A program made the position numbers and the translations under genes. Shown in pieces: positions 1 through 64,000 of a stretch of 64,000 nt of DNA. The DNA is from Deltaproteobacteria bacterium (GTDB lineage: Bacteria; Myxococcota_C; UBA6777): the NCBI GenBank assembly GCA_002731275.1, contig PCBK01000052.1, positions 186,001-250,000 on the forward strand, given 5' to 3'. Below the pieces are notes generated by a model. That model did not search any database, was not told the origin of the DNA, and worked only from the letters and a program-made list of their open reading frames with translations. How positions within the stretch are numbered: position 1 is the stretch's first letter; every line of letters begins with the position of its first letter.

Positions 1-1103
1 ACCAGAGACACACAACACCGCTCACCTGCCATACTCTGTCGGTGGGCAAACGCCAAAAAGCGGATGTAATCATCACACAGAGGTTGTTTGTTCCTCTCCT
101 CCTTCACCTCGTGCTTGTACGCCTCCCACATCGGACAATGGACATCTAGCGATGTCCCCGAACGGATCGCATAAGGAGGGTTCCCCATCAAGACGTCCAC
201 AGCTTCTGGAGTATCAGACAACAACGTGTTGCCACGTATCAGTTGCCAAGGCAACTGATACGTGCTCTCTTCGTCGATACCGAGATGCATGAGTACAACC
301 GTCAACATGATCGGACACAGCAGATAGGCCCCCAACATCAACTCGACACCACAAAGACGACGTGGCAGATCCTCCTTTACAAACGTCTGCCATTGCTCTC
401 TTTGCGCCTCAACAGAGCGCCCATCCTCTCGCCAGTATGCATGTAAGACATCATGACATGTGAACAACGCAGCGATCCAAAACGCCCCAGTCCCAACAGA
501 GACATCGAAGAGACGAAGAGGTCGAGCGTTCTCTTCAACCATGACCGGCTTCGTCGCAGCCAGACCGAGAGGATACCCACACACATCTCGCAGCTGTTGG
601 TGAAGAGACGTCACCATATAAGACGCGAGAGAATAAGGAGTGTAAAAGGCTCCTTTTTGCCGGCGCATTGAGGGTTTACAACGCTCGACAAAGACAGGAA
701 ACAGACCCATCCACGCAAAGAACACCTCACGCCAATCCCCCGCATCCTCAGGGCATTCGAGAAGAAGCGCGTGTGCCTCTTCAACACACGAGAAGAGCAC
801 CTCGCACAGTCCAGCCTGCTCTCTCTCAACACACTTCACGATGGCGGGCTCCAATGCGACAGGAAGCCTGGACCAAAGCTGCATCCATTTTGTGAAATCA
901 TCCCGTTCCCATCGTCGAGACCAGACTGTAAAGGTCAAAGCACCAAACAACAAAGCCTGCGCGACGTCTTCGATGTCACAGTCTTGTGTATTGACCGCAC
1001 AGCCCTGAAGCACAGATAAAAGGGAGGGATAGGTCTTGTCGAGGAGTGAAAACCAGCGTTTTTTGTGTCGTGGATGGAGAGAGGGAAGCGGGAGAGTGGA
1101 CAT
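1..1103 (-). CDS. N6-adenine DNA methyltransferase (type IIG/ISP-like), C-terminus truncated by window edge
   Basis: Manual translation of the minus strand from ATG 1103: MSTLPLPSLHPRHKKRWF...; contains KGAFYTP, SAM-binding DVSVGTGAFWI, GVELMLGAYLLCP, GNTLLS and catalytic NPPY (MGNPPYAIRSG). Absent from ORF track because it has no stop in the window. Confidence 0.88.
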   Translation of the reverse strand, partial: MSTLPLPSLHPRHKKRWFSLLDKTYPSLLSVLQGCAVNTQDCDIEDVAQALLFGALTFTVWSRRWERDDFTKWMQLWSRLPVALEPAIVKCVEREQAGLCEVLFSCVEEAHALLLECPEDAGDWREVFFAWMGLFPVFVERCKPSMRRQKGAFYTPYSLASYMVTSLHQQLRDVCGYPLGLAATKPVMVEENARPLRLFDVSVGTGAFWIAALFTCHDVLHAYWREDGRSVEAQREQWQTFVKEDLPRRLCGVELMLGAYLLCPIMLTVVLMHLGIDEESTYQLPWQLIRGNTLLSDTPEAVDVLMGNPPYAIRSGTSLDVHCPMWEAYKHEVKEERNKQPLCDDYIRFLAFAHRQSMAGERCCVSL

Positions 1104-1960
1104 CAAGCGCGAAGCTCTTGGACACGTTCCTCGATGGCGCTCAAAGCACGAAGCGCACCACACTCAAACGAGAGAATACCAGCAGGTCCGTATGCTTCTC
1201 TCGGATTGATTCGAATGAGTGTACCACCGGCCCGTTTTGTCACCCCTTCGCAGGCCCAACGGACAGAGGGGATCGCGGTCCCAGCGCCACATTCAATCAC
1301 GACAACATGACCCGTCAGTGACGCCAGCCACTTTTTATAGCGTCGTTCCTGCTCAGTTGTCCGCTTCGCGATCCACATCCCATCACCAAACATCAAGATA
1401 TTGGGCCTGGCCATGTAGCCGCAGTGTCGACATGCTGGCATCGGAGGTGAAGCCTCAAAGGTTTCCTCATCCACCTCGACGACCTCGGAGTGACCATCCC
1501 AGATATGAGAAGCACAAGGGAGCGCACACTGCATATGATGGATGGAGCCATGACATTCGACGATCTGTTCATCGTCAAAGCCGGCCTTTTGGAATTGTCC
1601 ATCGACGTTAGAGGTATACACAAAGGCTCCGTGTGTCATGTCTTTGGCAAACCGACGCAAGACAGAGAAACCCTCATGGGGAACAGTATCTCGATACAGA
1701 TGCAGTCGGTGTCCGTAAAATCCCCAGGCCACTTCAGGTTCGTTGTAGAACCACTTTGGGTTGGCCATGTCGATAAAGGAGAGGCCACGTTTTTGAAAGG
1801 GAGGATAAGCGTTCCAAAAGCCTTTGTTTCCGCGAAAATCAGGGAGTCCGGAGTCGACGCCCATCCCTGCACCTGCGCCAATCAAGAGCGCATCAGCCTG
1901 CACGATCGCCTCCGCAGCCTGTTGAAGCAGCTCCTCTGGGATATCCCATTCAATCGACAT
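1103..1960 (-). CDS. Sir2-family NAD-dependent deacylase
   Basis: GAGAGMGVDSGLPDFRG, TSNVDGQFQKAG, ECHGSIH and Cys zinc ligands (CALPC...CRHC); RBS GGAGGT 6 nt before ATG 1960; stop overlaps next ATG (TGATG). Confidence 0.9.
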   Translation of the reverse strand: MSIEWDIPEELLQQAAEAIVQADALLIGAGAGMGVDSGLPDFRGNKGFWNAYPPFQKRGLSFIDMANPKWFYNEPEVAWGFYGHRLHLYRDTVPHEGFSVLRRFAKDMTHGAFVYTSNVDGQFQKAGFDDEQIVECHGSIHHMQCALPCASHIWDGHSEVVEVDEETFEASPPMPACRHCGYMARPNILMFGDGMWIAKRTTEQERRYKKWLASLTGHVVVIECGAGTAIPSVRWACEGVTKRAGGTLIRINPREAYGPAGILSFECGALRALSAIEERVQELRA

Positions 1961-2129
1961 GTTCGCACCTCCATCCAAAATACGTTAACGATGTGGTTCG
2001 TGTGGGTGGCCTTTTTCAACGCCACACCCCATATAGAATACGCATACCTCGTCAAAAGTGAACAGACATTGGCAGAGAAGCGCAACAAAAACAAGTCTTT
2101 TTCATCGGACATAAGGAGTTTTGGACACA

Positions 2130-3182
2130 ATGGACACCATCACACAGGCGGTACTGGGTGCGGCAGTTGCAGAAGTTGGGTGGCGTGGGGAGTTGGGGAA
2201 AAAGGCGATCTACACAGGTGTCTTTTGTGGTCTCCTACCGGACTTCGATATCGTCGCAGCATTGGGAGGTCAGTGGGGAGAGATTCTCTTCCACAGGGGA
2301 CCAACACACTCGCTATTTTTTGCTCCTTTGGCAGCACCTCTTGTGGCGTACGCTGCGTGGCAATGGGCGAATAAGCAAGGTGCATACTGGACCTGGATGC
2401 ATCTGTGTTTTTGGGCGATCATCACCCACCCGATGCTCGACATGTTCACCACATACGGGACCCAATTGTTCTTTCCCTTCAGCTACATGAGAGTGGCGTT
2501 TGATGGTGTCTCGATCATCGATCCGATCTACACGCTGCCATTGATGTTTGCGCTGGCGTTTAGCTTTGTCTACAGGGGGCGACCAGAGGTTGGACAGCGT
2601 GTCACTGCGGCGATGTTAGTCTTCACCACATGTTATCTATTGTTTGGCACCTTTGTCTCCACACAGACCGAAAAAAAAGCCCACAAACAACTCGTACAGT
2701 CGGGCTTTGAACCTGTTGAGGTCAGGGCGACCCCAACGCTCTTCAATTCGATCTTATGGCGTGTCTTGGCGCGGAACAAACAGGGTGACATCGGTGTGGG
2801 AATGTATTCATCTTGGGCACCAAAGAAGATCGACTTCACGCTCCTCAAGCGCCCAAAAGACCCGCTCGTCGAAAAGACACTGGCCCACGATAAAGGCAAG
2901 CTCATGATGTGGTTTGCAGGGAATATGATCAGCTTCCATATCGAGAAGCGACCCGATGAGACCATCGTTGATCTCAAAGACCAGCGGTTTGGGTTATTCC
3001 TCGCCCCAGCGAAGACCCTCATGGGCGCAAGAGCGCGCTTCACAAAGAGTGGTGACTTGATCAGCATCAACCGCTTCAGAAAACCCCCACAGACAGGAAG
3101 CATTGGTAAGGAATTCGGCGCGATGTGGGGGATGATGTGGACAGGTCAGCGACCGACTCTCATTGCCCCTTCAAAACGATAA
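2130..3182 (+). CDS. YdjM/DUF457-type membrane-bound metal-dependent hydrolase
   Basis: MDTITQAVLGAAVAE, LLPDFD, HRGPTHS, THPMLDMFTTYGTQLFFPFS; RBS AAGGAG before ATG 2130. Confidence 0.85.
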   Translation: MDTITQAVLGAAVAEVGWRGELGKKAIYTGVFCGLLPDFDIVAALGGQWGEILFHRGPTHSLFFAPLAAPLVAYAAWQWANKQGAYWTWMHLCFWAIITHPMLDMFTTYGTQLFFPFSYMRVAFDGVSIIDPIYTLPLMFALAFSFVYRGRPEVGQRVTAAMLVFTTCYLLFGTFVSTQTEKKAHKQLVQSGFEPVEVRATPTLFNSILWRVLARNKQGDIGVGMYSSWAPKKIDFTLLKRPKDPLVEKTLAHDKGKLMMWFAGNMISFHIEKRPDETIVDLKDQRFGLFLAPAKTLMGARARFTKSGDLISINRFRKPPQTGSIGKEFGAMWGMMWTGQRPTLIAPSKR

Positions 3183-3242
3183 GGTGACCGCAAGGAAGAA
3201 AAGCGCATGAAAGAGGGCAGTGGGTGGGATCGGCTCCCGCTG

Positions 3243-3938
3243 CTAGGATGCAATTTGGTCGTCGAGTTTCTTCTTAATCTCTTCCATGTAGGCTTTGACT
3301 TTATCGACCATCTCACTGGCTCCTTCGTAGGATTTGGCGGCAAGTTTCGAGAATATCGTCGCCTGTTGACGCAATAGACGTAGCCCCAGATCCACATCGT
3401 TTGGTTGTTTGGAATCGGCCATCAAGAGCCCTCTGTGCATACGCAGCTCAGCGAGGCGATAACGTCCCTTTGGTGACTTGTCCAACGTCGCGAGGACGTC
3501 TTCGACAGCACGAATAAGCAACAAGCGGGTCTTCGTAGGGATGTCTTTGGACTGTGAAAGAATTGGAATGGTCGCACCGATCACCGCATCATATAGCTGA
3601 GGGATCTTCTTGAGATTGCGGTGCCACTTCTTCATCCCGATGACAAAAAAGTACGTGACTTCGAAAGCCTGCCGACGCTCAAGCGCGGTCAACTCGCGTT
3701 TGGAGATCAGATCCATATGGTAGCGCAATAATCCCTTCCACTCGTCAATAGAAGGCCCTTTTGTGTGCGCAAGCATCCACTTTCCAGCCTGTGTCAACGC
3801 CTCATCCATCGACAAATCGAGCTCCAACAACCCCTCAACAACAGCCGTCGCGTGCTGAAACGATTCCACTGGATGCTTTTGAAACACAGACTGTTTGTAC
3901 TTCATCCGCAACTCTTTGACTTTTTCTTTGGTCTTCAA
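3243..3938 (-). CDS. hypothetical helical protein
   Basis: 231-aa ORF filling the gap between neighbours; no recognised motif. Confidence 0.6.
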   Translation of the reverse strand: MKTKEKVKELRMKYKQSVFQKHPVESFQHATAVVEGLLELDLSMDEALTQAGKWMLAHTKGPSIDEWKGLLRYHMDLISKRELTALERRQAFEVTYFFVIGMKKWHRNLKKIPQLYDAVIGATIPILSQSKDIPTKTRLLLIRAVEDVLATLDKSPKGRYRLAELRMHRGLLMADSKQPNDVDLGLRLLRQQATIFSKLAAKSYEGASEMVDKVKAYMEEIKKKLDDQIAS

Positions 3939-4027
3939 ACAAACACCTCACTTCCTATTGTCCAGAAGAACCTCTCACCCGTAGAGCGAGCCGGGTCACT
4001 GTAACGCAGACAGGCGCAGGCTTCAAG

Positions 4028-5725
4028 TCACTCAGAGAGTGTCGGCAACCGGATGGCTTCGACGTTGTCCTGTATCTCTTCTGGCGGCGCTGCCGTAAAA
4101 CGAGAGACAACCAACATCACCGCAAAGTTGAGTATCATCCCGATCGTCCCGATGCCTTCAGGGCTGATTCCAAACAACCAATGTTGGGCGTTGTTGTGCG
4201 CCGGGTTGATAAACTTGAAGTAGATGATATAGCTCGCCGTAAACAAGATCCCTGTGAGCATCCCACCAATTGCAGCCTCTTTCGTGGCTTTCTTCCAAAA
4301 GATCCCCAGCACAATCACAGGAAAGAAGCTGCTCGCCGCAAGTCCAAAGGCAAACGCCACCACCTGGGCGACAAAACCAGGCGGATAGATACCAAATAAG
4401 CCCGCCACAATCACCGCTCCCCCTGCCGCAACGCGCGCGATCAGCAACTCTTGCTTGTCACTCATATCCGGTCGTAACACCCGCTTAAACAAGTCATGAG
4501 AGACAGAAGCAGAGATCACGAGCAACAACCCTGCCGCCGTCGATAGCGCCGCCGCAAGTCCACCCGCAGCGACCAGCGCGACGATCCACGCAGGCAACTT
4601 CGCGATCTCTGGATTGGCCAGTACCATGATGTCTTTGTCCACGATCAACTCGTTCTTTTTCGGATCACCACTGTAGGTGATGATGCCATCACCATTCTTA
4701 TCCTTGAACTTGATCAACCCTGTCTTCTCCCAATTGCGGAACCAATCAGGCCGATCTTTGTACGAAATACCGTGAAGCGTTTGGATCATATTCACCCGCG
4801 CAAAGGTCGCAATCGCAGGCGCTGTCGTGTACAAGATCCCAATGAATAACAAAGCCCACACCGCACTATACCGCGCAGCCCGCACAGACGGCACCGTGTA
4901 AAAACGAATGATCACGTGAGGCAGACCAGCCGTCCCCACCATCAACGCCATCGTGATCGCGAAGACATCGATCATGCTCTTCTTACCCATCACAAAGGCA
5001 CCCGTGTACTCTGGAAACCCTAGCTCTCGATGGATCTGATCGATGACCTTTAACAGCTCCATCCCCGCGTGCTTTCCTTCGACAAGTGTTGAACCAAAGC
5101 CAAGCTGTGGGATCGGATTTCCCGTCATCTTCCAGGATATCGCAACCGCAGGGATCGTGTAGGCCACGATCAAGATGCAGTACTGTGCGACCTGTGTCCA
5201 TGTAATCCCCTTCATGCCGCCTAAGACGGCATACAAAAAGACCAAAAACACACCGATGATCACGCCCGTGTTGATATCGACGTTCAAGAAGCGCGAAAAG
5301 ACCACCCCCACACCTCTCATCTGACCGGCGACATAGGTGAATGACACGAAGATCGCGCAGAACACAGCGACAAGACGTGCGGTGTTCGAGTAGTAGCGAT
5401 CTCCGACAAAATCGGGGACCGTAAACTTCCCAAATTTGCGCAGGTAAGGCGCGAGCAGTAAGGCGAGTAAGACATAACCACCGGTCCACCCCATCAGATA
5501 GACAGAGCCAGTATATCCCATGAACGAGATCAAACCTGCCATCGAGATAAAGGACGCCGCGCTCATCCAGTCCGCACCCGTCGCGAGACCGTTAAACAAC
5601 GCAGGTACACCATGTCCTGCAACATAGAATCCTCTCGTGCTGCGCACTCTCGTCGCGATCGCGATCCCAATGTAGACCGCAAAGGTCGCGCCAACAATGA
5701 TATACGTCCAGATCTGGATACTCAT
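4028..5725 (-). CDS. sodium:solute symporter, VC_2705/ActP-like
   Basis: Polytopic SSS-family protein (TGADWMSAASFISMAGLISFMGYTG; AALSTAAGLLLVISASVSHDL); followed the small DUF4212 subunit in an ATGA overlap. Confidence 0.88.
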   Translation of the reverse strand: MSIQIWTYIIVGATFAVYIGIAIATRVRSTRGFYVAGHGVPALFNGLATGADWMSAASFISMAGLISFMGYTGSVYLMGWTGGYVLLALLLAPYLRKFGKFTVPDFVGDRYYSNTARLVAVFCAIFVSFTYVAGQMRGVGVVFSRFLNVDINTGVIIGVFLVFLYAVLGGMKGITWTQVAQYCILIVAYTIPAVAISWKMTGNPIPQLGFGSTLVEGKHAGMELLKVIDQIHRELGFPEYTGAFVMGKKSMIDVFAITMALMVGTAGLPHVIIRFYTVPSVRAARYSAVWALLFIGILYTTAPAIATFARVNMIQTLHGISYKDRPDWFRNWEKTGLIKFKDKNGDGIITYSGDPKKNELIVDKDIMVLANPEIAKLPAWIVALVAAGGLAAALSTAAGLLLVISASVSHDLFKRVLRPDMSDKQELLIARVAAGGAVIVAGLFGIYPPGFVAQVVAFAFGLAASSFFPVIVLGIFWKKATKEAAIGGMLTGILFTASYIIYFKFINPAHNNAQHWLFGISPEGIGTIGMILNFAVMLVVSRFTAAPPEEIQDNVEAIRLPTLSE

Positions 5726-5988
5726 CCCTCTTCCTCCTCGACATCAAGCTCCCTGTCCAGTCGATCCATCCAGCGCGCGTAAGCAAACACCAACCCCACA
5801 AAGACAAAGATCGCGCCTTGCTGCGCAAACCAAAAACCCAACGGAAAACCCGCGACCTTGATCTTGTTGAGCTGCTCGACAAACAAAATGCCCGCGCCAA
5901 ATGACACCACAAACCAAATCACCAATAGCACCCACACCGCACGGATATTGGCCTTCCAATACCGCACAGCCCTGTCTCTCTTCGACAT
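5722..5988 (-). CDS. DUF4212 small subunit of sodium/substrate symporter
   Basis: 88 aa, two TM segments, YWKANIRAVWVLLVIWFVVSFGAGILFVEQLN; 4-bp overlap with large subunit. Confidence 0.88.
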   Translation of the reverse strand: MSKRDRAVRYWKANIRAVWVLLVIWFVVSFGAGILFVEQLNKIKVAGFPLGFWFAQQGAIFVFVGLVFAYARWMDRLDRELDVEEEEG

Positions 5989-6348
5989 AGCTCTTCCTCA
6001 CGTCATCCAGATCATCACCGCGCTTCACACTGGCGGCTTGATTGCGTTTTTTTGTTGATAGTCCCCATAGAACAACACACTCCAAAACAACAGGTCAACC
6101 CATCCACTTATGAAGACAGCCAGCATACACGCGTAAAACACCGATATAATCGAATCAGTAGAAAAAAGACATTGACATCGTTTGAAAAAGAACCTCTCTT
6201 ACTGTTACGTCTTCCCTCACCCCTTCGACCACATGAGGTGTCGAAAGCACTCACTCTGCTTGCCTCTCCACACCGGAGTTGCTACAACAAAATCGTCACA
6301 AAGTCCCACCTGACGAACCCATAAAAGGTGTCCTACAAGGAGAAAAAG

Positions 6349-7140
6349 ATGTCCATCGCAGTCATATTGGGGAGCGCATTCTCGAATGCACAACTCGGCC
6401 CCTACGCGCTCACAGCCCAACAAGTCAGCACCCCGTGGGGAGACGTCGAGATCCACAGCTGCCCCATCCCTAATCGCGACTGTCACGTCATCATACGCCA
6501 CGGCGCCCCTCATCGTTATCTTCCCAACCAAATCCCCTACAGAGCCCACACATATGCACTACGAAAGCTCGGATGTCAGGCGCTCCTCGTGACCAGTTCG
6601 GTCGGCGTCCTCGACCTCGCAGTCCCACTCGATCGTCCCATGCTCGTCTCCGACCTGTTGATGCCAGAGAACCGTCTCCCCGATGGAAGTGCCTGTTCCA
6701 TGTTTCCCGAACCAGAAGCACAACACGGTCACCTCGTGCTCGAAGGCGGTCTGTTTGATGGCCAACTCAATGCACAGATGCACCGCTACTTTCAGTCACA
6801 ATGGGATGAAACGGCCCAAGAGGTCGTCTTCGCGTACGCAGGTGGACCGAGGACCAAGACACCTGCCGAGAATGTGTTTTGGAGAAAGATGGGCGCACAA
6901 GTCAACTCGATGACACTCGGTCCAGAGGTCGTCCTCGCCAATGAATACGAGATCCCCACAGCAGCACTCGTCGTCGGTCACAAGTACTCCAACCCCGACG
7001 CCAAAGACCCTCTCGACCAAGATAGCATCACAGCCTCATTGGAACGAGGTCACAAAGCCTTTGTCGACGCCGTCCTGCACTTTCTTACCCACATCCAACC
7101 GGTGCCTTTTGGTAACCGCATCTATCGGTTTGAACGATGA
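6349..7140 (+). CDS. purine nucleoside phosphorylase / MTAP-like phosphorylase
   Basis: IAVILGSAFSN, HGAPHRYLPNQIPYRAHTYALRKLGCQALLVTSSVG; RBS AAGGAG before ATG 6349. Confidence 0.82.
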   Translation: MSIAVILGSAFSNAQLGPYALTAQQVSTPWGDVEIHSCPIPNRDCHVIIRHGAPHRYLPNQIPYRAHTYALRKLGCQALLVTSSVGVLDLAVPLDRPMLVSDLLMPENRLPDGSACSMFPEPEAQHGHLVLEGGLFDGQLNAQMHRYFQSQWDETAQEVVFAYAGGPRTKTPAENVFWRKMGAQVNSMTLGPEVVLANEYEIPTAALVVGHKYSNPDAKDPLDQDSITASLERGHKAFVDAVLHFLTHIQPVPFGNRIYRFER

Positions 7141-8393
7141 GCGATATCACGTTATCCTCAGAAGAAAAAAGAATTCGGCTGATCCGTGTGATTGGACTGT
7201 GTGTGTTAGCGTTTACGTTGATGCTCAGCTACGCGCTCGCACGTCCCGCCGTGGAGTCGATCTTTTTGCAACAACATAGCTACAAATCCCTCCCCATCGT
7301 GTGGTTGTTTGTCGCTGCAGGTGCCCTCTTCACGACACTCCTCTACAACCAGTTTGCCTCGCGGATCGAACTCGTCAGGCTGTTTGCGTTGATCACGACG
7401 ACGAGCGCTTTGCTCTTGCTTGGCCTGATCTTCGCAACAAAAGCTCAATTACCCGGCTCAACCTACGCGCTCTACATCTGGAAGGATCTGTACATCGTCG
7501 TACTCGTCGAGACATTTTGGAGCTTCTCCAACGCAGTCTTTCCACTTAATACGGCCAAGTGGGTGTATGGCACGTTTTGTATGATGGGTTCTCTCGGAGG
7601 GATCGCAGGCAACCTGCTTGTGGGTCGTCTCGCTCGAAGTATCGGTACAAATAACGTATTGTGGGTGCTCTTTCCGCTGCTCCTGTTGATCGGCGCGGGG
7701 TGTTTTCTGTTCGCGAAGTTTGCGGGATACAAAGGAGATGCACACTACGACAAGGAACCTCCTAACGTCACAGAAGGTTTTCAGATCGTCCGAAAGAGTC
7801 GTTACTTACTGTTGATGTTGCTCGTTATCGTCGCGACACAGATCGCGATCACGTTGATCGACTACCAATTTAACCAAGTCATTCAACAAGCTTACCCACA
7901 AAAGGATCTTCGCACAGATGTCATCGGAAAGGTGTACACAGCGATCGCAATTGTCGCCCTGGTCCTGGAATCTTCGACGGGATTGATTTTGCGCTTTCTG
8001 GGTGTCTCTGCGACCTTTTTGTTGTTGCCGGCGTTGTTAGGCTTTGCGGTGGGAGGCGCGATGCTCGTGCCGCTCTTTTTGACGATGGCGATCGCCAAGG
8101 TGACGAGCAAATCCCTCGACTACTCCGTCTTCCGAGCTTCTAAGGAGTTGCTCTACCTGCCCCTCGGCTACAAAGAGAAGACCCAGGGCAAAGCGGTTGT
8201 CGACATCATGACCTATAGGGTCGCCAAAGGGCTCGCGTCTTTGCTTGTGCTCACATTTACGACGATGGGGTGGGCTTATTTGGTTCCGTACTTTACACCG
8301 TTGATGATCGGGGTGTGGTTTGTGTTGGCGTGGTTGATCATTCAGCGCTATACAACACTTATCCAGGCAGAAGCTAACGAGGTCGGCGACTGA
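7137..8393 (+). CDS. ATP/ADP translocase (Npt1/Npt2)-like membrane carrier
   Basis: ~11-12 TM; SVFRASKELLYLPLGYKEKTQGKAVVDIMTYRVAKGLASLL resembles COG3202 family; ATGA overlap with phosphorylase. Confidence 0.72.
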   Translation: MSDITLSSEEKRIRLIRVIGLCVLAFTLMLSYALARPAVESIFLQQHSYKSLPIVWLFVAAGALFTTLLYNQFASRIELVRLFALITTTSALLLLGLIFATKAQLPGSTYALYIWKDLYIVVLVETFWSFSNAVFPLNTAKWVYGTFCMMGSLGGIAGNLLVGRLARSIGTNNVLWVLFPLLLLIGAGCFLFAKFAGYKGDAHYDKEPPNVTEGFQIVRKSRYLLLMLLVIVATQIAITLIDYQFNQVIQQAYPQKDLRTDVIGKVYTAIAIVALVLESSTGLILRFLGVSATFLLLPALLGFAVGGAMLVPLFLTMAIAKVTSKSLDYSVFRASKELLYLPLGYKEKTQGKAVVDIMTYRVAKGLASLLVLTFTTMGWAYLVPYFTPLMIGVWFVLAWLIIQRYTTLIQAEANEVGD

Positions 8394-10632
8394 GGAGCGC
8401 TGTCGCGTCTTCGCTGCTGAGGGGTTTTGAGAAGAGGTATCCCTGCCCATAATCGCATCCAAGCTCACGAAGATCGGCGAGCTGTTCGGTCGTCTCGACA
8501 CCTTCTGCGACGACCTTCATATGGAGGTTTTGTGCAAGTGAAATGATTGTCCGCACGATCTCCGCGTGCTTGGCGTCTTTGCGCATACGTTTGATAAACG
8601 AGCGGTCAATTTTCAACGTGTGGAAGGGAAACTTGTGCAGATAACTCAGTGATGAATAGCCTGTCCCAAAGTCATCCATACACAACAAGATGTCCAGTTC
8701 TTTGAGTTTATCGAAGACTTTCTTGACGCTGTGTGCGCTCTCACTGTCCATCAACACGCTCTCGGTCAATTCGAGCTTGATGTGTTTGCCTGAGACACCT
8801 GAAGTGCGCAGCGTCTCTTCGATTTGTTCGATAAGATCGTCCTGTGCAAACTGATGACTGGAGAGGTTCACGTTCACACTCAGAGGAAGATCTTGAAAGA
8901 ACATATCTCGCCAGGCTTGCATCTGTCGACATGACTCTTCGAGGACCCACTTTCCGATGGGGATGATCAGTCCAGTGTCTTCAGCTACGGGGATAAAGCT
9001 CGCAGGGGAGATCGCGACGCGTTCGGATTTATACCAACGTACAAGCGCTTCAAATCCAATGATCTGACCGTTTTGCAAAGAGACGATCGGTTGGTACACC
9101 ATACGAAACTCTTTGCGTTCGATCGCACGGCGTAAATCCGTCTCCATTTGCAACAACGTCACAGCCTGCACGTGCATATCCGTGACAAACATTTCGACGC
9201 GGGCTTTCCCCGTATCCTTCGCCTTGTTCATCGCAGAGTCTGCGTCACGAAGCAACTCTTCGGGGTGCTCATAGCGTTTTTTGTTAGACGCGATCCCGAT
9301 ATTTGCGCCAGTAAAGACCTCTTGCCCGCTTAAATTGAAGGGAAGCGTCAGGCTCTGTTGGATACGCTCAGCCAGTTGTGGTGCGCGCTCAAGACCATTG
9401 GCATCATCGAGCAGGATCGCATACTCACTCCCACCAAGCCGCGCGATCGTGTCTGTCGGTGAGATCAGGCGACTGAAGCGTTGTCCCACATCGATCAAAA
9501 GCTGGTCACCAACGGAGTGCCCCAAGCTATCCAGGATCGTCTTGAAGCGGTCGAGATCCAGGATCAACACAGCGAACTGATACGCCTTTCGCTGCTGCCC
9601 CCGAACCATCGCTTGTTCAAGTCGGTCTAAAAACAGTGTCCTGTTGGGCAGTCCAGTCAGAGGATCGTGCAAGACGTCGTGTTGTTGTTGCTCTTGGATG
9701 GCTTTGTATTCGGAGATATCAGTCTGTGTACCGATCAGGTGGTGGGAACGATCCGTAGCGCCACGAACAGTGCGTCCACGACACAGCATCCAACTATACG
9801 TCCCGTCTTTGTGGAGAATGCGATACTCACCAACAAAGAAGCCTTCGCCCTCTTGAATGTGATGCATGAGTTTGGCGCGCAGGTCTTTTCGATCATCGTG
9901 GTGGACGAGTTGGAACCACTCATGGAGAACATTCGAGATCTCATCATCTCGATAACCGAGCATCTCTTTCCAACGCCTGGAGACGAAAAAATCGTTGGTG
10001 TTGAGGTTCCAATCCCACACCCCATCGCTGCTTCCCCGCGCAGCACATGCAAAACGAATGTCATTCTCCCACAAGCGGACTTGCTCAATCTCCTGCGCGA
10101 TCAAATGACTGACTGTTTGACTGACCTCAAACTCCAACAATGGCTTGCGTAAAATATGGAGAAGTTTATGTCCGACAAGCTCCGTGAGCATGGGCGCTTT
10201 TTGTTGGGCTGCCTCTTGGGACATACACAACAACACGTGGATATCATATTGCTCGCCACAGAGCTGCTCGATCACCTTCAAGTGAGCCTCAGGTTCGTCT
10301 GGAAAGAGATCGAAGAAGAGCGCGAGATAAGGCATACCGTCCATATTGGCTTGCATAACCGACGTGAAAATCTCTTGCACGTCGTAGACAGTCGAGACGG
10401 AAAAAGACGGCATGGGAAAGCGAGCTTCACCTGTATCATCGATAGATTCGTGTTTTGACTCGATCATATAACGAACATCTTCGATGGGGGGCAGTGGACG
10501 TGCTTGTGTTTGTGTGAGCAAATCTTCGATCAACGCAGCTGAAGCAGCCTGTCTTGAGAAGATAAGAAATCGAGGGGTGATGTTTTTCCCGGGAGAATGT
10601 GTGATGGCTTCTTGATCATGCATAGTTGACAC
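8374..10632 (-). CDS. receiver-like/PAS-GGDEF-EAL protein (c-di-GMP phosphodiesterase, degenerate GGDEF)
   Basis: PAS/PAC, DPLTGLPNRTLFLDRL, GGSEY in place of GGDEF, EALVRW, LELTESVLM, MDDFGTGYSSL, VAEGVET. Confidence 0.9.
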   Translation of the reverse strand: MSTMHDQEAITHSPGKNITPRFLIFSRQAASAALIEDLLTQTQARPLPPIEDVRYMIESKHESIDDTGEARFPMPSFSVSTVYDVQEIFTSVMQANMDGMPYLALFFDLFPDEPEAHLKVIEQLCGEQYDIHVLLCMSQEAAQQKAPMLTELVGHKLLHILRKPLLEFEVSQTVSHLIAQEIEQVRLWENDIRFACAARGSSDGVWDWNLNTNDFFVSRRWKEMLGYRDDEISNVLHEWFQLVHHDDRKDLRAKLMHHIQEGEGFFVGEYRILHKDGTYSWMLCRGRTVRGATDRSHHLIGTQTDISEYKAIQEQQQHDVLHDPLTGLPNRTLFLDRLEQAMVRGQQRKAYQFAVLILDLDRFKTILDSLGHSVGDQLLIDVGQRFSRLISPTDTIARLGGSEYAILLDDANGLERAPQLAERIQQSLTLPFNLSGQEVFTGANIGIASNKKRYEHPEELLRDADSAMNKAKDTGKARVEMFVTDMHVQAVTLLQMETDLRRAIERKEFRMVYQPIVSLQNGQIIGFEALVRWYKSERVAISPASFIPVAEDTGLIIPIGKWVLEESCRQMQAWRDMFFQDLPLSVNVNLSSHQFAQDDLIEQIEETLRTSGVSGKHIKLELTESVLMDSESAHSVKKVFDKLKELDILLCMDDFGTGYSSLSYLHKFPFHTLKIDRSFIKRMRKDAKHAEIVRTIISLAQNLHMKVVAEGVETTEQLADLRELGCDYGQGYLFSKPLSSEDATALLSRRPR

Positions 10633-10730
10633 TCATCAAAGTAGAATACAACATCGTTCGCACGCACTTCAGTTGTTTGTTTGCTTGTGTACTTTTTCAC
10701 GCCACACTTCGGACACACAAACAAACCCAT
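10530..10730 (-). CDS. possible small zinc-ribbon protein overlapping the start of the GGDEF-EAL gene
   Basis: MGLFVCPKCGVKKYTSKQTTEVRANDVVFYFDECQLCMIKK: CxxC...CxxC pair; no clear RBS. Confidence 0.35.
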   Translation of the reverse strand: MGLFVCPKCGVKKYTSKQTTEVRANDVVFYFDECQLCMIKKPSHILPGKTSPLDFLSSQDRLLQLR

Positions 10731-10933
10731 GGCAAACGCACACAATCTATCATGCCCTTGGATGGGGAACAAGCAAAAGTCACTGTTTGCCCTCAAAATG
10801 CGCCTATTCACAGAGGCTTCGCGGGTGCAAATGGTTGCGAACTTGACGCAGAAGTAGGGTTTCGATATCGTGGCAAGCGAGCAGCGGCGACGCCGAGTAT
10901 AGGTGGGAAGAAACCGTACAGACGAAGGATAAC

Positions 10934-13900
10934 ATGCACATGGACTCTCCAGATCAACCGAGGTTTTTTTACGACCAAGGAGAGAGACGCTTTGAGGTCA
11001 AACGACGTCTGGGAGAGGGAGGATTTGGTGTCGTCTACCACGTCTTCGATCGAAAGCTAAAACAAGACGTCGCGCTCAAGACCCTCAAGGCCAAAAATGC
11101 CGAAGCCTTACTGCGCTTCAAAGACGAATTTCGTGCGCTGATCGATATCAAACACCCCAATCTCGTCTCCATCTACGAGTCCTTCTCAGATGGGCACCAA
11201 TGGTTTTTCACGATGGAATTCATCGAAGGGGTCGATCTGCTCTCCTACATACGAAAGAGCCCACTCTCCCCTGTCGCGTCGCCGCTTCAAAGTACATCTC
11301 CACCCCAACCACACGTCCGCCAGACCATCACAAAAGCATCACTTCGCACACCAGCTCCCCCCTCTGCTTCCTCCCCTGCGCCCCCCAAAAAGCGTCCCCT
11401 CCCGAAGCGCGTACGTACAATGCCTGCGGAAACGCCCGAGGCGCCACCTCAAGAGATCTCACACGTCGATACACAACATATGAGTGACGAAGAGCTCGAA
11501 GCTTCCTTCTCCAAACCGTCCTCAAGCTCCATCCCCATTCTCCAAAACGAGACATCGAGACACACCTCTGCACATCGACAATCCCCAGCATTCGACAGTA
11601 CGCGACTCCGTCACGCCCTCAAACAGCTCACACTCGGCATCCAGGCACTGCACCAAGCCGGAAAACTACACAGAGATCTCAAACCGAGCAACATCCTCGT
11701 CACACCTTCTGAGCGTGTTGTGATACTCGACTTTGGACTCGTCTTTGACTTTGCACCAGAGAATCTGCACTCCAGCATCCAACTCGCGGGAACCCCCGCT
11801 TATATGCCTCCAGAACAGGCCACAACCTCATCCCCCACAGAGGCAAGTGACTGGTACAGCGTCGGCGCCGTCCTCTACGAGGCGCTCGCCAACCGCCCAC
11901 CATTCGAAGGGCACCTGTACCAAATCCTCCAACAGAAACAACAACAACTCCCCATCTCCCCGACACAATTCGTCGAAGATCTCCCCACAGATCTTGAGAC
12001 GCTGTGTATGAAGTTACTCTCGATCCATCCGGAAGAACGCCCCGGAGGACAAGACATTCTGCAAACCCTTGGCAGCACCGAACACATCACGACCAGTACC
12101 GTGCGAAAGAGGCGCCCCTTTGTCGGTAGACAGAGCGCCCTCCGTACCCTCCACGAAGCTCTCCGACTCACCCAACAAGGCACGACCACAATCGTCCACA
12201 TCACCGGCCCCTCTGGCATCGGGAAGAGTCAACTTGTCAGGCGATTTCTCAAGGCTTTGCAACAACAAGAACCACAAAGTGTCCTTCTGAGTTCGCGCTG
12301 TTACAAGCAGGAGTCCGTACCTTACAAAGCCATCGATGGGTTGATGGATAACGTCAGCCGCTATCTCAGCGCCCTCCCCCAAAAGCAAGTGGAACCATGG
12401 CTGCCGACAGACATTCGCGAGCTAAGTCTGTTGTTTCCGGTCTTACGCAGAGTTGAAGCGATCAAACACGCACTCAACACGGCCGTTCAGATCACCGACT
12501 CACAAGAGTTACGAGAGCGTGCGTTTAAAGCCTTCCGGGAGCTGATCAACCAACTCACCTCAAGGCGTCTTGTGTTGATGTCCATCGATGATTTGCAGTG
12601 GGGCGACGAAGACAGCGCCTCTTTGCTCAACACACTGCTCAGCCCTCCCCACGCCCCACCTGTCATGCTGATCGTGAGCTATCGGGACGGTGAACGCGAC
12701 GAAGGCGCGTTTCTCAAGAAATTCTCCCCTCCAGCTGTCCATCAAGAGTCAACACTCCATCACATCAAGCTCAAAGAGCTCTCCCTGGAAGACGCTAAAG
12801 AACTCGCGCTCGGTCTTCTCGGTGAAGACGTCTTCCCAGAAAAAGACATACAGACACTTGTACAAGAATCCGGTGGCAATCCGCTCTTTTTGGAGACCGT
12901 GTTGCGCTTCCTACGAGCGGACCAAAATCCGAAGGCTACGAAAACATATACATCCCTCGAAGCGCTGCTCTCCACGCACATCGAGAAGCTGCCCGAACAA
13001 GCACGCCACATTCTCCAACTCGTCGCGATCGCAGGTCAGCCCGTCAGACGTGCAACGCTTCGTCAACAGCTCAAAGATATCGATGAAGGCGCCCTCATGG
13101 CCTCCCTCCAAGCCGAATACCTGCTAAGAGTCCACGGCGTCGGAGAGTTTGAGACCGTTGACACCTACCACAACAAGCTCCGCGAACTTCTCTTACACCA
13201 GCTCGACAGCGTACAACAACAGCGCCTACATGCGACCCTCGCGCAAGCCCTCGAACAAGAGCCTCAAGTGGAGATCCAGCGTCTGGCCACCCACTATCAA
13301 AAAGCCGGCGACCCAGAAAAAGCCCTCTCTTACCTGCTCAAAGCCGCGAAACAATCGGCAGAGACCTTCGCATTTGCTCACGCCGCAAGCCTGTATGAGC
13401 TGGCCTTCCAGTTCTCCAATGACGACGGCATCGTCCACAAACGCGAACATCTCAAAGCATACGCCAAGGTCCTCGCCAACGCAGGCAGAAGTGTCAACGC
13501 TGCGGCCGCGTACAAAGCAGCTTCCGAGCTCTCGGACAACCTTGAGGAGCGCTACCAACTCCAAAGGCGCGCTGGCCAACAGCTCCTGCGCAGTGGACAC
13601 CTCGAAGAAGCGCTCACCCTCCTCACGGACATCATCGAGCAGCTCAACTCGAACATCACCCTCGCCTCCACGCCTTTACGAGCGTTCATCTCCTGGCTCT
13701 ACCACCGCACCCTGATCAGCCTGCACGGCCTCGACTTTGACTTGCATAGTCATAAGTCACTGCTTCCCCAAGACAAACTGCTGCTAGACACAGCCAACTC
13801 CCTCTCAAGACACTTCGGAATGGTGGATCCCATCAGAGGTGCCGACCTGCACGCCAAGTACCTTCGACACGCACTACGTTCGGGAGATGTCTACCGCATC

Positions 13901-14968
13901 TCCCTCGCAATCTCCACGGAGCTTGCGTACAGTTCAACGTACAAACAGCACGACACACAGGCCACACAGCGCCTGTTCAACATCGCGTTTCGCGCCGCCA
14001 AACAGACTCAGCACCCTCACGCGATCGGTTCAGCCCGCCTCGCAGCGGGGATCGTCCTGTACACACAAGGTCGATGGAAGCGCGCGCTCTCTTACCACCA
14101 AAGCGCCGAACAGATCTTCAGAGAGCAGTGTACGGACGTGTTCTGGGAGCGCGCCAATGCGCAGATCTATACATTCAACACGCAGCTCTTTTTGGGTGCA
14201 TACGCCGACATTATCAAACAGCTACCACGCACACTCAAAGAGGCCGAAGAGCGAGGAGATCGATACGCCAGGACGTTCTTACGCTCTGGTATCCTGCCAA
14301 AGGTCTACATCGCACAAGACGACATCGAGCGGGCACACGACGAAGTGGATGAGGCGCTCAAGGAGTGGTCACAACAAGGATTCTCTTTGCAGCACTACAT
14401 CGAGATCCTCGTCAAAGGGGAGCTGGCGCTTTACAGACAAGACGTCGAAGACACATGGCAACAACTCACACAAAGACATTGGCCGCGACTCAAGCGAGCG
14501 TTTATCTTGCGCTCTCAATTTCACCGCATTGAGATCACAAACCTGCGAGGCCGTCTAGCGATTGCATCGGCGACATCACATCTACAAAACAGGTCCTCTT
14601 CATCATTTCGGATGTATATCAGAGAGGCAACACGCGCGGCCAAGCAGATCGCCCAAGAAGGTATGCACTGGTCTGCGCCACTATCGGAGTTGTTGTACGC
14701 GGGAATCGCAAGCCTTCAGGGAGACAGACATGGTGCGCTTCAACACCTGCTCACGGCGGAGGTCGGCTTTGAGCTTGTGGATATGGAGCTATACGCTCAG
14801 GCTGCCCGCCTCTTTCGTGACAAAATCCATCCGACACAGCGCGACCACATCACATCCCAAACACCGCTTGAGGTCTTTCAGGCGCAGGGGATCAAAAAAC
14901 CTGAAACATTCGCCCGGATGCTTATCCCAGGGGCCTGGGAGATGTTTTTTCAACAAAGCGCCTGTTGA
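10934..14968 (+). CDS. PknK-like Ser/Thr protein kinase with AAA ATPase and TPR-type region
   Basis: GEGGFGVVY, HRDLKPSNIL, DFG, then Walker A GPSGIGKS and Walker B-like LVLMSIDDLQW, long helical repeat C-terminus. Confidence 0.93.
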   Translation: MHMDSPDQPRFFYDQGERRFEVKRRLGEGGFGVVYHVFDRKLKQDVALKTLKAKNAEALLRFKDEFRALIDIKHPNLVSIYESFSDGHQWFFTMEFIEGVDLLSYIRKSPLSPVASPLQSTSPPQPHVRQTITKASLRTPAPPSASSPAPPKKRPLPKRVRTMPAETPEAPPQEISHVDTQHMSDEELEASFSKPSSSSIPILQNETSRHTSAHRQSPAFDSTRLRHALKQLTLGIQALHQAGKLHRDLKPSNILVTPSERVVILDFGLVFDFAPENLHSSIQLAGTPAYMPPEQATTSSPTEASDWYSVGAVLYEALANRPPFEGHLYQILQQKQQQLPISPTQFVEDLPTDLETLCMKLLSIHPEERPGGQDILQTLGSTEHITTSTVRKRRPFVGRQSALRTLHEALRLTQQGTTTIVHITGPSGIGKSQLVRRFLKALQQQEPQSVLLSSRCYKQESVPYKAIDGLMDNVSRYLSALPQKQVEPWLPTDIRELSLLFPVLRRVEAIKHALNTAVQITDSQELRERAFKAFRELINQLTSRRLVLMSIDDLQWGDEDSASLLNTLLSPPHAPPVMLIVSYRDGERDEGAFLKKFSPPAVHQESTLHHIKLKELSLEDAKELALGLLGEDVFPEKDIQTLVQESGGNPLFLETVLRFLRADQNPKATKTYTSLEALLSTHIEKLPEQARHILQLVAIAGQPVRRATLRQQLKDIDEGALMASLQAEYLLRVHGVGEFETVDTYHNKLRELLLHQLDSVQQQRLHATLAQALEQEPQVEIQRLATHYQKAGDPEKALSYLLKAAKQSAETFAFAHAASLYELAFQFSNDDGIVHKREHLKAYAKVLANAGRSVNAAAAYKAASELSDNLEERYQLQRRAGQQLLRSGHLEEALTLLTDIIEQLNSNITLASTPLRAFISWLYHRTLISLHGLDFDLHSHKSLLPQDKLLLDTANSLSRHFGMVDPIRGADLHAKYLRHALRSGDVYRISLAISTELAYSSTYKQHDTQATQRLFNIAFRAAKQTQHPHAIGSARLAAGIVLYTQGRWKRALSYHQSAEQIFREQCTDVFWERANAQIYTFNTQLFLGAYADIIKQLPRTLKEAEERGDRYARTFLRSGILPKVYIAQDDIERAHDEVDEALKEWSQQGFSLQHYIEILVKGELALYRQDVEDTWQQLTQRHWPRLKRAFILRSQFHRIEITNLRGRLAIASATSHLQNRSSSSFRMYIREATRAAKQIAQEGMHWSAPLSELLYAGIASLQGDRHGALQHLLTAEVGFELVDMELYAQAARLFRDKIHPTQRDHITSQTPLEVFQAQGIKKPETFARMLIPGAWEMFFQQSAC

Positions 14969-15134
14969 TTTTTCGCGTCAACCCGACAAACATGATAGTA
15001 CCAACTGTGGACAAGGCGAACACACCTGCCCTGTCCCATGACAGCACAACACCATCGCTTTGCGGCGTGTCTCCTCTCTCCTCTTCTTGCGCACACACCA
15101 CAGACATCGCCACATCGACCCTGGAGACCTCATC

Positions 15135-16442
15135 ATGTCACACTCATCATCTTCTATGACACCAGGCCTATCAGGACTTCCTTACTTTTTGTTTGCCCTC
15201 GCGTTTGCCATCACCTTCGGCACACTTCAGGGCTGCAAGACCACCTCACAAGCGCAAAAACACCCCAAAAAAGTCTCCCCCTCCACCACACCACAGGTGA
15301 TCTCGGCGACCCTGCCTTCTCTACTCTCGCCGCTCTTTTTGCCACGTCCGCTGACACAGGTCTATCCTACAAATAACGCTCTCCCCCGGGCGATACGAGC
15401 CCTGATGCCACTCCCCCGGTGGAATGAACGGCTCCCAGTCGAACGCTCTCCAGCCATCTCATCGTGTCGCAAACGCATCGTCCAGATCGCACGCAAAAGT
15501 ATCGGAAGGCAGGTGATCCGTTGCACAAGACACGCCGGATACGCACGCTACAAAAATGACTGTTCGGGTTGGATACGTTGTGTGTACTCGCGCATTGGTG
15601 TCGATGTCTTCGCCTCACCAACATATCGAGGCTCAAGTGGGACCTTCTCTTTGTTCCACCACTTCAAACACTATGGGATGCTACACAGAGGACTCCCTCG
15701 CCCCGGTGATGTCGTCTTTTGGCACGCGACCGTCGACAGAAATCGCAACGGCCGGCTGGATGACGATCCCATCACACATGTCGGTCTCGTCGACAAAATC
15801 GAAAAAAATGGTCGCATCCGTGTCCTGCACACAGGCTTTGGACAGCGTCCCGGTGTCAACCCCGCATACATGTATCTCCCAGACCCAGATCTGTGGCGTC
15901 AACGCCGTCAACTTCTCTCACACGCTCCCAAAAGCGATCCCTTCGAAGGCAACATGGCCCTTTATACGCCGGGCTCACAGAACACATGTCCGCTCGCCGC
16001 GAGGCCAGAGGTCGCAGCGGTCGCGGCGTGTCCCGCAAGTATGACCCCCAGGCAGCGGTGCGCGCGAGAAAAAAAACTCCACAAAGCGTGCATGAAGTAC
16101 CTCCGGCGTTACCCACGCAAAAGCAAAAAAAGACGCGCGCAATTGTGGCGTTGTCAATGGCGCAAAAAACGCAGCAGACGTTTTTGCAAGGGCTTGCGAA
16201 AGATATCGCCCCGAGAAGCACCGGCCCCCACACCACAGCTCCGACGCCGACCTTCGACACACGACAAACCTGTGGTATACAAACGACGACGAAGACGTAC
16301 ACACAGACAACGAAGAAACCGTCTGTACAACGTGTACAACTCATATCTCGTCAGCCCACGTTCACGAAAACACCCACGCTACGGGCATACAACAGGTGAG
16401 TTGTTTGCAGGATACGCCACACTCACACGATGCCCCAAGTGA
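15135..16442 (+). CDS. NlpC/P60/CHAP-like lipoprotein with Arg-rich C-terminal tail
   Basis: Lipobox LQGC; YKNDCSGWIRCVYSRIGV, PGDVVFWHATVDRNRNGRLDDDPITHVGLVD; C-terminal RRRRRTHRQRRN. Confidence 0.72.
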   Translation: MSHSSSSMTPGLSGLPYFLFALAFAITFGTLQGCKTTSQAQKHPKKVSPSTTPQVISATLPSLLSPLFLPRPLTQVYPTNNALPRAIRALMPLPRWNERLPVERSPAISSCRKRIVQIARKSIGRQVIRCTRHAGYARYKNDCSGWIRCVYSRIGVDVFASPTYRGSSGTFSLFHHFKHYGMLHRGLPRPGDVVFWHATVDRNRNGRLDDDPITHVGLVDKIEKNGRIRVLHTGFGQRPGVNPAYMYLPDPDLWRQRRQLLSHAPKSDPFEGNMALYTPGSQNTCPLAARPEVAAVAACPASMTPRQRCAREKKLHKACMKYLRRYPRKSKKRRAQLWRCQWRKKRSRRFCKGLRKISPREAPAPTPQLRRRPSTHDKPVVYKRRRRRTHRQRRNRLYNVYNSYLVSPRSRKHPRYGHTTGELFAGYATLTRCPK

Positions 16443-16473
16443 TCCCATATAGATTGAAAGGATAGCTCGCTCC

Positions 16474-16776
16474 ATGACCAATTCGACAGGACAGCCAACC
16501 TCTGGTGCCCGCTTTCAATTCACACGAAAGACGCACTCCCCCGAACAAAGCGTATATAACGTCGAGGTGTTCTTGCCCGATCAGACCCTCTACTACGTGG
16601 CCACGCTGACACTTGAAAACGGCCTGGACACCCTCACCCCCAAAGAAGAAACACAAGCAGCAGCCCCCGAGTGGGCCCAAAAGTACATCGATTTTCTGTG
16701 TAAGCAGCTCCACCGCGAAGCCAAAAAAGATGGCACGTGGCCTCGCAAATTACGACAGTGGAAACCTGAAAAGTAA
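16474..16776 (+). CDS. hypothetical protein (100 aa)
   Basis: ORF co-directional with preceding gene, plausible coding composition. Confidence 0.55.
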   Translation: MTNSTGQPTSGARFQFTRKTHSPEQSVYNVEVFLPDQTLYYVATLTLENGLDTLTPKEETQAAAPEWAQKYIDFLCKQLHREAKKDGTWPRKLRQWKPEK

Positions 16777-16864
16777 TGCCCTCAGCAGGACCTTCAAAAA
16801 CACTGTAGAGTCCATCTCTCTATCCCACCTCATCACATCAAACCTACCTGAAAAAGAAGAACCT

Positions 16865-17896
16865 CTAGGGCAACCGAAACAATCTCTTCGCGTTGTCTCG
16901 AAGTACATCGTCGAGCTGTCTTTGTGTGAGTGAAGACTTCATCAGGTTGATCATCTTCTCGTACTTTTCGTAGTGTGCCTTGCCGTAATACGTCGCGTCT
17001 GTCCCGAACATCACCGCCTCGCTACCGAGTTCTTTGATCGCCTTTACGACGGCGTTTGGATCGGCCTGTGCGGTCCCCAAAAAGATCCTCGCGTCCTTCT
17101 TCTGTAGAGACCGTTTGACCACATCGATCGCAAATTGATGCTCTCCAGAGAAGCCCATATGATAGAGCACAACGGCGACTTTCGGGAATCTCTTGGCGAG
17201 TGTGTAGATCTTCTCGGGGTCAGAGTGGCTCCACTTGCCTCCGCAATGAAACACGGCGACCAGGTCGTACTTTTCACACAACTTCATATATCCGTTGAGT
17301 GACGCCCCATCAGCCGAAAATTGATTCATATCTGGGTGGAACTTCATCGCGACGAAGACACGGCTTTTGCCATCTTTGAGCTTCGCATCACGAACAAATG
17401 GCTCGATCAAATCGGGCTTACCATCATTGGGCCGGGTCCACGCGATCCCTCGCAGCATGGATGGATACTTTTGTACGGCCAACACAGTCGCCTGATTTGC
17501 CTTTTTCTCGTCGAGATTGGCGGTCGTTCCAGGGAGGTTGGCTCCATCGATGTTGGAGATCAACGCGGTCTTGACGCCGTAACGACGCATATTCTCGATG
17601 AGATTGGAGAGGCTCAGATCGTACCCACTGAATGTCCCGATGTGAGCATGGATATCGACAATTTTCAACGCCCCCCACGGCGTTGTCTTTACATCAACGG
17701 TCCGCTCTTTGACAATCTCCACGCTCTTTGTGTCGGGGATATCTTCTCGACGTTCGGCCTTGCCATCGACTTGTTGTGGGGATTCTTTTGGAGTGACAGA
17801 CCGCTCACTCCCCTTCTCTTGACGGATGTGAGTGGTAGAGGGACATCCCGCCCACAAAAGCACACAAAACAACAACACAAGACTCTCACGACCCAT
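16865..17896 (-). CDS. amidohydrolase-2-like lipoprotein
   Basis: Signal MGRESLVLLFCVLLWAGC; VDIHAHIG, MKFHPD, VFHCGG, VMFGTDATYYG. Confidence 0.82.
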   Translation of the reverse strand: MGRESLVLLFCVLLWAGCPSTTHIRQEKGSERSVTPKESPQQVDGKAERREDIPDTKSVEIVKERTVDVKTTPWGALKIVDIHAHIGTFSGYDLSLSNLIENMRRYGVKTALISNIDGANLPGTTANLDEKKANQATVLAVQKYPSMLRGIAWTRPNDGKPDLIEPFVRDAKLKDGKSRVFVAMKFHPDMNQFSADGASLNGYMKLCEKYDLVAVFHCGGKWSHSDPEKIYTLAKRFPKVAVVLYHMGFSGEHQFAIDVVKRSLQKKDARIFLGTAQADPNAVVKAIKELGSEAVMFGTDATYYGKAHYEKYEKMINLMKSSLTQRQLDDVLRDNAKRLFRLP

Positions 17897-18210
17897 CACT
17901 GACGCTCCTGGCAATACAAAACAGAGAAGATAACGACCATCCTCTCTACGTCAGTGCATGTCCGTTTGGATTGCTTTTTTTGGCCCTGTGTAGCGACCTA
18001 CTTTCTGTCCAAAGGTCATCTTTTCACTTTTTTTACAAATCCCCTATATCCCCCTAGAAAAGGAACGAAGGAAAGCGAAAGTCTGTCCTCACGACGCGCA
18101 CATACAGACAAGAGCTTGTCATCGCCTCGACGCCACCCTACCCTTTCAAAACTTTGCTCTCTATCCTGTTGGAATCGCCGTTCTTTCACGTTCAAATAGG
18201 AGGCACAACG

Positions 18211-18942
18211 ATGACCCTTTCGACACCCACACGCATACTCACTCTTCTCCTCGCGACAAGCCTCTCCTTCGGGCTCTCTGCGTGTAAGAAGACATCATCG
18301 GCTCCGACAAATCGCTCGCTCAAACCAGACACCAAACGACGCACGACGCCCAAACAAGTCGCCAAAAAACCCGCAACCAAAAACGTCGTGTTGTTCGTGG
18401 GAGACTCACTGACCGCAGGGTTTCGCCTCGCCAAGAGCGAAGCCTTCCCATATTTGATAGGTCAACACTGGAAAAAACAGGGCGTGCCCTTTCGCACGCG
18501 CAATGCCGGTGTCAGCGGAGATACATCAGCAGGAGTGTTGCGACGCCTCAACTGGATCCTGACGCCAGATGTCCACACGGTCTTTCTCACGATCGGTGCC
18601 AATGACGGACTGCGTGGCTTTAACCTCAAGCACACCAAAAAGAATATCGCCAAGATCATCAAGACCATTCAGGCCAAAGGTGTCCGCGTACTCCTCGCCG
18701 GAATGCAAATGCCACCCAACTATGGCGCAACATACACCAAGCAATTTCGCTCCATGTACCCCGCGCTCGCCAAACAATTTACGCTCAAATTGATGCCCTT
18801 CTTGCTCAAAGATGTCGCCGGACGCAAAGAGCTCAACCTCTCCGATGGCGTCCACCCCAACGCAAAAGGCCACACCATCGTGACCAAAAATGTCCTCGCC
18901 TTCTTTCAAAAAGAACAACTCTTCGCCAAGGCAAAACGTTAA
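18211..18942 (+). CDS. tesA: SGNH-hydrolase arylesterase/lysophospholipase (TesA-like) lipoprotein
   Basis: Lipobox LSAC; GDSLTAGF, GANDGLRG, DGVHPNAKGH; RBS AGGAGG. Confidence 0.85.
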   Translation: MTLSTPTRILTLLLATSLSFGLSACKKTSSAPTNRSLKPDTKRRTTPKQVAKKPATKNVVLFVGDSLTAGFRLAKSEAFPYLIGQHWKKQGVPFRTRNAGVSGDTSAGVLRRLNWILTPDVHTVFLTIGANDGLRGFNLKHTKKNIAKIIKTIQAKGVRVLLAGMQMPPNYGATYTKQFRSMYPALAKQFTLKLMPFLLKDVAGRKELNLSDGVHPNAKGHTIVTKNVLAFFQKEQLFAKAKR

Positions 18943-18988
18943 ACCTCATCCAATCACGACGAAACAAACGCTCTCCACGGAGTTACAA

Positions 18989-19681
18989 ATGTCCGAAAAA
19001 GCCCCCCTTTTGGAGCTCAAGAAAGTCTCGAAGTCCTTCATCTCTGGAGGCAAACCGCTCACCATCCTCAACGAACTCGACCTGACGATCTATATCGGCG
19101 AGACCGTCGCGATCACAGGTCCAAGTGGCTCTGGTAAGTCTACACTGCTCGGCCTCCTCGCAGGTCTCGACACACTGAGCGCCGGTGAGATCTTCCTCGA
19201 AGGCACACCGATTCACAACTGGAACGAAGACCAACGCGCCGCATGGCGACGCACACAAGTCGGCTTTGTCTTCCAGGATTTTCGCCTCGTCCCAAGCTTT
19301 ACAGCGATCGAGAATATCTCACTCCCCCTCGAAATCCTCGGCACAGACGCCCAAGAAGCCGAACAAAAAGCCAAAGATTTCCTCGACAAACTGGGCCTCT
19401 CCGAGCGCGGTCACCACTACCCACACCAACTCTCCGGCGGGGAACAACAGCGCGTCGCCATCGGCCGCGCCTATGCCCACCAACCTAAGCTGATCTTCGC
19501 CGATGAACCGACAGGGAATCTCGATCCCAAGACCTCCGAACAAGTCCTCAAGAGCTTGATGACCATGAATGAGAACACTCACACCACACTCGCCTTGGTC
19601 ACACACGATATGGAGCTCGCCGAGACCATGGAACGCCATGTCTCCCTGAAAAACGGACGCATCGAACAACGGAAGTCATAA
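18989..19681 (+). CDS. ABC transporter ATP-binding protein, LolD/YbbA-type
   Basis: GPSGSGKST, LSGGEQQRVAIGRA, LIFADEPTGNLD. Confidence 0.93.
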   Translation: MSEKAPLLELKKVSKSFISGGKPLTILNELDLTIYIGETVAITGPSGSGKSTLLGLLAGLDTLSAGEIFLEGTPIHNWNEDQRAAWRRTQVGFVFQDFRLVPSFTAIENISLPLEILGTDAQEAEQKAKDFLDKLGLSERGHHYPHQLSGGEQQRVAIGRAYAHQPKLIFADEPTGNLDPKTSEQVLKSLMTMNENTHTTLALVTHDMELAETMERHVSLKNGRIEQRKS

Positions 19682-19682
19682 C

Positions 19683-22277
19683 ATGTCGAATCAACAACCA
19701 CCCATCCAGCCGACACAAGGTCTCAACCGCCTCGTCTTGCGATTGTTCATGAGGCACAAAGGACGTATGCTGTTCTTTGCCTCCTCCATCGCCATCGGCG
19801 TCGGCTTTTTGCTCGCCGTCAGTAACCTCCTCCTCGGCATCCAGGGGAACATCGCGTCTAAGTCGCGTTCACTCTTGGCCGCCGATGTCTCCATCAGAAG
19901 CTGGCGTCCCTTCGACCAAAAGACCGAAGAGACTGTTAACACACTCAAACAACAAGGCTACCGCACGACGAGACTCTACCAGTTTGTCTCGATGTTACGA
20001 CCACAACGCAAAGATGGCACACCATTTTTGGTCAGTGTCCGCGCGATTGAGCCGGCCTTCCCATTTTACGGCACGCTCAAGTTATCGCCGGCAGGTATCA
20101 AGAAGACGTTCTTTGCCAGTAAAGAGAAGGTCTGTCTCGTCGCCAAAGAAGCGATCCAAACACACAACTTGAAGCTTGGAGAGCAGGTTAAGCTCGGTCA
20201 TATCTCACTCAAAATCATCGGCTTCATCGACGAAGAACCTGACCAGGTCCTGACCGCGAGAGGGATCGCGCCACGTGTCATGATCCCCCGCGCCCTCGCC
20301 AAACAAACGGGGCTGATTCGTTTTGGCAGCCGTATCCGACACACCTATCTGATCGCTGCCAAAGCAGGCATCAAAAACACCGCTCCTGTCGCCACAGCGC
20401 TCAAGAAACAACTCGGACAATCTCTTCGCGATCCATACCTGCAAGTCCTCTCCTACACGGACTCACAGCCCAACGTCCGCGAAGTCATCGCACGTATCGC
20501 GATCTTTCTCGTCTTTGTGTCGCTCGTCGCCCTGCTCCTCGGTGCGATCGGAATGGCCGCCAGTGTCACGACCTTCCTCAACGAACAGCTACGCACTGTC
20601 GGGATCTTTCGCTGCGTAGGCTTTAGTCCTTCGGATGTCACCTCTATCTACAATCGATTGTGTCTGCTCATGGGGATACTCGGCGGGATACTCGGCGTGA
20701 TATTTGGTTCCGTGTTGAGTCTCGTGAGTGGACAAGTGCTCAATCAGCTCCTACAAGTTGGACTGGAAGTCAGCGTCCACCCGCTCTTTGTGCTTGAGAG
20801 CTTCTTTATCTCATGTGCGCTGACACTTGGACTCAATTACGCGACAGTCCGCGAGCTCGCACGTCTGTCACCACAGGAGATCTTGAGTGGTCGTCTCAAC
20901 CGCATCCAGATCTCCAGACGTGCGCTGTTTACGACAGTCGCCTTGTTCCTCATCGGCTTCTTTTTGTACGCATTGAAGACCGCTTACAGTCTGCCTGTCG
21001 CGGGATTCTTTACGATCACCATCCTCGGCTTGTTGTTGGCTTGTGTTTTGTTGATCGGTCTTTGTCTTTGGGTCATCTCGTTGATAGGTGCCCGTATCAA
21101 AGGCAGCAACCCCCTCCCCTTCGCGTTGCGACATGGCCTACGACAACTCGTACGTCAACGTGTCAGGACGATGACCTTCTTGCTCTCCCTCACCATCGGC
21201 GTCACGCTGATCAGCAGCCTGAATATCTTGCAAAACAGCCTGATCACGGACATTCAATTTGGCGACGGGCGTAAGATCCCCAGCCTGTTTATGGTCGATG
21301 TACAAACGGACCAAGTGAAGGGCATCAACAACATTCTCAAGCCTTACAAGCACGACAGAGCCGACTTCAACCCGCTCGTCAGGGCGAGGCTCACAGCGAT
21401 CAATGGCAAAGATGTTACGCCCAAAGATCTCAAGGGGATGACCCTCGAAGACCGCAGCCGCGCACGTCTGCTCTCCCGCGAGCAAAATCTCACTTACAAA
21501 GAACAGCTCAACAAAAGCGAGACCATTATCGCTGGTAAGTTCTGGGCGCCAGGCTCGGCGAAACCACAAGTCAGTGTCGAGATGCGCTTCGCAAATCGCC
21601 TGGGTCTCTCTGTCGGTGATACTGTGACATTTGATATCCAGGGACGAGAGCTAAAGGCTGAGGTCACATCGATTCGGAGCATCAACTGGATGAGTATGCT
21701 GCCCAACTTCTTTTTGGTCCTCCCCAAGAAGGTCTTGCAGCACGCTCCACAGGTCATGATCACCTCGGTCACGCTACACGACAAGAAGGACATTCCGTCG
21801 TTTCAGCGACAGCTCAACAAAGCCTATCCCAACATCAGCACGATCCAGATCGCAGGGATCCTCAAGAACGTCAAAGAGATACTTGGTTACTTTATCAAGA
21901 TCCTCAAAGGGCTGGCCTGGGCGTGTGTATTCATCGGCCTCTTACTCCTGGCGGGGACGTTGAGTATGGCGCAGGCAGAGCGGCGCAACAAGGTCGCGTT
22001 GATGCGTTCACTAGGCTGTGAACAAAAGACGATCGTGCTCATCGATTGTATCGAGTTTTTGGCGATTGGTGTGATCACGGCAGCGATCGTCGTTGGGTTG
22101 TCTTGGGGGATGAGCGCGGTGATCACATCGATGATGGATATCACCCTTCATTACGCGTGGTCCCATGCCTTGGAGGTCTTCCTCGTCGCGATCGTCCTGC
22201 CGTTGTTTGTCGGTTTGTTGACCAACCGCACGACATATAAGGCTGGTGTCATGGAAAATTTACGAAACCCCAGCTAG
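19683..22277 (+). CDS. ABC transporter permease, FtsX/YbbP-like
   Basis: 864 aa with FtsX-like TM blocks; immediately downstream of ATPase. Confidence 0.9.
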   Translation: MSNQQPPIQPTQGLNRLVLRLFMRHKGRMLFFASSIAIGVGFLLAVSNLLLGIQGNIASKSRSLLAADVSIRSWRPFDQKTEETVNTLKQQGYRTTRLYQFVSMLRPQRKDGTPFLVSVRAIEPAFPFYGTLKLSPAGIKKTFFASKEKVCLVAKEAIQTHNLKLGEQVKLGHISLKIIGFIDEEPDQVLTARGIAPRVMIPRALAKQTGLIRFGSRIRHTYLIAAKAGIKNTAPVATALKKQLGQSLRDPYLQVLSYTDSQPNVREVIARIAIFLVFVSLVALLLGAIGMAASVTTFLNEQLRTVGIFRCVGFSPSDVTSIYNRLCLLMGILGGILGVIFGSVLSLVSGQVLNQLLQVGLEVSVHPLFVLESFFISCALTLGLNYATVRELARLSPQEILSGRLNRIQISRRALFTTVALFLIGFFLYALKTAYSLPVAGFFTITILGLLLACVLLIGLCLWVISLIGARIKGSNPLPFALRHGLRQLVRQRVRTMTFLLSLTIGVTLISSLNILQNSLITDIQFGDGRKIPSLFMVDVQTDQVKGINNILKPYKHDRADFNPLVRARLTAINGKDVTPKDLKGMTLEDRSRARLLSREQNLTYKEQLNKSETIIAGKFWAPGSAKPQVSVEMRFANRLGLSVGDTVTFDIQGRELKAEVTSIRSINWMSMLPNFFLVLPKKVLQHAPQVMITSVTLHDKKDIPSFQRQLNKAYPNISTIQIAGILKNVKEILGYFIKILKGLAWACVFIGLLLLAGTLSMAQAERRNKVALMRSLGCEQKTIVLIDCIEFLAIGVITAAIVVGLSWGMSAVITSMMDITLHYAWSHALEVFLVAIVLPLFVGLLTNRTTYKAGVMENLRNPS

Positions 22278-22293
22278 CCCCCCTGAAATCAAC

Positions 22294-22617
22294 TCACTCG
22301 TCGGAGATGGATTGTAGGTACTCTTCCCACTCGATCGGGAGCATGTATTTCTTTTTGTTGTTGCACTCTTTGCAGCACGGGACGACGTTCCCCTTTGTCG
22401 TCTTTCCTCCCCGCACGATCGGCACGATATGATCCATCGTCAACTCTTTGGCCGGCACCCTCACCTTGCAGTAATGACAGACTCCCTTTCCACGCTGGTT
22501 TTTCCACCACTGTGACTTGCGCATGTCATAGGCTTTCGCCTTCTCTTTTTTGATGTGTTTTTCATCGGCGGGGGTGAAGAAGTTATCCCAATTTGTCGAG
22601 CTGTTGTCGTTATCCAT
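22294..22617 (-). CDS. HNH endonuclease
   Basis: CHYC...LTMDHIVPIVRGGKTTKGNVVPCCKECNNKK. Confidence 0.88.
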   Translation of the reverse strand: MDNDNSSTNWDNFFTPADEKHIKKEKAKAYDMRKSQWWKNQRGKGVCHYCKVRVPAKELTMDHIVPIVRGGKTTKGNVVPCCKECNNKKKYMLPIEWEEYLQSISDE

Positions 22618-22629
22618 CAAGTCTACCGT

Positions 22630-23451
22630 CTACATTTGGTTGGAATATTCATGAAGGCGAATGATAAAATCTTCGTCCAGACCGGCGTCACGTCGCGCAT
22701 CTGCGTTAAAATCGTGCCCTTTGGCCCGGAACGCCTGGTTGTGAGGAGACAGTGAGGCCAAGTACATGTCAAACGTCTTCATGTCTTCGGGGGTAAAGTG
22801 CTTGAGCCAGCGACCCCCAAAGCGAACGTGCATGATCTCATCTTCAAAGATGCGCTGCATAAGCGCTGCTGAACCTTCGTCTCCAACGCGCTCAAATGCC
22901 GCTTTAAAGTACGGTGCGTGGTCGAGATTCGCCTGCTCGAAGGTCAGGTGCATACCACAGACCCACTCTACGGGGTTGTGAAGCTCGGCCGCCACGCGCC
23001 AAAAATGGTCGTTAAGGGGTAGATCGCCAAACTTCGCGCCGAGCGCTGCGATCTGGTCCATGTACATCTGCAGGTGAAGCTGCTCGTCGAGAATGATCCG
23101 CACAAGACCCTTGCGAAACAGTTTGGGCGCGTCTGGATAAGCGAGTAAGGCCCACGCCATCATCTCCAACGCCATCAACTCGTGATTCGCGAAGGCGTGC
23201 AAACAACGAATCCTCATCTCTTTTTGGTGGAGCGCGTCTGGGTGTGGGACTTTCTTGCGTTTCTTCTTAGGTGCGACACGAATCCCCGGCGCACGTGCCG
23301 GCTGTTGCCATGCGATCGCCTCTCCGGGAGACAGATCGGAGAGCTCTGGGACGCGCGTTTGGGGATTCACCTCTCCTGCGGGATTATCCAGCTTCCCTTC
23401 GAGGGTGTCGGAAAAAAAGATACGTTCGGCAAATTCACGAATTTCCATCAT
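22630..23451 (-). CDS. DUF455 ferritin-like protein
   Basis: FANHELMALEMMAWALLAYPDAPKLFRKGLVRIILDEQLHLQMY...EDEIMHVRFG; start chosen 1 nt after ABC-F stop. Confidence 0.82.
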   Translation of the reverse strand: MMEIREFAERIFFSDTLEGKLDNPAGEVNPQTRVPELSDLSPGEAIAWQQPARAPGIRVAPKKKRKKVPHPDALHQKEMRIRCLHAFANHELMALEMMAWALLAYPDAPKLFRKGLVRIILDEQLHLQMYMDQIAALGAKFGDLPLNDHFWRVAAELHNPVEWVCGMHLTFEQANLDHAPYFKAAFERVGDEGSAALMQRIFEDEIMHVRFGGRWLKHFTPEDMKTFDMYLASLSPHNQAFRAKGHDFNADARRDAGLDEDFIIRLHEYSNQM

Positions 23452-23452
23452 C

Positions 23453-25261
23453 TTAGGACATTTTCTCTTCAAGTTCGGCCCAGCGGGCGTACAAGGTCTC
23501 AATCTCTTTTTGAAGCTCTTCACTGCGTTCGTAACACGCTTGCAGCTTCGTAGAGTCAGAGACAACATCCTGCGAGGACATCTCAGCCTGCACCTCTTCG
23601 AGTGTCTCTTCAAGCTCCATAATTTTGGGTTCTAGTTCGTCAAACTCCCGCTTCTCCATATAGGACAGGCGCTTCTTGGGTTTGTTTTGTGAGGGAGGAG
23701 GCGATGCGGACTTTGTCTTCTGCTTCTTCTCGGCTTTCTTTTGCGCCTTACGAGCTTCTTCCCACTGGTAGTAATCGGCGAAGAACTCGGCTTTCCCTTT
23801 GCCATTGAGCCCGAGGACGGTCGTCGAGACGCGATCCAACATGTAACGGTCGTGTGTCACAAGCAGCAACGCCCCCGAAAAACCAAGCAGGTTATCTTCG
23901 AGGACTTCGAGAGTTGGTAAGTCCAGGTCGTTTGTCGGTTCGTCGAGGATCAACAGATCGGCCGGTTCGAGCATCAAACGCGCGATCAAGATCCGGGCGC
24001 GTTCACCACCGGAGAGCAGACCAACTTGCATCCCAAGTTGCTCAGTCCGGAACAAAAAGCGCTGCGCCCAGCTCGCGACGTGATACGAACGATCGCGAAA
24101 CTGCACACTGTCCCCACCATCAGGAACAAGCGCACGTCTAAGCGTCTGCTTCGGGTCCAACTCTTCTCGGTTTTGTGAGAAGTGTACGACCTTCAAACCA
24201 TCCGCCCGCTTAATCGTCCCTGAATCTGGTTCAAGCTCACCTGTGAGCAGACGAATGAGGGTCGTCTTCCCGGAGCCGTTGGGTCCAACAAGGCCCAGAC
24301 ACTGCCTTGGAGATAAGACAAAGCTGAGATCTTCGAAGAGAACCTTCCCACCGAGCGCTTTGGCGACATGTTTGGCGACGAGCAACTCTTTGGACTTGCG
24401 ATCGGACGAGGTGAAGTCGATGTCCGTCTTGTGTTTGAGCTGATTGCGTCCTTTGACTTCGGACAGATCCTCGATCAGCTTTCCAGCCTGCTCAATACGA
24501 AATCGAGCTTTTGTCGTGCGGGCTTTCGGGCCACGTCGCAGCCACTCCACTTCACGCCGGACTTTGCTCTCCAAGGACTCTTGAATCTGTTGTTGGACTT
24601 GCAGGAACTCATCTTTTTTCAACAAAAATTGGCTGTAATTGCCATCGATGGAGAGGATCCCTTCGGGATAACGGGGATTCAACTCGATCACACGGCGCGC
24701 GACGTTCTCCAAAAAGATCCTGTCGTGAGAGATCACCAAGTACGCAAAGGAGGCGGACTTAAGGAGCTCCTCAAGCCATAAGATGCCTTCGAGATCGAGG
24801 TGGTTGGTCGGTTCATCGAGTAGCAACACGTCGGGAGAGTTGACGAGCGCACAAGCGATACTCAAGCGCTTCTTCCAGCCACCGGAGAGGACCTCTGCTT
24901 GCTGCTCATTGTCCTCAAACCCAACGCGGCTGAGAGTGATCTCCACTTGCGTGGTGCGTTCCAACTCGTCGAGTTTATCGTTGGTGATCGCGGCATATAC
25001 GATTTGGCGGATAGACTGTCCTGCGGGGAACTCGGAGACCTGCGGGACATACGCGACTTCCGTCCACTTGCGCAACGACCGCTCACCAGTGTCAGGTGAT
25101 TCGATGCCATAGAGGATCTTGAGGAATGTCGACTTTCCCGACCCGTTAGGACCGATCAGGCCAATTTTATCGCCCTCCTGGATCCCCATCGAGATGTCTT
25201 TGAAGAGTTGGCGGTTGCCGTGTGTTTTGCTGACGGATTGACAACTGAGGAGCTGCTGCAT
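23453..25261 (-). CDS. uup: ABC-F family ATPase (Uup-like)
   Basis: Two ABC cassettes (GPNGSGKST x2, LSGGWKKRL, LSGGERARI), C-terminal coiled coil. Confidence 0.9.
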   Translation of the reverse strand: MQQLLSCQSVSKTHGNRQLFKDISMGIQEGDKIGLIGPNGSGKSTFLKILYGIESPDTGERSLRKWTEVAYVPQVSEFPAGQSIRQIVYAAITNDKLDELERTTQVEITLSRVGFEDNEQQAEVLSGGWKKRLSIACALVNSPDVLLLDEPTNHLDLEGILWLEELLKSASFAYLVISHDRIFLENVARRVIELNPRYPEGILSIDGNYSQFLLKKDEFLQVQQQIQESLESKVRREVEWLRRGPKARTTKARFRIEQAGKLIEDLSEVKGRNQLKHKTDIDFTSSDRKSKELLVAKHVAKALGGKVLFEDLSFVLSPRQCLGLVGPNGSGKTTLIRLLTGELEPDSGTIKRADGLKVVHFSQNREELDPKQTLRRALVPDGGDSVQFRDRSYHVASWAQRFLFRTEQLGMQVGLLSGGERARILIARLMLEPADLLILDEPTNDLDLPTLEVLEDNLLGFSGALLLVTHDRYMLDRVSTTVLGLNGKGKAEFFADYYQWEEARKAQKKAEKKQKTKSASPPPSQNKPKKRLSYMEKREFDELEPKIMELEETLEEVQAEMSSQDVVSDSTKLQACYERSEELQKEIETLYARWAELEEKMS

Positions 25262-25282
25262 GGTATTTCGATTCTACCCCGT

Positions 25283-25666
25283 TTATTCGGAAGGACGGTC
25301 ATTAGAAGAAGCTTTAATGGTGTCGTAACGTTGCAACTGAACCTGACCAGCGGGCGCTCCCCTGGTCTTTTTCACGAAGCGACGTTTGCAGTAGTTCACC
25401 GCGACACGACCACCACCTTTGCTCTTACTGTAAAAGATCGCGAGTCCAGCGGCTTCGCGTAGGGTCGACTTAGGGAGCTTGTCGAGATTGCCTGGGTTGC
25501 GGACAATCACATGTGAACCCGATGTCGGCGCGACGTGAAGCCAGAAGTCGTTTTGGTCTCCAACCTTAAAGGTCAAAATATCGTTGTCTTTGGCGTTCTT
25601 CCCAACGAGGATCTCAAACCCATCGCTGGATGTAAATGTACGATATGTGCTCGAATAATCTGCCAT
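25283..25666 (-). CDS. standalone NFACT-R (DUF814) RNA-binding domain protein
   Basis: SDGFEILVGKNAKDNDILTFKVGDQNDFWLHVAPTSGSHVIVRNPG...VNYCKRRFVKK. Confidence 0.85.
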   Translation of the reverse strand: MADYSSTYRTFTSSDGFEILVGKNAKDNDILTFKVGDQNDFWLHVAPTSGSHVIVRNPGNLDKLPKSTLREAAGLAIFYSKSKGGGRVAVNYCKRRFVKKTRGAPAGQVQLQRYDTIKASSNDRPSE

Positions 25667-25720
25667 CTCACACCTTCCTTGTGTCTTTCGTGGACTTTCT
25701 TGCTTGTCATCGTCTCAAGG

Positions 25721-26383
25721 CTACAGGCTCGTTTGAAGCAAAATCTGTGCATGCTGGTGGGGCTTCTTTGCCTTTTGACAACGTCTGCTCTTTTTGGGAT
25801 GCAAAGACAGCTCTGTCGATGCAGCCTGCTGGAAGTGGTATTTGATCAAGTCGAGATTGTACGACTTGACGGCTTTGTAAAGCGAGTCATAGCCAATGCC
25901 AACGAGCACACCAGAAGCCACAGAAAAACCAAGCGACACAATCAGGGTGCCCCAATACACAGGGTCGGAGAAGGGAAATGCCCCACCAAACGCTCCGTTG
26001 AGTGGCAACACGACGAAGACGGTTGTTTGCACAATGAGCATCGCAGCGGAGGCCATCCCGACAGCAAATCCAGCAGTCATAAAGTTGTTATAGCGTTTGG
26101 CGAACGCGATGGCATCTTTCGAACCACGAAAGACTTCAGCATAGCGCTGCCCAACAAAACCAAGCTTGACTTTCTGGCTGTTGCGTTCGAGATAAATCCC
26201 CTTCCAAAAACCATAGCGAGAGTGGATGATCATCGACTTCACCTCTTCAAAGGGTGTCTTGTCTCTTCGAAAAGACTGCTTTTTCGCGTCTGCCTTTGTC
26301 ACAGATTTTGCATCAGCGAATGATACAGTGCACAGCCACATCAAGGCACACAACACACACCCAATCCAATATCTCATCATCAT
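25721..26383 (-). CDS. hypothetical membrane protein with signal peptide
   Basis: MMMRYWIGCVLCALMWLCTVSFADA signal, three internal hydrophobic segments. Confidence 0.6.
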   Translation of the reverse strand: MMMRYWIGCVLCALMWLCTVSFADAKSVTKADAKKQSFRRDKTPFEEVKSMIIHSRYGFWKGIYLERNSQKVKLGFVGQRYAEVFRGSKDAIAFAKRYNNFMTAGFAVGMASAAMLIVQTTVFVVLPLNGAFGGAFPFSDPVYWGTLIVSLGFSVASGVLVGIGYDSLYKAVKSYNLDLIKYHFQQAASTELSLHPKKSRRCQKAKKPHQHAQILLQTSL

Positions 26384-26701
26384 GATCCTTTCTCGCACCG
26401 ATGAAACATCCAACGACACACCAAACAGAAGTTTTTGTTTGCATTTTCCAAAAGTATGCACAACTTTCCAGGGGCCCATCCATCTGCCTTATACATGTGC
26501 AACAACATCTAGAATACGAGTGATTCGAAAACAACGGAGTCAGGGTAAACCTGAGCCTGTTGGATGGAAAAGGCTTTGGATCTTCCTGTAGAGGTATAGA
26601 CCAAATCGCGATATTCTGAAAGCCCAGCATCCAAGAGAACACAATAGAAGCTTTGTCCCCACTGGGCGTATTCCACTCTTTCGACATACGACTGGAGTCA
26701 T

Positions 26702-28546
26702 ATGACAGGACCACGAGACAACGATCAAGAATCTGGAAGCCTACAAGCCACTTTGCAAAAGTTTTTTGGTGTCTTTCGCTACAGCCGTGAGGCCATGCAG
26801 CTAGTCTGGCAGACCAGCCAAAAACTCACGCTGGCGTTGATGTCCCTCACTTTGCTCGCTGGCGTCCTCCCTGGTGCGACCGCGTATATCAGCAAGCTCA
26901 TCGTCGACTCTGTCCTCGACGCCGCCAAACAAAACACGCCCGAAGCGCGCTGGACCGCGTTCAGCTACGTCATCATCACAGTCGTGTTGGTCGTCGCGTT
27001 GACGGCAGCGCAGCGCGGTATCACGATCTGCCAATCTTTACTGCGTGCGTTGTTAGGTCATCGGGTCAATCTACTGATCCTCGAAAAAGCCCAGGAGCTC
27101 TCCCTCTCACAATTCGAAGACGCGGAATTTTACGACAAGATGACGCGCGCTCGTCGAGAAGCCTCACGCCGCCCACTCAGCCTCGTGACCAAGACCTTCG
27201 GGTTGATCCAAAACGGTATCACCCTCTCAATGTACGGCGTGTTGTTGCTGCAATTCTCTTGGTGGGCCGTCTTGATCTTGATTCTCGCGGCGCTGCCGTC
27301 CTTTATCGCAGAGGCCAAGTTTTCAGGAGAGGCCTTCCGGCTCTTTCGCTGGCGTGTGCCAGAGACTCGACAACAGAGCTACCTTGAAATGCTCCTCGCA
27401 CGCGAAGACTTCGCCAAAGAGGTCAAACTCTTCGGGCTTGGCGAGATCTTTCTCAAGCGATACACTGAGATCTTTAAGAAGCTCTACAGCGAAGACCGCG
27501 ACCTCACGATCCGCCGAGGTTTTTGGGGATTTGTCCTTGGCCTGTTGAGCACGCTGACCTTTTACGCGGCCTACGCGTGGATCGTCTGGGCCACGATCAT
27601 CCAACGTATCAGCATCGGCGAGATGACGATGTACATCCTGGTTTTCCGACAGGGACAATCCGCGATCTCAGCGGTCCTCTCCTCCGTAGGACAGATGTAT
27701 GAAGACAACCTCTACCTCTCCAACCTCTACGAATTCCTCGAAACAGAAGCCCCACCCGCCAAAGGGGACGCGACGGAGGGACCAAGCCCTGGCGATGGTG
27801 TGCGTTTTGAACATGTCTCTTTCGCGTATCCGGGAAACGCAGAGCCCGCCTTAGAGGACGTGAGCTTTCACATCAAACCAGGTCAAAAACTCGCTCTTGT
27901 CGGAGAAAATGGTAGTGGAAAGACCACCCTGATCAAACTCCTCACCAGGCTCTACGAACCCACCTCGGGCAAGATCACACTCGACGGTCTCGACTTACAA
28001 GACTGGGACGTTCACGCCCTTCAACAACGTATCGGTGTGATCTTCCAGGACTTTGTGCGCTATCAATTTATCGTGGGTGAAAACATCGGGGTCGGACAAC
28101 AAGAGGTGATGCAAGACGAAGAGGCCTGGAAACAAGCCGCCGAGAAAGGTATGGCAGACGTCTTTATCGACAAGATGCCAGATGGATACCAAACACAGCT
28201 CGGTCGATGGTTCAAAGATGGACGTGAGCTGTCTCTCGGACAATGGCAAAAGATCGCGCTCTCAAGGGCCTTCGTCAGAGAGAGCGCCGACATCATCGTC
28301 CTCGATGAACCGACAGCCTCTATGGACGCAGAAGCCGAAGCGACGATCTTTGCACGCTTTCGCGAGTTGACCAAAGAACAGATGGCGATCCTGATCTCCC
28401 ATCGCTTCTCAACGGTCCGCATGGCTGATTATATCGTCGTGCTCCATCACGGACGTGTGATCGAAGCCGGCTCTCACGAAGCTCTCCTCGAACAAGATGG
28501 TCGCTATGCCCACCTCTTCACGCTGCAAGCCGCTGGCTACGTGTAG
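26702..28546 (+). CDS. ABC exporter, fused permease/ATPase
   Basis: Six-TM domain then GENGSGKTT, LSLGQWQKIALSRAF, IIVLDEPTASMD. Confidence 0.92.
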   Translation: MTGPRDNDQESGSLQATLQKFFGVFRYSREAMQLVWQTSQKLTLALMSLTLLAGVLPGATAYISKLIVDSVLDAAKQNTPEARWTAFSYVIITVVLVVALTAAQRGITICQSLLRALLGHRVNLLILEKAQELSLSQFEDAEFYDKMTRARREASRRPLSLVTKTFGLIQNGITLSMYGVLLLQFSWWAVLILILAALPSFIAEAKFSGEAFRLFRWRVPETRQQSYLEMLLAREDFAKEVKLFGLGEIFLKRYTEIFKKLYSEDRDLTIRRGFWGFVLGLLSTLTFYAAYAWIVWATIIQRISIGEMTMYILVFRQGQSAISAVLSSVGQMYEDNLYLSNLYEFLETEAPPAKGDATEGPSPGDGVRFEHVSFAYPGNAEPALEDVSFHIKPGQKLALVGENGSGKTTLIKLLTRLYEPTSGKITLDGLDLQDWDVHALQQRIGVIFQDFVRYQFIVGENIGVGQQEVMQDEEAWKQAAEKGMADVFIDKMPDGYQTQLGRWFKDGRELSLGQWQKIALSRAFVRESADIIVLDEPTASMDAEAEATIFARFRELTKEQMAILISHRFSTVRMADYIVVLHHGRVIEAGSHEALLEQDGRYAHLFTLQAAGYV

Positions 28547-28591
28547 CCCCTTTCAAAGCCCATCGATTTTGCCATCCCCCTCCCCGAAACG

Positions 28592-28625
28592 CAAAAAGCC
28601 CCCGCTGCTTATGACAGTGGGGGCT
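28592..28625 (-). terminator. Rho-independent terminator
   Basis: Minus strand AGCCCCCACTG-tcataag-CAGCGGGGGCT followed by TTTTT; 11-bp stem with one G-T. Confidence 0.75.
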
Positions 28626-28689
28626 CGCGCGAACCTTGGGTTCGACCAGCAATGCTGTCGCGCCAGGGCAAACATTCTCCAGCGCGTCT

Positions 28690-29085
28690 ATACACACAAG
28701 TGCCAAAAGACACCTGTCATCGAAACAAAGACACATTCAAACAAAACAAAAAGACACAAACTTACCATCACAAAACAAGAAGAAATAAAAACAACAAACA
28801 AAAAATACTTGCAAACAATGACACAAAAAGAAAACGTGTAAAAATACGAAAACATTCAAAAAAAGAAACAAATACAAACATCAAAAGCGCGAAACAAACA
28901 TATCAACAAAAGGCACAAACAAAAGAAACAAAGACATTCATTCAAACATTGACAAAAAGACAAAAAGCAAAAACATCTTACAAATCAGAACAATGCATCA
29001 CATTCTTTCATGACTCATGCTCAACACGCCCCTTGTTTAAGCATAAACCATGCCACACCCTCAAAAATCACATAAACACTTAAAA
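28690..29085. other. A/C-rich, G-poor low-complexity intergenic tract
   Basis: Plus strand dominated by AAAC/AAAAG/ACAAA words; contrasts with the surrounding sequence. Confidence 0.75.
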
Positions 29086-29289
29086 TCGTATATATAAACC
29101 AATCGACAGCGACATCTCCAACGAGAAAAGCTGGTATGGTTGTGACATTCATGTCATGTGGGTTTGAGGATCTTTGAGGGATGCAGACTGAAAGCAAGCA
29201 AAAAGCGATTCTATGTCATACACTTACTGTATCATGACATGAGATGTCAGGGACGTTCGTGGCGGAAGTGGGAATGTGGGGAGATGTCG

Positions 29290-30402
29290 TTATGCGTCGT
29301 GTTTGTCAGATTCGATGGTGGAGGCGAGCAGCTTGCCCATTAGATCTTGCGAACTCGCAACGATCGTGAGTTGACCGATATGTCCGGCGAGCTCCTTGAG
29401 CTGCTCCATCTCTTTGAGTCGCAGCAGCATGGGGTTTTTTTCGAGCATCTTGGCCGTGTTTGCGAGAGAACGTGTCGCGGCAGTCTCTTCACGTCGCAGA
29501 ATCAGGTTGGCCTGCGCTTCCTTCTCCGCTTCGATGACGCGATTGAGCAAGGTCTTCATATCACCAGGAAGCACGAGGTCTTTGAGATTCGCCTGGACGA
29601 TCTCCACACCCCATTCAGCTGCGCGCTCGCTCAACTCTTCTTTCATCTGAGTAGAGGCCTCTTTTCGACTCCCAAGTAGATCGTCGATCGTCAGCGCCGA
29701 GACAAAGTGCCGCGCCGTCACCTGAAACTCGTTGTACAGGGCGTTGTGTAGATCTTGGACCGCGTGAACGCTTTTTTCGACGTCGACGATCTTGTACTTG
29801 AGCATCAAATTGATCCGCAGCGAAACATTATCGCGGGTCATCACCTCCTGGCCAACGATGCTCAACTCCTGCTCACGCAAGTCGATCGTCTCGTATGTCA
29901 CGTGGTGGTTCTTGTAGATGATTCCGTAACGCCCAGCTTCGAGGATCTCGACGAGTTGACCATCGATGTACAGAGGACGCCTTTGGTATGGTTGAACGGT
30001 GTGGGCTTGCAATACATCTGCGGACAACAGCGACCAATACGCCTGTGGCATATCGGTTTTGTAGCCTGAAAAATCGAAGCGTTCAAGCGTCACATCACGC
30101 CACTGCTTCCATAACAAATACCGTCCAGCGGGCAGACTCCTCATAGGGATCCCATCAACCAAAAGAATCCCCATCTCGTTTCGCCCGATCGTCACATCAT
30201 CAGCAGTCCCCTTAGGTAGCACTCTTTTGAGCTCTGGAGTGTAGTCTGCATATCCTGAAGCGAGATCGAGCAGGGTGAGCTGGTACTCAGCGGCAGAAAA
30301 GAAGCCACCGACGTTGTGGCGTCCTGGTTCGAGAAAACGGATCAGCTTGCCATCTTCGTAGAGCAAGCCGCGCTGGGACTCTTGGATCGTATATCTTGGC
30401 AT
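29290..30402 (-). CDS. SPFH/band-7 (slipin-like) protein with N-terminal triple repeat
   Basis: LREQELSIVGQEVMTRDNVSLRINLMLKYKI... RVIEAEKEAQANLILRREETAATRSLANTAKM. Confidence 0.87.
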   Translation of the reverse strand: MPRYTIQESQRGLLYEDGKLIRFLEPGRHNVGGFFSAAEYQLTLLDLASGYADYTPELKRVLPKGTADDVTIGRNEMGILLVDGIPMRSLPAGRYLLWKQWRDVTLERFDFSGYKTDMPQAYWSLLSADVLQAHTVQPYQRRPLYIDGQLVEILEAGRYGIIYKNHHVTYETIDLREQELSIVGQEVMTRDNVSLRINLMLKYKIVDVEKSVHAVQDLHNALYNEFQVTARHFVSALTIDDLLGSRKEASTQMKEELSERAAEWGVEIVQANLKDLVLPGDMKTLLNRVIEAEKEAQANLILRREETAATRSLANTAKMLEKNPMLLRLKEMEQLKELAGHIGQLTIVASSQDLMGKLLASTIESDKHDA

Positions 30403-30408
30403 AGTCTC

Positions 30409-33400
30409 TCACTCATCCTCAAAGGTGAACGCGCGGCGCAGTATTTCGTTTTGTTCGAGTACGTGTGCCGCTTTCGAACCAGTCGCAGGGCTGGCTGATT
30501 CGGGTCGTGTGATGTGTTTGAGTCGGTGTTCGCCGTTGGCTTTGATATGGTGCGCAAAACGCAATCTCATAAAAGGCCACGCGCCCATATTGCGGGGCTC
30601 TTCCTGGACCCAAAACACAGGTGTATCTTTGGGGTAACGCATCAACTGCGCTTCGAGCTGGGCTTGTGGGAAGGGGTAGTACTGTTCAATACGTATGATC
30701 GCGACGTCAGTCACTTTACGTTTTGCCCGCTCAGCTTCGAGTTCGTAGTAGATTTTTCCGCTACACAAGAGGATACGACGGACCTGGGTGGTGTCGAGTT
30801 CTTTCACATCAGGAATCAATCGCTGAAATGCACCTTCAGCGAGCTCATCGAGAGAAGAAATGGCCTCGGGAAGACGAAGCAAACTCTTCGGTGACATGAG
30901 GACAAGAGGTTTTCTCCAGGGTCTCAAGACCTGTCGTCTGATACAGTGAAATAATTGTGCGGGTGTGGTCAAATTGACGATCTGCATATTGTCTTCGGCG
31001 GCGAGCGACAAAAAGCGCTCAAGACGCGCACTCGAGTGTTCTGGCCCCTGTCCTTCAAAGCCGTGAGGCAAGAAGACACAAAGCCCAGAGAGGCGATTCC
31101 ACTTGTCTTCACTGCTGGAGATAAATTGATCGAAGAACACCTGCGCGACGTTACAAAAGTCTCCGAATTGGGCTTCCCAGATCAGGAGTTGATCGGGCGC
31201 ATCGAGACTGTAACCATATTCGAAGCCGAGCACACCGATCTCACTGAGGGGGCTGTTGTAGATCTGGAAGGCTCCCTGTTCCTCCGAGAGATGACAGAGC
31301 GGCGTGTACTTTTGCCCGTTGGTGACATCGCTGAGCACCGAGTGTCTATGGCTAAAGGTGCCTCGTTCCGCGTCCTGTCCGCTGACACGGATATCGACGC
31401 CTTCTTCGAGCAGTGTCGCAAACGCCAACTTCTCAGCGCTCCCCCAATCGAGTGATTGTTCGCCTTTTGCGCGCGCAAGATCGCGTTTCAAGAAGCGCTT
31501 GATCTTGCGGTGGGGTGTAAATTCTTCGGGGAGAGTGATGGTTTTTTTGAGCAGCGCAGACAACTTCTCTTTGGGGACGTGTGTCTCGACCTCGGGACAC
31601 TGTTCATCAGCACCACCACAGAAAGGCGTCCAGACACCGCGTCCAGCATCGACCCCTTCGTATTCATAGGCGGGGCTTCGTGCAAGATCGAGCTCGGCTT
31701 GGAGACGTGCGCGTGAAGCTTCTTCGATCTCCTTTGTCTCTTCTTCAGTGATACAGCCGAGCTTGAGGAGGTTTTCGATATAGGCGGAGCGAACAGATTG
31801 GCGCTTGCCGATCGCCTGGTACATCATCGGCTGTGTAAAGTTGGGTTCGTCTCCCTCGTTGTGTCCGTGGAGTCGATAGCAGTACATATCGATCACGACA
31901 TCTTTACCAAATGTATTGTGGAAGTCCATCGCCAGACGGATGACCTGATTGACGGCCTCTGGATCTTCGCCGTTGACGTGGAAAATCGGGATCTGAAGCA
32001 TCCGCGCCACGTCCGTCGCGTACATACAAGAACGTCCGTCATCAGGTGTCGTCGTAAATCCGATCTGGTTGTTGACGACGATGTGGATCGTCCCACCGAC
32101 AGTGTATCCGGGCAGCTCACTCAGGTTGAGCATCTCCTGCACGACGCCCTGCCCTGAAAAGGCTGCATCACCGTGAATGACGATCCCCATCACGCGTTTG
32201 CGCTTGTTGGTCAGACGACGATCTTGCTTACAACGCACACGACCGATCACAACGGGACCGACAAACTCCAGGTGGCTCGGGTTAAAGCACAACGACAGGT
32301 GGACGGGCTGGCCATTTTCTGCGACGCGATCAGATGAGTACCCCATGTGGTATTTCACATCGCCACGACCAAGATGAAGTTCAGGATCGAGATCTTCGAA
32401 CTCGCGGAAGATCTGGCTGACAGGTTTGCCCATCACATTCGCGAGGACATTCAGACGACCACGGTGTGCCATCCCAATCACAATCTCTTCGACGTTGTAG
32501 AGACCGGCTTTTTCGATCGCTTGATCCAACAGCGGGATCATACTCTCAGCCCCTTCAAGGGAGAAGCGTTTGGCCCCCAGGAATTGGCGATGTAAGAAAG
32601 TCTCGAAGATCTCAGCGTCTGTCAGCTTCTCCAAAATACGCAGCTGTGTCTCACGCACCAACTCGTGATGGTTTTGATCTTCTTCGATGCGCACACGTAG
32701 CCACTCCTGGACGTTGCGGTCGTCAATGTGCATGTACTGCACGCCGATCGCATCACAGTAGGTTCGCTGTAAGTGAGCGACGATCTGTTTGAGTGGACGA
32801 ATACTGGTCTCGCGTCCCAGACGCGCAGAGAACGGAGTGTCGAGATCTTGTTCGTTGAGACCGTAAAATGCCAGGGTCAGCTCAGGCGGAATCGATGGAT
32901 TGGGATCGAGGGGGTTGATCCGTGCGGCGACATGACCACGCTCTCTGTATGAACGGACGAGCTGTCCAACACGTTCCTGACGCGCACTTGTCACCCTCAC
33001 ACGAGACGCAAGTAGCTGCAACAATGTCACCGCTAACGACGCATCTTCGTGGAGCAAACGTTGAAACTCATCTCCGCGAACGGAGAGCAAACGAACATCT
33101 GTATAAGCGACGACATCGGCTGAACGAGGTTGATTGTCGAGGATCGCCAGTTCACCAACGACCTCTCCCACACCGAGCTGCGCGAGCACTTTCTCTCCTC
33201 GCTTGATGTACACCATCCCACTCATGATCAGATACAGATCACGCCCATCGTCTCCACGACAAATCAGACACTCGCCTGCCCCATAACGCACCTCTTTGGC
33301 GACCTCAGCGATGCGCTTGATCGTCTCATCAGGCATACTTGAGAGCAAAGACAGCGTTTTCAAAAACTGCACCCGCTCGTCAAGCGTCGCGAGATCTCCG

Positions 33401-33744
33401 TCCAGAGGCAGTGACGGCAAATTGTCCCGACTGTGAGAGGAGACAACAGACCACTCACCGGAGAGCGTCTCAACTTCGTGTAACTCTTTGGCTGGATCGA
33501 ATATACGTTGTTGAGGACTGGAACCATTTACAGGCGCTGGAGGAGATGAGTGAAAAGAAGCCATCACCTCAGGTGGCAGCTCAGGACTTGGCGCCGAGCC
33601 TGACGCTCCTTGCATTCGAAAAAACTGCTCACGCCACTCCGCAGACACAGAAGATGGATCTTTGAGAAAGTCTTCGTAGAGTTCTTCGAGAAAAACGACG
33701 TGATAGCTGCTCAACAGCTCTTCGACATGCTCCTGGCTTGCCAT
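30409..33744 (-). CDS. sucA: 2-oxoglutarate dehydrogenase E1 component with internal cNMP-binding (CAP_ED) domain
   Basis: E1o: LEELYEDFLKDPSSVSAEWREQFF, MAHRGRLNVLANVMGK, GDAAFSGQGVVQE, NNQIGFTT, RLHGHNEGDEP. CAP_ED: LIMSGMVYIKRGEKVLAQLGVGEVVGELAILDNQPRSADV. RBS GGAAGGAG before ATG 33744. Confidence 0.95.
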   Translation of the reverse strand: MASQEHVEELLSSYHVVFLEELYEDFLKDPSSVSAEWREQFFRMQGASGSAPSPELPPEVMASFHSSPPAPVNGSSPQQRIFDPAKELHEVETLSGEWSVVSSHSRDNLPSLPLDGDLATLDERVQFLKTLSLLSSMPDETIKRIAEVAKEVRYGAGECLICRGDDGRDLYLIMSGMVYIKRGEKVLAQLGVGEVVGELAILDNQPRSADVVAYTDVRLLSVRGDEFQRLLHEDASLAVTLLQLLASRVRVTSARQERVGQLVRSYRERGHVAARINPLDPNPSIPPELTLAFYGLNEQDLDTPFSARLGRETSIRPLKQIVAHLQRTYCDAIGVQYMHIDDRNVQEWLRVRIEEDQNHHELVRETQLRILEKLTDAEIFETFLHRQFLGAKRFSLEGAESMIPLLDQAIEKAGLYNVEEIVIGMAHRGRLNVLANVMGKPVSQIFREFEDLDPELHLGRGDVKYHMGYSSDRVAENGQPVHLSLCFNPSHLEFVGPVVIGRVRCKQDRRLTNKRKRVMGIVIHGDAAFSGQGVVQEMLNLSELPGYTVGGTIHIVVNNQIGFTTTPDDGRSCMYATDVARMLQIPIFHVNGEDPEAVNQVIRLAMDFHNTFGKDVVIDMYCYRLHGHNEGDEPNFTQPMMYQAIGKRQSVRSAYIENLLKLGCITEEETKEIEEASRARLQAELDLARSPAYEYEGVDAGRGVWTPFCGGADEQCPEVETHVPKEKLSALLKKTITLPEEFTPHRKIKRFLKRDLARAKGEQSLDWGSAEKLAFATLLEEGVDIRVSGQDAERGTFSHRHSVLSDVTNGQKYTPLCHLSEEQGAFQIYNSPLSEIGVLGFEYGYSLDAPDQLLIWEAQFGDFCNVAQVFFDQFISSSEDKWNRLSGLCVFLPHGFEGQGPEHSSARLERFLSLAAEDNMQIVNLTTPAQLFHCIRRQVLRPWRKPLVLMSPKSLLRLPEAISSLDELAEGAFQRLIPDVKELDTTQVRRILLCSGKIYYELEAERAKRKVTDVAIIRIEQYYPFPQAQLEAQLMRYPKDTPVFWVQEEPRNMGAWPFMRLRFAHHIKANGEHRLKHITRPESASPATGSKAAHVLEQNEILRRAFTFEDE

Positions 33745-33952
33745 GATGGTCACTCCTTCCACAAGAAAAACAGCACAACACCCGGTGATAACGGTAAAAA
33801 TCAGCGTCCAGAAGGATATCATCGCCAACCTTGCGTGTCAAGCGCAGGGTCAACCATCGAGGGTCCAAACACGCCCCCACAAAGATCACACCAACCTGTG
33901 ATCAAAAGTCACCATCGACTTGTTATCCTGGTCGAGTCTTCCTATCGTATAG

Positions 33953-34660
33953 ATGGTTCTCAAGGAGCCTCTCACACTTCAGTATCGAGACAAAACGCCT
34001 CACAAACCATCTTCCAATCGCATTGGAACGAAACGGCACAAGGAGACAAAACCGTTGGATCAAAAGCTCCATTCAACCGCTGCAGTTAGAAATTGTGAAC
34101 CTGTCTGGTCTGTACTCTCGGAGATCCTTCCAGAGCGTGGCACGCTGCTCGAAATTGGCAGCGGCACAGGTCAACACGGCGCCGCCTACGCACCACGTGT
34201 CCCACACATCCAGTGGCAACCAAGCGACATCGATCCAAGCTATATGGCCAGTGTACGCGCTTACCAAACAGAACAACCCCATCCCAACTGGCTCCCGCCC
34301 ATCCACCTAGACGTCACCTCACAAGAATGGGATCTCGACTCTGTCGACGTCATCATGAGTATGAATATGATCCACATCGCCCCCTGGGAAGCCTGCGTCG
34401 GCCTTCTCCAAGGCGCAGGAAAGTATCTCGCCCCAGGTGGATGGCTTTACACTTATGGCCCTTACAAGATCGATGGTGAGCACACCTCCGAGAGCAATGT
34501 GGCGTTTGATCGTTCGCTCAAATCGCGCAATCCATCCTGGGGGATCAAAGATCTCGAAGCCATCGTGTCTTGTGCAGAAGAGGCGGGCTTGCGCTTTGAC
34601 AAAAAGGTCACCATGCCAGCGAACAACTTCTCCCTACTCTTTCAACGTGGAGAGCGCTGA
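33953..34660 (+). CDS. DUF938-type SAM-dependent methyltransferase
   Basis: LLEIGSGTGQHGAAYAPRVPHIQWQPSD; MSMNMIHIAPWEA; YGPYKIDGEHTSESNVAFD. N-terminal start uncertain. Confidence 0.85.
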   Translation: MVLKEPLTLQYRDKTPHKPSSNRIGTKRHKETKPLDQKLHSTAAVRNCEPVWSVLSEILPERGTLLEIGSGTGQHGAAYAPRVPHIQWQPSDIDPSYMASVRAYQTEQPHPNWLPPIHLDVTSQEWDLDSVDVIMSMNMIHIAPWEACVGLLQGAGKYLAPGGWLYTYGPYKIDGEHTSESNVAFDRSLKSRNPSWGIKDLEAIVSCAEEAGLRFDKKVTMPANNFSLLFQRGER

Positions 34661-35844
34661 TGCGGACCGAGATTATCACCTCACTCGCACAAGTCGATGC
34701 CGCCGCCTGGGATGCCCTGACAGGTGACAACAACCCCTTCATCGAGCACGCCTTTTTGTCGCTGATGGAGACCTCCGGAAGTGTCGGTGCAGAAGCAGGC
34801 TGGGAACCTCACCACGTCCTCGTATGGGAGGGCGATCAGCTCGTCGGTGCGGCGCCCGCATATCTCAAAGACAACAGCTACGGCGAATACATCTTTGACT
34901 GGTCATGGGCAGACGCCGCACACCGTCTGGGGATTCCCTACTTCCCAAAACTCGTGATCGCAGCTCCCTTTACCCCCGCGACAGGACCACGCTTACTCGT
35001 CCATCCCAACGCCAACAAAGAAGATGTCTGGCACACACTCCTCAACCGACTCAAAACGCTCGTCGGGGAGCTTGGTGCGTGGAGCTTTCACATTTTGTTC
35101 TGTACAGACGAAGAAGCCGACTTTATCGAACGAGAAGGCTATATCCGTCGGGCGACGTACCAATTTCATTGGCGCAACAATCAGTACACGTCATTTGACG
35201 ACTTTCTGGGGGCCTTGCGTTCACGTAACCGCAAGCAGATCCGAAAAGAACGCAAAAAGGCCTGCGGCGCAGGGTTGGAGATCGAGCTGCTCTACGGTGA
35301 CGAGGCCACAGATGAAGATTGGGAGATGATGTACAAGCTGTACATGTCGACAGCTGCGAGGAAGTGGGGACAACCTTATCTGACCCATGACTTCTTTCGA
35401 CAGGCACGGACCTCACTCGGCGCGCGTCCTCTGCTGTTGTTTGCACGACGTGATGGAGAGGTCCGCGCAGGGACACTCTCCTTCGCCAAAGGCAAGCATG
35501 TATATGGTCGTTATTGGGGTTGTTTTGAATATTGTGACGGACTTCACTTCGAACTCTGTTATTATCGCCTCATCGAATACGCGATCGAGCGCGGTGGGCT
35601 TTTGGTAGAAGCAGGTGCACAAGGTCAACACAAGATCAAGCGTGGTTACCTGCCTGTCGTGACCCACAGTGGCCATCACTTCGAGGTCGAAGAGCTCGGT
35701 CATGCGCTCAATCATATCATGCAACGTGAGGCATCCTTCATGCGCAAAGACATCGAAGAGGCACAAAAAGATGGTCCCTTTCGAGAGGACTCCATCCCGC
35801 CTTTTCCGGCCAGAGCAGGGATCTGTCTCGACACACACACTTGA
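34660..35844 (+). CDS. GNAT-fold peptidogalycan/DUF482 family protein
   Basis: WEGDQLVGAAPAYLKDNSYGEYIFDWSWADA; RSRNRKQIRKERKKA; overlaps upstream stop. Confidence 0.85.
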   Translation: MRTEIITSLAQVDAAAWDALTGDNNPFIEHAFLSLMETSGSVGAEAGWEPHHVLVWEGDQLVGAAPAYLKDNSYGEYIFDWSWADAAHRLGIPYFPKLVIAAPFTPATGPRLLVHPNANKEDVWHTLLNRLKTLVGELGAWSFHILFCTDEEADFIEREGYIRRATYQFHWRNNQYTSFDDFLGALRSRNRKQIRKERKKACGAGLEIELLYGDEATDEDWEMMYKLYMSTAARKWGQPYLTHDFFRQARTSLGARPLLLFARRDGEVRAGTLSFAKGKHVYGRYWGCFEYCDGLHFELCYYRLIEYAIERGGLLVEAGAQGQHKIKRGYLPVVTHSGHHFEVEELGHALNHIMQREASFMRKDIEEAQKDGPFREDSIPPFPARAGICLDTHT

Positions 35845-35853
35845 GAGAAGCTT

Positions 35854-36450
35854 ATGGTTTCACGTCTTTGGCGTTCCTTTTCAGATACACTCTACGTCGC
35901 CTCAAAGGGGCGCCTCGCCACACTCCTACTCGTCCTCGTCACGCTCATCAACATCTTCATCTTCCCGTGGCACAAAGAGATCGTGTTTAAGCTCACAGGC
36001 GGCGCGACTCCCATCGACTGGAAGGTCTTTTACACTCCCCACCAATTCCAGTCTTACATCCACGCGCTCGGTACAGAGGGACGCCAGCACATCGTGCTCT
36101 TCGCCTTGACCCTCGATCTCCTCTACGCCTTCCTCAGCGCACTGTTGATCGGACTCTTTCTCGCCGCCCTGCTGCGGGAAGTGTTTGAGGAGACATCCCC
36201 AGGGATGTACTTGCAGTTGGTCCCCTTCATGGCGTTCTTTTTTGATGTAGTGGAGAACATTGGGATCGTGTGGATCTCACTGAGCTACCCGCTCTCGCAG
36301 ACGATGCTCGAAACAACAACCTCATTGGTCAGGATCGCTTCGACGGGCAAATGGTTGTTTGTCGCCCTCTCGTTCGCCTCCCTCTTGTTCTGCTTCCTCA
36401 GCACGATCCTGTTTAAACTCTTCGTCACCCCCACAAAGAAGAAATCCTGA
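35854..36450 (+). CDS. hypothetical membrane protein (4 TM)
   Basis: Four hydrophobic segments; 198 aa. Confidence 0.65.
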   Translation: MVSRLWRSFSDTLYVASKGRLATLLLVLVTLINIFIFPWHKEIVFKLTGGATPIDWKVFYTPHQFQSYIHALGTEGRQHIVLFALTLDLLYAFLSALLIGLFLAALLREVFEETSPGMYLQLVPFMAFFFDVVENIGIVWISLSYPLSQTMLETTTSLVRIASTGKWLFVALSFASLLFCFLSTILFKLFVTPTKKKS

Positions 36451-36474
36451 GCCCCCTCAAAAAACCTTCGACCT

Positions 36475-38967
36475 CTACGCTTCCTCGTCAGCAGGTGTCT
36501 CTTCTTCCTCTTCAGTACGAGGAGTGCATTGGATGGAGAGACCACCTTCAGGTCCGTCTTTGGAAGGTTCTTGTGGTTTGGCTTCGAGATCGACGCGAAT
36601 GACGACCTCACCACCATTTTCAAGCTCACCAAAGAGGATCTCATCGGTCAACGGACGTTTGAGCTCTTCTTGGATGACCCTCGCGAGAGGACGGGCACCC
36701 ATCAGAGGATCGTAGCCCTTCTCTGCGAGCCAACGACGCGCATCTTGTTGAAGATCGATCGAGACCTTCTTCTCGGTCAATTGGATCTCCAACTCTTGGA
36801 TAAATTTATCGACGATACGATCCATCGCTTCGGGTTTGAGTGGCGCAAATGGGATACGTGCGTCCAGACGGTTGCGGAACTCAGGGGAGAAGAGCCGCTT
36901 GAACGCGGTCTCGTCTGCGCCGATGTTTGTGCTGTCGCCAAATCCAATACGTCTGGCCGTCAGATCACGCGCTCCGACGTTACTCGTCATGATCAAGATC
37001 ACGTGTCGGAAGTCCGTCGAGCGACCATTGTTGTCAGTCAATCGACCGTGATCCATGACCTGCAAGAGGATATTGAACACGTCGATATGTGCCTTCTCGA
37101 TCTCATCGAGCAACAACACAGCGTGGGGGTTTTTGTTGATCTTTTCAGTGAGCAGACCGCCCTGATCAAAGCCGACATACCCAGGAGGGGCACCGATCAA
37201 GCGGCTGACGGAGTGGGCTTCCATATACTCACTCATGTCAAAGCGGACAAATTGGATCCCAAGCGTACGCGCCATCTGCTTGGCCAACTCCGTCTTTCCG
37301 ACCCCGGTAGGTCCTGTAAACAAGAACGAACCGATCGGCTTTTCGGGGTTGCGTAGCCCTGCACGTGCCATCTTGATCGCGGTAGAGACGCGCTCGACAG
37401 CGTCATTCTGTCCAAACACGACACCCTTGAGATCTTTTTCGAGATCTTTGAGCGCTTGTTTGTCATCGACGCTGACCTGTTTGGGTGGGATCTGCGCCAT
37501 ACGTGCGACAGTCTCTTCGATATCGATACCTGTCACCCACGGCCACTCGGTGCGAGGAGGCCTTGGCTCTTCGATCTCGACTTCCCCGACTTCTTCTGCT
37601 TCTTCTGCGTCACGCTCAGCGTCGATTTTGTCTTGAAGACGTCTCATCTCGATACGATCTGCGTGGGGGATCTCGGCCTCCATCAGGCCATCCTCTTCAG
37701 CCGCAGTAAACTGGCGAAGTTTCACACCCGCAGCAGCTTCGTCGATCAGATCGATCGCTTTGTCTGGCAGCTTTCGATCGTGGAGGTATTTGGCGGAGAG
37801 CTCGACAGCGTTGGTGAGCGCTTCTTTCTCGAAGCGGACCTCGTGAAAGTCCTCATAGATCTTTTTGAGCCCTTCGAGGATCTCGATACAATCTTCTTCA
37901 GAAGGTTCGAGTACGTCGATCTTTTGAAAACGTCGCGCGAGTGCGCGATCTTTTTCGAAGTAGGAGCGATACTCTTTGTAGGTCGTCGAGCCGATACAAC
38001 GGAGTTTTCCACTTTGCAGCGCGGGTTTGAGCAGGTTGGAGGCGTCCATCGAACCACCTGAGGTCGCGCCTGCGCCAACAATGGTGTGAATTTCGTCGAT
38101 AAACAGCAGCGCGTTGTCCTCTTCTTCGAGGGCTTTGAGGACAGCCTTGAGACGGTTCTCAAAATCACCACGGTAGCGCGTCCCTGCGAGCAACATCCCC
38201 ATATCAAGTGAGAAGAGTTTGGCGTTGCGCAGTGGCGCGGGAACTTGTTCGTTGACGATGCGTTGGGCAAGACCTTCAGCGAGCGCCGTCTTACCAACAC
38301 CTGATTCACCGACGTAGAGGGGGTTATTTTTGCGTCGACGGCAGAGTACGTGGATGGTACGTGTGAGCTCTTTCTCGCGACCGATCAAGCGATCCAGCTC
38401 GCCTCGCTCGGCGGCTGCGGTCAACTCAGTACAAAAAGCCTCTAGAGGGCCTTTGTCTCCCATCGCGTCGTCACCTTCTTCAAAGGAAGAGGAGCCTGTG
38501 TCGTCGGAGAAGGACATGGAGGAAGAGGGATTGTCGAGCTTGGAGGTGCCGTGGCTAATAAAAGCGACAATGTCGAGCCTTTCAACGCCAGCTTCTTGGA
38601 GCATGTAGAGCGCGTGAGAGTCTTCTTCGCGGTAGATCGAGATCAGGATGTTGTAGCCCTTGACCTCTTTCTTACCTGCGCCCATGACATGCAAAGAGGC
38701 ACGCTGTAAGACGCGCTGAAATCCAAGGCTTGTTTGTGGTTGGAAGTAATACTCTTCAGGGACCACTTCGATCTCTTCGGAGAGGAACTCATCGAGCTGT
38801 TCCTTGAGCTTGTCAACGTCCGCTGCACAGTGTCGCAGCACCTTTACCGTCTCGTCATCGTGTAAAAGTGCGTACAGCAAGTGCTCGACGGTCACAAACT
38901 CGTGGCCGCGACGCCCTGCTTCATTGACAGCAACTTGAATGACGATCTCGACATCTTTACTCAGCAT
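36475..38967 (-). CDS. clpA: ATP-dependent Clp protease ATP-binding subunit ClpA
   Basis: Clp_N repeats, GESGVGKTALAEGLAQRIV, GPTGVGKTELAKQMARTLGIQFVRFDMSEYMEAHSVSRLIGAPPGYVGFDQGG. Confidence 0.96.
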   Translation of the reverse strand: MLSKDVEIVIQVAVNEAGRRGHEFVTVEHLLYALLHDDETVKVLRHCAADVDKLKEQLDEFLSEEIEVVPEEYYFQPQTSLGFQRVLQRASLHVMGAGKKEVKGYNILISIYREEDSHALYMLQEAGVERLDIVAFISHGTSKLDNPSSSMSFSDDTGSSSFEEGDDAMGDKGPLEAFCTELTAAAERGELDRLIGREKELTRTIHVLCRRRKNNPLYVGESGVGKTALAEGLAQRIVNEQVPAPLRNAKLFSLDMGMLLAGTRYRGDFENRLKAVLKALEEEDNALLFIDEIHTIVGAGATSGGSMDASNLLKPALQSGKLRCIGSTTYKEYRSYFEKDRALARRFQKIDVLEPSEEDCIEILEGLKKIYEDFHEVRFEKEALTNAVELSAKYLHDRKLPDKAIDLIDEAAAGVKLRQFTAAEEDGLMEAEIPHADRIEMRRLQDKIDAERDAEEAEEVGEVEIEEPRPPRTEWPWVTGIDIEETVARMAQIPPKQVSVDDKQALKDLEKDLKGVVFGQNDAVERVSTAIKMARAGLRNPEKPIGSFLFTGPTGVGKTELAKQMARTLGIQFVRFDMSEYMEAHSVSRLIGAPPGYVGFDQGGLLTEKINKNPHAVLLLDEIEKAHIDVFNILLQVMDHGRLTDNNGRSTDFRHVILIMTSNVGARDLTARRIGFGDSTNIGADETAFKRLFSPEFRNRLDARIPFAPLKPEAMDRIVDKFIQELEIQLTEKKVSIDLQQDARRWLAEKGYDPLMGARPLARVIQEELKRPLTDEILFGELENGGEVVIRVDLEAKPQEPSKDGPEGGLSIQCTPRTEEEEETPADEEA

Positions 38968-39116
38968 CTTTGCCTCATGTCCCAACCGGGTGTTCAGCCC
39001 AATCGGCTTCTGTGTTTGAAAAGTCTCTATCTTTAAGGATATCTACCACACGGTGTCGTCACTATGTCACACATATCCTCATCGTAGATGACAACCTGCC
39101 GTTTTTTGGCTCGGCT

Positions 39117-39470
39117 TTACTCATCAGGTTCCATACTCAAGAGGAGTGGGTGTTCATTCTCTCGGGCATAATCCATGACCTTATTGACCTTACTCTCGGC
39201 GATGTCCTTGGTGTACACGCCGATCGTCGCGATCCCTGTCATGTGCGCCTGCAACATCAAATGTGCGGCTTCTGTTGGGCTCTTGTGAAAAAACAACACC
39301 AGCACATGTGTGACGAATTCCTGGGTGGTATAATCGTCATTGTGGAGAATCACGCGATACAACTTGGGCCGTTTGGTGTTCACCTTCTCGCGTTCGAGCA
39401 CCCCAATGCCTTCTTTGCGCTCTCCATCTCTTCTGTTGTTGTCTTTCTTTCCTCCGGATGCCATTTGCAT
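39117..39470 (-). CDS. clpS: ClpS adaptor
   Basis: RPKLYRVILHNDDYTTQEFVTHVLVLFFHKSPTEAAHLMLQAHMTG. Confidence 0.95.
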   Translation of the reverse strand: MQMASGGKKDNNRRDGERKEGIGVLEREKVNTKRPKLYRVILHNDDYTTQEFVTHVLVLFFHKSPTEAAHLMLQAHMTGIATIGVYTKDIAESKVNKVMDYARENEHPLLLSMEPDE

Positions 39471-39533
39471 TCACCCCATATTCTCTTCGTTCAGTGTCCA
39501 TTCATCTGTAAATCAATTCAATGTTCGTATCCT

Positions 39534-39561
39534 ATCATAGCAGAGCCAGCATACGGGGCAA
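39534..39561 (-). promoter_or_regulatory. extended -10 sigma70-type promoter of clpS
   Basis: Minus strand TTGCCC - 16 nt - TATGAT with TGC extension (TGCTATGAT), ~60 nt upstream of clpS ATG. Confidence 0.55.
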
Positions 39562-39809
39562 CGAGCGGATAACATTCGTCGCATGCTAAAGATAGATAAT
39601 GATGCATCTTCCCCTTGTAAAGCATATATCCCAAATCCCCTTTGAAATCACCACACCACCCTCACAACTCTCCCACTACACAAATCCAAATACTTTGTGG
39701 TAACGTATTGAATGCAAAACTCTCTTTCGGTCGGTTGTTCTCAAAAAAAGAGAAGCCTTCACCCAACACGTATCACTCGTCTCTATCGAGCTGAAAAGGT
39801 CTATTTTCG

Positions 39810-41000
39810 ATGAAAAAGCTCTCCTACATCGTCGCTTGCTGCGCCATTCCACTGTATATCGTCGCCTGCTCTCCCACATCCAAAGGCAACGAACAGACAA
39901 CCCAAGAGCCACACACACACGCCGAACAAACACACACCGAGCAAACCCAAGAACCTACCGTCTCAACAGAAGCATCGAGCGAACCAACAACCTCTCCCAC
40001 AGAGAAAGCGCAAGAGCCCATCGTACAAAATGAGCCCTCCCCAGAGCCGACAACGACACCTGACGCCGGCACAGAGACGCTTCCAGAGCAAGTCGCAGAA
40101 GCCCAGCCCGAGTCCGTACAAGAGGCCACGCCAGAAGCCGCTCCAGAGACAGGACGCAAAGATCGCGTGATCACAGGTGGAGATGTCTCTGGTTCGTGGT
40201 GTGGAAATATCGAAGTACAAGCAGCCATCACCATCCCCGCAGGCAAAACCCTCACGCTCTGCGCTGGCACCAAAGTCACACTCGCAGACGGTGTCACCGT
40301 TTCTGTCAAAGGTTCCTTGCTCGCCAACGGGACCAAGGCGATGCCCATCACGATGAAGCCTTCGCAGACGATGTGGCGAGGCCTACGTGTGGATGGAAAA
40401 GTCGTCGCAACATTCCTTGAGCTGCACAAGGGGAGTCTCTGCCTCGATGGTCGCGCGACTTCTGATCTCACATTCACACAGAGCCTGATCAACGAATGCT
40501 CTATCGCCGCAAGATTCATGAATGGTGGAACATTTATCAAGACGAAGTTTATCGGTGAGGGGAACTCGATCCACCTGACAGGTGGGACGTGGACGATGAC
40601 GGACTCCGTGATCGACCTAAAGAAACCGAGAATCGGCCCTGACTGCACGAAACTTCGAGGTGGCAACGCGATGTTCACACGGGTCCACTTTACAGGTTGC
40701 CACTGCCCCCTTCACTTCGCGAAATCGGACAAAGACATCCGTGTCGTCGACTCGATCTTCGATGGTGCGTCCTACCCCATGATGATCGCCAACACAAAGG
40801 GCGTGTTCTTGCGCAACCACTTTATCGGTGGCAGGGCACATATCCAGGATATCGGAGATGGAAAAAGTGTCAGCGTGAGCATCAACAACAATTACTTCGA
40901 CGGTAAGGCCCCAACCCTCGACACACAAAACAAAGCCCAGTTTACAGGACGAGGCAAATATGCCACAACTCCCTTTGCAAATGTAGGACCCCGTCCGTAG
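39810..41000 (+). CDS. lipoprotein with T/E/P-rich linker and right-handed beta-helix domain
   Basis: SYIVACCAIPLYIVAC signal/lipobox, QEPT/EPTT repeats, parallel beta-helix-like C-terminus. Confidence 0.75.
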   Translation: MKKLSYIVACCAIPLYIVACSPTSKGNEQTTQEPHTHAEQTHTEQTQEPTVSTEASSEPTTSPTEKAQEPIVQNEPSPEPTTTPDAGTETLPEQVAEAQPESVQEATPEAAPETGRKDRVITGGDVSGSWCGNIEVQAAITIPAGKTLTLCAGTKVTLADGVTVSVKGSLLANGTKAMPITMKPSQTMWRGLRVDGKVVATFLELHKGSLCLDGRATSDLTFTQSLINECSIAARFMNGGTFIKTKFIGEGNSIHLTGGTWTMTDSVIDLKKPRIGPDCTKLRGGNAMFTRVHFTGCHCPLHFAKSDKDIRVVDSIFDGASYPMMIANTKGVFLRNHFIGGRAHIQDIGDGKSVSVSINNNYFDGKAPTLDTQNKAQFTGRGKYATTPFANVGPRP

Positions 41001-41073
41001 AACCTCCCCCTATCGCCACACAGAAGGCACAGGTTCAACGGCTCTCATGACCAACAGAGCGAGAGGAATCAAC

Positions 41074-42078
41074 ATGCCTTCATGGGCCCCAGTCATCGAG
41101 GCCATCCAGCGCCGCGCGTCACTTCGCGAACAACTCCACAAAGAAAACACCTACGCTTATCGCCTCTTTCATGGCGCCGTCGAAGGCATCCCCGGTCTCT
41201 GCATCGACCGTTACGGCCCGCTGATTTTGGCACAGACCTTCAAAGACCCCGTGGGACAAGACGACCTTCCGGGACTAGAAGCGGTCCTGCGAGAGCACCT
41301 GTGGCCAGATCTACACTTTGTCTATAACCACCGAAAAAAGAAGCGATATGAGGACTTCGAGGAGTGGCACACTCCACAACCGGAGGCCCTCGAACAGATG
41401 GCGTTCGACGAGCTTGGTGTGCGCTACCACATCCAGGCACGTCACGAAGGGATCGACCCGTGGTTGTTTTTGGACATGAGGGTGGGACGACGTTACATGC
41501 TCGCACACGCCAAGGACAAGCGCGTGCTGAATTTGTTCGCGTACACGTGTGGGATTGGGGTTTGCGCAGCCCTCGCAGGCGCCAAAGAGGTCTGGAATGT
41601 CGATTTTGCCCAACGCAATTTGCAGATAGGCCGGGATAACGCTGCGCTCAACGATCTTCCCGTCCAACAGAGCAAATGGGTACAACAAGATGTCTTTCCT
41701 GTCATCAGACAGCTCGCAGGGTTGAAGGTCAAGGGTCGCGGGCGCAAACGCAGTTACGAGAAGATCGCACCTTCGACATTTGATATTGTCTTCCTCGACC
41801 CTCCAAAGTGGGCGAAAGGACCGTTTGGTGCGGTGGATCTAGTCAGGGACTACCAGAGCCTGTTTAAACCGGCGCTGCTCGCGACCAAACCTGGAGGGAC
41901 GTTGATCGCGACCAACAACGTCCACTATGTCGATCGCGATGAATGGCTCGCCTCACTCACACGCTGTGCAGAAAAAGCCGGTAGACCGATACAACATCTC
42001 GATGTATTGTTGCCCGAAGAAGATTTTCCTTCACATGATGGACAACCTCCGCTAAAAATCGCCTTGTGCAAGGTGTAA
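41074..42078 (+). CDS. class I SAM-dependent methyltransferase, RlmI-like
   Basis: GIPGLCIDRYGPLILAQTF, VLNLFAYTCGIGVCAALAGAKEVWNVDFAQRNLQIGRDN, FLDPPKWAKGPFGAVDL. Confidence 0.85.
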   Translation: MPSWAPVIEAIQRRASLREQLHKENTYAYRLFHGAVEGIPGLCIDRYGPLILAQTFKDPVGQDDLPGLEAVLREHLWPDLHFVYNHRKKKRYEDFEEWHTPQPEALEQMAFDELGVRYHIQARHEGIDPWLFLDMRVGRRYMLAHAKDKRVLNLFAYTCGIGVCAALAGAKEVWNVDFAQRNLQIGRDNAALNDLPVQQSKWVQQDVFPVIRQLAGLKVKGRGRKRSYEKIAPSTFDIVFLDPPKWAKGPFGAVDLVRDYQSLFKPALLATKPGGTLIATNNVHYVDRDEWLASLTRCAEKAGRPIQHLDVLLPEEDFPSHDGQPPLKIALCKV

Positions 42079-42190
42079 GGCTGTCGGATGGAAAAAAGCG
42101 ATTCCAAGTAAAAAGTCGATTGGAAAAGCCCAAGACAGCCCCAATAAGAAGTAATGTACGTTTGCCAAATCGCTGAGAAAGGAAACTGTG

Positions 42191-42844
42191 ATGTCACTCG
42201 CTGCTATGTGTTTGGACGATAAGGCGTCTATTTTGGAGATCAGCCAACATCTCAACGCGCTCAACCACCAAAGTCGTATGGGTGAGCTGTTTACTTTGGG
42301 TCCCAAGCACCAGGCGAGACTCTTTCAGAAAGCCGCGGCGTCACCAGCCCTCACCCTTGACTTCTTCGTCCCACAGGGGTGCTCGCCTTTGACACAAGTG
42401 ATTCACCACGGAAAAAACTCGCTCCCTGCCTTTCGATACTTTCAAAAACGCTTTTGTCTGCCCCAAGGTGGTCCCCCACGACTGTTTGGCTACAACGAGA
42501 CCTCGATCCGCCACCTCGTCGGTCCAGGCTACTTTGTCGCGTACTCCACTGAGGAGTATCCCACCTTGCGCGAACGCGGTGGCGTCGTGATCGACTACTA
42601 CCGCACCCCGGACAGTCGTGTGGCTCCCGGATGGCCTACCATCTCCCCTACAGACCAAGGTCTTCAGTCACTTGTGTACGGACACATGCAGGACTTTATG
42701 CGAGGCGTCTCTGAGCACGTCTCGATCGGCGCTGCATGGAGAAAAGGGACCTTCATCAACAGCTACTTCATCCTCTGCCGTGAGGCCTTCCTCGAACGCA
42801 AAGCGATTGAGGAAGACTCATCCAAAGACACACAAGACCAATAG
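42191..42844 (+). CDS. hypothetical protein
   Basis: 218-aa ORF; GYFVAYSTEEYPTLRERGGVVIDYYRTP; no family recognised. Confidence 0.6.
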   Translation: MSLAAMCLDDKASILEISQHLNALNHQSRMGELFTLGPKHQARLFQKAAASPALTLDFFVPQGCSPLTQVIHHGKNSLPAFRYFQKRFCLPQGGPPRLFGYNETSIRHLVGPGYFVAYSTEEYPTLRERGGVVIDYYRTPDSRVAPGWPTISPTDQGLQSLVYGHMQDFMRGVSEHVSIGAAWRKGTFINSYFILCREAFLERKAIEEDSSKDTQDQ

Positions 42845-42864
42845 CAAAAAGCCCATCGCATGAG

Positions 42865-43206
42865 TTATTTGGGGTACGGGGAGAATTGTTCGGACCATTT
42901 GCGTCGCAGCTCGATCTTTTGTAGCTGTCTTTCGATCACAAGTGTCGCGAGCTTTGAGGGGATCTCAGTCAATACAGTGTTCTGAAACACTTCCTGGATC
43001 GCCTCTTCTGGGATATCGACTCTGTAGAGAATCTGCGTTAACTCCTGGTGATTTTTTTGCAGCAGATGTGTCATTCGCTCCTCAAGACGTGCCTGTAGCC
43101 ACTGCAGCCACGACTCCACATTCTCCAACCGATCGACCTTCATCGGTAGCTGGAATGTCTCACATAGCTGCTCTGCAGCTTCTCTCATCGTCTTTTGATC
43201 TTCCAT
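42865..43206 (-). CDS. hypothetical protein (113 aa)
   Basis: Intact helical ORF filling the gap. Confidence 0.55.
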   Translation of the reverse strand: MEDQKTMREAAEQLCETFQLPMKVDRLENVESWLQWLQARLEERMTHLLQKNHQELTQILYRVDIPEEAIQEVFQNTVLTEIPSKLATLVIERQLQKIELRRKWSEQFSPYPK

Positions 43207-43335
43207 TTTGTTTCCTTTTGTCTCTACTTTGTGGCGGTCTTTTTTCGGTTAGGGTTGTTCTCCCTGAGGGTCTTTGTTATGTTGCCTCACGTATTGATTA
43301 ACACTGCCAACGATTGTTTGAAAAGGAGAACGCAC

Positions 43336-43665
43336 ATGGCGGAAGAATTGGTCATTGAAGATTTGCAGGTGGGTGATGGACTTGAGGCGAGCGTAGGCAA
43401 GCAGGTCTTCGTACACTACACAGGCTGGCTCACCAACGGACAAAAATTCGACTCTTCACTGGACAGAAACCAGGCATTTTCCTTCCGTCTCGGCGCAGGA
43501 ATGGTGATCAAAGGTTGGGATCAAGGCGTCAACGGGATGAAAGTCGGTGGAAAGCGTAAGCTCACGATCCCTTCGCACCTGGGCTACGGAGAAAGAGGCG
43601 CTGGCGGTGTCATCCCCCCCAACGCCACGCTGATCTTCGAAGTTGAGCTGCTCGACGTTCGCTAA
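43336..43665 (+). CDS. FKBP-type peptidyl-prolyl isomerase
   Basis: VFVHYTGWLTNGQKFDSSLDRNQAFSFRLGAGMVIKGWDQGVNGMKVGGKRKLTIPSHLGYG; RBS AAGGAG. Confidence 0.95.
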   Translation: MAEELVIEDLQVGDGLEASVGKQVFVHYTGWLTNGQKFDSSLDRNQAFSFRLGAGMVIKGWDQGVNGMKVGGKRKLTIPSHLGYGERGAGGVIPPNATLIFEVELLDVR

Positions 43666-43947
43666 TCCCTCCCTCCTCCCTCCCAGCCCACTCCCATACA
43701 CAAGCCCCACAACAGCGCCCGACTTGTCCACGAAAGAGAGGACAACTATTTTGGGAGAGCATCCGAAGATGTGTATCCAAGTCGGAATGTGAGCGCAGAA
43801 ACCGCGTGAAACTTGACTTTTTGGTGGGTGAGATGCGACGAAACATCTCACAAAACAAAGAGAAACAACACACGGTGTGCTTTGGCACGCGATGACAAAA
43901 TGTGCCCTTACAGATAAAGAGATTCGAAAAGAAAAGGAGTGTCCCTC

Positions 43948-45408
43948 ATGCGAGTGATGCGATGTATATGCATTGGATGGTTGTGTTTGGCGTTGTCTGG
44001 TTGTCCATCGAGCAGCCAACAAGTCAAAAAAGAAAATCCAATGGTCCGTTTACGAAGGCAACTGCGCTCAAGCAAAGCGTCCGTTAGGGTGCAGGCGATC
44101 AAGGAGATGGGGCAATACGGAGAGAAAGCTCGTCCGGCGATTCCGATGTTGCACCGTGCGATGATCCAGGACCGCAGCTCTCAAGTTCGTCAGGCAGCCT
44201 TGAGAGCATTGCAAGACATAGGTCCTGTCGCGATTCCCAAATGGCTGGTCGCGCTTGCGTCTCGGGATCCAGAGGTCAAAAAAATCGCTCGCTCAGGTCT
44301 CTCTCGCATGACCTCAGGAGACGCGGCGCAGCTCGCAGTCTCCCTCAACTCCCCTCTCTCTGTCGTACGCCAGGCCACCCTCTCCAAGCTCAAGGAGTTG
44401 GGGCCAGGCGCCAAGCCGGCCTTGCCTGTGTTGATCAAACATCTCAAAGATCAAGAGGTTGAGGTCAGAGAAGCAGCAGCCCGTGCGATCGGACAAATGG
44501 GACCAGCAGGGATCAAAGCAATGGATCCACTCGTGGAGTGCTTGATCGCCAACAAGGCGTGGTGGCGTGTCCGCGTAGCAGTCGCCTGGGCTCTTGGTGA
44601 GTTGGGCCCCAAAGCAGCTTCGACGGCTCCACAGATCGCAAACTTGATGCAGGACAAAGACAGTGATGTTGGGAAAGCCGCGATGAAAGCGCTCATCAAA
44701 CTCGGTCCCGCGGTGATCAAACCTCTCTCAGAGACGGTGATGGACAACTCCTGGCAGGTCAAACTCCAGGTCGCCAAGCTTCTCGGTATGATGGGAGCAA
44801 AAGGCGCTCCAGGGACCAAAATCCTCATCAACATCATCGGCGAGAGCGACACAGAGGTCCGCAAGCACGCTGTCATCTCCCTCGGCAAGATCGGTCCAGG
44901 AGCAGCCGCCGCAGTCCCCGCGCTCACCAAGCTCCTCCACACCCAAAAAGAAGAGCGCGTCATCTGGAAAAATACCGTCCTCAGCCTCGTCCGTATCGGG
45001 CCAGCAGGCCACACCGCGCTGCTTCAAGCGATGCAGCACAAAGAGCTGTGGTGGCTTCCTCCCAAAGTCGGAGAGATGTTAGGCGAGCTAGGTGATAAAC
45101 TTGGAAAACCAGGGATGCCTTTGTTGAGCAAGACGCTCCAAAGTGAGAAGTGGGAGGTCCGCCTTACGACGACGATGATCGTAAGAAAACTCGGCCCTTC
45201 AGCAGCGCCCCTCGTCAAAACGCTCATCCAGGCGCTACAAGACAAAGATGATCGCGTCAAAAATGGTGTCGCGAAAGCCCTCGGTAGCATCGGTTCACAA
45301 GCCAAATCAGCACTCCCCGCGCTCAAGAAAGTCCTCGAAGACAAGAGCACCCCCGCAAAACTCAAGACCTCAGTGCAGCAAGCCATTCAAAAGATCAAAA
45401 GCAGTTAA
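43948..45408 (+). CDS. HEAT-repeat lipoprotein
   Basis: Lipobox LALSGC; about a dozen IGPxAxxAxPxL / VRxxAxxALGxIG repeats. Confidence 0.88.
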   Translation: MRVMRCICIGWLCLALSGCPSSSQQVKKENPMVRLRRQLRSSKASVRVQAIKEMGQYGEKARPAIPMLHRAMIQDRSSQVRQAALRALQDIGPVAIPKWLVALASRDPEVKKIARSGLSRMTSGDAAQLAVSLNSPLSVVRQATLSKLKELGPGAKPALPVLIKHLKDQEVEVREAAARAIGQMGPAGIKAMDPLVECLIANKAWWRVRVAVAWALGELGPKAASTAPQIANLMQDKDSDVGKAAMKALIKLGPAVIKPLSETVMDNSWQVKLQVAKLLGMMGAKGAPGTKILINIIGESDTEVRKHAVISLGKIGPGAAAAVPALTKLLHTQKEERVIWKNTVLSLVRIGPAGHTALLQAMQHKELWWLPPKVGEMLGELGDKLGKPGMPLLSKTLQSEKWEVRLTTTMIVRKLGPSAAPLVKTLIQALQDKDDRVKNGVAKALGSIGSQAKSALPALKKVLEDKSTPAKLKTSVQQAIQKIKSS

Positions 45409-45443
45409 AACCCCTCCTCTCCGAACACGCAACCCCACCCAAG

Positions 45444-48242
45444 CTACATCTTCTTTTTGGCCATCGCCTCCAACTCTGCATACGAGAAAAATTGATTGGT
45501 GTCTGCCGCTTTGATCGGTTGATCGAGTTCGAGGGTCGTGAGATCCTTTCGCCCATTGTCAGCGTGAATGTCGAGGTGGTGGTTTGCAGAGGCGTGTTTC
45601 TTCCGAAGGGATGTTTCGTACTCTGAGGGGTCTTCAAGCAACACACCAAGCACCAGATCCATATCTCCTTCGTACTCTGAGGGGGCGAGAACTGTTGCCT
45701 GCTCGTTGTCGATGGCCTCGTACAACTGACTCTCCATCTTCCAGGGCTGTGCCATTAAATCTTCGAGCATGTCAGGTGGGGTGACAACGTGATCAGAAGG
45801 AAGCAGCGTGCCTACAATCGGCTCTTCATCAATCGCCGTAAGGGCCTCTTGGCTCACAGCCTGTGCCTCTTCGATGAGCTGATCCCATTCACCGGACCAA
45901 CCGTCAAAGTCAAACCCTCCCTCTCCCTGCTCATCGGGCTCTTCGACATCATATAGCTCGATGGGAGGAGTCGAAGGTGTCATGGGTTCAGGCGCTTCTT
46001 CGATCAATGTGCCCACGATCGGCGCGAGCATACCAAGCTCGGGATCGTGTTCATCGACGAGCTCCTCAGTCAACAACATGACATTTTCGTTTTGCACAGC
46101 GTCCTCAAGCTGGCTCTCCATTTTCCAGGGCTGGGCCATCAGATCTTCGAGCATATCAGGTGAAGCCACAATACGTTCAGCCTGATGAAGCGAATCTCTG
46201 GAGAGCGGCTCAGGTTCCCCGACAGCTTCATAAGTCGCAGAGACCAACCCATCGACGTGGATATCCCACTCATCAGACCACGTCTCGAAGTCGAACATGA
46301 GGGGATCTTCTTCGAGGTTGGTTTCGCGGATCGCGGGCATATCAGCCCAAGTAAACGACGCAGCATCTTTACCAAGATTGCTGAGGGCTTCGAACAGCTC
46401 TTGTGCGTTCTCCTGGTTATCAACACCTCCTGCTTGGTCTTCAGAGAATGCGGGCAACGCAACACGTGATTTGGCCTCGACGATTTGGGTCACAAAATCA
46501 CCCAAGAGGTCTTCGGCCTTGGCCTGTGTCTCTCTCAGTTTTCCGGCATACTCGGGATAAAGCTGAAGGTACTCATTCGCCCCGTACAATTGGAGAACAA
46601 CTTCGACGACCTCTTTATTTTGCGTGGGGGAGAGATGGTTCAGAGAGCCCTCTTCAATCAGCTTGAGCATACACTCCGCTTGCAGCAAAAGGGACTGCAT
46701 AAAGAATGGATTCTGGGGGCCTTTTTCGGCGATGCGACCAGCTTGTGTGGCGGCCTGTTCGAGCAGCTCTGCGCGCTTCAAATCGTTCGCAAGAGCGAGT
46801 CGTTGGCGAGGCGCGATATGTGTCTCGCTGTGGTGGGCTTGATACTGTTGGTAGAAGTCGCGGACTTTGTCGAACATCTTCTCGAAAGAAGCTGCGTGTA
46901 TCGCCTGCAAATACTCCTCGACAAATGGGATGACCCTCGCGTTGGTACAAGCGGAGAGGAAGCCGCGATAAAGGGCAAAAGGAGCCTTTCCGGATTTGAG
47001 CGCCTGCCTGTACACATTGACAGCTTCTCTGTGTGAACCTTTGCTCACAAGTTGCTGCGCTTCACGCATCAAGTGTTCGGTAGTCTCTTCTTTTTGGCGT
47101 GGTGACTTGATGGGTTTGTAGACTTGGGCAGGCTCAGCAAACTCCAAAATATCATCCGAAAGAGGACCATCCTCTGCTTGCTTTTGCAGGAGGGCACCAA
47201 AGGACACACCGAGCACCAAACAGACTGTCTGAGGGACAAACAACAGAGGCTCAGCGAGCGCGGATTGTAGTGTCGAAAACACGAACTGTGCGAGCCAAAG
47301 CACAAACACGAGGATCGCAGGCAACGAAAAAGCTTGCTTTAACGTTGTCGCGGGCAAACCGATGTGGAAGCGAGCTTCCCCCAATCCATAACGAACGAAC
47401 CACACACCGGCAAAAAACGCCAGCGCTCCCCCCATCCCAACGACGAGACGCGCGCTCTCCGGGAGCAAAGTCCACAAGAGACCATGTGCTAAGACGCCAG
47501 AGAGCAAAAAAGCACCGAAAAAGAGGAGACTTCCCCAACGTCTCTCGAAGGTCGCTCCCAACCATATCAGCAACAAGAGCTGCCAAAACAACAACACGAC
47601 ATCACTTTGAAAAAACAACGCAGTGAAGATGGTCTGAACACGACGCTCAGCAGAGACCATCCCAAACCGGAACACAGGAAGCAACTGACGCTTCGCTTGC
47701 AGCGCATTGATCAGTGTCTTAAACTCCTGCCGCTGCTCTTGGAGTTCTTTGTTCTCAAGTTGGGCCAATTTGAGATAGATGCGTTTTTGATGAGAGCGTT
47801 CAAATAGACCTTGAGAACGAGCATATCGAAAACACGAGACCTGCGCGGGTTTATCATCCCATTCGACTTTGAAGGTCAGCGTGTTGGCGCTCGACCATCG
47901 ATCACCGTGTAACCAACGCTGGGCTTTCTTACGTTCGGCTGCGTTGTTGCGGTAAGAAGTCTCTAGCAACGCGATCTTCTTTGCGTGCTCTTGAAGCGCT
48001 TTGGGAAAGAGATGTTGCTTGTACTTGGGAAGCTGTAGGTGGTCATACTGCAAATAGTAACAAGAGGTCTTCTCTTGTGCCGATTGTATCGCTTGCTTGT
48101 TCTTTTGCTGAGCGTTCTGGTTCCAGAAGAACGACGCCACGACAACCAGCACAAGCACGATTGTCAACCATGGCCACCGTGATATCGGAAGTTTACTGTT
48201 TTCTTGCTCGGAAGGATCTAAAGGCCAAAGTATCATCGTCAA
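45444..48242 (-). CDS. rhomboid-like (predicted inactive) membrane protein with duplicated acidic C-terminal segments
   Basis: Several TM segments with GMGGALAFFAG in the GxSG position; PDMLEDLMAQPWKMESQL occurs twice. Confidence 0.7.
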   Translation of the reverse strand: MTMILWPLDPSEQENSKLPISRWPWLTIVLVLVVVASFFWNQNAQQKNKQAIQSAQEKTSCYYLQYDHLQLPKYKQHLFPKALQEHAKKIALLETSYRNNAAERKKAQRWLHGDRWSSANTLTFKVEWDDKPAQVSCFRYARSQGLFERSHQKRIYLKLAQLENKELQEQRQEFKTLINALQAKRQLLPVFRFGMVSAERRVQTIFTALFFQSDVVLLFWQLLLLIWLGATFERRWGSLLFFGAFLLSGVLAHGLLWTLLPESARLVVGMGGALAFFAGVWFVRYGLGEARFHIGLPATTLKQAFSLPAILVFVLWLAQFVFSTLQSALAEPLLFVPQTVCLVLGVSFGALLQKQAEDGPLSDDILEFAEPAQVYKPIKSPRQKEETTEHLMREAQQLVSKGSHREAVNVYRQALKSGKAPFALYRGFLSACTNARVIPFVEEYLQAIHAASFEKMFDKVRDFYQQYQAHHSETHIAPRQRLALANDLKRAELLEQAATQAGRIAEKGPQNPFFMQSLLLQAECMLKLIEEGSLNHLSPTQNKEVVEVVLQLYGANEYLQLYPEYAGKLRETQAKAEDLLGDFVTQIVEAKSRVALPAFSEDQAGGVDNQENAQELFEALSNLGKDAASFTWADMPAIRETNLEEDPLMFDFETWSDEWDIHVDGLVSATYEAVGEPEPLSRDSLHQAERIVASPDMLEDLMAQPWKMESQLEDAVQNENVMLLTEELVDEHDPELGMLAPIVGTLIEEAPEPMTPSTPPIELYDVEEPDEQGEGGFDFDGWSGEWDQLIEEAQAVSQEALTAIDEEPIVGTLLPSDHVVTPPDMLEDLMAQPWKMESQLYEAIDNEQATVLAPSEYEGDMDLVLGVLLEDPSEYETSLRKKHASANHHLDIHADNGRKDLTTLELDQPIKAADTNQFFSYAELEAMAKKKM

Positions 48243-48291
48243 GCACTTTGTAAGTTGGAGGGATCACACACACTACGAAAAGTCGTATCCC

Positions 48292-48321
48292 ATCATAGCA
48301 AACTGAAACATGCATTGTCCA
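48292..48321 (-). promoter_or_regulatory. extended -10 sigma70-type promoter of the rhomboid-like gene
   Basis: Minus strand TGGACA - 18 nt - TATGAT (TGCTATGAT), ~45 nt upstream of ATG 48242. Confidence 0.5.
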
Positions 48322-48417
48322 GCAATGGCTTGCGTCTATTACGGGAAAAAAGTCTGCAGGTTATGAACGGTGGATGATGATGAATCTTGAGAGAAAAAAG
48401 GATAGGAACGCGTTGCG

Positions 48418-50241
48418 TTAGGAGGCAAGCGCGACAGGTGGAGGGAGGACAAGTTTGCGTGCAAGCTCAAGCGCACTGTCCATCGATTGATCGCCAGCGA
48501 GCATTCGCGCGATCTCGTAGACTCTCTCGTCACCGAGCAGTGGGACAACTCTAGAGCGCGTACGTCCTCGTTGGGTTTGTTTTCGCACATGGAAGTGGTG
48601 ATCAGCTTCTGCCGCGATTTGTGGAGTGTGAGAGATACAGATAATCTGCGATGAGAAGCGGTTTTGAGAGGCAATTTCACGTAGCTTTTTGGCGACCATC
48701 GTCGCGGCTGCACCTGCCACACCTGAGTCAATCTCATCGAACACAAAGGCTTGCACAGAGGACGCGCCAGCGAGCACCCGTTTGAGCGCGAGCAAAATAC
48801 GACTCAGCTCACCACCTGAAGCAACACGTTCGAGTGGGTACATCTCTTCGCCTTCGTTCGCGGCGAGATAGAAGTAACCTCTCTCAGCGCCCCACGAAGC
48901 GATTCTTACGAACTCGACGTCCTCTTCTTCGTTCTCCAGCTCGGCGTTGAGCGGGATGACCTTCTCACTGGGTTGTTCACAACCATCGATCATTTCGAAT
49001 GTATCGTCTTCATCAAGCTCCCACGCCAACCCATCAGGCGCTCGCAAGGCAAAGAATCGCACACAGATACGCGCTCCAGGCATCGCCAGATCGGCGAGCT
49101 CTTTCTCCACTTTATCGGCGAGGGAGGCCGCCGCTTTTTGCCTCTTGCGAGAGAGCGGTCCAACAGCTTCGAGGAGTCGTCGCTGTGCATCTTCAATCTC
49201 CTCCTCAAGGGTGTGTTCTCTTTGTTGGAGCGCAGCAAGCTCCTCCAACTCCTCTTCGATATCATCGAGTCGCTGAATCACTGTCGTAAGATCCCCGCCA
49301 AAGCGTTCTTGTAGTTTGAGGAGTTGATCCAGTCGCTCCCGGACCTCCTGCATCTCCTGCCGGTCAAAGTGTTGATTTCGACCATAAGAACGAAGAGAGC
49401 GAGCCGTTTCTTCGATCAGCATAAGGGCATTTTGTAGATCGTCGTGGAAGGATTCGACCTCTTCGTCCAGCCCCGAAAGATCGGAGATGGGATCGAGCGC
49501 TGCTGCGAGCGCGTCTCTGACAGAGTTTCCTTCGTTGTCGAGCATCGCGCTCGCACGTTGCGCGAGCTGTTGTCGCTTTTCACATTGTTGAAGTGCCTGA
49601 AGTTTCTCTTCGAGTTGTTTGTCTTCTCCAGGTTGCGGATCAAGCTCGGTGATCGCCTCCGATTGATAGTGAAGAAAATCGACACGCTCTGCCCTCTCCT
49701 GTCGTGTCTCTTCGAGCTGTTTCTTTTCGCGGAAGAGTTGGGAGAGTTGGTTGTAACGTTGTTCGACGATCGCTCGCTCTCGCTTTGCTTGTGCATAACG
49801 ATCCAAAAGATCAATGTGATTTTCGGCGTTCATCAGGATGCTCTGATCGTGTTGGCGACCAAAGTCGATGATCCGCGTCGCCAACTGCCGAAGCAAACTC
49901 GCAGGAACACTCACACAGTTGATGTACGCACGAGAACGTCCGTTGTTTTGCACAACCCGTCGCAACGCGAGGGGCTCATCTTCTTCGGCTTCAATGCCCC
50001 AATCTGCCAACAAGGGCAAGAGACTCGGCTCCACGTCAAACAACGCCTCTGCCCAGGCCTCCTTGCAGCCATGACGTACCAAAGATCGATCGCTACGACC
50101 TCCTAAGACGAGATTGAGAGCCGCCAACAAGATCGATTTTCCTGCACCTGTCTCACCTGTCAGAACGTTTAATCCCTGACCAAATCGAATCTCAACGGAC
50201 TCGATAATCGCAAGATTTTTGATGTTTAATTCCAGTAACAT
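48418..50241 (-). CDS. recN: DNA repair protein RecN
   Basis: LNIKNLAIIESVEIRFGQGLNVLTGETGAGKSIL ... ASGGELSRILLALK ... FDEIDSGVAG. Confidence 0.96.
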   Translation of the reverse strand: MLLELNIKNLAIIESVEIRFGQGLNVLTGETGAGKSILLAALNLVLGGRSDRSLVRHGCKEAWAEALFDVEPSLLPLLADWGIEAEEDEPLALRRVVQNNGRSRAYINCVSVPASLLRQLATRIIDFGRQHDQSILMNAENHIDLLDRYAQAKRERAIVEQRYNQLSQLFREKKQLEETRQERAERVDFLHYQSEAITELDPQPGEDKQLEEKLQALQQCEKRQQLAQRASAMLDNEGNSVRDALAAALDPISDLSGLDEEVESFHDDLQNALMLIEETARSLRSYGRNQHFDRQEMQEVRERLDQLLKLQERFGGDLTTVIQRLDDIEEELEELAALQQREHTLEEEIEDAQRRLLEAVGPLSRKRQKAAASLADKVEKELADLAMPGARICVRFFALRAPDGLAWELDEDDTFEMIDGCEQPSEKVIPLNAELENEEEDVEFVRIASWGAERGYFYLAANEGEEMYPLERVASGGELSRILLALKRVLAGASSVQAFVFDEIDSGVAGAAATMVAKKLREIASQNRFSSQIICISHTPQIAAEADHHFHVRKQTQRGRTRSRVVPLLGDERVYEIARMLAGDQSMDSALELARKLVLPPPVALAS

Positions 50242-50569
50242 CGACGAACTCCTTCACCAAAATAGGCTTACACACCGGATGAGGTTGTTGTGTGTCTTTG
50301 TATCACGTCACAAAAGACAGCCACCTTACGCATACATTCTATTTGTTCAGTATGTCACTTCTTGACACACACGATCTGTCCTAGGGCTTCAAGCACCACA
50401 CAAAGATCACTCTTTCCATCCCCCATAGAGTAAACCAAAAAAAACAAAGAATCGATTTTTCGTATGACAAGTTGTGACACCTCTGTGGAGCATACTGGTT
50501 TGTGCAAGGCAACGAGCCTGCAACACCACAATACACAAATTGATTTTGTCACGGAAACAGGAGAGACTC

Positions 50570-51259
50570 ATGAAGGCTTACATCATCACAGATCTGTTGG
50601 CTTACATGGAAAAAGAATACAAAGAACAAGGATGTATGGATCACGCAGAGGCCATTCACCAGGCCATCTCGATCATCCGCTCCGCAAGCCACGACGATGA
50701 CGATCCCATCAGCGAACCGGCACGTGGGCAATTGTTCCCCCTCATGAAACGCGCCAGCGTCTCTCTCGATGACCTGAAGGGCCACCTGCTCAAACACTAC
50801 GGAATCTGCTCCACAAAAGCGATCCCATGGGGTCTATACGATGAAGTCTGTGACTGGCTCGTCGCAAAAGATCCACAGCGCAAATTCCAACACAAACAAG
50901 TGGGTGAGATCTTTGAACTTCCCACTCTCGAAGAGCTTCAGGCTGAACCCACACAACCACAACACATCCAGGAACCCCTCACACAAGAAAACCTGGACAT
51001 GGATTTCATCGATGTGCTCGAAGACATTAGTCCAGAACACAACGAAAATGATGAGCGTACGCTCGAATTTTTCGACGAAGTTGAGTTCTTCGATGAGTTG
51101 GACATCCTCGACGAGCTTGAGCTGATGGACAACACAGAGCAGATCATGCCCCAACAACGCACCAATGACCCGGTGATGCAACCCCGCCACAGACGACGTC
51201 GCCCCAAAAAACGGCCAGAACACCATCAACAACACGATCAATCAACATACGAATTCTGA
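50570..51259 (+). CDS. hypothetical protein with acidic D/E-rich centre and basic tail
   Basis: RBS AGGAG before ATG 50570; DERTLEFFDEVEFFDELDILDELELMD then HRRRRPKKRP. Confidence 0.6.
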   Translation: MKAYIITDLLAYMEKEYKEQGCMDHAEAIHQAISIIRSASHDDDDPISEPARGQLFPLMKRASVSLDDLKGHLLKHYGICSTKAIPWGLYDEVCDWLVAKDPQRKFQHKQVGEIFELPTLEELQAEPTQPQHIQEPLTQENLDMDFIDVLEDISPEHNENDERTLEFFDEVEFFDELDILDELELMDNTEQIMPQQRTNDPVMQPRHRRRRPKKRPEHHQQHDQSTYEF

Positions 51260-51490
51260 GGCCGTTAGATAGAAAATCTGAAGCCCCATCCACAGCCCTC
51301 CTATGTTCGATTCACACCCAAACAAAAATATCCCCACCCTACGGTTTTGTGAAAGGTGAGAATCATTCATCCCCACCTCCTTCCCTCCATCCACAACTCT
51401 TCGACAAACTCCTCTGAAAGTGGCACACATCCTGCTTTGATTTTTGTGATATGTTGTGCCCAAACCAGACACACGGAGGAGGATAAATTC

Positions 51491-53209
51491 GTGTTTTCCA
51501 TAAAAACAACAGCCTGTTGGAAGCTCATGTTGGCAAGCGTTCTGTGTTGTCTACTCCCCACTCATGTGCTCTACGCAGCCCCAAAAAAGACAGAACGTCA
51601 ACACATCACCTTTGAGAAAAAAGCACTACAAGGTTGGTTTCTTGTGGGTTTTGGACGCGCGGAGACGAAAGACCGCACTGCCAAATTGTCACAAAGCACA
51701 CGAGCTGCCAAAGTGGGCAAAAAAGGCCTGCTCTTTTCGTACAAAAGGGGCGTGAAAAAAGCTCCCGCGGTGCTCTACCATCAACTCCTGCTTCGTGACT
51801 TTCAATCACTTCGTTTTTGGATCAAAGCCAAACGGAAAACAACCTGGACGATCTCACTCACCGATCTCGACGGCGCGGTCTTCTTTGCGCTCCTCAAGCT
51901 CCCAGCCAAGCGCTGGAAAAAGATCCACCTGCGTCCCCGTGACTTCCGCTGCAGCAAAGACTCACCCGTGCAAAAAAAGAAGCTCGATCCTCGTCGACTC
52001 ACGACGGGATACAAAGGCTTTGATCAGGCTCTCCTCTCAGGACGAAAAAGCAACGCCATCGCCATCGATCAGCTCGAGATCACACGCCCTGCTGTCATCG
52101 TCATCAACGGTGACCTGCTGCTCAACCAACAGACCAAAGTCTTCGACAGACCCACACGCATCAAGGGCAATTTGATGTTGGTTCGAGATGCCAAGTTGGA
52201 GCTACGGTCCACACGCTTGGAGGTGGAAGGTAACATTGTGATCACACGCTCACAGCTCAAAGCTTACAACAGCGCGATCCAATTCCTTCAAAAACCATGG
52301 CAACGAAGACGCCTCGCGATCCTTCCGGCTGGGTATGTATCCCTGGATCAGAGCACCATCAGCGCCAAGGAAGGCTTCGACATCATCGCACACTCCACCG
52401 CGACACTCAGGCTCAAAAAGAGTCAACTCCGCACAAAAGGGGCTCGTGTACTCATTCATAAAAACGCGACCTGTGTCTTGAGAAGATCCAGCCACATCGA
52501 TCAACTTGTGATCAGACAAGGTGCCAGGGTCCGGCTCATTGATAGCCATCATATCGGGATATCTCTAGCGTTGGGAAAAGGCACCATCGCCGATCTCTCC
52601 CTCCCAACAAAGCAAGTCAAACGTGTCTGGCTCGCTCCAACTCCCCTCAAGATGGATCTGTTTATCCAACGTTGTAAGGCACTCGACTGGAGCATCCGCC
52701 TTCAGCCTGGGGCCAAACTCACGCTCCGACATAGCAAACTCAAGGAGATCACGCTGGCCTTCCGCACCAAACAAGCCAAGCTCTCATCTCTCGGACGCAC
52801 AAAGAGCTACGAAGACTTTACGCTAAAAACAGACAACCACACACTGCGCCTGTTCAAAAGCAAGCTTCGACACTGGAGCTGTGAAGCATACGGACAAACA
52901 GCGCTCACACTCCATCGCGCAACATTGCGCTCACTCAAGACCTTCAACCAAGCATCTGTACAACTCACACAATCCAAGCTGCGAGGTGAACGTGCCAATG
53001 TACAAGTTTGGGGGCAATCAGAGTTGATCATGAAAAAGAGCCACCTTCGAGGCAAACTCCACGCAAGACAGAGCGGGATCGGTTGGAGTAAACAATCGAC
53101 GATCGACGGTGATATTCTCGTCTCAGAGCGCGCTCGGGTCCTTCTGACCAGCTCCACCCACAAAGGCAAAAAACTTCGTTACTTTTCGGCAAGTATTCGG
53201 CAAAAATAA
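51491..53209 (+). CDS. secreted protein, CIA30-like domain then beta-helix repeats
   Basis: RBS GGAGG before GTG 51491, signal peptide; FWIKAKRKTTWTISLTDLDGAVFFALLKLPAKRWKKIHLRPRDF; repeated short strands. Confidence 0.6.
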   Translation: MFSIKTTACWKLMLASVLCCLLPTHVLYAAPKKTERQHITFEKKALQGWFLVGFGRAETKDRTAKLSQSTRAAKVGKKGLLFSYKRGVKKAPAVLYHQLLLRDFQSLRFWIKAKRKTTWTISLTDLDGAVFFALLKLPAKRWKKIHLRPRDFRCSKDSPVQKKKLDPRRLTTGYKGFDQALLSGRKSNAIAIDQLEITRPAVIVINGDLLLNQQTKVFDRPTRIKGNLMLVRDAKLELRSTRLEVEGNIVITRSQLKAYNSAIQFLQKPWQRRRLAILPAGYVSLDQSTISAKEGFDIIAHSTATLRLKKSQLRTKGARVLIHKNATCVLRRSSHIDQLVIRQGARVRLIDSHHIGISLALGKGTIADLSLPTKQVKRVWLAPTPLKMDLFIQRCKALDWSIRLQPGAKLTLRHSKLKEITLAFRTKQAKLSSLGRTKSYEDFTLKTDNHTLRLFKSKLRHWSCEAYGQTALTLHRATLRSLKTFNQASVQLTQSKLRGERANVQVWGQSELIMKKSHLRGKLHARQSGIGWSKQSTIDGDILVSERARVLLTSSTHKGKKLRYFSASIRQK

Positions 53210-53251
53210 CGACACACTGCACACATGATCAAACAAGACAAAGGAGTCTCC

Positions 53252-54268
53252 ATGAATGTGATCGAGTTACAAGGATCATTTGGCATCGAGCAGCTCAAAC
53301 ACGCAGAGCGTGAAAGACTGACTCCCGGTCCAGGACAGGTCCTGCTCAAAATGAAAGCCGTCTCACTTAATTACCGTGATCTCTTGATGGTCAAAGGACA
53401 CTACAACCCCAAACAACCACTTCCGCTGATCCCCTGCTCTGATGGGGTCGGTGAGGTTGTCGAACTAGGTGAACGTGTTCAGCGCGTCAAAGTAGGTGAT
53501 CGTGTCTCTCCCAACTTCGCCCCCACGTGGCTCAATGGTCCCCCAAACAAAGAGAAAGCCCGCGCGACATTAGGTGGCCCCCTCGACGGGACACTCACAC
53601 AATACATGCTCGTCGACGCGGAGAGCCTCGTCAAACATCCCAAGCACCTGAGCAACGAAGAGTGCGCAACCCTCCCCTGTGCAGCGCTCACGGCATGGAG
53701 CGCTCTCGTCACCCAAAACAAAATTCGCGCCGGAGAGAGCGTCCTCGTACAGGGAACAGGTGGTGTCTCGCTGTTCGCCCTCCAGTTCGCCAAAATCATG
53801 GGCGCACGTGTAATCGTGACATCGAGCAGCAACGAGAAACTCGAAAAAGCGATCGAGCTCGGCGCAGACGAAGGTATCAACTACAAAGAACAACCAGAGT
53901 GGGGGAAGATCGCGAAGAAGATCGCTGGAGGCGAAGGTGTCGACCACATCATCGAAGTCGGAGGCGCAGAGACACTCAAGCAATCTCTACGTGCTGTAAA
54001 GATCGGTGGCAACATCATGATGATTGGGGTGCTCTCAGGTGTCCAATCGAAAGTCCCGCTGACTTCGATCTTGATGAATCAGATCCGGGTACAGGGTATC
54101 CTCGTTGGACACCGCGAAGGATTTGAAGCGATGAACCGCGCGATCACCCACCACCAACTCCACCCCGTCGTCGATCGAGTCTTCTCATGGCAAGACATTC
54201 AGGAGGCATTTCGCTACCTGGAGAGTGCAAAACACTTTGGCAAGATCTGTGTGAGTATCGACAGCTAA
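53252..54268 (+). CDS. zinc-type alcohol dehydrogenase (MDR family)
   Basis: GDGVGEVVELG-like ACSDGVGEVVELGERV, VLVQGTGGVSLFALQFAKIMGARVIVTSSS; RBS AAGGAG. Confidence 0.9.
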   Translation: MNVIELQGSFGIEQLKHAERERLTPGPGQVLLKMKAVSLNYRDLLMVKGHYNPKQPLPLIPCSDGVGEVVELGERVQRVKVGDRVSPNFAPTWLNGPPNKEKARATLGGPLDGTLTQYMLVDAESLVKHPKHLSNEECATLPCAALTAWSALVTQNKIRAGESVLVQGTGGVSLFALQFAKIMGARVIVTSSSNEKLEKAIELGADEGINYKEQPEWGKIAKKIAGGEGVDHIIEVGGAETLKQSLRAVKIGGNIMMIGVLSGVQSKVPLTSILMNQIRVQGILVGHREGFEAMNRAITHHQLHPVVDRVFSWQDIQEAFRYLESAKHFGKICVSIDS

Positions 54269-54285
54269 CCCCCTCAAACAAACGA

Positions 54286-56331
54286 TCACCCCATCGTATC
54301 GCCGCCGCTTGTTCGTCCGAGTTTCCTCAAGGCAGCTTGCAGACGAGGCCCAAGGCGCCCACGCATATCTTCTTTGTCAACAGAGCGGTAGAGCGCTTCG
54401 CGTGCATCGATGAGGTTGGTCTTGACCAACTCTTCGAGGTGAGAGTTGAGTAAGAGGTTCCCCTTACCGATCATCGATGAGGCCATCTGGTGGGTTTTAC
54501 CAGAGCGAACCATGTTGGCGATCGCTGAGTTCATCGTCAGGACCTCAAAGGCCGCGACCCGTCCTCCACCCATTTTCTTACAAAGTGACTGACAGATCAC
54601 CCCTTTGAGGGTATCACTCAACGATGAACGTACCTGACTTTGTTGTTCAGCCGGAAACATATCGATAATCCGGTCGATGGTGCTGATGACGTTGTTGGTG
54701 TGAAGTGTACCAAAGACGAGGTGACCGGTGTGAGCCGTTTCAATGGCCAGGGCCATCGTCTCAAGGTCACGCATCTCACCAACGAGGATGATGTCGGGGT
54801 CTTCACGAAGGGCTGCACGAAGTGCCTCGTCAAAGCCTCCCACGTGTGTCCCGATTTCACGTTGGTGCACGAGACACTTTTGACTCCTGTGGACAAATTC
54901 GATGGGGTCTTCGAGGGTGATGATGTGTTTTTTGTTTTTCTCGTTGATCGAGTTGAGGATAGACGCGAGTGTAGTTGACTTACCTGAACCTGTTGGTCCG
55001 GTGACGAGCACAAGCCCTTGTTGGAAGTTCGCCATGTTCCGAATAATTTGGGGCAAACGCAACTCTTTGGCGGATGGGATGCCGATCGGGATCTGACGCA
55101 ACGCTGCGGAGACACCGTTATCTTCGCGATAAATATTGACCCTGTAACGAGCGATTCCTTCGAGGGTATAAGAGAAGTCAGTGTGGCTCTTGTCTTCAAA
55201 CTCAAGGCGGCTGCGCTCCGGCATCATGGGCTCAAGCAGTTCAAAGACTTCATTTCTACCAAGTTCTTTGGACTCGGTAATTTCGAGCAAGTCACCATCG
55301 ATCCGCCAGCGCATTTTTTGATTGGCGGAGAGGTGGAGGTCCGAAGCGTTCCGTTTGGCCATCTCTTTCATCAATGGGAGGATTTTGCCAAGCCGCTCGC
55401 GTTTTTGTTCGGGTGTGAGCTCGCGGACTTCGAAGCGGTTGGCCATCGCCATTTTGCCTTGCCGATCGCCCGGCAAGAGTCCAGCCATTGCCAGTCCAGC
55501 GAGCTGTGTTTGGCTCGCGTGCGCAGGTAATGCATCGGATGAAAGGCTACGCCCAACGACACTCGCCAGCGCCCCTGACTGCTCTAAAGAGCCGGAGGAA
55601 GAGGAGAGAGAAGGATCAAACAGACCATGCTTCTTCAACACGATCTCGAAGTCGTGTGGGCTAATACGGTAGACTTGTAACCGCAGCCCTTGGCGAAACT
55701 CGCGGATCGCGCCTAGTTGATGATGATCTGGAAGATCGACCATACACAGCTTCAGCATGTTGTCCTTGAGAAAGACGGGAACAAAACGATGTCTGTTTAA
55801 CATCGCGGTGGGAAAGAGTTGCAACACATCGGCAGGGATCTGACCAACATCAGCCACATCCATCAAAGACGGCGAGAGGTCTTGCATGACACGCGCCAAC
55901 CGCTCTCCTAGATTGCGACTAAATTGAAGCGCGAAGCCATGTAGCTTTGTCATCATCAAATCAAACGCGTTGAAGTCAAACTGCAAGACGTACAAACGAC
56001 TCGCCGCGACGACTGTCACAAAGCGTGGCTTCCCGGTCATCAAGCTTATATCACCAGCCAGATCCAGAGAGGATAATTGATGAAGCTCAATTTGATAGTT
56101 CAACTCAGGACGATTCATCCACACAGAGGCCTCACCTGACAACAGCATATAAAATGCGGTGGGTGTCTCGCCTTCTCTGAACAACTCCTCTTGAGGTGTG
56201 TACTCGACCACCTTGCTGTAGGAAAGTACTATTTCTATATCGCCGATATGAAGGGAACTAAAAAGTGGAGACTGCTTGAGAGCGTTCTTTGCCCACTCTC
56301 TCAACTCACCTTGGATTGCATGCTCTTTCAT
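54286..56331 (-). CDS. PilT-type retraction ATPase with N-terminal cNMP-binding-like and MshEN domains
   Basis: CAP_ED-like (FREGETPTAFYMLLSGEASVWM...LAGDISLMTGKPRFVTV), MshEN-like, then SDLHL, GPTGSGKSTTLAS, EDPIEFVHRSQKC, REDPDIILVGEMRDLETM, TGHLVFGTLHTN. Confidence 0.9.
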   Translation of the reverse strand: MKEHAIQGELREWAKNALKQSPLFSSLHIGDIEIVLSYSKVVEYTPQEELFREGETPTAFYMLLSGEASVWMNRPELNYQIELHQLSSLDLAGDISLMTGKPRFVTVVAASRLYVLQFDFNAFDLMMTKLHGFALQFSRNLGERLARVMQDLSPSLMDVADVGQIPADVLQLFPTAMLNRHRFVPVFLKDNMLKLCMVDLPDHHQLGAIREFRQGLRLQVYRISPHDFEIVLKKHGLFDPSLSSSSGSLEQSGALASVVGRSLSSDALPAHASQTQLAGLAMAGLLPGDRQGKMAMANRFEVRELTPEQKRERLGKILPLMKEMAKRNASDLHLSANQKMRWRIDGDLLEITESKELGRNEVFELLEPMMPERSRLEFEDKSHTDFSYTLEGIARYRVNIYREDNGVSAALRQIPIGIPSAKELRLPQIIRNMANFQQGLVLVTGPTGSGKSTTLASILNSINEKNKKHIITLEDPIEFVHRSQKCLVHQREIGTHVGGFDEALRAALREDPDIILVGEMRDLETMALAIETAHTGHLVFGTLHTNNVISTIDRIIDMFPAEQQSQVRSSLSDTLKGVICQSLCKKMGGGRVAAFEVLTMNSAIANMVRSGKTHQMASSMIGKGNLLLNSHLEELVKTNLIDAREALYRSVDKEDMRGRLGPRLQAALRKLGRTSGGDTMG

Positions 56332-56648
56332 CTATCATTCTCTTATGTTATCCTCTCTTCAATCCAAACACAGTCACCCTCTGCATCGGATGTTGCCTTG
56401 TCAAGAGGTCTCGTTTTCGAAGTACAGCTATGTATTCTCGGAAGATGAAGTCCTTTGTGGACACTAGAGGTCAAGAGCACACCAAAGAAAGTGCTACGGA
56501 TGCATCACCTCATCAAAAGTCCTCATCCTGTTGCATAAAGTGCACTTATCCATAACAGAGACATCGACCTGATGTCAATGAATCGAACACACCGACAATG
56601 ACTTGTGAAAACAAATACAAGAGCATACGAAGAATCATTCACAACAGA

Positions 56649-56731
56649 GGAAGGTATGGGATTCGAACCCACGCACCCTTTCGGGCTCGCCGGCTTAGCA
56701 AACCGGTGCCTTTCCGCTCGGCCAACCTTCC
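56649..56731 (-). tRNA. tRNA-Ser(GCU)
   Basis: GGAAGGT/ACCTTCC acceptor, loop TTGCTAA, long variable arm, GGTTCGAATCC T-arm; CCA not encoded. Confidence 0.95.
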
Positions 56732-56779
56732 AAAACATGCGCGTTTTTGGATAGAGACACGCATACAACTCGTTACAGA

Positions 56780-56862
56780 GGAAGGTACGGGATTCGAACC
56801 CGTGCGCCCTTTCGGACTCGCCGGCTTAGCAAACCGGTGCCTTTCCACTCGGCCAACCTTCC
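56780..56862 (-). tRNA. tRNA-Ser(GCU)
   Basis: Same fold, loop TTGCTAA; differs in variable/T arm. Confidence 0.95.
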
Positions 56863-56880
56863 ATATATCAACAACATTGC

Positions 56881-56963
56881 GGAGAGGACGGGATTCGAAC
56901 CCGCGAGGCATTTATGCCCACCTGTGTTCCAAACAGGCTCCTTCGCCACTCGGTCACCTCTCC
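56881..56963 (-). tRNA. tRNA-Ser(GGA)
   Basis: GGAGAGG/CCTCTCC acceptor, loop TTTGGAA, long variable arm; G73. Confidence 0.95.
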
Positions 56964-56968
56964 AATCA

Positions 56969-57051
56969 GGAAGATATGGGATTCGAACCCATGCACCCTT
57001 TCGGGCTCGCCGGCTTAGCAAACCGGTGCCTTTCCACTCGGCCAATCTTCC
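56969..57051 (-). tRNA. tRNA-Ser(GCU)
   Basis: GGAAGAT/ATCTTCC acceptor, loop TTGCTAA. Confidence 0.95.
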
Positions 57052-57099
57052 AAAATATGCGCGTTTTTGGATAGAGACACGCACACAACTCGTTACAGA

Positions 57100-57182
57100 G
57101 GAAGGTATGGGATTCGAACCCATGCACCCTTTCGAGCCCACCGACTTTCGAGATCGGAGCCTTTCCACTCGGCCAACCTTCC
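57100..57182 (-). tRNA. tRNA-Ser(CGA)
   Basis: Loop CTCGAAA, long variable arm, same acceptor family. Confidence 0.95.
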
Positions 57183-57212
57183 GTAAAGGATTTACTTTTC
57201 CAAGACAACAGA

Positions 57213-57295
57213 GGAAGGTACGGGATTCGAACCCGTGCACCCTTTCGGGCTCGCCGGTTTTCAAGACCGGTGCCTTGCCGCTCGGCCAACCTTCC
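57213..57295 (-). tRNA. tRNA-Ser(UGA)
   Basis: Loop CTTGAAA, long variable arm. Confidence 0.95.
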
Positions 57296-57662
57296 AAATA
57301 GAGTCCGCAATACGCTGCTGCGCAGACTACATCGACGAAATGTCAAACTTAGACAACGCTCTCGCTTCCATCATGACGGACGCAAAGATGCATCAAGGTT
57401 TGAGGTCGTTGAATTCAAAAAGAATGTGGAGATGAGCGTACACAAGAGGTCGCAACTGAAGCTCTCAAGAAACCAGACAGTCGGCTCCAGAGTCTACATG
57501 CGCAGACTCTCGTCGTCGTGAGGCGTCGCAGACACAGCGATGCTATGTGTTCTGCTCACGCTTTGCCTGAGGCTTCATCATTGGCCCTCTTGTGTGCGCT
57601 TCTTTGCACCCAACGGCCTTAGATTTTGTACTTGAAATGAAATGGTGTTTGTCGTGCGAAAC

Positions 57663-57692
57663 AAAAAACCCCGTTGATTGAGACCAACAGGG
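57663..57692 (-). terminator. Rho-independent terminator
   Basis: Minus strand CCCTGTTG-gtctcaat-CAACGGGG-TTTTTT (one mismatch in stem). Confidence 0.6.
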
Positions 57693-57726
57693 CTGAGTAC
57701 GTTGAGTATGTAAACTCGTGACTCAG
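57693..57726 (-). ncRNA. hairpin preceding the terminator (candidate leader/sRNA)
   Basis: CTGAGT.ACG.AGT...ACTC..CGT.ACTCAG nested stem. Confidence 0.35.
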
Positions 57727-57916
57727 ACCGTTGCACAACTCGATGAGGAGGATGAGGAAGATGAACTGAGGCTGGAACCTGTTTGCATGAAAACGATGCA
57801 ATTTGTCACCAGTGTGTTTGTATGTTGTGTTGTCATGTTCATCTTATAAAACCTCGCTTGGGAGGGACAAAAGGATTTGTTTTTCGTTGCTGTATTGTGT
57901 TACGCAGAACACCCAA

Positions 57917-57956
57917 GGTGAGTTCAAAAAAAGTCAGATTTTTTTTTGAACTCACC
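57917..57956. repeat. perfect 16-bp inverted repeat, 8-nt spacer
   Basis: GGTGAGTTCAAAAAAA-gtcagatt-TTTTTTTGAACTCACC. Confidence 0.95.
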
Positions 57957-58113
57957 GATTCGTCAGTCGTATCCCCAAGCAGGCAGATGCTTTGCCCTTT
58001 GTATCATTAAAAGACAAATGGCCCACACGGTGCAAAAGACGCCTGACTCAAGGACAACGAAAGAAAAAGTCCATCGTTGTGTCGTGTGCAACCTACAAAA
58101 CAGGAGAGTCCAA

Positions 58114-59451
58114 ATGAGCGTGATCGCCATGGAAGTTGTCGAAAAGAAAAATCACCCAAATGCCGATGCATTGAAGATTTACCAATTTCAAGCGCCGGGC
58201 TTCGACACGATCCAGGTGATCGCCAACCTGGAAAATGAGTACGAACCTGGTGATGTCGTCGCCGTCGCACAAATCGGCGCGCACCTCAAAGACGGACTCA
58301 AGATAAAGAAGACACGGCTGCGTGGGGTTGAATCATATGGAATGGCCATGGGAACAGTCGACCACGAACCAGGTACAGATCTGACGACAGAGCACTGTCT
58401 TCCTCCAGAACCAGTGAAGGTAGATGCCGAGACATTCCCAGTCAAAGTCGCGAAATGGACGAGCATTGAACTGTTCCACAATATACGACGCTCCCTCGAC
58501 AAAGAGAAAGAGCTCGATGGGGAGGCCTTCACCTACCCCAAGGTCACTTACAAAAGCAAAATCAAACTCGACGGCACCAACGGTGGGATCCATCTCCTTC
58601 CGGATGGGACAGTGATCCCACAGAGTCGCTCTCGACTGCTCACTGTGCGCGACGACAATATCCAATTTGCAGCGTGGGTAGAGGCCAACAACGCATACTT
58701 TTCGGCGCTCGCACGTTCACTCGGACAACATACCATCTTGTTTGGAGAGTGGTGTGGAAAGGGCATCCAAAAACGCACCGCGATCTCAAAAATTGATCGC
58801 AAAATCTATGCAGTATTCGCCGTCCAATACGGCGACCACAACGAACTCGATGCCATGCTCGATGTCGAGCCAGCGCGCATACGCGCGCTGCTCCCTTCGC
58901 ATCCCGATATCTACGTGTTGCCATGGCTTGGTGACGATCTCGTCATCGACTACGGCGATCAAGCACAAATGCAAACCATCGCGACACAGCTCAATACATT
59001 TGTCGAAGACGTAGAGCACAAAGACCCGTGGGTCTCTGAGCACTTTGGCGTCGAAGGACTTGGCGAAGGGATCGTCCTCTACCCATTTCTCAAAGAGATG
59101 ACAGAGGGACCTGTACACCGAGGAGATTGTACAGGACTGATGTTTAAAGCAAAGGGCGAAAAACACCGCGTCGTCAAACAAAAAAAGTCCGTTCAGATCG
59201 ATCCAGAGGTCGCACAGAGCATCGAACAATTCGTCGATATGTTTGTCACACAAGCCCGCCTTGAGCAAGGTCTCCAAGAAGCCTGTGAAGGTGAAGCTGA
59301 CCCTCGCAAAACGGGTAACTTTCTCAAGTGGTTTGGACAAGATGTCAAAAAAGAGAGCGTCGCGGAGCTAGAAGCATCCAACCTCGAATGGAAAGATGTC
59401 TCCAAAGCCGTTATGAACCGAGCCAAAAAATGGTATCTCACACAAGCATGA
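58114..59451 (+). CDS. Rnl5-like ATP-dependent RNA ligase with N-terminal tRNA-binding-type OB domain
   Basis: OB: NHPNADALKIYQFQAPGFDTIQVIANLENEYEPGDVVAVAQIGAHLKDGLKIKKTRLRGVESYGMAMG; ligase motifs KIKLDGTNG (I), FGEWCGKGI (III), GEGIVLYP (IV), MFKAKGEKHRVVKQKK (V). RBS CAGGAG. Confidence 0.9.
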   Translation: MSVIAMEVVEKKNHPNADALKIYQFQAPGFDTIQVIANLENEYEPGDVVAVAQIGAHLKDGLKIKKTRLRGVESYGMAMGTVDHEPGTDLTTEHCLPPEPVKVDAETFPVKVAKWTSIELFHNIRRSLDKEKELDGEAFTYPKVTYKSKIKLDGTNGGIHLLPDGTVIPQSRSRLLTVRDDNIQFAAWVEANNAYFSALARSLGQHTILFGEWCGKGIQKRTAISKIDRKIYAVFAVQYGDHNELDAMLDVEPARIRALLPSHPDIYVLPWLGDDLVIDYGDQAQMQTIATQLNTFVEDVEHKDPWVSEHFGVEGLGEGIVLYPFLKEMTEGPVHRGDCTGLMFKAKGEKHRVVKQKKSVQIDPEVAQSIEQFVDMFVTQARLEQGLQEACEGEADPRKTGNFLKWFGQDVKKESVAELEASNLEWKDVSKAVMNRAKKWYLTQA

Positions 59452-59627
59452 AGGCGTAGAGAATACTGTCGCCTGTCCCCACAACATGACCTACAGACCT
59501 CCACATCCCCCTCCTCCCTGTAACAATCTCCACAAGCAAAGTTGGTCAAAGACCGCAAAAAATGGTATGTATTCATTGGATGCGTTGTCACACAACAAGC
59601 CAAAAACATCACAGTTGGAGACGATAC

Positions 59628-60011
59628 ATGACACAACACTCCACAGCACTTGAGAAAGTCAAGGAACTGACTCGACTCAATGAACAACTTGTTGAAGCCC
59701 GACGCGCTCGTAATGAGCATAGACAAGCACAACTCAAACAACAGATCGAGGAGGTGATGCGCAATGGTGTCAGGCAAACCCATCACGCTCCAACAGCATC
59801 GCAGTCAGCGCAGAGACCCATAGAACATGTGGTCAAAAGAGCACCCACTGCGAGTTCTCCGAAGAGCTCCTCTGCAATGGATTTGATGAAAGAACTCACG
59901 GAGATCAATATGCGGATCGTGGACGCGAGAAAGCGCGACGCCCATGAAGAAGCGCAACGTTTACAAAAACGCGCACAAGAGATCATGCGCAAGGGCATCG
60001 CAAGCACGTAA
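59628..60011 (+). CDS. small helical protein with two ~39-aa repeats
   Basis: KVKELTRLNEQLVEARRARNEHRQAQLKQQIEEVMRNGV and LMKELTEINMRIVDARKRDAHEEAQRLQKRAQEIMRKGI. Confidence 0.65.
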   Translation: MTQHSTALEKVKELTRLNEQLVEARRARNEHRQAQLKQQIEEVMRNGVRQTHHAPTASQSAQRPIEHVVKRAPTASSPKSSSAMDLMKELTEINMRIVDARKRDAHEEAQRLQKRAQEIMRKGIAST

Positions 60012-60056
60012 TCACCTGGTACACAGACCACACCACAATAGGACAGGAGCTCTTGG

Positions 60057-60503
60057 ATGAGTTGGAATCCAGATCAACCAGATCGCAGAAAAAACCGTTC
60101 AAATGTCCCATCAGAGGCTGTCAAAAAACAGCTCGAAGCGATCGCACAGGATGGACGGCTCAAGGCCGCACTGCTCGCAGATGAAGACGGACTCACGGTT
60201 GTCAACATAGAGTCAGATCACGACACAGAATCATTTGCAGCCCTCGCGGGTTTTCTGTGGAACACCAGCAAAGAGATCGAGAGCGTCGCAGGGTTGACCA
60301 AGATCGACCAACTGACGCTGACTGACCCAGAAGGTGATACGATCATCTGTCGATTCTTTGAATTGTTAGGGCAGCCAGTGGTGCTTGGAGTGATTGCAGC
60401 AGATGGGGATGACTCGCGAAGACCGTTCACAGATCGCGCGATCGCCGGTATCAAAAGGATCTTTGCACAAGCACAAGAAGACGCTCAACAAGGGGATGTC
60501 TAG
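60057..60503 (+). CDS. Roadblock/LC7-like domain protein
   Basis: QDGRLKAALLADEDGLTVV...FAALAGFLWNTSKEIE...IDQLTLTDPEGDTIICRFFELLGQPVVLGVIA. Confidence 0.7.
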   Translation: MSWNPDQPDRRKNRSNVPSEAVKKQLEAIAQDGRLKAALLADEDGLTVVNIESDHDTESFAALAGFLWNTSKEIESVAGLTKIDQLTLTDPEGDTIICRFFELLGQPVVLGVIAADGDDSRRPFTDRAIAGIKRIFAQAQEDAQQGDV

Positions 60504-60509
60504 CGTTAT

Positions 60510-62513
60510 TTATGGGGTGGGTTGTTTGTGAGCGAGCAGATCAAAGTAAAAAGTCGTCCCTTCGCCGAGTCTGGTTGAAAAATTGAGCTGGCCTTTCAAA
60601 CGCTCCGTGATCGTCTTGCAGATACTCAAACCAAGCCCTGAGCCTCCCTTTCTTCGTCCCTCCGGAGACTTTGCTTGTGTAAAACGATCGAAGATACGAC
60701 CCCGTAATTCTTCGGGGATACCCGGCCCTTTATCCGATACAGAGACACGAACATATCGTTCAAATCGCTCAACTGCGATCTCCACGACCCCCTCCTTGGG
60801 TGAAAACTTCATCGCGTTGGAGAGCAGGTTATTGAGCACCTGAATCAATCTGTCTCCATCGACGTACACGTACACCTCTGGCAATTCGCGTGTCAGGTTC
60901 ATGGAGACGTTATACTTCTTCGCGTAGCCTTCGTTTTCGGCGATAGATTGGTGAATAAGAGGCATCAGTGGCCTCATCTCCATGAAGAAATCCATCTTGC
61001 CGGATTCGATCTTTTCTATATCGAGAATGTCGGAGATCAGCCTGACAAGTCGTTCACTGTTGCTGTTTGCGATCTTGATCATGGAGATCGCGTTCTCGGA
61101 GAGCTCTCCCCCGACACCGCCAAGTAACAAGCCCAGAGATCCATGAATAGAGGTCAAAGGTGTGCGCAACTCGTGGCTCACGATCGAGATAAACTCACTC
61201 TTCATCTCTTCAATTCGCTTGCGCTGTGTGATGTCGCGAAAGATTCCCTGTGTAGAGACAAACTCACCATCCGAGTTGAACTTACCGTTCATGTTGCCTT
61301 CGAGTGAGATCTCACTGCCACTACGTGTGAGGAAGACCACTTCAAACTCTTCGACAGGTTGGCCTTGAATGACCTTCTGAAAGACCTCGACATACCGAGT
61401 CCGTGAGGTCGCGGACAAGACATCCCATATCGCGAGTGTTTCCATCTCATGGGGTTCATAGCCCAAGGTCTGACGCCACGCTTTGTTGACGTACAAAATT
61501 TCCCCAGAGGGTCCGACACTTTGGATGAGATCGTTGGCGTTTTCAAAGAGCTCTCGGTAACGACGTTCACTCTCTTGCAAAGCCTTTTCGGAGCGCTTTC
61601 GCTCTGTGATATCGCGGATGATCACGGTAAACATCCGGTACTGCCCGATCCACATATCGCTGATCGACAGCTCAACAGGAAACTCCGAGCCATCCTTACG
61701 CCGCGCCACAGCCTCTCCGCCTGTTCCCAAGATAGAGCTTAACCGCGCAGGTTCCGTTTTCAAGATCTCCTGTGTCGTGATCTTGATTTTGGGTGTCGCG
61801 AAGAGTTGCAGAAAGTTTTGATGCTTGATCTCTCCCACAGTGTAACCAAACAACGACTCCGCAGCAGGGTTAAAAGATTCGATCAAACCGTGCATACTGA
61901 TGGTAATGATGCCGTCACGGACATTGTTGAGCAGCGCACGCATCCGCGTCTCACTGCTACGTTGTCGCTCCTCTACCTTATGAACATCTCTAGAGTAAAG
62001 TTCTTGCACACACCAGGCCGCGAGGTCCATCAGTGACTCTTTCTCATGTTCTTGAAACTCACGCACGCGAAAATCCATGACACCGAGGACTCCGACGCTA
62101 TTTCCTTCTCGATCGTGTAGAGGAACACCGGCAAAGAAACGCACATAAGGGTCTTCTTTTACCCACGGATGTTGAGACAATCGTTCATGCCCGGTCGTAT
62201 CGGAGACCACGCTCAGACGATTACGCTCGATCGCCATCAACCCCATCGCATGGTCTCTGCCGATCTCATCGGCCTCCAAACCAATCGATGACTTAAACCA
62301 CATGCGATCTGTGTCCAACAAACCGATATATGCAATGGGGACGCCAAATAGACGCTGCGCCGTCCGGACAATCCGGTCAAAACGCTCCTCCCTTGGAGAG
62401 TCCAAGATATTGATCCGCTGAAGAGAAGCCTGACGTGCTTGTTCGTGAATTGTAAGAAGAGCCATCCAAACCACCATGTCTCGTTTTATTGTGTCCTTAC
62501 ACCCTCCAAGCAC
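60510..62513 (-). CDS. GAF-PAS-PAS sensor histidine kinase
   Basis: GAF, two PAS/PAC, SHELRTPLTSI, NNLLSNAMKFSP, DKGPGIPEE, GGSGLGLSICK. True start may be 62477 or 62465. Confidence 0.92.
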   Translation of the reverse strand: MLGGCKDTIKRDMVVWMALLTIHEQARQASLQRINILDSPREERFDRIVRTAQRLFGVPIAYIGLLDTDRMWFKSSIGLEADEIGRDHAMGLMAIERNRLSVVSDTTGHERLSQHPWVKEDPYVRFFAGVPLHDREGNSVGVLGVMDFRVREFQEHEKESLMDLAAWCVQELYSRDVHKVEERQRSSETRMRALLNNVRDGIITISMHGLIESFNPAAESLFGYTVGEIKHQNFLQLFATPKIKITTQEILKTEPARLSSILGTGGEAVARRKDGSEFPVELSISDMWIGQYRMFTVIIRDITERKRSEKALQESERRYRELFENANDLIQSVGPSGEILYVNKAWRQTLGYEPHEMETLAIWDVLSATSRTRYVEVFQKVIQGQPVEEFEVVFLTRSGSEISLEGNMNGKFNSDGEFVSTQGIFRDITQRKRIEEMKSEFISIVSHELRTPLTSIHGSLGLLLGGVGGELSENAISMIKIANSNSERLVRLISDILDIEKIESGKMDFFMEMRPLMPLIHQSIAENEGYAKKYNVSMNLTRELPEVYVYVDGDRLIQVLNNLLSNAMKFSPKEGVVEIAVERFERYVRVSVSDKGPGIPEELRGRIFDRFTQAKSPEGRRKGGSGLGLSICKTITERLKGQLNFSTRLGEGTTFYFDLLAHKQPTP

Positions 62514-63438
62514 TCTACCTCATTTCCACACACGTTTCAAAGGAGATCTGGAGGGACGTGTTTCTTTTTTCACGACCCAAAGAAACCGTTGGATGTGTGC
62601 ATACACGAACCCCCTCTTGTTGACAAGGCTCACATCCTTATCCAAAACATACACAGTGGACTCTGAGGTCGTGAGGGTCAGTATCAACCCACAAAACAAA
62701 GCCCCAACGTATCTCTCCTCTCATAACGTTCATTCCCACTCACCGCCATTAAAAACAGTATTTGCAGCCACTTAGAAAACTGGACGTAAAAAAGAAGGGT
62801 GAAACAAGGTGAGACGTCCCCAAAACATCTCTTTCGAGTCACTGTATAAAAATAGTGATGCTCGTCACACTGACAGACAGTCTTGACACTACACGATCAC
62901 AGCCAAAATGGAGGACAACCCCCGCTCTTCCCCAAGATACAGAAATACATACACAAAGACACATCCTCAGTCATGGCAGTGGACACCGTACACATAAAAC
63001 CCTTCATTTCATTGTAAAAGTTCTATAACAAGGCGTGAGTGACACACACAAAAACACCCGACAAGAGTAAGACGACAAACATACCCTGAGGAGAGGTGTA
63101 GTGCATTGGGAAGAATAACTAAAAACAGTCCACTCCATTGAAATGACTGAGGTGCACTGAATTTTTTCTGTAGAGAAGGGCATTTTTCTATTGATTTTTG
63201 GGATTCTGCTCTGTAATGTAATACGAAGTCATTGTGTGGGGATGAAAAGAGACATCCAATATAGACCGACTTCAAAACGACATCCTCTTTCACACAACAT
63301 ATCCTTCATTCAACACACAAACACAAGTGTGGGATGCTATACGAGACGATTTGCATGGTTGCTAAGAGAGCTTCTTTCGTAAACACAACAACCCCCACAC
63401 CGAACAAAATGCTCTGGACCATTCCAAAGGAGAAAACA

Positions 63439-64000
63439 ATGTCGAAAGCGAAAGTTGAACTGCCAGACGGCACCAAAGTAGAGATCGAAGCTGGAACGGA
63501 TGTAATCGTAGAGATCATCTCAGGCCTTTTGGGTCCACGATACAATCCAGGGACGCCTGCTGCACCCACCAAAAAAGCTGACACTGCAGCGCCCGCAGAA
63601 GAGCCTGCTGTTGAGGAAGAAACCTCCACAGAAGAAGCAGAACCCAAAAAGACACGTGGACGCACCAAGGCCATCGCACAGCCCCTCAAGAAAAAGCGTG
63701 GAGCCAAGAGCGCAAAGTCCGTCAAGACAGCAAAAAGCAAGGCAAAGCCAAAGGCGAAGCCCAAAAAGTCATCTAAAACAACATCCCAAACGTCCAACAT
63801 GACAAGCGGTGAAGCGATCGAAATGCTCGACGCTGAGAACTACTTTGTCTCCAAACGTACCATCCCCGAAATCCGCGAAGAGTTGGCCAAACGAGGTCAC
63901 GAATTCCAAGGGCGACAACTCTTCCCCGTCTTGATCAGCTACACCAACAAAAAATCCTTTACACGCGCAAAAGACAGCCAAGGCATCTGGTCCTACAAAT
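63439..64000 (+). CDS. protein with Lys/Ala/Pro-rich histone-H1-like linker, truncated by window edge
   Basis: Manual translation: MSKAKVELPDGTKVEIEAGTDVIVEIISGLLGPRYNPG... KKTRGRTKAIAQPLKKKRGAKSAKSVKTAKSKAKPKAKPKKSSKT ... runs off window without stop; RBS AAAGGAG. Confidence 0.75.
   Translation, partial: MSKAKVELPDGTKVEIEAGTDVIVEIISGLLGPRYNPGTPAAPTKKADTAAPAEEPAVEEETSTEEAEPKKTRGRTKAIAQPLKKKRGAKSAKSVKTAKSKAKPKAKPKKSSKTTSQTSNMTSGEAIEMLDAENYFVSKRTIPEIREELAKRGHEFQGRQLFPVLISYTNKKSFTRAKDSQGIWSYK

Follow-up and report, generated by a model that had tools for sequence, protein, structure and literature searches.

A supernumerary array of six serine tRNA genes in a Myxococcota genome, probably grown by tandem duplication and anticodon switching

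Introduction

How does a bacterial chromosome come to carry six consecutive tRNA genes for a single amino acid, and what would they add to its decoding capacity? The question is raised by a stretch of 64,000 nucleotides, hereafter the window (G000:C3:186001-250000), in a metagenome-assembled genome (MAG) of 10.75 Mb distributed over 200 contigs. A preliminary description of the window reported six tandem minus-strand tRNA-Ser genes with long variable arms, comprising every isoacceptor and three GCU copies, and suggested that this unusual grouping would allow co-regulated serine decoding.

Gene content and structure of the array

ARAGORN and Rfam both recovered the array as described. Its six genes, all tRNA-Ser on the minus strand, represent the entire tRNA content of the window; they span 649 bases (56647-57295) and carry, in plus-strand order, the ARAGORN anticodons GCU, GCU, GGA, GCU, CGA, and UGA. 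Each gene was called by both programs:

56647-56731, minus strand: tRNA-Ser(GCU) copy 1, apparent switched-anticodon paralogue
56778-56862, minus strand: tRNA-Ser(GCU) copy 2, apparent switched-anticodon paralogue
56879-56963, minus strand: tRNA-Ser(GGA), Rfam 49.4 bits, with G73, apparently of another lineage than the remaining five
56968-57051, minus strand: tRNA-Ser(GCU) copy 3, apparent switched-anticodon paralogue, with a compensatory change of an acceptor-stem pair from G-C to A-U
57098-57182, minus strand: tRNA-Ser(CGA), Rfam 55.6 bits, apparent switched-anticodon paralogue within the array clade
57211-57295, minus strand: tRNA-Ser(UGA), Rfam 60.8 bits, transcribed first, apparently keeping the founder's anticodon

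The Rfam scores of 49.4-60.8 bits exceed the tRNA cut-off of 29 bits and are co-located with the ARAGORN calls. None of the six genes looks like a pseudogene, and the pseudo or non-Ser copy that would have told against the preliminary description was not found. With standard wobble, GGA, UGA, CGA, and GCU together decode all six serine codons, and the array is thus serine-only and complete in isoacceptors, with GCU present three times.

The long variable arms were also verified: the five paralogues have a variable region of 17 nt with a 4-pair stem, corresponding to a class II long arm, and the GGA member is similar. The G1-C72 and G2-C71 pairs are invariant across all six tRNAs, and the D-loop GG and the T-loop TTCGAAT are kept. 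In the five paralogues, 120 of 120 stem cells are paired, with three pairs altered on both sides, and this pairing with compensatory changes suggests that the genes are under selection for the fold. CCA is encoded by no array tRNA, as is also the case for the genome's standard Ser tRNAs. When amino-acid labels were shuffled over 100 tRNA genes of the genome, keeping its 11-member CAT array among the labels, a run of at least six occurred in 3 of 20,000 shuffles. Chance alone would thus hardly produce a same-amino-acid run of this length; tandem duplication accounts for five of its members.

A complete standard serine set elsewhere in the genome

The genome has about 100 tRNA genes, compared to 49-66 in four family relatives, as counted from Rfam hits plus ARAGORN on selected stretches. 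Counting the other tRNA-Ser genes, a check proposed in the preliminary description, revealed that the array is not the only complete Ser set: of ten such genes, the array holds six, and the others belong to a standard cluster on contig C23 with the order GGA, CGA, Arg-ACG, GCU, UGA. The same order is found in the relatives G001 and G003 and in the unrelated genomes G031 and G101, while in G002, G004, and G061 the standard cluster lacks TGA, which is located elsewhere. Since the standard set on C23 is complete, the array is an addition to it. A nearly Ser-only cluster holding all isoacceptors, interrupted by a tRNA-Arg, is therefore an ordinary conserved arrangement.

The array and the standard cluster (read from its other end, UGA, GCU, Arg-ACG, CGA, GGA) have in common that the four isoacceptors lie together. 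However, the standard cluster is interrupted by the tRNA-Arg, contains a gap of about 600 bp, and has one copy per anticodon; each of its tRNAs belongs to an old separate lineage, with G73 throughout.

Serine accounts for 6.2-6.4% of codons in the genome and 6.5-6.7% in the relatives, and AGY codons make up 32-33% of serine codons, compared to 31-34% in relatives without the array. Codon use, another check proposed in the preliminary description, is thus ordinary, and its match with the relatives gives no sign of a raised demand for serine or AGY decoding that would explain the array.

Distribution of the array

DNA searches did not find the array in four family relatives, nor in 39 other genomes, which have only single or standard Ser tRNAs. 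Four Myxococcota genomes bearing the RNA ligase that adjoins the array likewise have only single or standard Ser tRNAs, and a coarse search of 195 other genomes (partly the same as the 39), in which few candidates were scored per genome, again yielded single or standard Ser tRNAs and not the array. No phage or plasmid record covers 80% of it; the matches are single tRNAs with about 69-83% identity. Nine viral contigs matching a 23-base GCU anticodon-arm pattern were discarded as chance stem matches, their clusters being mixed Asn/Ser/Gln/Tyr/Ile. In the literature, covered incompletely, we came across no description of a bacterial array that is both serine-only and complete in isoacceptors. 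The claim that the locus is unusual is thus upheld for the array itself, which the four relatives lack and which, at the sensitivity applied, went undetected in about 190 further genomes, but not for nearly Ser-only complete clustering, which is standard.

Paralogy, apparent anticodon switching, and block duplication

Excluding the anticodon, array members 1, 2, 4, 5, and 6 share 87-95% identity, compared to 58-63% between these five paralogues and the genome's own GCU and CGA tRNAs; the array CGA tRNA is 61% identical to the genome's own CGA. Their closest matches outside the array are UGA tRNAs of other genomes (78-84%; 78-83% for the array UGA member). In the likelihood tree, the five form one clade (91/91) beside the UGA tRNAs of G002, G004, and G012, and the array GCU and CGA copies are nearer to UGA tRNAs than to tRNAs with the same anticodon. 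Constraining all GCU tRNAs to one clade was rejected (p-AU 0.006), as was joining the array GCU tRNAs with those of the family (p-AU 0.022). The trees use about 85 columns, few of their branches have strong support, and the constrained groups were picked after the first tree. The array GCU and CGA copies thus appear to descend from a UGA tRNA by a switch of anticodon, the direction of the switch being the one suggested by these sequence comparisons. The GGA tRNA is 65-71% identical to the other five members and 76-77% to standard GGA and CGA tRNAs. A single clade of all six is not rejected (p-AU 0.32), but from these identities the GGA gene is probably of separate origin.

Part of the array is itself a duplication, as alignment of two blocks to each other reveals:

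56968-57182, minus strand: block A, tRNA-CGA, 46-nt spacer, and tRNA-GCU3
56648-56862, minus strand: block B, tRNA-GCU2, 46-nt spacer, and tRNA-GCU1
57052-57097, minus strand: spacer of block A, matching that of block B at 44/46 positions and predicted to form a hairpin
56732-56777, minus strand: spacer of block B with the same predicted hairpin

The blocks differ at 20 positions over 215 nt: 14 mismatches lie in the first tRNA, 2 in the 46-nt spacer, and 4 in the second tRNA. A 24-nt region at the anticodon arm of the first tRNA contains eleven of the 20, and this concentration suggests that the arm of one copy was replaced after the block had been duplicated, which may have occurred by gene conversion or by serial mutation. 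The predicted spacer hairpins are a possible processing element.

Serine is a natural case for such switching because SerRS is blind to the anticodon (PMC7661048, PMC9976931): copies remain serine tRNAs under any serine anticodon. One founder, duplicated and switched in anticodon, would hence account for the Ser-only content.

Discriminator base and charging

Position 73 is U in all array tRNAs except the GGA member, whereas it is G in that member and in the 29 non-array tRNA-Ser compared (30 in all). Five of the six array members therefore lack the G73 by which a tRNA-Ser may be recognized. In E. coli in vivo, G73 is a moderate, not the main, determinant of serine identity, which resides mainly in the variable arm, with no use of the anticodon (PMC9976931). 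Judged from these sequence features, U73 lowers confidence in charging but would leave the membership of the five among tRNA-Ser unaffected, and serylation of the array tRNAs is likely, if possibly weakened. The genome has one SerRS gene; a second was rejected, the sole weak match on C3 falling below the cut-off.

Candidate transcription signals and neighboring genes

The array spacers measure, in plus-strand order, 46, 16, 4, 46, and 28 nt, and a scan of the minus strand revealed no terminator-like site in them. With such short spacers (4-46 nt), a common strand, and no internal terminator, a single precursor transcript is plausible. Two features lie upstream:

57341-57346, minus strand: TTGACA hexamer, candidate -35 only, 51 nt upstream of the first tRNA
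58114-59451, plus strand: RNA ligase gene (RNA_ligase PF09414 and tRNA_bind PF01588), divergent from the array

No good -10 was found near the TTGACA, and the promoter scan made no call there. The closest relatives of the RNA ligase are from Myxococcota/Deltaproteobacteria MAGs. A linkage between ligase and tRNAs was rejected, as no tRNA lies in the fetched flanks of its homologues, whether in the relatives, in a cyanobacterial MAG, or elsewhere; the ligase, outside the array, is probably a chance neighbor. Between it and the array lie a 12-pair terminator-like hairpin (57667-57694, minus strand) and an A/T-rich inverted repeat (57917-57956), which possibly bound a small separate transcript. 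A FemAB-like gene (PF04339) is located about 21 kb from the array, and PADLOC found no defense gene among the neighbors tested.

Function of the array and alternative explanations

The array is most probably a supernumerary chromosomal Ser tRNA cluster, in which a UGA founder was copied in tandem and anticodons were switched, providing redundant translational capacity. A tRNA-Ser(UGA) gene would have been duplicated, with three copies switching to GCU and one to CGA, and a tRNA-Ser(GGA), probably separate in origin, would have been placed among them. The six genes would then probably be expressed as one minus-strand precursor that RNase P and further nucleases process, with CCA added post-transcriptionally. 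Charged by the genome's single SerRS, the products would add redundant capacity in translation to that of the four standard Ser tRNAs.

Co-regulated decoding driven by demand, as put forward in the preliminary description, would have the cluster raise all Ser tRNAs jointly with emphasis on AGY. The full isoacceptor set, the three GCU copies, and the short spacers are in line with it, but serine and AGY use are the same as in relatives without the array and a complete standard set exists on C23, which leaves this proposal unsupported and, in our estimate, quite unlikely. The array could instead back up the Ser tRNA pool against anticodon nucleases or tRNA damage, the switched arms escaping cleavage and the adjacent RNA ligase repairing what is cut. 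In mycobacteria, VapC toxins cleave the UCN serine tRNAs at GA in the anticodon, and phages rich in tRNA genes bring tRNA-Ser(gct) in their place (PMC10264068), which is reminiscent of a UGA founder giving rise to three GCU copies; moreover, position 32 or 38 of each array anticodon loop departs from the corresponding standard isoacceptor, the adjoining RNA ligase has a tRNA-binding domain, and an antidefense role has been discussed for mycobacterial tRNA arrays. However, searches for two families found neither VapC-type PIN (PF01850) nor PrrC-type AAA_13 (PF13166) in the genome, the UGA, CGA, and GGA copies retain GA, leaving three members UCN, the tested neighbors include no defense gene, and in relatives the conserved ligase gene has no tRNA next to it, so that we give such a backup role a small chance. 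A broader version also appears unlikely: arrayed tRNAs would form a second, genome-wide set in this family of Myxococcota, and within it U73 and altered anticodon arms would mark a specialized Ser set that is charged or cleaved differently from the standard one and assumes serine decoding when the cell is stressed.

A role outside translation would be very unlikely: U73 in five of six members, compared to G73 in 30 other tRNA-Ser, might entail poor or different charging and a use in aminoacyl-tRNA-dependent peptide or cell-wall synthesis or in sensing, and a FemAB-like gene is present at about 21 kb. Yet this gene is not adjacent and its use of tRNA is only putative, while the D-loop GG, the T-loop TTCGAAT, the long variable arm, and the G1-C72 and G2-C71 pairs, all kept, fit use by SerRS and EF-Tu. 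Although tRNA clusters are frequent on phages and large plasmids, it is highly improbable that the array belongs to a phage, a plasmid, or an integrative element, given its mid-contig position on a 595 kb contig of host-like tetranucleotide composition, the absence of integrase, phage, and plasmid genes among the tested flanking proteins, and the restriction of phage and plasmid matches to single tRNAs. Equally little weight goes to an assembly or binning artefact, with array and standard cluster stemming from different organisms or copies being misassembled. The MAG has an estimated contamination of 5.5%, but in composition both C3 and C23 show their highest correlation with reference contigs from the genome itself, SerRS is single-copy, the C3 RNA ligase is closest to that of a family relative, and copies of 87-95% identity are different enough to avoid collapse.

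As a redundant cluster derived from a UGA founder, the array would be a clean natural example of the growth of a bacterial tRNA gene set, with duplicated blocks and spacers still recognizable. A switch between the unconnected serine boxes UCN and AGY, permitted in principle, appears frozen in one locus, and because U73 is shared by all five paralogues, the contribution of G73 to serine identity could be tested in a bacterium other than E. coli.

Comparison with known tRNA systems

Anticodon switching is a known route of tRNA set evolution (PMC7661048, PMC9976931). In Pseudomonas fluorescens SBW25, tandem tRNA duplication was described and a switch from serTGA to serCGA proposed, not observed (PMC7661048). 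Duplication of a tRNA-Ser(UGA) followed by anticodon change is also the route that the array suggests, although here the switch, read from sequence, would extend to GCU across the UCN and AGY boxes, and the copies lie close together. Anticodon-shifted or remolded tRNAs of eukaryotes (PMC3923123) and mitochondria (PMC4783518) are likewise duplicates that gained a new anticodon; in the array, unlike these, the amino acid is still serine and the standard tRNAs are retained.

The tRNA array units of Tran et al. (2016), in the definition quoted in PMC5966550, have at least 20 tRNA genes per region and at least 2 per kb. By that definition, the Ser array is dense enough (6 genes in 0.65 kb) but too small, with six genes rather than 20. 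It resembles array units (Tran et al. 2016; Morgado and Vicente 2018, PMC5966550) in high density and redundancy with standard genes, but serves one amino acid rather than many, looks chromosomal, and has no HNH gene seen nearby.

Other tRNA arrays and related observations

The genome is rich in further tRNA arrays, among them duplicated ones on contigs that look chromosomal. Eleven tandem tRNAs of about 70 nt each, ten of them CAT, lie at L034:8683-9562 (G000:C121:35682-36562), apparently in repeated units, on a contig that carries chromosomal-type genes. In the relative G002, four tandem tRNA-Pro genes on C34 (L182:3046-3413; GGG, CGG, TGG, GGG) cover a whole codon box. These arrays suggest that local tRNA duplication is habitual in the family, which favors redundancy over a design specific to serine.

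Mixed tRNA arrays occur at contig ends, with 13 genes at L025:108-1308 (G000:C65) and 8 at L029:8337-9013 (G000:C200). They include a tRNA-Leu of about 75 nt without a long variable arm, and similar short tRNA-Leu are found in arrays of the relatives G001, G002, and G003. Four consecutive tRNA-like RNAs at L045:8151-8872 (G000:C41) and a fifth at L035:8790-8907 (G000:C81), directly behind a DUF2828/DUF7788 gene, have the anticodon arm replaced or expanded by about 50 nt with a conserved hairpin (TTTTGTAGAAAAC.CCTCAGCA). Rfam assigned them to the tRNA family only, and the hairpin motif was found neither in four relatives nor in 55 other genomes nor in viral contigs; they are somewhat reminiscent of the bacterial Y RNAs that mimic tRNA. 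A tRNA with anticodon TTA (64 bits, L031:8743-8818, G000:C5:45742), which would read the stop codon UAA, just precedes a gene with a translation initiation factor IF-3 N-terminal domain. Finally, a 2441-aa open reading frame at L217:7063-14385 (G000:C122), additional to the normal rpoB on C34, is RNA polymerase beta-like, possibly fused to beta-prime, and matches phage families of unknown function.
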